DNA of 38,281 nt from contig PWQX01000017.1 of NCBI GenBank assembly GCA_003556605.1, forward strand, positions 1-38,281, written 5' to 3'. How positions within the stretch are numbered: the first letter of the stretch is position 1; every line of letters begins with the position of its first letter. Under the pieces are notes generated by a model. It searched no databases, had not been told where the DNA came from, and saw only the letters and a program-made list of their open reading frames with translations. The stretch is from Spirochaetaceae bacterium (GTDB lineage: Bacteria > Spirochaetota > Spirochaetia > DSM-27196 > SLAA01). Position numbers and translations under genes: made by a program. Positions 1 through 38,281 of this stretch are shown here, in pieces.

Positions 1-1
1 C

Positions 2-700
2 TATGTAGAGCATGCGACACGGCTTGCGCTCGCCGGAATGTTCGATGCGTTTGTGACCTGTCCGGTGAATAAGGAGGCAACACGGCTCGCTTTGCCGGGC
101 TTTACCGGACACACCGAGCTGATTGCGGAGCTGTGCGGCGTGTCGGACATTAGTATGATGCTCGCGTCGAGTAAGCTGACTGTTTCCCACGTCAGCACGC
201 ATGTCTCACTTGCCGAAGCCATCCAGCGGGTAACGCGTGAGCGTGTTCTTTCGGTTATTCGCCTGACCTATCAGGCAATGAGGCGCTTCATGCCTACTCC
301 GCGTCTGGCGGTGTGCGGACTCAATCCCCATGCCGGTGAGGGTGGGGCGTTTGGGTTGGAGGACATAACGCAGATCACTCCCGCCGTAACCGCCGCGCAA
401 ACCGAGGGCATAAACGTCCGCGGCCCCGAGCCGGCCGACACCGTGTTTCACCGCGCCGTTGCGGGTGAGTTTGACGAGGTGGTGTGTATGTACCACGATC
501 AGGGCCACATTCCGATGAAGACTCTGGATTTTCACGGGGGGGTGAATATTACCATGGGTCTCCCGATTATCCGAACGTCGGTCGACCACGGTACCGCCTT
601 TGATATCGCGTGGCAAGGTGTCGCGTCGACTGTTAGTCTCCAGGCGGCGTATCAATTTGCGAAACGGCTGATCGGACCGACGGAAAGGCACGAAGCCTAA
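2..700 (+). CDS. pdxA: PdxA-family dehydrogenase, C-terminal part (5' end outside window)
   Basis: The reading frame is open to the left edge, so the N-terminus is missing; 232 residues are visible, against roughly 330 for the family. PdxA-family enzymes are NAD-dependent, metal-dependent dehydrogenases of phosphorylated hydroxy acids that decarboxylate the product. Family blocks are all present, numbered from the first visible codon: TCPVNK (19-24), GHTE with metal His37, NPHAGEGG with metal His110, YHDQGH with metal His165, and GLPIIRTSVDHGTAFDIA (186-203). The active site therefore looks intact. The window also encodes PdxS and PdxT, which make PLP without PdxA, so I infer a PdxA2-like role (4-phospho-threonate or -erythronate 3-dehydrogenase in sugar-acid catabolism). 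Whether a DtnK-type kinase lies upstream cannot be seen. The family is sure; the subtype is inference. Confidence 0.9.
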   Translation, partial: YVEHATRLALAGMFDAFVTCPVNKEATRLALPGFTGHTELIAELCGVSDISMMLASSKLTVSHVSTHVSLAEAIQRVTRERVLSVIRLTYQAMRRFMPTPRLAVCGLNPHAGEGGAFGLEDITQITPAVTAAQTEGINVRGPEPADTVFHRAVAGEFDEVVCMYHDQGHIPMKTLDFHGGVNITMGLPIIRTSVDHGTAFDIAWQGVASTVSLQAAYQFAKRLIGPTERHEA

Positions 701-720
701 AATAACGGGGGGACGTAGCA

Positions 721-1107
721 GTGGACCTTGAGACATTGGAACGCAAGCTGGCGGAAAGAAACGCTAAGGTGGGAAAGCTCAAACAGAACCTGTATAGAAA
801 ACTCGCTGCGCAGTTACCGGACGATTTGGAAGTGTGCGCTGCCGGTGAAGGGTTATCCAATGAGAACGGAAGCTATGCGCCGGTGATTGTATCGCCGAAC
901 ACCGTGTACATTGCACGCGGGGCCGGCGCCTTCGGGCAGGCAGAACTTGTGGGGTTCGCGCGGGACACCATCACCGCGGTGGAGGTGAGCGGACGGATAC
1001 TCAGAAAACTGACCATCGTCACCGTCGAGGGCCCTTTCATCGTCACCGCCATGAGCAAGAAGCAAGCGCGCGCGATTGCCGAAGAACTCGAAGCCGGTGG
1101 CCGGTAG
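721..1107 (+). CDS. Small protein with a PH-like (YokE-type) domain
   Basis: A 128-residue soluble protein with a GTG start, 20 bases after the PdxA-family stop and preceded by a G-rich ribosome-binding stretch (ggggggacg). Residues 1-30 form a charged helix with possible coiled-coil character. Residues about 50-122 alternate short hydrophobic strands (VIVSPNTVYIA, ITAVEV, LTIVTVEGPFIVT) and end in a helix (KKQARAIAEELEA), the pattern of bacterial PH-like domains. There is no signal peptide, membrane segment or catalytic motif. The tight spacing suggests cotranscription with the preceding gene, but no functional link is evident. The fold assignment is pattern-based and the function is unknown. 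Confidence 0.7.
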   Translation: MDLETLERKLAERNAKVGKLKQNLYRKLAAQLPDDLEVCAAGEGLSNENGSYAPVIVSPNTVYIARGAGAFGQAELVGFARDTITAVEVSGRILRKLTIVTVEGPFIVTAMSKKQARAIAEELEAGGR

Positions 1108-1128
1108 CCGGTTTCGGGGTTTCACAGC

Positions 1129-3399
1129 CTATTCGCCGTTATCCTGCGTTACCGCTCCGTGCATGGCGCGGCTCATCCGGGCAAGCATAACCGCAGCTGT
1201 CTTGCCCTTTAGCAAGTCCTCACGCACCTGCTCGTCCCGTATAGCTGCTGCAATACCGCGTGCGATCTGCACCTGCCTGCCTTCATCTTCCTGCGGGGTA
1301 AACGCCATGAATATGAGGCGCACCGCGCGACCGTCGTGCGCGCCCCATTCTATTCCCCTGGCGCTGCGGGCCAGCATCACTACCGGATACTTTAACCCCG
1401 CCAACTGGGCATGCGGAAAGGCGACTTCACGGTCAAGCGCGGTGGACATCAGGTTCTCGCGTTGCAGCACGGCTTCGGTAAGCTCAGCCGGCGAGAAACC
1501 AGGTGTTGATTCTGCAGCAGCCGTGCAAATCTCCGCTATCGCCGATTCACGATCCTCAGCCTGGATGTCAGGAAGAATCTTGTTGGACGATAGGTAAAGG
1601 AACCAGTCGCGGGGCCGGGCCCTTTTCAGGGTTCTCCTACTCAGCATTCCCACGATCCGCTGCGAGCCGTCATCCGCCAAGACCGGTATAATAGGCAAAT
1701 CAATGTGCTCTAGGCGTTTCAAAGCCTCGAGGAGCGTATCAGCTTCATGAACGCCGGCAGGCGGAATATCGGCGATATCAGCGACCGGTGTGTTTTCTTC
1801 GTGTTCTCCAATCAGGTGGTGAATGACGTTCCGGTATTCCAGCAGTCCGGTCAGTTTTCCGGTTCGTTCCTCGACCACCGGAAGGATGTCTGAGAAGGTT
1901 CTTCGAAAAACCCCTTCTGCCTCGGCTACGGGAGTACTCTCGCTCAACGTAACGAAATGCGTGTTCATCGCTTCGCCGACGTTCAAACTCGTCAGCGCTT
2001 TCTGTGACTCTATCTCCTCGATATCCACACCCCGGTTGAGAAGTTTTGTGGTATAGATATTCCTCTTCTGCAGGCGGGCGGCGACCGCCGAGCTGACGAT
2101 ACAAGTGAGCATCATCGGCAGCAGTATTCGCGGGTCCCGAGTCATCTCAAATAGGATGATAATGGCCGTCAAGGGGGCATGCGTAGCACCGGCAAACACG
2201 GTTCCCATTCCTACCATGGCATAGGAGCTCGCTCCGGCGGTGATGCCCGGAAAAAAGGAATGCACTATGATTCCATATGTACTCCCCATCATGGCGCCGA
2301 TAAACAGACCTGGGGCGAAGATTCCGCCCGATCCTCCGCTCCCAAGGGTAAGGCAAGTGGCCAGGATTTTCGCGAGCATGAGGGCAAATACCAGCTGCAG
2401 AGGGAGCAGGCCGTGCAGAGCACTTTCCATTACCGGATAGCCGGTGGAATGGATCTGCGGTATGACAAGAGCGAGCGCCCCTAGCAGCAGGCCACCGAGA
2501 GCCGCTTTCGATGCGATGGGTATGCGTATTTTTTCGAATAAATGCTCCACCCTATACAGCGAATTGCCGTATAGGAGTGCCACAGCTGCCCCCAAAAGGC
2601 CAAGCCCCAAGTAGAAGAAAAGCTCCCAATACGTCACGAGCTCGTGAACCGGGATATCGAAAATGGGTCCGGTGCGGCCGAACAAACTGTTGGCCACCGC
2701 AGTGCCTACCACCGCCGCGACCACGATCGGCGAGAAGGAATCCAGCTTAACTCTCTTGAGCAAGACCTCCAGGCTGAAAATCACTCCGGCCAGCGGGGCG
2801 TTGAACGTTCCCCCTATCCCGGCAGCGGCTCCGGCAGCCAACAAGGTTTCAACCTTTTCGGGGGTCAATCTGAGATATCCGCCTACTGCAGAACCGAACG
2901 CGGCGCCAATCTGAACGATCGGCCCCTCGCGGCCGGCGGAACCTCCGGAACCAATGCAGATTGCCGATAAGAGGGCTTTTAGCGGCACCACCCGAAAACG
3001 GATCTTGCCCCCGCGCAGCGCCACCGCTTCCATGACTTCCGGTACTCCGTGGCCGCGGGCCTCCTTGACCACGTAGGTTACGAGTGGCCCCACGATAAGG
3101 CCACCTAAGGCCGGCGCAACGAGGCGGTATTGCCAGGGAAGCGCCAACACCGCATCTAGGAACGTCTCGGTGGAAGTGGCGCCGTAAAACAGATACTTGA
3201 AGCCAAGTATCAAGTGATGAAATCCAACTGCCCCCAGGCCGCCTACGACCCCCACAAGGGCACCCAGGATAACCATCCGGGGCATATAGCGGCTGTCCGA
3301 GTAACGGTATAGCACGGCGGCACCCTTTCGGAAGGCATGGCCAAGGCGATTGACCATGCCGGAAATACTGCCGTTGCGACGCTGCGACTCGATACTCAT
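1129..3399 (-). CDS. ClC-family chloride channel/antiporter with CBS pair and C-terminal PTS EIIA domain
   Basis: A 756-residue integral membrane protein. Residues about 40-445 are a ClC transporter with all selectivity-filter loops: GSGGSAGREGP (150-160), where the gating glutamate is E158 as in H+/Cl- exchangers, GIGGTFNAPLAG (194-205), and GSGGSGGIFAPG (353-364). Residues about 470-595 look like two CBS motifs, which usually bind adenine nucleotides. Residues about 604-745 resemble a PTS fructose/nitrogen-type EIIA domain, with FPHA placing a phosphorylatable His at 663. The frame stays open upstream to 3567, but a strong promoter (3526-3555, minus) lies inside that stretch, so the longer start is excluded. 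ATG 3399 is the first ATG on that transcript; its GGAG sits very close, so the exact start is not certain. The EIIA domain suggests control by PTS phosphorylation state. Confidence 0.93.
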   Translation of the reverse strand: MSIESQRRNGSISGMVNRLGHAFRKGAAVLYRYSDSRYMPRMVILGALVGVVGGLGAVGFHHLILGFKYLFYGATSTETFLDAVLALPWQYRLVAPALGGLIVGPLVTYVVKEARGHGVPEVMEAVALRGGKIRFRVVPLKALLSAICIGSGGSAGREGPIVQIGAAFGSAVGGYLRLTPEKVETLLAAGAAAGIGGTFNAPLAGVIFSLEVLLKRVKLDSFSPIVVAAVVGTAVANSLFGRTGPIFDIPVHELVTYWELFFYLGLGLLGAAVALLYGNSLYRVEHLFEKIRIPIASKAALGGLLLGALALVIPQIHSTGYPVMESALHGLLPLQLVFALMLAKILATCLTLGSGGSGGIFAPGLFIGAMMGSTYGIIVHSFFPGITAGASSYAMVGMGTVFAGATHAPLTAIIILFEMTRDPRILLPMMLTCIVSSAVAARLQKRNIYTTKLLNRGVDIEEIESQKALTSLNVGEAMNTHFVTLSESTPVAEAEGVFRRTFSDILPVVEERTGKLTGLLEYRNVIHHLIGEHEENTPVADIADIPPAGVHEADTLLEALKRLEHIDLPIIPVLADDGSQRIVGMLSRRTLKRARPRDWFLYLSSNKILPDIQAEDRESAIAEICTAAAESTPGFSPAELTEAVLQRENLMSTALDREVAFPHAQLAGLKYPVVMLARSARGIEWGAHDGRAVRLIFMAFTPQEDEGRQVQIARGIAAAIRDEQVREDLLKGKTAAVMLARMSRAMHGAVTQDNGE

Positions 3400-3525
3400 A
3401 ACTCCGTTTTCAGCTCGGCGCGAGCCCCACTTTAGCGATTGTTCGGGCCACGCTGTCGCCTCTTTGGATCGACATACCCGAGTTGGGGTCCCGCAAGCCC
3501 CCCGAACTTCTTGAAGCGAAAGCAC

Positions 3526-3555
3526 GTTATATCTGAAGTTCAGTCTCGCTGTCAA
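3526..3555 (-). promoter_or_regulatory. Sigma-70 promoter of the ClC-EIIA gene
   Basis: On the minus strand TTGACA (3550-3555) is followed by an 18-bp spacer and TATAAC (3526-3531). Transcription would begin near 3519, giving a leader of about 120 bases to ATG 3399. It lies within the longest open frame and so rules out the upstream start at 3567. Confidence 0.7.
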
Positions 3556-3815
3556 CACAGAAATCATGCCGCTGCAATCTGATCGGATATCTGGAGTTGC
3601 TGTCCGTCTGAGAGCTTACGGCAGTCACGATTGATGATTTCGGCGAGTGCGCAGATCTCAAGCGCGTTTTCGTTTCGCAGCGTTAGGTTCCATTCATAAG
3701 ATGCGGGCTCTCAAGTTCACGTCAACCAACGCGATTGCGTGAATGATCATAGAGCAACGAAGGCTTGAAGTTGCAGCATCAATAGATTAACTTGATTAGA
3801 ACAGGCAGGTAAAGA

Positions 3816-4370
3816 ATGGCACGAATCGAAGCAAAGTCGATATCGCAGTACCCATGGTACATCCGCTGGTTTTTTCGCCGGCAGCAGCGTAAGTACGGGC
3901 GAGTGCTCGCTCCGTCGCTTCTCTGGGGCCGGCTCCCTGGTCCATTCCTGGGGATGCTTGCTTCGCTGGGCTTTTTTCAGCGTCAAAGCTTCCCCGCTGG
4001 TGCGGCGCTGCGAAGCTTGGTTTCAATTCGAATCGCTCAGCTCAATGGCTGTTACTTCTGTGTAGATCTGAACTCATACAACTTTCTGCTTGCAGCCGGT
4101 GCCGCGCAAAAAGCGGCCGCGGTTGAGCGATGGCGTGAAAGCAAACTGTACAGCGAACGCGAGCGTGCAGCGCTTCAATACGCCGAAGCGATGACCGAAC
4201 GCTGCGCGTCGGTGGGCGACCGCGATATCGAATCGCTCAAACAGCACTTCAGCGACGACGAAATTACCGCGATCACCGCGTGGATTGCCTTCCAAAACAT
4301 GAGCGCCAAGTTCAACGCCGCACTCGGTGCCGAGGAGTACGGTTTCTGCCGGTTGCAACGAACAGTGTGA
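3816..4370 (+). CDS. Carboxymuconolactone decarboxylase/AhpD-like family protein
   Basis: A 184-residue helical protein. Residues 60-95 match the AhpD/CMD alkylhydroperoxidase core: a hydrophobic helix leading into NGCYFCVDLNS, with a CxxC pair at C79 and C82. In typical members a histidine follows the second cysteine by four residues (CxxCxxxH); here that position is N86. The CxxC suggests a redox-active or peroxide-handling protein, but without the histidine proton relay classical AhpD chemistry is doubtful. The N-terminal 40 residues are basic and aromatic and are not part of the core. An aggcaggt ribosome-binding site precedes ATG 3816. The gene stands alone, divergent from the ClC gene; the promoter is not obvious. 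Confidence 0.82.
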   Translation: MARIEAKSISQYPWYIRWFFRRQQRKYGRVLAPSLLWGRLPGPFLGMLASLGFFQRQSFPAGAALRSLVSIRIAQLNGCYFCVDLNSYNFLLAAGAAQKAAAVERWRESKLYSERERAALQYAEAMTERCASVGDRDIESLKQHFSDDEITAITAWIAFQNMSAKFNAALGAEEYGFCRLQRTV

Positions 4371-4708
4371 GATGGCCTAACAGGTAGTAAAACCCGCAGC
4401 GGGTTCGCGAGGTGGTACACGCCGACACCGGCGGCGGGGCTTCGCCTGTTTCGTCCAGGGGTGCCGTCGAGCTTCTTGTAGCGTGGCATCGCCCCCTCGG
4501 CGGGCAGGATTATCCGCCGCCATCACCCGGAGCTCAGAACCGAAGACGGGGCACCGAAGGCCGGGATCGCGATATTCTGTTGAACCGTGTTGAACTTCTT
4601 TCCCGCCTGAACGACTGCGGCTTCCCGGCGGTTTGTGCGCCCGGCGCGATCCGCGCGGCGGCTGGCGCATTGCTGCGGTTGCGTGGCTGCAGCGACTTAA
4701 CCGCATAC
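4371..4708. other. Intergenic stretch without a recognisable gene
   Basis: These 338 bases lie between the stops of two convergent genes. Open frames exist on both strands, but their translations are Arg/Pro/Gly-rich, match no family I know and lack good ribosome-binding sites. A 15-base palindrome, aacccgc-a-gcgggtt, lies at 4391-4405. Read on the minus strand it is followed by a short TTAC run, so it may be a weak terminator for the amidohydrolase gene ending at 4709. Confidence 0.4.
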
Positions 4709-5935
4709 TTACCCCCGCACCGTCTCCAAAACAATTTCGGCGGCCTCAACAATGTCCTCGTTTCTACTGTATTCGCGCGGATCGTGGCTGATGCCGTCGC
4801 GGCTGCCCACAAACAGCATCCCTGCAGGCAGGCAGGTCGCAATCCTAGCGGCGTCGTGCAGAGCGCCGCTGGGAACCTCCGGCAGCGTCTTCCCTAACCG
4901 CCGCGCTGCTTCCTGAAAGAGCTTGCGGAGCGTTTCGTCCAACGGTGAAGGTGATACCCGCTCGTTCACCGCCACCTCAACCCCGAGATCCCGTTGCACG
5001 GCAATGCGGTCTAACTCTTCACGCAGGCGTTGTTCACCGTTATCGAGTATTTGCTCCTCCTGTGCACGGAAATCCACTGTGAAGATCGCCTGCCCGGGGA
5101 TAACGTTCATCGCGTTCGGTTGTACGCGCACGCAGCCGACGGTCATAACGCTGTGCTGTTGTTCTTGATCGAGCCGGCGTCCGAGCGCTTCAATCATCAG
5201 GATCGCCTCTGAAGCGCCGGTGAGGGCGTCGCGTCGGTCAGTCATGCGGGTAGAGCCGGCGTGATTTCCCTGGCCGGAAAAACGCACCTCGTATTCCCTC
5301 CGACCATTGATCCGTGTTACCGCTGCCGCCGGAATGCCGGTCTTCCAGAGCTCAAGACCCTGTTCGGCGTGTACTTCAATCATTCCCCGGTATTGCTCTC
5401 GGTGGAGTCTGTCGGCTTCCATCCGACGCGGATCTACCCCGTACAGTGCGCCGGCCTCCACAAAGCTCAGGCCGTGGCGGTTCTTCAACGCAGCCAACTG
5501 CGTAGGCGAAACTTCTCCGGCCCAACTCCGGCTGCCGAGCATTCCCACCCCAAAGGTGGTGCCCTCTTCCTCGGCAAAGATGATCACTTCCAGGGGAACG
5601 TCGGGGGCGACGCGAAATACCTCGAGCGCTATTACCACGCCCATCACGCCGTCATACTTGCCCCCGGAGGGTACCGAATCAAGGTGCGACCCACAGAGCC
5701 ATACGGGGCGGCCGCCGCCGGTTTCGGCTCTGCGGATATGGACATTGCCGAAGGCATCGATCCGGGTTTCCCCGCCGAAACGCTCTCCCTCGGCGATTAC
5801 GTAATCTCGCGCTTCCCGCCAGGGGTCAGAGAAAGTGGGCCGGCTGTACCCGATTGCAGGGTCGCACTCTGAAAGACTGCCAATTGTCTCAATATCGGCG
5901 GCAATCCGTTGGGCACTGATCTGCGTAGTATTCAT
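4709..5935 (-). CDS. M20-type Zn amidohydrolase (hydantoinase/carbamoylase, allantoate amidohydrolase family)
   Basis: A 408-residue cytoplasmic metal-dependent amidohydrolase, typical in length for the allantoate amidohydrolase / N-carbamoyl-L-amino-acid hydrolase family. Visible metal-site blocks are GSHLDSVPSGGKYDG (82-96; H84, D95), AEEEGTTFG (121-129), EVHAEQG (187-193; H189) and the C-terminal GISHDPREYS (H384). Substrate-binding blocks N/R 210-213 and GNHAGSTRM (223-231) are also present. Enzymes of this group hydrolyse C-N bonds of ureido or carbamoyl groups and release ammonia and CO2; the actual substrate cannot be read from sequence. ATG 5935 has an aaagga ribosome-binding site. 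It is divergent from the YgeY-like gene by 73 bases, which suggests a shared nitrogen-scavenging role (purine or pyrimidine breakdown). Confidence 0.9.
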   Translation of the reverse strand: MNTTQISAQRIAADIETIGSLSECDPAIGYSRPTFSDPWREARDYVIAEGERFGGETRIDAFGNVHIRRAETGGGRPVWLCGSHLDSVPSGGKYDGVMGVVIALEVFRVAPDVPLEVIIFAEEEGTTFGVGMLGSRSWAGEVSPTQLAALKNRHGLSFVEAGALYGVDPRRMEADRLHREQYRGMIEVHAEQGLELWKTGIPAAAVTRINGRREYEVRFSGQGNHAGSTRMTDRRDALTGASEAILMIEALGRRLDQEQQHSVMTVGCVRVQPNAMNVIPGQAIFTVDFRAQEEQILDNGEQRLREELDRIAVQRDLGVEVAVNERVSPSPLDETLRKLFQEAARRLGKTLPEVPSGALHDAARIATCLPAGMLFVGSRDGISHDPREYSRNEDIVEAAEIVLETVRG

Positions 5936-5956
5936 ACCAACTTTCCTTTTGTACGA

Positions 5957-5985
5957 TTGACATGATAGTGGCAGTGATCTCGCGC
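5957..5985 (-). promoter_or_regulatory. Candidate sigma-70 promoter of the M20 amidohydrolase gene
   Basis: In the 73-base divergent gap the minus strand reads TTGCAG, a 17-bp spacer and TATCAT. The -10 matches consensus at five of six positions and the -35 at three. Coordinates are approximate by a base or two. Confidence 0.4.
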
Positions 5986-6008
5986 TGCAAGAGAAGGAGG
6001 TCTTTCTG

Positions 6009-7184
6009 ATGGAACAATTGCACGCTTTGCTCCAGGAAACGCAACAGGAGCTGATTGGATTCGCTCAGGAACTGGTGCAGACCAAGAGTTATTCCGGACA
6101 AGAAGAAGCGGTTGTCCGGCGCATTGAACGAAAAATGAAAGAATTGGGGTACGACGACGTGGTCCTCGACAGTATGGGGAACTTGCTCGGCCGCATCGGC
6201 AGCGGCGAGCAGGCGATTATGTTTGATTCGCATGTGGACACGGTAGAAGTCAACGATGAGAAGGAGTGGTCCGTTCCCCCCTTTAGCGGTGACATTGTGG
6301 ACGGGCGGCTCTACGGACGAGGTGCCGCTGACATGAAATCCGCTGCTGCCGCCTCGCTGTATGCGGCTGTTATCGCAAGGCGTTTAGGGTGGGATGCAGG
6401 TAAAACGATCTATGTGTCTTGTACCGTGATGGAAGAAGACTGTGACGGAGAGAACCTCAAACATCTGTTTCATGAGAAGAACATCCGGCCGGACTGGTTG
6501 GTGGTCTGCGAGCCTTCGGGTAATCTGATTACCCTTGGGCACAAGGGCAAGGCCCAGATGGTTGTGAGAACACAGGGGGTTTCGGCTCACGGGGCAACGC
6601 CGGAAAGAGGGAAGAACGCAGTCTATGAGATGGCCGACATCATTAAGCGGGTAGAAGCGTTGAATGAGAAACTGAGCCGGCGAGAAGGCCGAAGAGGAAC
6701 ACTGGTGCTTGCAAAGATTTCCAGTCTCAGCGCCTCTTTGAACGCGGTGCCCTTTGAATGCGAAATCTATCTGGACCGGCGGATGGTGCCGGGCGAAACC
6801 GTAGAAACCGTACGGAACGAGATGGCCCAAATCACTGAAGGCAAGAATGCTGTGTGGGAGGCGGGAACTCTGCAGCGTACCAGTTGGACGGGACTGCCGG
6901 TGGTTTATGAACCCGTGCACCCGCCCTGGAGAATTGACGACGATCATCCGCTTACCCGGGCCTGCAATGCGGCGTACGAGAAAACCTTCGGCCGGCGGCC
7001 GGAAACGTACGACTACTGGGATTTTAGTACCAACGCTGTGGCTGCGGTCGCCATGGGCGTTCCCACCATCGGGTTTGGTCCCGGCGAGCACATATTGGCC
7101 CACATGCGCGATGAGCACTGCCCGGTGAGTCAGATTACCGATGCCTGCCGCTTCTATGCCGCGCTGATTCAGGAGATGAGATAA
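6009..7184 (+). CDS. ygeY: YgeY-like M20 family hydrolase
   Basis: A 391-residue M20 metallopeptidase-fold hydrolase. Metal-site motifs are FDSHVDTV (72-79; H75, D77), GRGAADMK (103-110; D108), MEEDCDGE (141-148; catalytic/metal glutamates 142-143) and CEPS (167-170; E168). The dimerisation-domain motif GVSAHG is present, as is a C-terminal block with GPGEHILAHMRDEH. The EEDCDGE and WDFSTNAVA signatures are those of the YgeY subgroup, which in enteric bacteria sits with genes for selenium-dependent purine catabolism. The reaction of YgeY itself is not firmly established. ATG 6009 has a perfect agaaggagg ribosome-binding site. Its divergent neighbour is another M20 amidohydrolase. No selenium-metabolism gene is visible nearby, so the selenium link does not clearly apply here. 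Confidence 0.85.
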   Translation: MEQLHALLQETQQELIGFAQELVQTKSYSGQEEAVVRRIERKMKELGYDDVVLDSMGNLLGRIGSGEQAIMFDSHVDTVEVNDEKEWSVPPFSGDIVDGRLYGRGAADMKSAAAASLYAAVIARRLGWDAGKTIYVSCTVMEEDCDGENLKHLFHEKNIRPDWLVVCEPSGNLITLGHKGKAQMVVRTQGVSAHGATPERGKNAVYEMADIIKRVEALNEKLSRREGRRGTLVLAKISSLSASLNAVPFECEIYLDRRMVPGETVETVRNEMAQITEGKNAVWEAGTLQRTSWTGLPVVYEPVHPPWRIDDDHPLTRACNAAYEKTFGRRPETYDYWDFSTNAVAAVAMGVPTIGFGPGEHILAHMRDEHCPVSQITDACRFYAALIQEMR

Positions 7185-7266
7185 CACACCGCTCATCATA
7201 TCCAGCAAGCCGATTGAATCACTGCTCACTTCCTCGTATGCTCTTGGGTCATGAGGTGCCGCCCGT

Positions 7267-7737
7267 ATGCTGCAGCCTTCCGGTAACAACGACCTGAGCA
7301 CCGGCGACCCGCGGGAGTACCCGCGGCGGCCGTTTGTCGGGGTCGGCGTGGTGGTATTCCGCGATGATACGGTGCTGCTGATCCGCCGGGGGAACCCGCC
7401 GCGGGCCGGGGAGTGGAGCCTTCCGGGTGGAGCACAACACGTGGGGGAGACGGTCAGGCAAACCGCGCTTCGCGAGGTCATGGAAGAGACCGGAGTGCGA
7501 GTCGGGCACCTGGAGTTTCTGGCAGTCATCGACGCGATTTTGCGCGACGAGCAGGGCCGTGCGCGGTATCACTACACGCTGGTCGACTTCTGGGCCGAGT
7601 GGGAATCAGGCGAGCCGGCGGCCGCGGATGACGCGCAGCTCGCCGAGTGGATACCCATATCGCGCGTGAATGACCTCGGGCTTTGGTCCAAGACGGTAGA
7701 GGTGATCCAAAAGGCGCAGCGTATACGCCGCATTTGA
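7267..7737 (+). CDS. Nudix hydrolase
   Basis: A 156-residue cytoplasmic protein with an exact Nudix box (GX5EX7REUXEEXGU): G55, E61, R69-E70, E73-E74, G76, V77. The fold begins near residue 22 with a hydrophobic strand (VGVGVVVF) and a GEWSLPGG turn. Nudix enzymes hydrolyse nucleoside diphosphates linked to another group. The size and layout recall ADP-ribose/NADH pyrophosphatases or MutT-type proteins, but the substrate cannot be fixed. A gaggtg ribosome-binding site lies 8 bases before ATG 7267. It lies 82 bases downstream of the ygeY-like gene on the same strand and may be cotranscribed. Confidence 0.92.
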   Translation: MLQPSGNNDLSTGDPREYPRRPFVGVGVVVFRDDTVLLIRRGNPPRAGEWSLPGGAQHVGETVRQTALREVMEETGVRVGHLEFLAVIDAILRDEQGRARYHYTLVDFWAEWESGEPAAADDAQLAEWIPISRVNDLGLWSKTVEVIQKAQRIRRI

Positions 7738-7774
7738 GTCCACAGGTACCGCATCGGCTGACGCGCTACAGAAG

Positions 7775-8226
7775 GTAGGAGTTCTCGTTACAACTGACGC
7801 GCCGGTGCGGCGAGGAACCGTTTTTGGTGAATACGTGCAGCTTTTCAGGGACGATTGGGTTCTGGCCGTTGTGGCCACTATCTTCTTAGAAGAGGCGCTC
7901 TTTCTGGTTCGCTCGCGTATGTTGGAGCATACCTGCAATACCGATTTGGTCTTTCCGTGGCCGTAAGCGGCGCTATTCTTGCTCTTCATGGAATCGGCGG
8001 CTTTTCGTGCAGTCTCTGCGTACGCCTCCTGTTAGCATGGATGAACGAGCGGCGATTCGTGGAAGTCTGCCGAGACATTCTTCTGGTCTTTTTCGCCGCA
8101 GTGGCTTGGTTGCCGGCATGCGCGCGGAACGGCAATAGCAGTTTTCGCTTTCTGTTGGTGTATCGGCCAGGCGTTTGGAGTAACCCTCTCGGGTTGGGGG
8201 GTGTCACCCTCCTCACAGAAGAATAG
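7775..8226 (+). pseudogene. Decayed MFS transporter fragment, at least one frameshift
   Basis: Three plus-strand frames together read like the middle of a major facilitator superfamily transporter. The first frame gives TVFGEYVQLFRDDWVLAVV and then FLEEALF, ending near 7900. A one-base shift continues with GSLAYVGAYLQYRFGLSVAV and GAILALHGIGG, followed by two more hydrophobic segments. A second apparent shift near 8130 gives GTAIAVFAFCWCIGQAFGV and then runs out. No start codon, N-terminal half or C-terminal end is present. The remnant begins directly after the Nudix stop. Family membership is inferred from the loop and helix pattern; loss of function is clear from the frame breaks unless the assembly has errors here. 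Confidence 0.6.
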
Positions 8227-8256
8227 CGTCGCGTCTCCAGCTTGCTACTTTTATAA

Positions 8257-8284
8257 TTGACACCACATTGAAAGCTGGTATAAT
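8257..8284 (+). promoter_or_regulatory. Sigma-70 promoter of tctC
   Basis: TTGACA (8257-8262), a 16-bp spacer and TATAAT (8279-8284) are both perfect consensus boxes. Transcription should begin near 8291. An imperfect palindrome (GGTA-N10-TACC, 8277-8294) overlaps the -10, a plausible operator. The shared element at 8293-8307 follows. Confidence 0.8.
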
Positions 8285-8292
8285 AATTTGTA

Positions 8293-8307
8293 CCGTTAAT
8301 GTTATAA
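8293..8307 (+). promoter_or_regulatory. Shared 15-bp element downstream of the tctC promoter
   Basis: CCGTTAATGTTATAA lies 8 bases after the tctC -10 box. The tctBA promoter carries CCGTTCATGTTATTA (minus strand, 11716-11730) 4 bases after its -10, identical at 13 of 15 positions. The position over the start of transcription suggests a repressor site common to both transporter units; this is inference. Confidence 0.4.
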
Positions 8308-8320
8308 AAGGAGGCAGACG

Positions 8321-9307
8321 ATGATTCGAAAGCTTGTCGTATTGGTAATTGTAGCGTTACTAGCGTTCAGTTTCATTCTTGTGGCGGGGGAGCGCGAGAT
8401 TGATCCCGAACGCTTTCCGGAAAGGCCGATAACGGCCTGGGTTCCATGGGGAGCCGGCGGAGGGTCCGATCTTGTCTTTAGGGCTGTCGGCCAGGTGTTC
8501 CGGGACCATTCGGGTGGCCAGCCTCAGTTGATAGAGCTCCGCCCTGGTGCCGCGGGAGCTGTCGGCATTCCCGAGTATTTGGAGACTGTGCGGCCGAATG
8601 GTTATCATGTCATGACATGGAATGGAGCTCAAACAATAAAGACTCATGTCTCAAGGGTCGACTATTCGGTGCACGATTTCAAACCCGTCATCAGGCTTAT
8701 CTCCAATTACACGTATATTTTGGTTCCGGATGACTCGCCGTTTCAGACTCTCCAGGATTTTGTCGATTACGCAAAAGCAAATCCGGGCGCGGTGACTATG
8801 GGCCATGCCGGAGTGGGCGGAGGCGCACACCTTTCCTTACTCCTCTTCTGCATGGAGGCGGGTATAGAGGTTACGGAGGTGCCGTATGCCGGTTCCGGCC
8901 CCTCACTTATGGGCCTGATGGCCGGTCAGCATATGGTAGACATGAACATGCCCCCGGTGGGACTGTCGAATATGGAAGCGGGTCAGGTACGAGCACTCGC
9001 CACGCTGTCTCCTGAAAGGCTGCCGCAGCTGCCGGACCTGCCGACGGCGAGAGAACAGGGGATCGACTTTGTTTACCCGCAATCTCGGGGAGTTGTCGTG
9101 CACAAGGACACTCCGGATGAGATTGTCGAGAGACTTCACCAGATCTATAAGGCATGCCTCGAAGATCAGAGACTCCAGGATATATTTTACGAACAGATAG
9201 CAACGCCCACTTACGGCGGCCCCGAAGAATACGGACGAGAGCTCGTCCAGGAAGACGAAGAGTTGGGGAACCTCATCAGAGAAAAAGGGATCGGGGACAG
9301 ATACTAA
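8321..9307 (+). CDS. tctC: Tripartite tricarboxylate transporter (TTT) substrate-binding protein
   Basis: A 328-residue exported protein of the TctC/Bug family, the periplasmic binding component of TTT secondary transporters, which take up carboxylates. Residues 1-23 are a hydrophobic signal segment without a lipobox cysteine. The mature part shows the hallmark strand PITAWVPWGAGGGSD, then RPGAAGAVGIPEYL, GHAGVGGGAHLSLL (lobe 2 binding loop) and the P-rich PQLPDLPTAREQG close to the C-terminus, at the usual length. An aaaggaggc ribosome-binding site precedes ATG 8321. It has its own promoter and a strong terminator (9335-9359). The membrane components tctBA lie just downstream but convergent, with their own promoter. 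Neighbouring uxaC and LarA-like genes suggest a sugar acid as ligand; that is inference. Confidence 0.95.
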   Translation: MIRKLVVLVIVALLAFSFILVAGEREIDPERFPERPITAWVPWGAGGGSDLVFRAVGQVFRDHSGGQPQLIELRPGAAGAVGIPEYLETVRPNGYHVMTWNGAQTIKTHVSRVDYSVHDFKPVIRLISNYTYILVPDDSPFQTLQDFVDYAKANPGAVTMGHAGVGGGAHLSLLLFCMEAGIEVTEVPYAGSGPSLMGLMAGQHMVDMNMPPVGLSNMEAGQVRALATLSPERLPQLPDLPTAREQGIDFVYPQSRGVVVHKDTPDEIVERLHQIYKACLEDQRLQDIFYEQIATPTYGGPEEYGRELVQEDEELGNLIREKGIGDRY

Positions 9308-9334
9308 AACCCTACTTACTCATTAGCGGTATAA

Positions 9335-9359
9335 GGGGGCGCGCCGGCGCCCCTTTTTT
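9335..9359 (+). terminator. Rho-independent terminator of tctC
   Basis: A perfect 7-bp GC stem, GGGGCGC (9336-9342) and GCGCCCC (9347-9353) with a GCCG loop, is followed by six T (9354-9359). It lies 27 bases after the tctC stop. Confidence 0.93.
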
Positions 9360-9552
9360 AATTCTTTTGACGATTGTGAGCAAGATGCCAAGTGAGACGG
9401 CAGTGGCACGCACTTGACCATTGGCGTGGCTGACCGGAGCTACGAGGCTCAGGGATCTACGAAGGGGCCACATACGATGGGGCCACAGGGGGCTCTGCCG
9501 ATTCTCGGAAGGGGGCCCGGCGAGGAGCCCGATTTGTCCTCGAATCTTTTCG

Positions 9553-9569
9553 CCTGCCGGTTCGGCAGG
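9553..9569 (-). terminator. Hairpin just downstream of tctA, possible weak terminator
   Basis: Perfect 7-bp inverted repeat CCTGCCG-GTT-CGGCAGG, 10 bases beyond the tctA stop. Neither strand has a T-run after it, so intrinsic termination would be inefficient; it may stabilise the 3' end of the tctBA transcript. The rest of 9360-9578 shows nothing recognisable. Confidence 0.35.
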
Positions 9570-9578
9570 TCAGCATTT

Positions 9579-11093
9579 CTACTCGTCTGTTTGTTTCCAA
9601 GACGAAGTCTGCACTTGTCGCCACAGTTTAGCAAGCAGCGGCAGTGTTAACGCAATAACGGACAATATGATGAACGTGGTAGAAATGGGACTTGCAAAAA
9701 TGAACATCGGGTCATTGCCGGACACCAAAAAACCTCGGTTCAAATTATCTTCTGCCATCGGGCCCAGTATCAATCCCAGTATCATTGGAGGGGCCGGATA
9801 ATCATACTTGCGCATAAAATAGCCTACTACCCCAAAGATCAGGGCCGTCATGGCATCGTTAACGTTATTGGCGAGAGTATACGCGCCAAGGAAGCAAGCG
9901 ATTATGATCATCGGCATCAGGATGTTCCGGGGGGTATTCAGCACCCTCGGCCATATCTTCGTCCCTCCTAATCCGAGAATGAGAACCAGAAACTGCATGA
10001 GAATAAAAGCAGCGAAGAGCGTATGGACAACATCGAGATGCGCAATGAAAAGCATCGGCCCGGGCCGTAATCCGATCAGCATCAATGCCCCGAGCATAAC
10101 GGCGGTAACTGCGTCTCCGGGGATACCCAAGGTCAGCAACGGCACCAATGCTCCTCCGGTGGTTCCGTTATTCGCAGATTCCGGGGCCGCGATACCTTCG
10201 GGAACACCGGTACCCCATTCGTCCTTATTGCGGTGAAATCTCCTGATAAGATCATAGCTGACGAAACAAGCGATCGCGCCCCCCGCTCCGGGAATTATTC
10301 CGATTGTAGTTCCCAATATTGACCCGACAATTATCGGCAGGACGATTCTTTTTACGTCCGTTCTTGACGGGATGATGTTTCTAATTACCTGTGTTACGCG
10401 TTCTTCGCCCTTTACTGCTTTACTCAGATCAAAGAATATCTGAGAAAATGCAAAGAGACCGACCAGAACGGGAAGAAGAGAAAGGCCAGCCACCAAGAAT
10501 CTCAAATCGAAAGTGAAACGGGTTACACCCCAGATTTCATCTGCACCGACAGTAGAAATGAATAAACCGAGAAAGCCGACAATTAATCCCTTAAGTGTAT
10601 TCTTGCTTGTGGCGCTGGCAATAATGGTTAAACCAAAGATCGCAAGCGCAAAATACTCCGGCGCCCGAAACGCTAAAGCAACTCGCGCAAGCTGAGGTGA
10701 AACAAGGACAAGAGCGACGCCGCTGACTAGTCCTCCGCAGACCGACGCGATCACCGCCAGACCGAGAGCTCTGCCCGCCTCGCCCCTATCTGCCATAGGG
10801 TAGCCATCCAGTACAGTAGCAGCAGCTGACGGATGGCCGGGAGTTCTTAACAGTACGGCGGAAATTGAGCCTCCGTACATGGCTCCGCAAAACATTGCGG
10901 CAAGCGTGACCAAAGCTGCGCCGAAATCTAAATGATAGATCAGCGGAAGCAGCAGGATTATTCCCATTGAACCGGTCATGCCGGGAATAGCACCCAGAAT
11001 GATGCCGCCCACAAGCCCGACAAGCATCATCAAAAATGTCCATGGTTCTAGGGTCTGGAACAGACCTGCCAATAGCCCTGAAAGAAGCTCCAT
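9579..11093 (-). CDS. tctA: TTT transporter large membrane subunit
   Basis: A 504-residue, highly hydrophobic protein with about 11-12 membrane segments, the usual length for TctA (DUF112). It carries the two duplicated signature regions: GAIPGMTGSMGIILLLPL with GAMYGGSISAVLL near the N-terminus, and GIIPGAGGAIACFVSYD with the block EGIAAPESANNGTTGGALVP in the second half. TctA forms the substrate and cation path, working with TctB and the binding protein TctC. An aggag ribosome-binding site precedes ATG 11093, and the start lies 13 bases after the tctB stop, so the two are cotranscribed. The tctC gene is convergent rather than in the same operon, an unusual arrangement. Confidence 0.96.
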   Translation of the reverse strand: MELLSGLLAGLFQTLEPWTFLMMLVGLVGGIILGAIPGMTGSMGIILLLPLIYHLDFGAALVTLAAMFCGAMYGGSISAVLLRTPGHPSAAATVLDGYPMADRGEAGRALGLAVIASVCGGLVSGVALVLVSPQLARVALAFRAPEYFALAIFGLTIIASATSKNTLKGLIVGFLGLFISTVGADEIWGVTRFTFDLRFLVAGLSLLPVLVGLFAFSQIFFDLSKAVKGEERVTQVIRNIIPSRTDVKRIVLPIIVGSILGTTIGIIPGAGGAIACFVSYDLIRRFHRNKDEWGTGVPEGIAAPESANNGTTGGALVPLLTLGIPGDAVTAVMLGALMLIGLRPGPMLFIAHLDVVHTLFAAFILMQFLVLILGLGGTKIWPRVLNTPRNILMPMIIIACFLGAYTLANNVNDAMTALIFGVVGYFMRKYDYPAPPMILGLILGPMAEDNLNRGFLVSGNDPMFIFASPISTTFIILSVIALTLPLLAKLWRQVQTSSWKQTDE

Positions 11094-11106
11094 CGCGGAC
11101 TCCTAA

Positions 11107-11565
11107 TTAGAAAAGCGTGAAACGGGGCAGCAAAGCCAAAAGCCACTCATTGAACACCACGTAAATAATTGCCGTTGCAACAACGCTGATAACCCCCATT
11201 TTGATCCACTTTCTGAGGCCGAAAATGCGCATCAATGCAAAAAGGAAGAATGGAGTGAGCAAGAGAAATCCGAAAATGACAACCATGCGGATATATGCGG
11301 CAACGCATAATACCAGCAGAACAACGTGCTTCAACTCCGATTTTTCGAACTTCTTCACATCCGCATTTGTCTCTTTCCTGAGATGGTAGTAGGAATGGCC
11401 GGTCAGGATTACGCCAAGAACAAGAAGTACTGCCAAGATAACTTTCGGGAAATCGCCGGGGCCAATGCCCAATTCCACCTCGCGCATTCTGTCGGCGATA
11501 GAATACCCAACGGCCGAAAAGACAATCAGGGCAAGTCCAATAGAAAGATCAACTTTCGGATACAT
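11107..11565 (-). CDS. tctB: TTT transporter small membrane subunit
   Basis: A 152-residue protein with four predicted membrane segments (about residues 8-25, 40-58, 82-112 with a kink, 120-145), matching TctB in size and topology. It opens with LSIGLALIVFSAVGYSIA and a charged loop ELGIGPGDFPKVI, a typical TctB pattern (PGxFP). TctB is the poorly conserved small partner of TctA in the membrane. ATG 11565 has an aggtgggtgg ribosome-binding stretch. It is the first gene of a tctBA unit transcribed from a promoter about 170 bases upstream, leaving an unusually long leader of about 160 bases. Confidence 0.92.
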   Translation of the reverse strand: MYPKVDLSIGLALIVFSAVGYSIADRMREVELGIGPGDFPKVILAVLLVLGVILTGHSYYHLRKETNADVKKFEKSELKHVVLLVLCVAAYIRMVVIFGFLLLTPFFLFALMRIFGLRKWIKMGVISVVATAIIYVVFNEWLLALLPRFTLF

Positions 11566-11715
11566 TCATCCACCCACCTGTACTTCCGGAAGAGCAGACC
11601 GCAAGCCCACTCCTTCGGCTATTCTGTTCCGATGCACTGTCTTCCACTGCCACAGGTTACCATACGCATCATGTCTGCTCATGTCACAGTTGTACGAAAT
11701 ACTGTCCCGCCACAA

Positions 11716-11730
11716 TAATAACATGAACGG
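11716..11730 (-). promoter_or_regulatory. Shared 15-bp element downstream of the tctBA promoter
   Basis: Minus-strand CCGTTCATGTTATTA begins 4 bases after the -10 box and matches the element over the tctC start site at 13 of 15 positions. A common repressor site is suggested but not proven. Confidence 0.4.
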
Positions 11731-11734
11731 GGAT

Positions 11735-11762
11735 TTTATATCACTTCGTCATCCGCTGTCAA
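11735..11762 (-). promoter_or_regulatory. Sigma-70 promoter of tctBA
   Basis: Minus strand TTGACA (11757-11762), a 16-bp spacer and TATAAA (11735-11740). Boxes and spacer length mirror those of the tctC promoter. Transcription would begin near 11728. Confidence 0.75.
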
Positions 11763-11918
11763 CCGAACGGCTCGCACTTCAGCGCTGACGCGTCACCTTC
11801 CGATGTGGGGCGCAGTCTGCGGCGCGCGCCGGGCAGCGACCGCTGCCGGCGGTCCCGGCACGCGAATGCCGGCCGTGAATATCGTTTCCGATTGCATTCC
11901 CAGGTCTGCTACGAAGAC

Positions 11919-11943
11919 TGTTAGTAACACATATTGTTAGAAA
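11919..11943 (+). repeat. Direct repeat TGTTAG(T/A)AA upstream of the LarA-like gene promoter
   Basis: TGTTAGTAA (11919-11927) and TGTTAGAAA (11935-11943) lie 16 bases apart, start to start, ending 6 bases before the -35 box. Their TGTTA core also occurs in the shared element at the two tct promoters. An activator or repressor site is possible; short AT-rich matches can arise by chance. Confidence 0.3.
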
Positions 11944-11949
11944 TCATCG

Positions 11950-11978
11950 TTGACGGCGAAAATTTCCCATTCTATACT
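11950..11978 (+). promoter_or_regulatory. Sigma-70 promoter of the LarA-like/uxaC/Gfo-Idh operon
   Basis: TTGACG (11950-11955), a 17-bp spacer and TATACT (11973-11978), each five of six to consensus. Transcription would begin near 11985, about 90 bases before the start codon. The remainder of the 512-base gap 11566-12077 holds the tctBA promoter and a GC-rich stretch with a small hairpin near 11835, and no gene. Confidence 0.7.
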
Positions 11979-12077
11979 GCAAAGTGGCGACTCCAACACG
12001 GAGATCGTACACGATCGAATAGGCGTTGCTAAGCGGCTCAGGAGCGCGACTACAAGCCACACAAGGAAAAAGCGAGT

Positions 12078-13352
12078 TTGGTGAGCGGAATTGACGATCT
12101 TCTCGATGACATTCCTATTCCACGAATGGTCAAGGTATCGCAGGTTTTTGACCGGCCGGTAGTCGGCGATGTGGGAGCTGAGGTCAAGCGGCGCTTGGCT
12201 GCGAAAGGCATATTGGGCTCAGTCCCTGCCGGGGCGCGAATCGCTGTAGCCGTGGGCAGCAGGGGCATTGCGAATCTTCCCGAAATAACACGAGTTGTCA
12301 TTCGAGAGCTGCGGCAAGCGGGCGCGGAGCCATTCATAATCCCTGCGATGGGGAGTCACGGTGGCGCCACCGCGGAAGGGCAGAAAGCCTTGTTGGAGCA
12401 CCTGGGTATACATGAGGAGTACACAAAGGCCCCTATTTGTTCAAGCATGGAAGTGGTCAAAGTGGCGGTTTCTCCGGAGTTTGGGATGCCGGTTTACACC
12501 GATGCTTTGGCTTTGGCAGCGGACGGGATAATCATAATCAATCGCATCAAGGCGCATCCTGCGTACGCCGGTAAGTTCGAGAGCGGGCTGGTCAAGATGG
12601 TGGCAATCGGTCTTGGCAAACAGAAGGAAGCCGAGATCTGTCACAACATCGGATCGGAAAGAATTGGCGAGTTCGTGGCTGACATTGGGTTGGAGATGCT
12701 GCGTCATATCAACCTCATAGGCGCTGTTGGAATGGTTGAGAATGCGTTCCATGAGACAGCCGGGGTAGAGGTGCTGAGGCCCGACGAGATTGAAACGCAG
12801 GAGCCGGCTCTCCTGGCGAGATCCAAGGATCTGGCAGCGCGTTTTTTTATCGATGAGTTCGAGGTGCTCATTATCGATGAGATCGGGAAAGAGATAAGCG
12901 GTGCAGGGTTTGATACCGGTATCGTGGGGCGTTACAGCTCGCCTTACCTGACAGGCGGGCCGAGAATAAGACGCGTAGCGGTATTAGACATAACCGAAAG
13001 ATCGAAAGGGTACGGTGGCGGACTTGGCATGGCTGACTTCACTACCCGCAGAGCGTTCAACAAGTTTGACGCAGAACAGACCTATCCGAATACATTGACT
13101 TCAACTTTCACGAACGGCGTGAAGATCCCTATGATTCTAAAAAACGACCGGCAAGCGGTCCAGGCGTGCATTAAAACCTGTAACCGGATGGATCTCAGAG
13201 ACGCCCGGGTTATCAGGATCAAGAATACACTGTGCATGGAGGAGATAGAGGTTTCGGAAAACCAACGCGAGGTTGTGCAGGCGCACCCGTGCATGCGGAT
13301 CATCGGAGACCCGCGAGAGATGCGTTTCGACAAAGAGGGAAACCTGTTCTAG
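12078..13352 (+). CDS. LarA-like protein (DUF2088, nickel-pincer nucleotide enzyme family)
   Basis: A 424-residue cytoplasmic protein resembling the lactate racemase LarA superfamily. LarA racemises 2-hydroxyacids with a nickel-pincer nucleotide bound through His108, His174, Lys184 and His200. Here H94 (in AMGSHGGAT) and H160 (in RIKAHPAYAG) have exactly the LarA spacing of 66. The covalent lysine position falls on G170, with K166 and K173 close by; H189 could serve as the fourth residue. Homologues act on lactate, malate, phenyllactate or gluconate epimers. With uxaC downstream, an epimerase for a sugar acid is likely, by inference. The start is TTG 12078 (aagga 10 bases upstream) or GTG 12081. 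It is the first gene of a three-gene unit. Confidence 0.8.
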   Translation: MVSGIDDLLDDIPIPRMVKVSQVFDRPVVGDVGAEVKRRLAAKGILGSVPAGARIAVAVGSRGIANLPEITRVVIRELRQAGAEPFIIPAMGSHGGATAEGQKALLEHLGIHEEYTKAPICSSMEVVKVAVSPEFGMPVYTDALALAADGIIIINRIKAHPAYAGKFESGLVKMVAIGLGKQKEAEICHNIGSERIGEFVADIGLEMLRHINLIGAVGMVENAFHETAGVEVLRPDEIETQEPALLARSKDLAARFFIDEFEVLIIDEIGKEISGAGFDTGIVGRYSSPYLTGGPRIRRVAVLDITERSKGYGGGLGMADFTTRRAFNKFDAEQTYPNTLTSTFTNGVKIPMILKNDRQAVQACIKTCNRMDLRDARVIRIKNTLCMEEIEVSENQREVVQAHPCMRIIGDPREMRFDKEGNLF

Positions 13353-13400
13353 CGGCGCACGCCGTGGAATGGCTCCCGCCCTGAATCTGAATCACTTTCA

Positions 13401-13406
13401 TGGAGG
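13401..13406 (+). promoter_or_regulatory. Ribosome-binding site deciding the uxaC start
   Basis: tggagg at 13401-13406 lies 8 bases before ATG 13415. The earlier in-frame ATG at 13400 overlaps this site, so 13415 is the functional start. Confidence 0.8.
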
Positions 13407-13414
13407 CTTTTGCT

Positions 13415-14830
13415 ATGGAATATTTCTTGACCGACGATTTTTTACTGCAGAACGAGCCTGCAAAGGTTCTGTTTCACGAGTACGCCGAAACGATGCCGAT
13501 CTTCGACTACCATAATCATCTTATACCCCGGCAGTTCGCTGAGGACACGAAATTCGAGAACTTGGCGAAAATATGGTTTGACGGTGATCATTACAAGTGG
13601 CGCCTTATGCGCGCTCTCGGGATCGATGAGAAGTATATCACCGGAGATTCAACGGACTATGAGAAGTATCAAGCGTGGGCGGAAACCGTACCCTATACCA
13701 TCGGCAACTGTTTCTACCACTGGACGCACATGGAACTGAAGAACCCTTTCGGTATCACCGGCAAGCTTTTCGGGCCCGATACCGCGCCCGAGATCTGGGA
13801 AACCACGAAGAAGCTGTTACAGCAGGACGACTTCTCCGTCTGCAGCATCGTCCGGCGAATGAATGTAAAGGTCATGTGTACCACCGATGACCCGGTAGAT
13901 TCACTCGATCAGCACGCGCTTATTCGTGAGCGCCGTGATGGTTTTGTGGTCGTTCCTACATTTCGGCCCGATAAGGCCTTAGCTGTTGAAAACCCCAAAG
14001 ACTGGAACGCCTACAGACTCAAGCTGGAAAACGCGGCCGACATGAAGGTCCGCAGCTTCGAGGATTTCATACATGCACTGGACCGGCGCCATGAGTTCTT
14101 CTATACCATGGGCGGACGGGCAACCGACCACGCCTTGCTCTTTCCCTATGCCGAGAAGTGCACCAAAGATGAGGCCGAAGCTATTTTCGCGAAGCTACTA
14201 AACAACGACACTCCGACCGAACAAGAGAACCTGCAATTCAAGACCGCTGCGTTGTATGAGGTCGGTCGAATGAACCATCGCCGCGGATGTGTCATGCAGT
14301 TGCATATGGGAGCGATGCGCAATACCAACACCCGGCGGTTCAAACAGTTAGGTCCCGACTCGGGCTTCAATTCCATGGCCGACTACGTTATCGCAGAGCC
14401 CCTCGCTAGATTTCTCGACCTTCTTGATCAGTCTGATGAGCTTCCCAAAACCGTGCTCTATACCCTGAATCAGAACCAGAATGATATTCTCGCGGCGATG
14501 ACCGGCAACTTCATGGATAGCAAAACGCGTGGGAAGGTGCAGTTTGGGGCTCCTTGGTGGTTCAACGATCAGAAAGACGGTATTGAGCGTCACTTGCTGT
14601 CCATCGCAAATATGGGCCTGATGTCGGTGTATATCGGGATGCTGACCGATTCACGCTGGGTGTTTTCGTTTATCCGACACGAATACTACCGGCGCATACT
14701 CTGCAATCTGATTGGAAGATGGATCGCGGATGGAGAGCTTCCGCGCGATATTCCGCATATCGGAAGCATTGTACAGGATATCTGTTACAACAATGCTGCA
14801 GACTTCTTCGGGATCGAGGTCGGCACGTAA
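13415..14830 (+). CDS. uxaC: Glucuronate (uronate) isomerase
   Basis: A 471-residue enzyme of the UxaC family (E. coli 470 residues) that isomerises D-glucuronate to D-fructuronate and D-galacturonate to D-tagaturonate, the entry step of hexuronate catabolism. Family signatures are the metal-binding FDYHNHLIPRQ near the N-terminus (H33, H35), CTTDDPVDSL, the block HMGAMRNTN, and near the C-terminus MLTDSRWVFSFIRHEYYRRILC. The start is set by tggagg, 8 bases upstream. It sits 62 bases after the LarA-like gene and 37 bases before the Gfo/Idh gene, on one probable transcript. Other hexuronate genes (uxuA/uxaA, kdgK, eda) are not in the window. Confidence 0.97.
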   Translation: MEYFLTDDFLLQNEPAKVLFHEYAETMPIFDYHNHLIPRQFAEDTKFENLAKIWFDGDHYKWRLMRALGIDEKYITGDSTDYEKYQAWAETVPYTIGNCFYHWTHMELKNPFGITGKLFGPDTAPEIWETTKKLLQQDDFSVCSIVRRMNVKVMCTTDDPVDSLDQHALIRERRDGFVVVPTFRPDKALAVENPKDWNAYRLKLENAADMKVRSFEDFIHALDRRHEFFYTMGGRATDHALLFPYAEKCTKDEAEAIFAKLLNNDTPTEQENLQFKTAALYEVGRMNHRRGCVMQLHMGAMRNTNTRRFKQLGPDSGFNSMADYVIAEPLARFLDLLDQSDELPKTVLYTLNQNQNDILAAMTGNFMDSKTRGKVQFGAPWWFNDQKDGIERHLLSIANMGLMSVYIGMLTDSRWVFSFIRHEYYRRILCNLIGRWIADGELPRDIPHIGSIVQDICYNNAADFFGIEVGT

Positions 14831-14867
14831 GTGTTCTATGTCGAATTGAAACAAGGAGATACACCCG

Positions 14868-15926
14868 ATGGCCACAGGCAGAGTCTACGGCGTTGCTCTG
14901 GCGGGAGCCGGAATGGTTTCCGGGGCTCACGCGGATGCGATTCTTGAACTTGACGTTGCGGATCTTAGAGTAGTCTATTCGCGTACTGAGAAACGAGCAA
15001 AGCCGTTCGCAGACAAATACAATGTTCCGTGGACGTGCGATTATGAGGAAATCCTCAAGCGGGATGACGTTGACATCGTTGACATTACAACAGCCCCGTG
15101 GCGCCACGCCGACATGGGGATTGCGGCTGCGAATGCGGGAAAACACGTAATAGTTGAAAAACCCATGGACGTTAGTCTTGAGAAGTGTGACAAGCTTATC
15201 GATGCGTGCCGCACGAACAACGTGGCGCTTTCGGTCATATTCCAGAATAGGTTCAAGAAGACAATGCGCCGCGTTAGGGATTACTGTCACAGCGGGGGAC
15301 TGGGAACCCTCCTGCATGCAAGCGCGTATGTCAAGTGGTTCCGTCCCCAAGAATACTATGACGGGGATGACTGGCGGGGCAAGATAACAACAGAGGGCGG
15401 CGGGGTAATATTTGGCCAGGCGGGGCATTCACTGGACCTTTTGCTGTGGCTGTTCGGACCGGTCAGCGAAGTGTATGCACGAATAGCGACAACACCCGTT
15501 CACAAGAATATTGATGTGGAGAATCTAGGAGTTGTAAACATACAGTTCAGGAATGGAGCTCTCGGCACGCTTGAAGCAGCTACGTCGCTCTATCCCGGCA
15601 CGCCGGAGCGGCTGGAGCTCCATGGCACTAGGGGTACGATTGTTATCGAGCAGGGAAGCATAAAGATGTGGGAAATAAAGGATCCCGGCCCGGAAGATGC
15701 ACCGGGAGACGTAGCGGAGGAAACGGGAACAGGCGCCCGTGATCCGATGGCTTTCCCCATAACATGGCATAAGCTCCAGATTGAGGATATGTGCCGGGCA
15801 ATAGATGAGAACAGAGAACCCGCGATAAACGGCAGAGAAGGACGCCGCCTTAACGAAATCTGCCATTACATCTATGAGTCGGCAAGAGGGAACAAGCCGG
15901 TCGAAATTCCGGAGAAGGCGGATTAA
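14868..15926 (+). CDS. Gfo/Idh/MocA-family oxidoreductase
   Basis: A 352-residue NAD(P)-dependent dehydrogenase. The Rossmann nucleotide loop is GAGMVSGA (13-20), the conserved EKP is at 97-99, and a C-terminal-domain block GQAGHSLDLLLW places H187 and D190 where catalytic His and Asp are usually found. The family oxidises or reduces hydroxyls of sugars and sugar acids. In this operon it could be the reductase or dehydrogenase acting on the product of UxaC or of the LarA-like enzyme, standing in for UxuB or UxaB, which belong to another family; this is inference. ATG 14868 has an aaggag site 9 bases upstream. No clear intrinsic terminator follows before the convergent gene ending at 16077. 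Confidence 0.9.
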   Translation: MATGRVYGVALAGAGMVSGAHADAILELDVADLRVVYSRTEKRAKPFADKYNVPWTCDYEEILKRDDVDIVDITTAPWRHADMGIAAANAGKHVIVEKPMDVSLEKCDKLIDACRTNNVALSVIFQNRFKKTMRRVRDYCHSGGLGTLLHASAYVKWFRPQEYYDGDDWRGKITTEGGGVIFGQAGHSLDLLLWLFGPVSEVYARIATTPVHKNIDVENLGVVNIQFRNGALGTLEAATSLYPGTPERLELHGTRGTIVIEQGSIKMWEIKDPGPEDAPGDVAEETGTGARDPMAFPITWHKLQIEDMCRAIDENREPAINGREGRRLNEICHYIYESARGNKPVEIPEKAD

Positions 15927-16076
15927 GCGAGCTCCCCGCTCCGGCATCCGGTCCTAGCCTTTCTGCAGCGTTTCATACGTGCGGCGATGCTCACGCGCAT
16001 CCGCGAGACTGCGCATTCGACAACAATTGCGCGACAGCCGGCCTGCGTAACGGTGAGCACCCGCTCACATTGCCGT

Positions 16077-16343
16077 TCATCCCAGCCGCTTCTTGATTTC
16101 CGCTTCGTACTCGGGAAAATACGTCGCGATCACGGGAAGGTCGAACTCCGTCAGGATGCTGGTGTTGGATTCGCGCTCGAGCAGAAACGTGAAGGAGGCT
16201 TCGATGAGCTCCTCCGGTGAGACCTTCCCTTCCGTCAGTTTGTGGTAGTAATCAGACGTCAGTCTTACGCGGTGGCGTGTCGTCCGCCGGCCGGCGACGG
16301 TAACGGCGTACGTTTCCCCATTCTGTTTGGCAACTTCAATCAT
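16077..16343 (-). CDS. Conserved-looking small protein of unknown function (88 aa)
   Basis: The frame is open further upstream to 16508, but that part overlaps the 76-residue membrane-protein gene and is Arg/Pro/Gly-rich, so ATG 16343 is preferred (weak agg site 9 bases upstream). The protein is acidic and soluble: an N-terminal strand pair (MIEVAKQNGETYAVTVAG), a TRHRVRLTSDYYHKLT segment, the phrase SPEELIEASFTFLLERE, then SILTEFDLPVIATYFPEYE near the end. It looks like a conserved compact fold, but I cannot name a family. It ends the minus-strand ABC transporter cluster, 73 bases after the membrane-protein gene. Confidence 0.65.
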   Translation of the reverse strand: MIEVAKQNGETYAVTVAGRRTTRHRVRLTSDYYHKLTEGKVSPEELIEASFTFLLERESNTSILTEFDLPVIATYFPEYEAEIKKRLG

Positions 16344-16416
16344 ACCGGTCAGCCTATCAGCAGAAGCCGGAACTTGGAAAGAGGTCCCAAAGCCAATATC
16401 GTCGCGATATCGCAGT

Positions 16417-16644
16417 TTACTGAGAACGGCCCGGCCCGGCGGTGCTGCCGGTCTGTGATCCCTGCTCCCACCTGATATACACGCCCACCAAGCCCGCGGC
16501 AAGTCCAAAAAAACTCACCGCATAGGCGGCGAATGCCGGCACGAACGCCGGTGGGATCAGCCGAATCGTGATCGCCATGAGAAACAGCCAGCCGGTCAGC
16601 ATTCCGGCGAACCCGCCGAACATCAGTCGTGTTGAACGTGCCAT
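16417..16644 (-). CDS. Small membrane protein, two transmembrane segments
   Basis: A 75-residue protein starting MARSTRLMFGG with hydrophobic segments at about residues 8-28 and 35-57, then a polar Gly/Ser-rich tail. It begins directly after the stop of the ABC ATPase gene; agagg lies 6 bases before the second of two adjacent ATG codons (16644), and 16647 is the alternative. The position suggests translational coupling to the transporter operon. No family recognised. It could be an accessory subunit, or a gene that merely shares the transcript. Confidence 0.65.
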   Translation of the reverse strand: MARSTRLMFGGFAGMLTGWLFLMAITIRLIPPAFVPAFAAYAVSFFGLAAGLVGVYIRWEQGSQTGSTAGPGRSQ

Positions 16645-16647
16645 CAT

Positions 16648-17658
16648 TCACCTCTGCAGGTTGTGCTCTACCGCGGCTTCACGGTACAGCCAACACGCTG
16701 CCCGCCGCCCGGCGCCGGTCTCAAAGTCCGGTGGATCGTGCCGCTCGCATAGCCCTTGAATTGCGAATGAACAGCGCGGATGGAAACGGCACCCTTCAGG
16801 CGGATGCAGCAAACTCGGCGGTTCCCCGGCAGGAACCTTGCGGTATTGGCCGGCGTTGGCAGCGTCGGGGTCGGGGATGGCGTCTACAAGCGCCTGGGTG
16901 TAGGGATGTTCAGGTCTCGCGAGAATCGCCTCTACCGGCCCGCGCTCAACGATCTTGGCTCCGTACATTATGAATATCCGTTCGCAGAAATAGCGAACCG
17001 TCGACAGGTCGTGGGTAATATATAACAGCGCCATCCGGTGCTTGCGCTGCAGTTGTCTGAGCAGCTGTAACACTTCAACCCGTACCGAGGCGTCGAGCAT
17101 ACTTACCGGTTCGTCGGCGACGATGAGCTGTGGGTCAAGGATTCTTGCGCGCGCGATTACCACGCGCTGCTGTTGTCCACCTGAGAGCTGATGGGGGAAC
17201 TTCTCAAGGAAGCTTGCAGCCGGTGTGAGTCTGATTTCCTCCAAGCGGCTGCGAATGCGTTGCTCCTGCTCGGCGCGGTCGCGAACACCGTTCACGAGCA
17301 GCGGTTCACGCAGTAGTTGCCGTACGTCCATGAACGGCGGCAGCGCGGCGTAAGGGTCCTGCTGCACATACCCCACCTGGCGGCGGTGCCACGCGAGTTT
17401 CCGGCGGTCGTAGCTGGACATGTCTACACCGTCGAACAGCACCGACCCTGCGGTGGGCTCGTAGAGCCCGAGAACGGTGCGCGCGAGAGTGCTCTTGCCG
17501 CATCCGCTTTCGCCGACGATCGCTACCGCCTCACCTCGCCGGATATGAAAGGTAACGCCGTCGACCGCCCGAACTTCACCGGCTCTCACGAAGCCGAACT
17601 TGCGCAGCTCAAAATGGGTTTGCAGATTTTCGGCCTGCAGCAGAACGTCATTGGGCAT
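16648..17658 (-). CDS. Oligopeptide/dipeptide-type ABC transporter ATPase (OppF/DppF-like)
   Basis: A 336-residue cytoplasmic ATPase. Walker A is GESGCGKST (about residues 49-57), the Q-loop region is YVQQDPYAALPP, the signature is LSGGQQQR, Walker B is LIVADEP, and the switch His is in YITHD. The C-terminal extension contains GCRFHPRCSFA, the Opp/Dpp-specific domain with clustered cysteines. It follows the other ATPase gene by 4 bases; a ggagaat site precedes ATG 17658. With its partner it would energise the permease pair encoded upstream. Substrate could be peptides, nickel or sugars; sequence alone does not decide. Confidence 0.95.
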   Translation of the reverse strand: MPNDVLLQAENLQTHFELRKFGFVRAGEVRAVDGVTFHIRRGEAVAIVGESGCGKSTLARTVLGLYEPTAGSVLFDGVDMSSYDRRKLAWHRRQVGYVQQDPYAALPPFMDVRQLLREPLLVNGVRDRAEQEQRIRSRLEEIRLTPAASFLEKFPHQLSGGQQQRVVIARARILDPQLIVADEPVSMLDASVRVEVLQLLRQLQRKHRMALLYITHDLSTVRYFCERIFIMYGAKIVERGPVEAILARPEHPYTQALVDAIPDPDAANAGQYRKVPAGEPPSLLHPPEGCRFHPRCSFAIQGLCERHDPPDFETGAGRRAACWLYREAAVEHNLQR

Positions 17659-17662
17659 TAGG

Positions 17663-18646
17663 CTATTCTCCGGCGCTACAGTCGTGCGCCGTCTGCCGTT
17701 GTGATTCGTACAGCCAGCACTTCGCTACTCGCCCGCATGCCGTACGGAACGGCGGCGGTTCGTGCGCGCAGCGGTCAAAACGCTCCGGACAGCGCGGAGC
17801 AAACCGACAGCCTTGGGGCGGGGCGAGAAGACTCGGCGGTTGTCCGGGTATGGCGTGCAGCTCTTTTGCTCCCCGTAACGTGGGCACACTCGACATCAGA
17901 AACGCGGAGTAGGGATGCAGCGCCTCGGCGAAGAACTGGGCCGCATCGGACTGTTCTACGATCTGTCCTGCGTACATGACCGCCACGCTATCGGCAATCT
18001 CGCTCGCAGCCGCAACGTCGTGGGTTATCAGCATAAACCTCGTCGCGACGCGTGCCTTAATGCCTTTCAGCGCATTCATAATGTTCGCTTGTGTGAGAAT
18101 ATCGAGCGCGCTGGTGGGCTCATCGAGAATGATGAGCTCGGGCTCGGTGATAAGCGCCATCGCAATTACGACTCGCTGGCGCATTCCCCCTGAAAGCTCA
18201 AAGGGGTAACGCCGTAAGAAATCCGGCGGGACATGCACTATGTCGAACGCTTCGCGCGCCTGTTCGGCCGCTTCAGCGTGTGTTGTCGCCCGCCGGTGCT
18301 CAAGCAGCGGCTCGGCGATCTGCTCGATTACCCGCGTCACCGGATTAAGGGAGTTCATCGCCGCCTGAGGAACAAGAGCGATTCGCTGCCAGCGAACCTG
18401 CGTGCGGAACGTCTCCTCGTCAAGCCGCATCAGATCATCCGAGTCAAGCAATACTTTTCCTCCGTAGCGTGCAACATTCGGCGGTAGCAGCCGCAGTATC
18501 GCCTTGGTAAGACTGCTCTTTCCGCAACCACTTTCGCCGAGTACAGCCACGCTGCGCCGCGGCTCCACGGTGAGATCGACCCCGTCAACCGCCCGTACGA
18601 TTCCTTCACGAGCTTTGAAATGCAGGACGAGCTTCTCGGTCCGCAA
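17663..18646 (-). CDS. Oligopeptide/dipeptide-type ABC transporter ATPase (OppD/DppD-like)
   Basis: A 327-residue ATPase. Walker A is GESGCGKSS, followed by VPQAAMNSLNPV in the Q-loop region (typical of OppD), the signature LSGGMRQR, Walker B LIILDEP with TSALD, and LITHD as the switch. The C-terminal Opp-type domain includes GCRFAPRCPERFDRC. The start is TTG 18646: agagg of the upstream permease end lies 6 bases before it, and the permease stop is only 3 bases away, so translation is coupled. It pairs with the DppF-like ATPase to form the nucleotide-binding dimer. Confidence 0.95.
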   Translation of the reverse strand: MRTEKLVLHFKAREGIVRAVDGVDLTVEPRRSVAVLGESGCGKSSLTKAILRLLPPNVARYGGKVLLDSDDLMRLDEETFRTQVRWQRIALVPQAAMNSLNPVTRVIEQIAEPLLEHRRATTHAEAAEQAREAFDIVHVPPDFLRRYPFELSGGMRQRVVIAMALITEPELIILDEPTSALDILTQANIMNALKGIKARVATRFMLITHDVAAASEIADSVAVMYAGQIVEQSDAAQFFAEALHPYSAFLMSSVPTLRGAKELHAIPGQPPSLLAPPQGCRFAPRCPERFDRCAHEPPPFRTACGRVAKCWLYESQRQTAHDCSAGE

Positions 18647-18649
18647 AAC

Positions 18650-19996
18650 CTACCTCTCCCTCAAACGGGGGTTAAAGACACGGTCTAGTGCAAAGCCGAA
18701 CATCGCGAAGCCCAAGCCGGTGAGGATCAACAGAGAGCTCGGCAATAGAACCCAGTAATACTGCCCGCGGTACAGCGCACCGTTTCGATAGGCATCTTCG
18801 AGCACTTTACCCCAGGTTGGTAACACCGGGTCACCTAGACCTATCATGGCAAGCGTCGCTTCCAGGAACACGAACGAGGGTATGACGGTCACGAATGAAG
18901 GAATGAGCGTGGGGAGCACTTTCGGGATCATGTATCGAAAGATGATCCGAGTGTTGCCGGCGCCGTAGGCGCGCGCGGCTTCAATGTACGCCAGTTCCCT
19001 GATCTGCAGGAACATCGCACGATAGGTCTTAATCCCGGCGCTGAAGATTCCAAACAGAATGACGACGCCGAGCATGACCCAAATGCTGCGCGAATACAGC
19101 GTGCCGACCATCACGAGAACCGGCAGCAGCGGCAATACCATGTTTACTTCGGTAACCCGTTGAATTGCCGCGTCGACCTTACCGCGGAACCACACGCCGA
19201 CTGCGGCGAGAACGAGCGTTGTGACGGTACTGCCGACTGCTGCGAGAATGCCGAAGGCGAGCGCGGGCCGAGTTCCAAACAAAAGCGCTACCGCGATATC
19301 GCGGCGTATGTGATCGGTGCCCGCAAGGCCGTGCACTTGTCCGTAACGCACGAAGCGCGCTTCAATATCAGAGTCAGGCTCGAAGCTGACTCCCTCAATC
19401 TCCACTCGGTAGGTACCGTGCAATACCTGCGGGACTCCCTCGGCGGAAGCAGGATCCGCAAAGAGACCCACACGCGGCGCAACATCGCCGAGCTCCCGCC
19501 GGAGGCCGCGCAGCTGATCGATGCGAATGCTCTGTTCGCGATCGACCCCGCCGTCACTGAGGCTGAAACTTCGGCCGTCGGGCGTAACCCAACGTACGCT
19601 CGCAAACGGTCTTCTCGATTCGTACTCGGAGCGCAGAAAGAGGTTGAGCTCGCGCGGGAACGCATCGTAGTGATAGTCGAACTCAAAAGCGATCTCGATT
19701 TCGTTGTGCTCCTCGCTAATCTCGCGGTAGCGCTTCAGCTCCGGATGTTCGGCGCTGTCGAGTACAAGGGTTCTGGGCAGATTCACCCACGGGAGGGCGT
19801 TGTACCAGACCGGGCGCGCGTTGCGCGGCGAGTCACGCCGGGCGATACCCGCACGCCACAATTGTACCGCGTGCGACTGCGGCACCATGATTAGCGAATA
19901 AAGCGCCAGGGCGAGGAATAACGCAATCAGCACAAGTCCGGCGATTGCCGAGGGGTAACGCTTGAGCTCTCGAGCGAAGCTGATGAAGCGGTTCAT
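18650..19996 (-). CDS. DppC/OppC-type ABC permease with large extracytoplasmic insert
   Basis: A 448-residue permease; ordinary DppC/OppC proteins are about 280-310. After one membrane segment (about 17-37) comes a hydrophilic stretch of about 185 residues (40-225) before the family motif GTDHIRRD (226-233, usually GTDxxGRD). The remaining five segments are normal, and the EAA loop EAARAYGAGNTRIIFRYMIP (339-358) that docks the ATPases is intact. The insert has beta-strand-like segments such as IEIAFEFDY and YRVEIEGVSF, so it is probably a folded periplasmic domain. The glycine of the GRD motif is replaced by arginine. The gene overlaps the DppB-type gene by 4 bases (ATGA), which implies coupled synthesis. 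Confidence 0.92.
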   Translation of the reverse strand: MNRFISFARELKRYPSAIAGLVLIALFLALALYSLIMVPQSHAVQLWRAGIARRDSPRNARPVWYNALPWVNLPRTLVLDSAEHPELKRYREISEEHNEIEIAFEFDYHYDAFPRELNLFLRSEYESRRPFASVRWVTPDGRSFSLSDGGVDREQSIRIDQLRGLRRELGDVAPRVGLFADPASAEGVPQVLHGTYRVEIEGVSFEPDSDIEARFVRYGQVHGLAGTDHIRRDIAVALLFGTRPALAFGILAAVGSTVTTLVLAAVGVWFRGKVDAAIQRVTEVNMVLPLLPVLVMVGTLYSRSIWVMLGVVILFGIFSAGIKTYRAMFLQIRELAYIEAARAYGAGNTRIIFRYMIPKVLPTLIPSFVTVIPSFVFLEATLAMIGLGDPVLPTWGKVLEDAYRNGALYRGQYYWVLLPSSLLILTGLGFAMFGFALDRVFNPRLRER

Positions 19997-21144
19997 GAGC
20001 GGTTCCTACCAAGCCCCACCTTAATTCGTGGGTCTACCAGCGCGTAAACGAAATCGAGCACAAATACGGTAATTCCCAGCAGGTACGCGTAGACAATGAC
20101 GGTGCCGAGAATAACCGGTGTATCATAGAGGTTGATCGCTTCCACTGTGACGGTACCAATGCCGGGCCAGTTGAACACGCGTTCAAGGACGATCGCGCCG
20201 GTCCAGAGCCCGATGATGCTCAGCATGAACGATGTGATGATGGTAGGTAACGTTGGACGCAAGACATAGCGGCGCTCAATTGCCGCGGAAGTCAGTCCCT
20301 TGGCCTTGGCGAGCTCTACGTAGTCCTCGCTGGAGTAAATCAGAAAGAAAGTGCGCCAGGAATATACCGCCAGGAAGAGCGCGCTGATGATGATCGCCGC
20401 GACGGGAAGCAATAAGTGGCGCATCACACTCAGGGCGTACAATAACGGATTCGCGGGCGCGGGGGCGGCTACCATGCCACCGAACGGTAGCCAACCTAGC
20501 AAGGCGGCAAAAATCAGAATCAGAAATATTCCGTAAAACCAGCTCGGCGCGGCCGAGGTCGGGGCCAAGGCCACGAACAGGCGGTCGAGCTTGCTGCCGT
20601 AGCGCCGCGAGAGGTAAAGGGCTACAAAAATAGCAATACCGAACAGGCCTAACTCGGCGGTTGCAAATAGCAACAACGTCGGCGCGAGCCGTTCTAAGAT
20701 GATAAGACGTACGAGGCGGGAACCGGAATCGCTTGTCATGTCATGTGAGCGCCCGAGGTTCAGCGTCAGCGCGTTGCCGAGATAGCGAAAACTGCGAATC
20801 ATGAACGGCTGGTCGAGCCCGCGGCGTGTAGTTTCGCGATCAACCATCGCTTCCACTAATTCGGCCCTGCGCTCGCTCGGTAACTCCATCAGCTCTTCAT
20901 CGGCGCCGACCCGCATCACGATCCGTTCCTGGATCTGCGCGTAGCGAATTTCGTCGACGTAGCCGCCCATATTGGCGATCAGTACGGCGATGTAGGCCGC
21001 AACGGCGACCGTTGCCGCAATCGCGAACAGACGCCCGAGGATATAGCGGACGACGCGCGCGGAGGAATCGCCTTTGCCGGTAGGCGAGGTACTGTCCGAG
21101 CTCGAGGGAGGCGCAGGCTGCTCTGTTACGTGGTGTGTATGCAT
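19993..21144 (-). CDS. DppB/OppB-type ABC permease
   Basis: A 383-residue permease with a Ser/Pro/Thr-rich cytoplasmic N-terminus (about 30 residues), a first membrane segment at about 35-58, an external loop longer than usual (about 60-130) ending in GLDQPFMIRSFRYLGNALTLNLGRS, and five further segments. The ATPase-docking loop reads YVELAKAKGLTSAAIERRYVL, and the C-terminal block FNWPGIGTVTVEAI is the family signature. Together with the DppC-type protein it forms the channel. It starts 7 bases after the binding-protein stop; ATG 21144 has an aaagg site. Confidence 0.93.
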   Translation of the reverse strand: MHTHHVTEQPAPPSSSDSTSPTGKGDSSARVVRYILGRLFAIAATVAVAAYIAVLIANMGGYVDEIRYAQIQERIVMRVGADEELMELPSERRAELVEAMVDRETTRRGLDQPFMIRSFRYLGNALTLNLGRSHDMTSDSGSRLVRLIILERLAPTLLLFATAELGLFGIAIFVALYLSRRYGSKLDRLFVALAPTSAAPSWFYGIFLILIFAALLGWLPFGGMVAAPAPANPLLYALSVMRHLLLPVAAIIISALFLAVYSWRTFFLIYSSEDYVELAKAKGLTSAAIERRYVLRPTLPTIITSFMLSIIGLWTGAIVLERVFNWPGIGTVTVEAINLYDTPVILGTVIVYAYLLGITVFVLDFVYALVDPRIKVGLGRNRS

Positions 21145-21151
21145 TGGCCTT

Positions 21152-23641
21152 TTAGGGGATGACCACGAACTCTCGCGACTCGAAGGTAGGGATACTGACG
21201 ATCAAGGGCACGACAACGGCCTCGATTCTGGTAGCCCCGGTTTGAAGCTCGTTGGTCAGCTCGGCGTCGAGTATTGCTCTGTAAATTCCATCCCCCGTGT
21301 GCTCGGCGCCGGTTATGTATTGGAGAGCGCCGGTTGCGTCGAATACGAGATACTGCACCGTATCGATGTCATCGGCATCATATGGGCGCCCGTCGTACGA
21401 CACTTCAATCTCGAATACGGCTTCCTCGCCCGGCACCACGGAGGAAGGTCCGTGTATATCCACTTGGGCGATCGCCGGTTCGTCGAAGCGTTCCCATTTT
21501 TCAAACGGGTCAGGGAAGTGCTCAAAGCGTTCGAGCACGACCGTGCCTTCTACCGGCCGGACTCCGGTGAGCTTGAACGGCCCAATGCCCACCCAGAGGT
21601 GGTTCATCCTTTCATACCAGGCGGCAAGATTCTCCCAGCGCTCGGCAACCTCGTTGTCATCAACGTACTCAGCCAATACCGGTTCATAAGGCAGGTAGTT
21701 CTCCGCTTGCGCTTGTTCAAGCTCTTCGGCAAGGATTTTGAGGCTGGGTCCGCTTACGTAGCTCGCCCATTCCACTTCAAGCCGGTCGGCTTTGTCGGCG
21801 CTGAAGGCAAGCTGCTCGTTGATCTCAGCACGGATGCCGAGCGCGAGCTGGTGCCACGCTCCGGCTCCGTGTGCGTAGGTGGGGAAAAAGGTCGACACAT
21901 TCGCCTCGGCGTCGAGGAAGTAGTTGTCGGCGTAGTATTCGATCGTAAGCGGGTTCTCTGAGGTAATCCGAATACCGCGGAAGTTCCGGATGAAGCTTTC
22001 GTAACCCGGCAGTTGTGCTGCGTCGAACAGTGTGCTTTCTTCTTTGGCGCGGTCGAAGGTCAAGATTATGCCGAGCACGATGTCTGCGGTTGAAATCTGC
22101 GAACCGTCGTGCCACATAATTTCGAAGAAATCCTCAGGATACGTTACGATACTACGCCGCCGGGCAGTCATCCCTTCGGGGTGTTCCTCGCCGACGGTTG
22201 TGAACTCCTGGGCGACCGGGTCCCACCCGGCCCACGCATCTTCAGGCACTTCTATTCGTTCGGCGAACTCGAGGGTCACCCAGTCATGCGTTCGGGTGAC
22301 CGGAAGCCCGTCCTGTACGGTCACTTCAGCCGATTCAATGCGCTGCGGCCATGGAAGTCCGGTAAAGGGATCACGCTTAGTGCCCTCGTCGGAGGTGGCA
22401 CGGATGATCATCTGGTCATACACCCAATTGCTGCCGTCAAGCGGATTCCACGGCTCGGTGAGTATACCGGGGGTTCCAAGCCGGAACTCGCCGCCGCCGT
22501 CCTTCTGCAAGGTGAGCGCCCACAGCCGTGCGCCGCTCACCCCGCCGCCGAGATCGGCAGCAACGCTTACACTCGGCTGCCGCGGTGTGGCGACAACCTG
22601 GTCGACCAGCCACACGCGCGCGGAATCCTGGAGCGCGAGGCGCAACGCCTCGGCAAACAGCTCGTTGCGTTCGGCGAGCGTGCTGTACTCCCGCTGGGCC
22701 AGCCGTTGGGAGTGCGCGTCGAACTCAGGGCTTGGCTCGTAGGCCTGATACAGCGGCTGAGGGAGACTGCGCGGCGTGTAGTAGAAGTCAAAGGCGGCGG
22801 CCTGGTCACGGTTGACCAGCGTAGCAATCCAACCGCCGGTGTACAAGTGAAAACGACCCTCCGACGGATGGGAGCCGATCCACAAGGCAGAAGCTTCATC
22901 TGCAGTGCGGTACAAGCGGTCCACCTTAAATCCGATGTCTTCCAGCCGGTTGGCGACATAATCGCCCACTTCGCGGCGCTCGTCTTCGGTTCTGATCACA
23001 AATATGAGTTCAACCGGCTCGTCTTCGTAACGCCAAACACCGTCTTTACGCTCGGCGCCGAGCCGCTCCATCTGTTCGGTTATGATTTCTTCGGCCCGTT
23101 GGGGGTCGTAGGCGTATTCCATCTCGAGCGCACGCGCCTCACCTGCTACCCGGGCGTAATCGGGAAAGGCCCCCGAAATGGGGTGGTAGCGCGGTTTAGC
23201 TAAGCCGCCGTAGATTTCCTCGGCGATGTAGTCGCGGTCCACCAGTAGATTCATCGCTTCGCGAATGCGCGGCTCTGAGAAGGGGTTGAGCTCGCCGGTT
23301 CCCTCGAATTCCGGGCCCGAGGGATTGAAGGTTAGTTCCGCCGATTGCCCGAACGATTCTTCAAACGCCAACCCCTGTGCCTGGATCTCCTCGAGTATGT
23401 CCGGGCTCGAGACTCCCCCGGCGTACATATCGAAATCGCCGGCCGCCAAGCGGGCGATTGCGCTCGAAGTGTCGGTCTCTTGCAGCACCACGATCTCATC
23501 GATCCAGGAGTAGACCGTTTCGGGGGGCGCGGCTTCTTCTACCGTTTCTTCGCGACGCTCACACGCTGCAGCCGCCAATACGACCATCGTCACCGAGGCA
23601 ATGACGAGAGTAAATTGGTTTGTGAAACTGATTCCACGCAC
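21152..23641 (-). CDS. Family-5 solute-binding lipoprotein of the ABC transporter, apparently circularly permuted, with C-terminal beta domain
   Basis: An 829-residue exported protein; ordinary family-5 binding proteins are about 500-600. GTG 23641 has a ggagg site 6 bases upstream. A signal peptide ends in a lipobox before Cys27. Residues 46-76 (IDEIVVL to DFDMYAGG), 122-146 (SEPRIREAMNLLVDRDYI) and 176-191 match what is normally the second half of the fold. Residues 386-530 (ILTEPWNPLDGSNWVYD, WHDGSQISTADIV) and 684-729 (GIGPFKLTGV to the FEHFPDP stretch) match the normal first half. The two halves are thus in reversed order. Residues about 730-829 look like an Ig-type beta domain (EAVFEIEVSYDG). 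It heads the ABC operon. The ligand is unknown; peptides are the default guess. Confidence 0.9.
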   Translation of the reverse strand: MRGISFTNQFTLVIASVTMVVLAAAACERREETVEEAAPPETVYSWIDEIVVLQETDTSSAIARLAAGDFDMYAGGVSSPDILEEIQAQGLAFEESFGQSAELTFNPSGPEFEGTGELNPFSEPRIREAMNLLVDRDYIAEEIYGGLAKPRYHPISGAFPDYARVAGEARALEMEYAYDPQRAEEIITEQMERLGAERKDGVWRYEDEPVELIFVIRTEDERREVGDYVANRLEDIGFKVDRLYRTADEASALWIGSHPSEGRFHLYTGGWIATLVNRDQAAAFDFYYTPRSLPQPLYQAYEPSPEFDAHSQRLAQREYSTLAERNELFAEALRLALQDSARVWLVDQVVATPRQPSVSVAADLGGGVSGARLWALTLQKDGGGEFRLGTPGILTEPWNPLDGSNWVYDQMIIRATSDEGTKRDPFTGLPWPQRIESAEVTVQDGLPVTRTHDWVTLEFAERIEVPEDAWAGWDPVAQEFTTVGEEHPEGMTARRRSIVTYPEDFFEIMWHDGSQISTADIVLGIILTFDRAKEESTLFDAAQLPGYESFIRNFRGIRITSENPLTIEYYADNYFLDAEANVSTFFPTYAHGAGAWHQLALGIRAEINEQLAFSADKADRLEVEWASYVSGPSLKILAEELEQAQAENYLPYEPVLAEYVDDNEVAERWENLAAWYERMNHLWVGIGPFKLTGVRPVEGTVVLERFEHFPDPFEKWERFDEPAIAQVDIHGPSSVVPGEEAVFEIEVSYDGRPYDADDIDTVQYLVFDATGALQYITGAEHTGDGIYRAILDAELTNELQTGATRIEAVVVPLIVSIPTFESREFVVIP

Positions 23642-23732
23642 GGCTCACCTCCCGGGATCCGGCGGCTGGGACCTGACCGCCCCACGCTGCGACCCCTTAC
23701 CGGTTCGTGCTTCCAACGTTCACTATTAGTAG

Positions 23733-23761
23733 GGTACAACGAGGCTTGAGCATGCTGTCAA
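23733..23761 (-). promoter_or_regulatory. Candidate sigma-70 promoter of the ABC transporter operon
   Basis: Minus strand TTGACA (23756-23761), a 17-bp spacer and TGTACC (23733-23738). The -35 is perfect, the -10 weak (3 of 6). Transcription would begin near 23726, about 85 bases before GTG 23641. Confidence 0.45.
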
Positions 23762-23824
23762 CACCGGCGTGCGGCGGGCGATCGCCGGCATTCGCGTCTG
23801 GCGTTTTGGTCGTGACCGGGAGGC

Positions 23825-25501
23825 TCAACAGGTGAGAGCGCCCTCGCTTGCGCTGCCGACAAGCTGCGCGTATTTGTACAACGCCCCGCTGGTGTAGCGC
23901 AGCTCAGGCCGGCGCCATGCCTCGCGGCGGCGTTCAAGCTCCTCGTCTGCAACGTCGAGGTGCAGCAGTTTGGCGGTACTGTCGATTGTAACGAGATCGC
24001 CCTCCTGAACCAGCGCGAGCGGTCCGCCGTCAAAAGCCTCCGGTGCAACATGTCCAACGACCATGCCGTGGCTTCCGCCCGAAAAGCGGCCGTCGGTAAT
24101 CAGCGCGACCTCTTTGGCTAAGCCTGCTCCGGCAATCGCCGCAGTCGGCGACAGCATCTCGCGCATACCCGGCCCGCCGCGCGGACCCTCGTAGCGGATT
24201 ACGACCACGTCGCCGGAGCGCACGTGGTTGTTCATGATGGCGTCAAGCGCCTGCTCCTCCGCCTCGAACACGCGCGCCGGACCGGAGTGCACCACCTCTT
24301 CCATTCCCGCGGACTTCAGAACGGCGCCGTGGGGAGAGAGGTTCCCATGCAGTATCATAAACGGCCCGTTGCGCTTGACCGGGTTGTCGAAGTCGTGGAT
24401 TACGTCCTGGCCGCTGAGCCGTACCCGCACGCCGGCGAGATTCTCGGCCACGGTCTTGCCGGTGACCGTCATGCAGTCCCCGTGCAGCATGCCGTTGTCG
24501 AGCAGCATACGCATCACCATCTTTACGCCGCCCACCCGATAGAGATCGTCCATCACGTAGCGCCCCGCCGGCTTCATATCGCAGAGCACCGGGGTAGTGT
24601 CGGAGAAGGTGTTGAAGTCTTCAATGGTCAGCGGGACATCCGCTTCGCGCGCGAGCGCAAGCAGGTGCAGCACGGCGTTAGTGGAGCCGCCGAGCGCCAT
24701 CGTGACCCGGATTGCATTTTCAAAAGACTTGCGAGTGAGGAAGTCCTTCGGTTTGCGATCGCTGCGGATTGCGGCGTCCAGAGCCTCGGCTGAGCGGAGC
24801 ATGATGTCGGTGCGCGCCGGTTCCACCGCGGGCACCGAGGCGTTGTCGGTGACACCGATACCGAGCGCTTCCATCGCGGAGGCCATAGTATTCGCGGTGT
24901 ACATCCCTCCGCATGCGCCGGGGCCGGGGCATGCGGCACACTCAATGGCGTGGCGCTCGGCTTCTTCGATCCTGCCGGAGCTGTATGCCCCAACTGCCTC
25001 AAACGCCGATACAATATCCACCGGCCGGCCGTTGTGGTCGCCGGGTTTGATGGAACCGCCGTACACGAACACGCTCGGCACGTTGAGACGTAACATACCC
25101 ATCACTGTGCCCGGGATTGTCTTGTCGCACCCACCGATGCCGAGCAGCGCATCCATTTGGTGGCCGCGCGCATCGAGCTCAATAATGTCGGCGATAGTGT
25201 CGCGGCTGATGAGTGAGCACTTCATACCTTCGTGTCCCATTGCCTGTCCGTCGGTGATGACGAAGGTGTGAAAGGTAACCGGCATGGAGCCGAGCTCTCT
25301 TAGCCGGGCCTTAGAGTGCTCGGCGATCTCCGCGAGATGGACGTTGCAGGGCGAGACGTCGCTGTCGGCGCAGGCGATGCCCACCAGCGGTTTGTTGAAG
25401 TCTTCGTCCGTAAAGCCGACCGCGCGGAACATAGCACGGTTGGCGGTGCGTTGTACACCTGAGGTCATCACGCGACTGCGGGTGTTGTATCCGTCGCTCA
25501 T
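23825..25501 (-). CDS. ilvD: Dihydroxy-acid dehydratase
   Basis: A 558-residue Fe-S enzyme that dehydrates 2,3-dihydroxy-3-methylbutanoate (or -pentanoate) to the 2-oxo acids leading to valine, leucine and isoleucine. The cluster cysteines sit in their family contexts: C52 (SDVSPCNVH), C125 (GGCDKT) and C197 ([12 protein letters not shown]). The C-terminal block [16 protein letters not shown] with PEA is intact and the length is usual. The start ATG 25501 overlaps the leuD stop (ATGA). It is the last gene of the branched-chain operon, with no strong intrinsic terminator seen in the 180 bases before the next gene. Confidence 0.98.
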
Positions 25502-26130
25502 TGTGCCCCTGCCGGTTCAAAATTGCGGGTGTAGGGTAAGCGCTGCGCAGTCTTCTTGGTCTCTTCTAGATTATTGAGCATTGCCGAGGTAGAGTCCCAC
25601 GCCCCGGAGAGCAAGGCGTTACGGTAGGCCGGCGAGAGGTCAAAGTGATAGCGATGCTCACCGATCGAAAGCACCTCGTCTCTGATGTACACCGTAATCG
25701 GTGTGGCGGGCTCCGCCTCTACCGCTTGCATGATCTGTTCGATATCGTGGTGCGGAAGCGAGATCGCCGGGATGCCCATGGCAATACAGTTTCCGGCAAA
25801 GATTTCTCCGAACGACTCTCCGATAACGGCGCGGATCCCGAAGCGAGCGAGCGCTTGGGGCGCGTGCTCACGCGAGGAGCCGCAGCCGAAGTTGCTGTTG
25901 ACGATCAGTATGGAGCCGCCCCGGAAACGCGAGTCATTCAGCGGATGTTGCTTGGTTGGACTGCCGTCGGTATCGTAGCGGTGGTCGTAGAATGCAAACT
26001 CCCCGAGACCTTCGAACGTAACCCGTTTCATGAAGCGCGCCGGGATGATCTGATCGGTGTCGATGTCGTTGCCTCGCAGAGGAATACCGCGCCCCTCTAC
26101 ATACTGGATTGCCGCGTGTTGCTCCTGCAT
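25498..26130 (-). CDS. leuD: 3-isopropylmalate dehydratase small subunit
   Basis: A 210-residue swivel domain partner of LeuC in the isomerisation of 2-isopropylmalate to 3-isopropylmalate (leucine synthesis). Signatures are [14 protein letters not shown] near the N-terminus, [17 protein letters not shown] and [18 protein letters not shown]; length about 200 is usual. An aaggagg site lies about 6 bases before ATG 26130 and overlaps the leuC stop region. It overlaps ilvD by 4 bases at its other end. Confidence 0.98.
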
Positions 26131-26141
26131 GCCGACCCTCC

Positions 26142-27542
26142 TTACAGGTGTTCCCGGATGTCTACCACGCTACCGTTGACTGCCGCGGCGGCGACCATGG
26201 TGGGGCTCATCAGCACGGTTCGGCCTGTCGGTGAGCCCTGGCGACCGATGAAGTTTCGATTGGACGAGCTTGCGCACAGCTGTCGTCCTTCAAGCTTGTC
26301 GGGGTTCATTGCGAGGCACATGGAACAACCTGCGGCGCGCCACTCGAATCCAGCTTCGGTGAAGATCCCGGGCAAGCCTTCGGCCTCGGCCTGTTTGGCC
26401 ACCTGCTTGGAACCCGGCACCACGAACGCCCGGACTGAGGAAGCTACGCGCTTACCCTGCAGGTAGTGCGCCGCCTCGCGCAGATCGCTGATACGGGCGT
26501 TGGTGCACGAACCGAGAAACGCGATGTCTATCGGCTTGCCCTTGATCGTATCACCTTCTCGAAACCCCATGTGTGCATAAGCCTTCTCGGCAACCTCACG
26601 GTGGTCACGGTCGATCTTGGAAACGCGCGGTGTCCGCTCCGTGATTCCAACGGCCTGACCGGGGTTGATACCCCAGGTGACCATAGGTTCCAGCTCGCCC
26701 GCATTCAGTTCAAATACGTCGTCGTACTCGGCGTCTTCGGGCGATGCAATGCTGTTCCAATACTCCTTTGCATGCTCGAAGTGTTCAGCCGCCGGCGCGT
26801 AACGCCGGCCTTTCATGTACTCGTAGGTTGTCTCGTCGGGACTGACATAGCCCACTCGTGCTCCGCCCTCGATGCTCATGTTGCAGATCGTCATTCGCTC
26901 CTCCATCGAGAGCTTCCGGATTGCCTCGCCGGAATACTCGTACGCGTAACCGATACCGCCGTGCACACCGAGTGAGGCGATGATCTTTAGGATAATGTCT
27001 TTGGCGTATACCCCGTGCGAGAGTGATCCGCGCACGTCGATCTTCCGCACCCTAGGCCGGCTTATCGCCATACACTGCGTTGCCAGGACGTCACGGATCT
27101 GCGATGTGCCGATCCCAAAGCCGATTGAACCAAAGGCACCGTGGGTTGAGGTATGCGAATCCCCGCAGGCGATTGTCATGCCCGGCTGGGTCAATCCCAG
27201 CTCGGGACCGATAATGTGCACGATCCCCTGCATATCGGTGCTTAGACCGAAAAATTCGATACCGTGTTCGGCGGTGTTGCGCTCGATCGCTTGCATCATT
27301 TCCTCGGCAAGCGCGTCTGCGAAGGGTCTTTCTTGCGAGGCGGTCGGGACAATGTGGTCAACGGTCGCAAAGGTGCGCTCGGGGTACAGAACCTTGAGAC
27401 CGCGCTCCCTCAGCATGTCGAACGCTTGCGGTGAGGTTACCTCGTGTATCAAGTGCAACCCAATGAACAGCTGATCCTGACCGGACTCCAGCTGTTTTAC
27501 CTTGTGCAGATCCCAGACCCTGTTAAACAGATTCTCGGCCAT
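26142..27542 (-). CDS. leuC: 3-isopropylmalate dehydratase large subunit
   Basis: A 466-residue aconitase-family enzyme subunit carrying the [4Fe-4S] cluster. Ligands C346 ([11 protein letters not shown]) and C406/C409 ([10 protein letters not shown]) are present, as is the substrate loop [13 protein letters not shown] (126-138). Forms the isopropylmalate isomerase with LeuD, encoded 11 bases downstream. ATG 27542 has a taggag site. leuA and leuB, needed for the full leucine branch, are not in the window. Confidence 0.98.
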
Positions 27543-27584
27543 GTGTACTCCTACTCATGATGTCTGCATTGAACCGCCGTGTAC

Positions 27585-28163
27585 TCACGGCGTCATCTGC
27601 TCACCCCGAGCCATCAGAACCTTACCGGTGCGCATGATTTCCAGCACCCCGTAGCGTTCGAACACCCGGTTGGCGCCGTCGAGTTTCTCGGACTCGCCGG
27701 TGATCTGCAGTGTAATACTATGCTCGCTAATGTCCAAGACCTCGCAGTTCAGCGAATGCGCGAGCTGCAGCACGTCCTTACGGACTTCCGGCTCGCAGTT
27801 GACCTTGATCAGCGCGAGCTCACGCTGCAGGATGTTCTCGCCGGTGCGGTCGGAGGCGTGCACCACGTCGATCAGTTTGTTGAGCTGCTTCAAGATCTGG
27901 TCCAGTACGTCTTTCGCGCCGGTCGCGACGATATTCATCGTCGAATACGCCGGATTGGTGGAGGGGGATACCACGAGGCTGTCAATGTTGTATCCCCGGC
28001 GAGCAAACACCAGCGCGATGCGGATCAGCACGCCGGGCTTATTGCTGACGAACAGGCTGATCGTGTGCTTTTCTTCGGCTGAACCGTTATTCTGAAGCTC
28101 GGGCGCCTTTGCGCTGGTGGGAACCGTACCCGTTCCATTCCCGTTTCCGTTTGTGCTCTTCAT
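27585..28163 (-). CDS. ilvN: Acetolactate synthase regulatory (small) subunit
   Basis: A 192-residue subunit that binds branched-chain amino acids and confers feedback inhibition on IlvB. An Asn/Gly/Thr-rich N-terminal tail of about 30 residues precedes an ACT domain (about 33-105: HTISLFVSNKPGVLIRIALVFARRGY region) and the C-terminal IlvN domain (REVALIKV-like strand, SEKLDGANRVFERYGVLEIMRTGK). The tail is longer than in most homologues. It starts 3 bases after the ilvB stop, with gggag as ribosome-binding site, so it is coupled to ilvB. Confidence 0.95.
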   Translation of the reverse strand: MKSTNGNGNGTGTVPTSAKAPELQNNGSAEEKHTISLFVSNKPGVLIRIALVFARRGYNIDSLVVSPSTNPAYSTMNIVATGAKDVLDQILKQLNKLIDVVHASDRTGENILQRELALIKVNCEPEVRKDVLQLAHSLNCEVLDISEHSITLQITGESEKLDGANRVFERYGVLEIMRTGKVLMARGEQMTP

Positions 28164-28166
28164 GAC

Positions 28167-29909
28167 TTACGTGCTCCCCACTGGTCTATCGAGTTTGATT
28201 TTCGCGCTCGTGTCGTTCTGCGACTTCAGCGCCGGTTCGAGAATCATGTCGCCCATCGAGGCGCCGGCCGGAATCATAGGAAAGACGTTATCTTCCTTCT
28301 CAACCTCGACATCAATGATGCAAGGCCCATCGTTGTACGCTAAGGCTGCTGAGACCAGCCGACGAACATCGGCACTGCGGCGAATGCGAATACCTTTGCA
28401 GCCGTAGGCCTCGCCTAGCTTCACAAAATCCGGATTGCCTTCGAGATCGACTCCCGACAGCCGGTTTTCGTAGAACAGGTTCTGCCACTGGCGCACCATG
28501 CCGAGATAGGCGTTGTTGATGATCACGATCTTGATCGGCAGTTTGTGTATTACCGCGGTGGACAGCTCGGCCTGCGTCATCTGGAAACCGCCGTCCCCTA
28601 CTATCGCGATTACCGTTGACTCGGGGTGGGCGAACTGAGCGCCAATCGCCGCCGGGAACCCAAATCCCATGGTTCCTGCACCCCCGGAGGACAGCCAGTG
28701 AAATCGCTCGTTGGTGAGGAAGTACTGCGCTGCCCACATCTGGTGCTGGCCCACGTCGGTGGTTAAGTAGGCTTTCCCGTTCGTTTGGTTATAGAACTCA
28801 TCAATGACATGTTGGGCCTTGAGCTTCCCGCTCTTGCGGAATTTCAATGGGTGCAGCCTTTTCCACTCCTCAATCTGCGCAAGCCATTCGTGCGTGTCGC
28901 CACGTTCGGCAATCGCAGCGAGCTCCTCAACCACATTCTTGGCATCTCCGTGTATGCAGCAGTCCATCCTGAGTGTTTTGTGAAACTCGGATGCATCGAT
29001 GTCGATGTGGACCTTTTTGGCGTTCACGCAGAACTTCTTGGGATTACCGACGATGCGGTCGTCCCAGCGTGAGCCGATAGAGACGATCAAATCGCAGGCG
29101 TCCACCGCTTTGTTGGCGTAGGCCGTACCGTGCATACCCAACATCCCCATGCTCAAAGGATGCGTTTCCGGGAAACAGCCTTTTCCAAGCAAGGTGTTGG
29201 TCACCGGGATCTGCAGTTTCTCGGCGAGGTAAGTCACCGCCTTGTTGGCGCCCGAGATCACCGCCCCCTGCCCAACGAGCAACACCGGCCTGCGCGCCTC
29301 TTGCAGCATTCGCGCGGCTTTCTCAATGTCCTCGCGCGCTCCGTCCTGCGGCACGTCATAGCCGGGCAGATGGAACTCTTCGTTATAGTTGGGGTCAATC
29401 ATCGCACTCGACACGTCCTTCGGGATGTCGATCAGTACCGGTCCGGGACGCCCGGTTCGTGCGATATGGAAGGCCTCGCGCACAACACGCGGAATGTCTA
29501 TCGCATCTTTGAGCAGGTACGAATGTTTGATAACCGGATACGAAATGCCGGAAACATCGGCTTCCTGGAAGGCATCTAGACCTAGGTTCCAGGTAGTCTG
29601 CTGGCCGCACAGTATCACCATTGGTACAGAGTCCATGTGCGCGGTGAGCAGTCCGGTTATCGTGTTGGTAGCGCCCGGACCTGAGGTTACCAGTACGACC
29701 CCTGGGCGCCCGGTTGCACGCGCGAAGCCGTCGGCCATATGAGTGGCACCCTGCTCATGGCGGCTAAGGATGAGCTTCACCGGAGAATCAACCAGCGCGT
29801 CGAAAATTGGAATCGCGGCTCCCCCGGGAAGACCGAAAATGTACTCAACGCCCTGCTGCTGAACCAGGTCGACAATCACCTCAGCACCAGTCTTTTTGGT
29901 ATGTTCCAT
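28167..29909 (-). CDS. ilvB: Acetolactate synthase catalytic (large) subunit
   Basis: A 580-residue thiamine-diphosphate enzyme that condenses two pyruvates, or pyruvate and 2-oxobutyrate: the first common step to valine, leucine and isoleucine. Catalytic Glu52 is in [13 protein letters not shown], the FAD/pyrimidine region follows, and the ThDP motif begins [12 protein letters not shown] and ends VIINN. ggagg lies 8 bases before ATG 29909; a TTG two codons earlier is too close to that site, so ATG is chosen. It heads ilvB-ilvN-leuC-leuD-ilvD. No attenuator peptide was seen in the short leader. Confidence 0.97.
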
Positions 29910-29955
29910 ATACAAAGCCTCCCTTCGTGATGCTTTGACCGTTCAAGATTGCGCC

Positions 29956-29984
29956 ATAGTAGTGATTCCCGAGCTATAGGTCAA
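29956..29984 (-). promoter_or_regulatory. Sigma-70 promoter of the ilv-leu operon
   Basis: Minus strand TTGACC (29979-29984), a 17-bp spacer and TACTAT (29956-29961). Transcription would start near 29949, a leader of about 40 bases. A/T tracts at about 30004-30024 lie just upstream, where UP elements are found. No T-box or leader peptide fits in so short a leader. Confidence 0.6.
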
Positions 29985-30000
29985 GGTCTAAAGCCAAATT

Positions 30001-30160
30001 GGTCGTTTTTTTGGAAAAAATTTTGCTCATTGCGACGCTAGAGCCTAAAATATGCACTTTTGACGTAATTTTTGGAGCCGAACCCGCGCTCGTGGGGGTC
30101 TTAGGCCGGAAAATTTACGTAATATGCGGTGAACAACAGCGTAGGAGGCGCCCTAAACCA
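30001..30160. other. AT-rich noncoding stretch with an imperfect inverted repeat
   Basis: Between the ilv promoter and the FKBP terminator. ACGTAATTTTT (30063-30073) and AAAATTTACGT (30110-30120) are near-complementary with one bulged base and flank a GC-rich centre. No reading frame of note. It may be an upstream regulatory site or a small structured RNA; nothing recognised. Confidence 0.35.
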
Positions 30161-30201
30161 GAAAAAGGCTTCAAGATGCGGTCGTTCATCGTGAAGCCTT
30201 T
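30161..30201 (-). terminator. Rho-independent terminator of the FKBP gene
   Basis: On the minus strand AAGGCTTCA and TGAAGCCTT (plus coordinates 30192-30200 and 30165-30173) form a 9-bp stem with an 18-base loop, followed by a T-run (TTTTTC counting the stem end). It lies about 40 bases after the FKBP stop. Confidence 0.85.
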
Positions 30202-30243
30202 GACGGTGAGTGCCGAATCAGCGTGTAGTTACGCTGAAAAACC

Positions 30244-30825
30244 TCATTCGGTTGGTATGGGCTGCCCACCGGAACGAGGGCCGAGCATCTCGTCGAGCTC
30301 TTCTTCAGATACGTCCTGGACAGAGACCACTTCAATATTGAAGGTCAGGTCCTCGCCGGCCAAAGGGTGATTGAAGTCAATTGTGACGGTCTGATCATCG
30401 AATTCGACGACGGTAACGATCATTGGGCCCTGTGGGGACTGGCCGACTAACTGCATCCCTTCTTCAAGCTGTATCTCCGGGTCAATCTCTTGCCGCGGAA
30501 TCTCATGGACCGCCTGATCCTCGCGCAGGCCGTACGCATCCTCGGCCTTAACCTCAATCGTTGCAGTCTCACCCACGGCCAACCCTTCAAGCCCTTGTTC
30601 CAATCCCGGAATCAACATGCCGACACCGAACACGAACTCCAGCGGCTCCTGATCGGCCGAGCTGTCGAACACGCTTCCGTCGCTGAGCTTGCCTTCATAG
30701 TGGATCTCCACTACCTTGTTTGGTGCAATAACAACTTCAGGTTCTTCAGGCTCGCTTGCGCCGCCTGCAAAGGCCGGGGTGCTGAGTATGAGGGCAATAC
30801 CTATACTTGTCAGAATCTTGTGCAT
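30244..30825 (-). CDS. Exported FKBP-type peptidyl-prolyl isomerase (SlyD-like)
   Basis: A 193-residue protein with a cleavable signal peptide (MHKILTSIGIALILSTPAFA, residues 1-20), then a Glu-rich linker and an FKBP domain: VVEIHYEGKLSDGSVFDSS, EFVFGVGMLIPGLEQGL and later VTIDFNHPLAGEDLTFNIEV. The latter block and the insert between (AEDAYGLREDQ) are of the SlyD two-domain type, which has both isomerase and chaperone activity. The His/Cys-rich metal-binding tail of SlyD is absent. ATG 30825 has a gggaggtg site; the promoter begins transcription only about 13 bases upstream, so the longer frame to 30873 is excluded. It probably helps periplasmic protein folding. Monocistronic. Confidence 0.93.
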   Translation of the reverse strand: MHKILTSIGIALILSTPAFAGGASEPEEPEVVIAPNKVVEIHYEGKLSDGSVFDSSADQEPLEFVFGVGMLIPGLEQGLEGLAVGETATIEVKAEDAYGLREDQAVHEIPRQEIDPEIQLEEGMQLVGQSPQGPMIVTVVEFDDQTVTIDFNHPLAGEDLTFNIEVVSVQDVSEEELDEMLGPRSGGQPIPTE

Positions 30826-30844
30826 GAACACCTCCCTTGTCTTG

Positions 30845-30873
30845 ACTGTAGACGGGGCGGCACAGCGTGTCAA
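30845..30873 (-). promoter_or_regulatory. Sigma-70 promoter of the FKBP gene
   Basis: Minus strand TTGACA (30868-30873), a 17-bp spacer and TACAGT (30845-30850). Transcription would begin near 30838, which supports ATG 30825 as the start. Confidence 0.7.
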
Positions 30874-30961
30874 CGTGTACGCGGAATCTCGTGCGGACGG
30901 TCTTTTGTGATGTGGATTGCGGGGAAATGCAAAAGGCAGTGTTTCTTGATCATCAATAGTT

Positions 30962-30970
30962 TGGTATATT
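30962..30970 (+). promoter_or_regulatory. Extended -10 promoter of the crt operon
   Basis: TGgTATATT at 30962-30970 fits an extended -10 element. No good -35 box stands 17 bases upstream. Transcription would start near 30977, a short leader to the crtI start. Confidence 0.5.
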
Positions 30971-31001
30971 TTTCGGAAACTGAGAGATGATGCAGGAGTC
31001 T

Positions 31002-32474
31002 ATGAACAAGCGGGTCTGTGTAGTTGGAGGCGGTTTCGGCGGGTTGACGATGGCTGCGTATCTGGCGCATGCCGGATATCGGGTCACGCTGCTTGAGAAG
31101 AACAACGAATTGGGGGGCCGTGCTCGATCGTGGCGGTCGCACGGCTTCGTGTTCGACATGGGGCCATCTTGGTACCTGATGCCGGAGGTGTTTGAACGGT
31201 TCTTCAGCGACGTCGGATGCCGGCGTGAGGACTATTACGATCTGCAGCAGCTCGACCCTTCGTATCGCGTGTTCTTCCAGAACAGCGAACCGGTGACCGT
31301 GACGCCTCGAATCGCGGAAAGCGAGGCGTTGTTCGAGAGCTTCGAACGCGGCGGCGGGGCGAAGCTGCGCGAGTACCTCAAAGCTGCCGAGTACAAGTAC
31401 GACGTGGCGGTAGGCGAGTTCCTGTACCGCGAGTACCGCAGTCTGTTTCAGTTCTTTAACTGGCGGCTGATGACCGAAGGGCTCAAACTGAACGTGTTCT
31501 CCAGTCTTGATCGGTTCGTTGGGCGCTACTTCCGAGACGAGCGGGCGCGGCAGATCCTGCAATACGCGATGGTGTTTCTCGGGACAAGTCCCGAACAGGC
31601 TCCGGCTTTGTACTCGATTATGTCGCATATTGATCTCAACCAGGGTGTGTGGTTCCCCAAGGGTGGGATGGCGGCGATGGTGGCGGGGCTCGAGCGTCTC
31701 CTGCGCGAAAACGGTGTTGAGATTCACCTCGGAGAGCCGGTTCAGGAAATTGTGGTGGAGAACGGCGGCATAAAGGGTGTCCGCACCGCGGAAGGCGAAG
31801 TTGGGGCTGACGCGGTAGTGGTGAATGCCGATTATGCGCATGCCGAGCTGGAGTTGCTCGCTCCCGAACACCGTACCTACTCCGAGCGCTATTGGCGCGC
31901 GCGCACCTTGGCGCCGACGATGCTGATTGTGTATCTCGGCTACAACCGGAAACTGAAGAACATCGCGCACCACAATCTGTATTTCTCTCAGCCTTGGAAA
32001 CCCCATTTCGACGCCATTTTCAAGCACCCTCAGTGGCCCGACCATCCCTCGTATTACGTGAGTTGCGCTTCGTACGACGATCCGGGGGTAGCTGCTGCAG
32101 GTACGGAAAACGTATTCTTTCTCGTACCGGTGTCACCTCGGCTTGAAGATACCGACGAGGTTCGCGAGCGATTAGTTCAATACGTTATGGACCACTTCAG
32201 TGCCGTCTCGGGGAATGACATGAATAGTGATATTCTACTCAAGCGCATCTACTCGCACCGTGACTTTCGTTCCGATTACAACGCGTATAGCGGGACCTCG
32301 CTGGGACTAGCGCACACGCTGTTCCAGACTGCGGTATTCCGTCCGCAGATGCGCAGTCGCAAGGTGCGCGGCTTGTTCTACTCGGGGCAGTACACGCATC
32401 CGGGCGTCGGCGTTCCAATGACGTTTATCGCCTCGCGGATAGCCCGTGACATCGTCAGGCAGGAAGTCGTATGA
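31002..32474 (+). CDS. crtI: Phytoene desaturase (CrtI-type)
   Basis: A 490-residue flavin enzyme of the CrtI family that introduces double bonds into phytoene. The N-terminal FAD dinucleotide motif is VCVVGGGFGGLTMAAYLAHAG, with EKNNELGGRARSW and DMGPSWYLMPE following. The C-terminal FAD/membrane block YSGQYTHPGVGVPM is typical of the family. The end product (neurosporene, lycopene or other) cannot be told from sequence. ATG 31002 is preferred (aggag 3 bases upstream, and the protein begins with the FAD strand); ATG 30987 or 30990 are alternatives. Overlaps crtB by 4 bases (ATGA). Confidence 0.94.
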   Translation: MNKRVCVVGGGFGGLTMAAYLAHAGYRVTLLEKNNELGGRARSWRSHGFVFDMGPSWYLMPEVFERFFSDVGCRREDYYDLQQLDPSYRVFFQNSEPVTVTPRIAESEALFESFERGGGAKLREYLKAAEYKYDVAVGEFLYREYRSLFQFFNWRLMTEGLKLNVFSSLDRFVGRYFRDERARQILQYAMVFLGTSPEQAPALYSIMSHIDLNQGVWFPKGGMAAMVAGLERLLRENGVEIHLGEPVQEIVVENGGIKGVRTAEGEVGADAVVVNADYAHAELELLAPEHRTYSERYWRARTLAPTMLIVYLGYNRKLKNIAHHNLYFSQPWKPHFDAIFKHPQWPDHPSYYVSCASYDDPGVAAAGTENVFFLVPVSPRLEDTDEVRERLVQYVMDHFSAVSGNDMNSDILLKRIYSHRDFRSDYNAYSGTSLGLAHTLFQTAVFRPQMRSRKVRGLFYSGQYTHPGVGVPMTFIASRIARDIVRQEVV

Positions 32475-33322
32475 GCGTTTCAGTTCTGCACCTTGAAACG
32501 TTTAAAGGCGGCAGTCGAACCTATTTCAACTCCAGCCTGTTTTTTCCAAAGCAGACACGCAGGGACGTCTATGCGTTGTACGGGTTTGTCCGGGTTGCAG
32601 ATAACTTTGTAGATGCGCTTCCGCAGCAACGCGAAGCGTTTTATCGGTTCAAGTCCGCCTACGAACAGGCGCGTTTCGGCAAGGCAAGCGGGAATGAGAT
32701 TATCGATGCGTTCTGCGAGCTGGAGCGCAGGTGCGGCTTTCAGCACAGCTGGGCCGACGCGTTTCTGCATTCAATGGAGCTAGACCTAAAGAAATCCACA
32801 TACAGCTCCATCGAAGAGACCCTGGAGTACGTCTATGGTTCGGCCGAGGTTGTAGGTTTGTACATGGCAACGCTGCTGAACCTTCCCTCCGAGGCGCAGA
32901 TGCCGGCGCGCATGTTGGGGCGTGCCATGCAGTACATCAACTTCATCCGTGACATCGAAGAAGACAACTCGTTCGGTCGCTGTTACTTGCCCATTGGCGA
33001 GACTACGCTTGCCGATCTGAGGTGCGGCACCGCGGCGGAAGACGCACCGGAGTTCATGCGCTTTATCAACGCGCAGCTGGAGCGTTACCATCAGTGGCAG
33101 TGCGAGGCCGAGGCCGGGTACCGGTTCCTGCCGCGCCGCAGTCTCATTCCAATCAAGACCGCCGCCGATATGTACAAATGGACAGGCCGGCAGATTGGGC
33201 GAAACCCGTTCGTGGTGTATGAGCGAAAAGTGAAGCCGTCGCGGTTGCGCATTCTGTGGAGGGGGGTCTGGAACTCGTTGCTGCCGACAGTCCGGCTGCA
33301 GAGCGAACGGCACTGCAGATAA
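32471..33322 (+). CDS. crtB: Phytoene synthase (squalene/phytoene synthase family)
   Basis: A 283-residue enzyme that condenses two prenyl diphosphates head-to-head, here most likely geranylgeranyl diphosphate to phytoene. Both Asp-rich Mg-binding motifs are present: RVADNFVDA (D44, D48) and RDIEEDNSFGRCYLP (D161, D165). Family blocks YGFVRVAD and QYINFIRD are clear and the length is typical of bacterial CrtB. ATGA overlap with crtI indicates coupled translation. The adjacent polyprenyl synthase gene favours C40 rather than C30 carotenoids, by context only. Confidence 0.94.
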   Translation: MSVSVLHLETFKGGSRTYFNSSLFFPKQTRRDVYALYGFVRVADNFVDALPQQREAFYRFKSAYEQARFGKASGNEIIDAFCELERRCGFQHSWADAFLHSMELDLKKSTYSSIEETLEYVYGSAEVVGLYMATLLNLPSEAQMPARMLGRAMQYINFIRDIEEDNSFGRCYLPIGETTLADLRCGTAAEDAPEFMRFINAQLERYHQWQCEAEAGYRFLPRRSLIPIKTAADMYKWTGRQIGRNPFVVYERKVKPSRLRILWRGVWNSLLPTVRLQSERHCR

Positions 33323-33344
33323 ACTCACTCTGAAAGAGGATCTC

Positions 33345-34409
33345 ATGATACAGCAGTACGTGGCGACGCAGCGTGAGGCGATTTGCGAAGAGCTGCGCCG
33401 GTACCTGCAGCGCAGCGCATCATGGTTGGCGAACGTGAATGAGTTTGGCCCGGAGGTCGCGGGCGTGCTCGATGAGTTCATTGCCGGCGGGAAAATGGTG
33501 CGCGGCGCGTTCGTTGTTTTCGGCGCCGAGCTATGCGGAGCCGCGCCGAATCGAGAGCATCTACGCGCCGCTGCCGCTCTTGAGTTGGTTCAGTCGTTCT
33601 TGTTAATTCATGACGACATCATGGACCGTGACACTACTCGGCGGGGAAAGCCGTCGGTGTACTACAGTTATGCGCAGCGTGCCGAAGAGCGCGGCATCGC
33701 CGATGCCGAGCACTACGGCGCCTCGATGGGAATTTGCATTGGGGATGTAGCGATGCTGCTCGCCGTAGAGTTGATCTCGGAGTTGGAGCTTGACCCTGCG
33801 CTGCGAACGCGGGTAGTGCAGTTGCTGGCTCGCGAGATCGCACAGGTAGGGCTTGCGCAGATGAAGGATGTTGAGCACGGCGTCGCCGCGGATACGATCA
33901 CTGCTGCCGACGTGGTGCGGCTGTACCGGTACAAGACCGGGCGGTATACCTTCTCATTGCCGCTGATGACCGGTGCAATCATAGCCGGACGCGAGGCGGA
34001 AACCGTTGGCAAGCTCGGCCGCCTTGGCGAGGAGCTTGGGGTAATTTTTCAAATCAAGGACGACCAGCTGGGACTGTTCGGTAGCACCGAAACCATCGGC
34101 AAACCGGTGGGGTCCGATATTAGGGCCGACAAGAAGACCCTGTTCCGGCTGTATCTGTTCCGCAGCGCTTCTGACGAGGACCGCGAACGGTTGGCAGAAG
34201 TGTTCGGCTCACAGGAGATCAACGAGCGTGATCTGGAGTTTGTCCACGACTGCCTGCAGCGCTACCGGGTGCCCGAACAGGTCGAGGCGGACATCAACGA
34301 GCTCAAGAAGCGCTGCGAGCGTATGATCGCGGAGCTTGAAGAGCTCACGCCCGAAGCGCGCGAACGTTTAGCCGACGTGTTGGCGTACAACCTTGTGCGC
34401 GAGCGCTGA
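33345..34409 (+). CDS. crtE: Polyprenyl (probably geranylgeranyl) diphosphate synthase
   Basis: A 354-residue trans-prenyltransferase. The first Asp-rich motif DDIMD is at 90-94 (LLIHDDIMDRDTTRRG), and the second region reads FQIKDDQLGLFG (235-246) with DDQLG in place of the usual DDxxD, as in several archaeal-type and eukaryotic GGPP synthases. The residue context before the first motif favours a C20 product, but chain length is inferred. ATG 33345 has an agagga site, 22 bases after crtB. It supplies precursor to CrtB. Ends 28 bases before the convergent pdxT stop. Confidence 0.9.
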   Translation: MIQQYVATQREAICEELRRYLQRSASWLANVNEFGPEVAGVLDEFIAGGKMVRGAFVVFGAELCGAAPNREHLRAAAALELVQSFLLIHDDIMDRDTTRRGKPSVYYSYAQRAEERGIADAEHYGASMGICIGDVAMLLAVELISELELDPALRTRVVQLLAREIAQVGLAQMKDVEHGVAADTITAADVVRLYRYKTGRYTFSLPLMTGAIIAGREAETVGKLGRLGEELGVIFQIKDDQLGLFGSTETIGKPVGSDIRADKKTLFRLYLFRSASDEDRERLAEVFGSQEINERDLEFVHDCLQRYRVPEQVEADINELKKRCERMIAELEELTPEARERLADVLAYNLVRER

Positions 34410-34437
34410 GTAAACCGCATCAGCCGAGTAAAGGGAA

Positions 34438-35001
34438 CTACAGCGACAGAAAATAACGATGCACTTCCGTGCTCCGGGTGAGCTCGGGGTGAAACGATGC
34501 GGCGAGCAGGTGGTCTTGCCGCACGAGCACCGCGACGTCTTCGAAGCGCGCAAGCGCCCGCACACCAGCGCCGAGCGCCCGCACAATCGGCGCCCGAATA
34601 AAGACCGCCGAAATGGGTGCCGCGGCGAGCTCCGGCACCGGCAATGCCGTCTCAAAACTCTCGAGCTGGCGCCCGTAACCGTTGCGCTCAACCGTGATCC
34701 GCAGGCCGCCTACCCGTGGTTGGCTGCTCTCGATAATCTTGTCGGCGAGCAGAATCATACCGGCGCAGGTCCCGAATACCGGCATGCCTTCGTTGAGGCG
34801 ATGGCGAACGGCTGCGAGCAACCCCTCGCGTTCCATCAACATGCCGATTGTGGTGCTCTCGCCGCCCGGTATGATGAGGCGGTCGACGATGGTGAGCTCC
34901 CGTTGTGTGCGGACCTCAACCGGCTCGGCGCCGATCGCCGTAAGCATGGCGCCATGCTTGTCTACGTCCCCCTGGAATGCCACGATTCCTACACGCTGCA
35001 C
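34438..35001 (-). CDS. pdxT: Pyridoxal 5'-phosphate synthase glutaminase subunit
   Basis: A 187-residue class I glutaminase that releases ammonia from glutamine and delivers it to PdxS. Triad: Cys79 in GTCAGM, His171 and Glu173 in SFHPEL. The conserved PGGEST is at 45-50. Length is typical. The start is GTG 35001, giving MQRVGIVAFQGDV, which aligns with the family; no strong ribosome-binding site is seen. It lies 38 bases after pdxS on the same transcript. Confidence 0.97.
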   Translation of the reverse strand: MQRVGIVAFQGDVDKHGAMLTAIGAEPVEVRTQRELTIVDRLIIPGGESTTIGMLMEREGLLAAVRHRLNEGMPVFGTCAGMILLADKIIESSQPRVGGLRITVERNGYGRQLESFETALPVPELAAAPISAVFIRAPIVRALGAGVRALARFEDVAVLVRQDHLLAASFHPELTRSTEVHRYFLSL

Positions 35002-35039
35002 GTGAGTCTTACCCGAAACCTCGGCGACAGGTCCGGAAT

Positions 35040-35945
35040 CTACCAGCCGCGGCCGGCAAGCTTTTGTTCGTTTTCCAGCTGTTCTGTCGCGATGCCGCTC
35101 ATTGGGTCACCGAGGTTATGCGAGAGCTGAACCAGCCGTTCGGGGTCTTGGTAGTGCGCTACCGCGTCTACGATCGCGCGTGCGCGTTTGACCGGGTCGG
35201 ACGACTTGAACACACCCGAGCCGACAAAAACCGCCTCGGCGCCGAGCTGCATCATTAGCGCGGCATCTGCCGGGGTTGCCACGCCACCTGCGGAGAAGTT
35301 GGGAACCGGCAAGCGGCCGGTGAGTGAAACCTCGACAACCAGGTCGTACGGCGCGCCGATTGACTTCGCTTCGCTCATCAGCTCTTCACCCGGGAGATTG
35401 GTTAGCCGCCGAATACCGTCGCGCACGCTGCGCAGATGCTGCACCGCCTCAACGATGTCGCCGGTACCGGCTTCTCCCTTAGTGCGGATCAGCGCCGCGC
35501 CTTCGCCGATGCGCCTGAGCGCTTCACCGAGGTCGCGACAGCCGCAGACAAAGGGCACCCGGAACTTATGCTTATCGACGTGGAAAGAGTTGTCGGCCGG
35601 AGTCAGTACCTCGCTTTCGTCGACAAAATCCACACCAAGCGCTTCGAGAATCTGGGCCTCTACAAAGTGCCCAATGCGGCATTTGGCCATTACCGGTATT
35701 GAGACCGCCTTCTGAATCGCGGCAATCATCCCGGGATCCGACATCCGCGCGACTCCTCCTTGCGCACGAATGTCGGCCGGTACGCGTTCAAGCGCCATTA
35801 CCGCCTGCGCCCCGGCCTCAGCGGCAATTTGCGCTTGCTCCACGTTGGTGACGTCCATGATGACGCCGCCTTTGAGCATCTCGGCGAGACCAAGTTTGGT
35901 TTTCCAGGTTGATTTCTGTCGTTCCGACCAGAGCGTTTCGTTCAT
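35040..35945 (-). CDS. pdxS: Pyridoxal 5'-phosphate synthase lyase subunit
   Basis: A 301-residue TIM-barrel enzyme that builds PLP from ribose 5-phosphate, glyceraldehyde 3-phosphate and PdxT-derived ammonia. Key residues in family context: D31 (VIMDVTN), K88 (VMAKCRIGH, Schiff-base lysine) and K156 ([10 protein letters not shown]). Sequence and length are canonical. ATG 35945 has a weak ggga site. It is divergent from yggS by 119 bases; a TTGACT-like -35 lies in that gap but its -10 is poor, so the promoter is not assigned. Confidence 0.98.
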
Positions 35946-36064
35946 TATGGTATTCCCGCTTCATTCCAATAGGTGTTGTTTCAGGCAAACGCAGAACACT
36001 TGGAGGCTACTCAAGAACGACCGGCGTAGTCAAGCGGCCTGTGGTATGGTACTCTACCGAGGCC

Positions 36065-36754
36065 ATGTTTTCAGATCGCCTAAAGGAACTGCAGGACCGC
36101 GTCCGGAACGCCGCTGAAGGCAGCGGGCGTAGCGCCGAAGATATTGTGGTGGTGGCGGTGACCAAGACGGTGCCGGTTGAGCGCATCCGCGAAGCATACG
36201 ACTGCGGGCTGCGAATCTTCGGCGAGAGCCGTGTTCAGGAGGCGGTGGAGAAGTATCCGCAGTTACCCGAGGATATTGAGCTGCATTTTATCGGTCACTT
36301 GCAGAGCAATAAGGTCAAGCATCTGCCTGGGCTCGCGCGTTGGGTGCAGTCGGTAGACAGGATCGAGATCGCCGAGAAACTCGCCGCGCGTTACCGCAAC
36401 CACGGTGAAACGGTACAGGTATTACTCGAGCTGAATACTTCCGGAGAGTCGACGAAACACGGGTTCGAATCGATTGATCAAGCTTTTGAGGCCGCCGCAG
36501 CAATCGTTAAGCTTGATGCGCTCGAGCTTCGCGGTGCGATGACGATAGGCCCTTTCACTAACGACGAGCAACAGATCCGCGCGGCGTTCGCGTACCTGCG
36601 AGGCTTTTACAAACGCCTGCAGTCAGCGTATCCTGATCACGCCGTCGACACGCTCTCGATGGGGATGAGCAACGATTTCGAGTTGGCGATCCAGGAGGGG
36701 GCGACAATGATTCGCCCGGGATCGGTGCTTTTCGGGCCGCGGGATTCGCAGTAG
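36065..36754 (+). CDS. yggS: YggS/PLPBP-family PLP homeostasis protein
   Basis: A 229-residue alanine-racemase-fold protein that binds PLP without known catalysis and buffers PLP levels. The PLP lysine is K34 in VAVTKTVP; signatures FGESRVQEAVEKYPQL, HFIGHLQSNKVK and near the end LSMGMSNDFELAIQEGATMIRPGS are clear. The frame is open upstream through the pdxS promoter region; ATG 36065 matches the family start, although its gagg site is close. Its position divergent from pdxST fits a shared role in vitamin B6 balance. Confidence 0.95.
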   Translation: MFSDRLKELQDRVRNAAEGSGRSAEDIVVVAVTKTVPVERIREAYDCGLRIFGESRVQEAVEKYPQLPEDIELHFIGHLQSNKVKHLPGLARWVQSVDRIEIAEKLAARYRNHGETVQVLLELNTSGESTKHGFESIDQAFEAAAAIVKLDALELRGAMTIGPFTNDEQQIRAAFAYLRGFYKRLQSAYPDHAVDTLSMGMSNDFELAIQEGATMIRPGSVLFGPRDSQ

Positions 36755-36782
36755 CGGGCGCTGAGAAGCGAGGATACTCGAG

Positions 36783-37247
36783 ATGGCACGGTTGGCGATT
36801 ACACGCATAATAGCCGCACTTATGCTCGGTGTAGTAGTGGTGGTCCACAGCGTCGCGCCCCAGCACCAGAACCCCGTCAAGGTGGTCGCCGATCCTATGA
36901 GGACGATCCGGCCCTTCGACTCACCCGAGCCGTACAGCCCCGAAGAGTTTCCTCAGTTTGCCTTGTCTCTGCGGCGCTTCCAGATCATCACCATTGGAGT
37001 GTTTCCGTTTGCGCTGCTGTTCAGTGGGCTGGGGTACGAGCTCGGCCGCTTTGGGTACTACAGCGCACGAGCGGGCGGGGTAGACGGGCGCTATGCGCCG
37101 CGTTTGTTTGGCGCCGGAGCGGGAACCGAGCCGTTGAGTAACGACGAGCGTATTGGGGTGGTGCTCGCCGCGGTGAGTCTCTCGGTAGTCGTGGGTATCG
37201 CCGATTACCTGTTGGGCCGGCGTGAGCGCGGCCGTTCACAGCCGTAA
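36783..37247 (+). CDS. Small membrane protein of unknown function (154 aa)
   Basis: A protein with three hydrophobic segments (about residues 7-25, 68-88 and 124-143). Between the first two is a Pro-rich stretch with SPEPYSPEEFPQFALSLRRFQ; between the second and third a Gly-rich loop. The first segment may be a signal anchor. It lies 28 bases after yggS and 6 bases before the rluD-like gene, so probably in the same transcript. No family recognised. The ribosome-binding site is weak (gagga about 9 bases upstream). Confidence 0.7.
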   Translation: MARLAITRIIAALMLGVVVVVHSVAPQHQNPVKVVADPMRTIRPFDSPEPYSPEEFPQFALSLRRFQIITIGVFPFALLFSGLGYELGRFGYYSARAGGVDGRYAPRLFGAGAGTEPLSNDERIGVVLAAVSLSVVVGIADYLLGRRERGRSQP

Positions 37248-37253
37248 GCCCGC

Positions 37254-38183
37254 ATGCAGCGTATAGCCTTTACAGTAGACGAGCCGCGTTGGGACGGCGA
37301 GCGCCTTGACCGGGTGCTGGCAGAGTATACAGGGTTGGCGCGTAATCGCTTTAAGTCGCAGCACGCTGTATTGCGGTGCGACGGACGCGCCTGCAAGCTC
37401 TCGCGGCGTGTACGGATTGGAGCTCAGATCACGGTTGAGCTGCCGGATCCGCCCCCCTCGGAGCTGATGCCGCAGGAGATTGCACTCGATCTGTTGTACG
37501 CAGACGACCGTGTGTTGGTGATCAACAAGCCGGCCGGGCTTGTCGTGCATCCGGGGGCCGGAAACCCTGCGGGAACCGTGGCGAACGCGCTTGCGTATCA
37601 TCTCGGCCGCGAGGCAGAGCGGTTTGAGGCAATAGGACGCCCGGGGATCGTTCACCGACTTGATAAAGACACTTCGGGGGTGTTGATCGCCGCTAAGGAC
37701 CCCGCCGCGCTCGAGCTGCTGCAGAAACAATTTCGAAACCGGACGGTTGAGAAACACTACCTTGCTTTGACCGCGCACCCGCCGCAGCCTACGCAAGGAG
37801 AGGTGTCCGGCTGCATTGTGCGCGACCCGGTACACCGCAAACGCTTCATCTGGAGTCCCGATCGCGGCCGCCGCGCTTACACCCGCTATCGCACTGTCCG
37901 CTCATTCGGGACCCGCAACGCCGCGGTGACGCTGGTGGCGCTGTGGCCGCACACCGGGCGAACCCATCAACTGCGGGTGCATCTCAAGCGGCTGCGGGCG
38001 CCCATAATTGGGGACGAGCTGTACGGCGGTGCTCCCTGCGCGAGCGGGCTGATGCTGCACGCGTACGCGGTGCGGGTAATGCTGCCGGGAGAGCAGAAGG
38101 CGCGCTGGTTTCGCGCGCCGCTGCCGGAGCGCATGCGGGCGATGCTCGCGGTAGCCCGCAGGAGTCAGGCGTGCGAGTCTTGA
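37254..38183 (+). CDS. rluD: RluD/RluA-family ribosomal pseudouridine synthase
   Basis: A 309-residue enzyme that converts uridine to pseudouridine in RNA, probably 23S rRNA. Residues about 16-65 form an S4 RNA-binding domain (ERLDRVLAEYTGLARNRF). The catalytic domain has LVINKPAGLVVHPG, the active-site motif HRLDKDTSG with D137, and WPHTGRTHQLRVHL near the C-terminus. S4 plus this length suits RluD (helix 69) better than RluA or RluC, but the target is inferred. ATG 37254 lies 6 bases after the preceding stop. Confidence 0.93.
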   Translation: MQRIAFTVDEPRWDGERLDRVLAEYTGLARNRFKSQHAVLRCDGRACKLSRRVRIGAQITVELPDPPPSELMPQEIALDLLYADDRVLVINKPAGLVVHPGAGNPAGTVANALAYHLGREAERFEAIGRPGIVHRLDKDTSGVLIAAKDPAALELLQKQFRNRTVEKHYLALTAHPPQPTQGEVSGCIVRDPVHRKRFIWSPDRGRRAYTRYRTVRSFGTRNAAVTLVALWPHTGRTHQLRVHLKRLRAPIIGDELYGGAPCASGLMLHAYAVRVMLPGEQKARWFRAPLPERMRAMLAVARRSQACES

Positions 38184-38281
38184 TGTCGTTCGCAGAAATC
38201 GGACGTGCGGGGCACTTGCAAATCAGCATTGAAGCGCCGTTCAGCGCCGAGCGTGCTCGGCGGCCCCAGCACGGGGAAAAC
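38171..38281 (+). CDS. Start of a gene of unknown function, runs off the window
   Basis: GTG 38171 has an aggag site 6 bases upstream and opens a frame with 37 codons to the window edge, beginning VRVLMSFAEIGRAGHLQ. It overlaps the end of the rluD-like gene by 13 bases, a sign of operon coupling; ATG 38183 is an alternative start. Too short to assign. Confidence 0.5.
   Translation, partial: MRVLMSFAEIGRAGHLQISIEAPFSAERARRPQHGEN

Follow-up and report, generated by a model that had tools for sequence, protein, structure and literature searches.

The gene at positions 21152-23641 on the minus strand of contig PWQX01000017.1, assembled from a Spirochaetaceae genome, raises the question whether a family-5 solute-binding protein can carry its two halves in exchanged order and still serve an ABC importer. 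An earlier note on the window, i.e. the whole 38,281-nucleotide stretch of DNA that was analysed, had read the product as a lipoprotein of this family in which two complete, unduplicated halves are circularly permuted and followed by an Ig-like domain. From our point of view, the product is very probably the binding protein of a functional Opp/Dpp-type ABC importer with a circularly permuted family-5 (cluster C) fold, as judged from profile and gene-order comparisons.

The reading frame, whose coordinates and strand had been given correctly, begins with a GTG codon and encodes 829 residues; its identification rests on Pfam and on 65 homologues of the same order. A putative signal peptide with a possible lipobox (residues 1-27, VLAAAAC; 23561..23641), recognised in the sequence, abuts the canonical C-terminal part, which is placed first (part B, residues 44-359; 22565..23512) and is delimited by positions 148-352 of the Pfam profile and by residues 331-721 of the solved structure 7fi3. 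The gap between the matched segments (residues 360-383; 22493..22564, with approximate limits) is the short linker that unites the ancestral C and N termini. The canonical N-terminal part follows (part A, residues 384-724; 21470..22492; genome-search match 21470-22477), and its family profile matches residues 5-307 of 7fi3 at an E-value of 3.8e-52. Part A contains the motifs WHDG..STAD and GIGPF.. and ends at an NPNYW-like break point, behind which the C-terminal domain (residues 725-829; 21155..21469) fills the remainder of the chain. The limits of the two halves proposed earlier, 46-191 and 386-729, were somewhat narrow, as the first half extends to about residue 359.

SBP_bac_5 is the sole Pfam match of the protein at E <= 1, no Type I (cluster B) homology being found, and its score of 96.8 bits lies above the curated cut-off of 32.4. 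Residues 47-277 align with positions 148-352 of the 368-position profile and the C half with positions 28-153, so that the two matches stand in reversed model order, as the earlier note had predicted, and not in the canonical N-to-C order. Taken alone, the N half reaches 4.7e-23 and the C half only 0.0012, under the curated cut-off, and since the latter match is weak, family profiles were made from relatives. The full permuted-family profile matches 7fi3 at an E-value of 1.4e-113 in three swapped, non-overlapping segments (model 366-694 to chain residues 4-307, 13-287 to 331-603 and 298-357 to 662-721), which span most of residues 4-721 without loss or duplication of either canonical part and place the break between residues 307 and 331. 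Tandem duplication is ruled out by this single, non-overlapping coverage. When the window sequence is re-ordered, a single collinear match to 7fi3 runs across the old junction (query 121-574 to chain 104-573) and the NCBIfam Opp4A match lengthens across the restored junction, while in alternate profile-profile alignments with linear spirochaete proteins the 'GPF...' end falls just upstream of the N-half alignment. Completeness of both halves and their permuted order were hence confirmed, and neither a single collinear HMM match of the native sequence nor a second copy of the fold was seen.

The reference chain 7fi3, described as a binding protein of an 'ABC-type dipeptide/oligopeptide transport system' and presumably Thermococcus OppA, is homologous to the window protein over almost its whole length, including long inserts in the N-terminal lobe, but has the conventional order and lacks the Ig-like domain. 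By homology to this structure, the window protein would be expected to adopt the two-lobed family-5 fold. A full-length AF2 model built from two sequences, namely the window protein and a 51% identical protein of another Spirochaetaceae MAG (L043, the sole relative from the contig scan), had a pLDDT of 35.5, too low to bear on the fold.

To what extent the arrangement is inherited was addressed with full-length relatives from Spirochaetota genome searches (74% to ~20% identity), in which the domain order was scored with separate profiles for A, B and the terminal domain I. The order B-A-I was found in 65 distinct Spirochaetota frames and B-A in three truncated ones, whereas the order A-B occurred in none of the permuted-family relatives found in these genomes with the three profiles; the protein therefore belongs to a family across one phylum and is not a one-off. 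All 24 aligned relatives match SBP_bac_5, and the break point, a crossover after 'NPNYW', is common to all permuted proteins. Ordinary spirochaete family-5 proteins match the B profile only. Linear proteins carrying this A half did not turn up in the sampled Spirochaetota genomes, with no matches between ~1e-20 and 1e-5. The window genome itself carries about nine ordinary family-5 genes besides the permuted one, and another genome has two permuted genes about 6 kb apart (G229:C1:1754054-1756549 and 1762716-1765211). No permuted relative was detected in the viral contigs or plasmids searched. The family may be wider than Spirochaetota; Chloroflexota proteins with similar C-terminal sequences represent a lead only.

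At the N-terminus, most of the homologues whose start is intact have a signal-like sequence directly ahead of part B, which leaves no room for a hidden missing upstream half. A lipobox-like cysteine was found with a loose pattern in 39 of the 65 homologues. For the window protein the lipobox assumed by the earlier note is no more than plausible from its sequence, and the cysteine is missing in several close orthologues (L016, L017, L018), and lipid anchoring is consequently not conserved. At the opposite end, the proposed Ig-like beta domain of about 100 residues was borne out: residues 725-829 are modelled by AF2 as a beta sandwich with a pLDDT of 83.5, and the nearest folds of this model are of the Ig/macroglobulin type (VIA-align Z up to 11.9 over 89-101 residues at ~2 A). 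The domain is present in every one of the 65 full-length permuted homologues.

Regarding the history of the family, it could be imagined that the permuted order arose more than once, or that it is ancestral in the subfamily and that the linear form of the 7fi3 type was re-linearised. This possibility comes from a tree of both halves in which the linear 7fi3 is nested among the permuted proteins, beside the largest of their three deep groups, with an SH-aLRT of 99. However, the branch of 7fi3 is very long, a tree constrained to keep the permuted proteins in a single clade is worse by only 3.9 log-likelihood units (p-AU 0.36) and is not rejected, and the single common break point together with the Ig-like domain favours one event. 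We consider a repeated or ancestral permutation unlikely, and a permutation that occurred once the more probable history of the family.

The genomic context bears on the function of the permuted protein. In the window the Opp/Dpp-type importer set is complete, with the binding protein, two permeases and two oligo_HPY ATPases, all on the minus strand: an OppB-type permease (19993..21144; PF00528, 4.3e-27), a 448-residue OppC-type permease (18650..19996; PF00528, 2.3e-16; Opp4C, 2.7e-35), an OppD-type ATPase (17663..18646) and an OppF-type ATPase (16648..17658), the latter two each with ABC_tran and oligo_HPY matches. Of 20 loci fetched from other genomes, most show the same one-strand order, SBP-OppB-OppC-OppD-OppF. 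OppC in permuted-SBP loci is about 450-480 residues long because of an extra segment of ~170 residues that follows the first transmembrane helix and precedes the permease domain; in the window, sequence comparison places it at about residues 40-208 (19373..19879). The insert is probably periplasmic and gave no Pfam or PDB match beyond its TM1 part. OppB of the window likewise has extra sequence (about residues 60-105) after its first transmembrane helix and ahead of the conserved domain, as well as a long N-terminal tail. On the same strand, genes for branched-chain amino acids (23825-29915), comprising the large and small subunits of acetolactate synthase, two aconitase-family subunits (likely leuCD) and ilvD, lead into the transporter operon, and a plus-strand group at 12078-15926 (a lactate-racemase-like protein, glucuronate isomerase UxaC and a GFO/IDH/MocA oxidoreductase) suggests uronate use.

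The permuted receptor and the enlarged OppC occur together well beyond the window. In a sample of 393 genomes spread evenly over Spirochaetota, the A half was found in 54 and the OppC insert in 53, and all 53 insert genomes carry the A half, i.e. the insert is present in 53 of 54 permuted-SBP genomes versus 0 of 339 others (Fisher 3e-65, a value that ignores shared ancestry, as the counts are not phylogenetically independent). In the low-GC genus g98, probably Brachyspira, the permuted gene has no operon around it. The genes for OppB and the long OppC form a pair at another site without an adjoining permuted SBP gene, in G193 for instance about 1.46 Mb away from the permuted gene. That both are kept even though they are unlinked supports their partnership. 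A linear SBP gene lies within a few kb of the OppB/long-OppC pair in G193 and G211, but the three further loci that were inspected showed no such gene. The sole exception to the co-occurrence is G090, which carries the permuted protein without a long OppC and as such speaks against its role in a functional importer; here the orphan gene lies next to, and is transcribed divergently from, an ordinary linear SBP gene and an ordinary Opp operon (L194 5620-10176).

Such orphan genes, in G090 and in g98, together with the Ig-like domain could also indicate that a former binding fold now acts as a surface or adhesive protein with no transporter role. This is very unlikely, as most of the fetched loci have the gene at the head of a complete OppBCDF operon and g98 retains the OppB/long-OppC pair elsewhere. 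It is highly improbable, too, that two different half proteins were fused instead of one protein being permuted. The C half is only weakly matched by the generic family-5 profile (0.0012), and a comparable origin was considered for Treponema pallidum MglB-2 by its authors (PMC4990184), but here the same chain, 7fi3, is the best match of both halves, in complementary, non-overlapping stretches that make up most of residues 4-721. Given the exact and complete swap relative to 7fi3, the collinear match after un-swapping, the common break point and the finding that all 65 homologues have this order and none the opposite, a true circular permutation, as proposed in the earlier note, is the sole reading that fits. 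Lastly, although the window genome is fragmented (296 contigs), an assembly artefact or chance motif resemblance is vanishingly improbable and can be ruled out by the 65 distinct proteins of the same order, some of them in single-contig genomes (G250, G328), and by E-values down to the 1.4e-113 of the 7fi3 match. Since the swap recurs in 65 related proteins and is accompanied by an enlarged OppC, it represents a real inherited redesign and not an error.

Starting from the circularly permuted importer receptor, one can picture how the system may work. The chain is opened at the crossover by which, in linear relatives, the 'GPF...NPNYW' strand leads into the '.LDEIVF...' strand, and the protein would still fold into a two-lobed trap as these do. 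It would be exported, here perhaps with a lipid anchor, and capture a ligand, possibly peptide-like, in the periplasm; by analogy to established Opp biology, the ligand would then be passed to OppB/OppC and imported with ATP-derived energy from OppD/OppF. Opening at the inter-lobe crossover might shift the N-terminal end or anchor to the hinge side, and the Ig-like domain might come to lie near the hinge and perhaps contact the OppC insert. One could speculate, with some doubt, that this is a distinct importer class (a 'cluster Cc', named after 'Bc'), in which a permuted family-5 receptor with an Ig-like cap is mechanically matched to the enlarged periplasmic domain of OppC, and in which the permutation repositions anchor and hinge and thereby allows docking of the Ig-like domain onto OppC.

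Compared to the family-5 (cluster C) proteins OppA, DppA, NikA and AppA, the window protein shares the SBP_bac_5 match and the Opp-type operon but has swapped halves, an added Ig-like domain and a length of 829 residues, whereas the linear proteins encountered in this analysis have ~500-650. Similarly, OppB, OppC, OppD and OppF of the window are all recognisable by the Opp4/Opp3 models of NCBIfam, but their scores are far under the equivalog cut-offs and OppC carries the insert after TM1. The earlier note knew of no well-described example of such a permutation. For family 5, a literature search that covered few subscription papers likewise returned no report of a permuted protein, but among binding proteins in general there is a precedent. 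T. pallidum MglB-2 (Tp0684), a sugar-binding lipoprotein of Type I/cluster B, is circularly permuted, and its authors proposed the designation 'Type Ic / Cluster Bc' (PMC4990184). It, too, is an ABC binding lipoprotein of a spirochaete, and its permuted topology requires an additional crossover close to the hinge, but it differs in fold class and in the strands moved, and the text consulted mentions no Ig-like domain (PMC4990184).

Overall, the permuted family-5 proteins expose an annotation gap, as profile tools report well only half of each of them and the swap consequently goes unnoticed. The spirochaete periplasm and its lipoprotein tethering are unusual, and together with MglB-2 of T. pallidum the family raises the question why spirochaetes, of all bacteria, should harbour permuted binding proteins of two classes that are unrelated to each other. 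A large two-lobed receptor that is permuted phylum-wide and kept together with a modified permease represents a natural experiment on topology, tethering and docking in ABC import.
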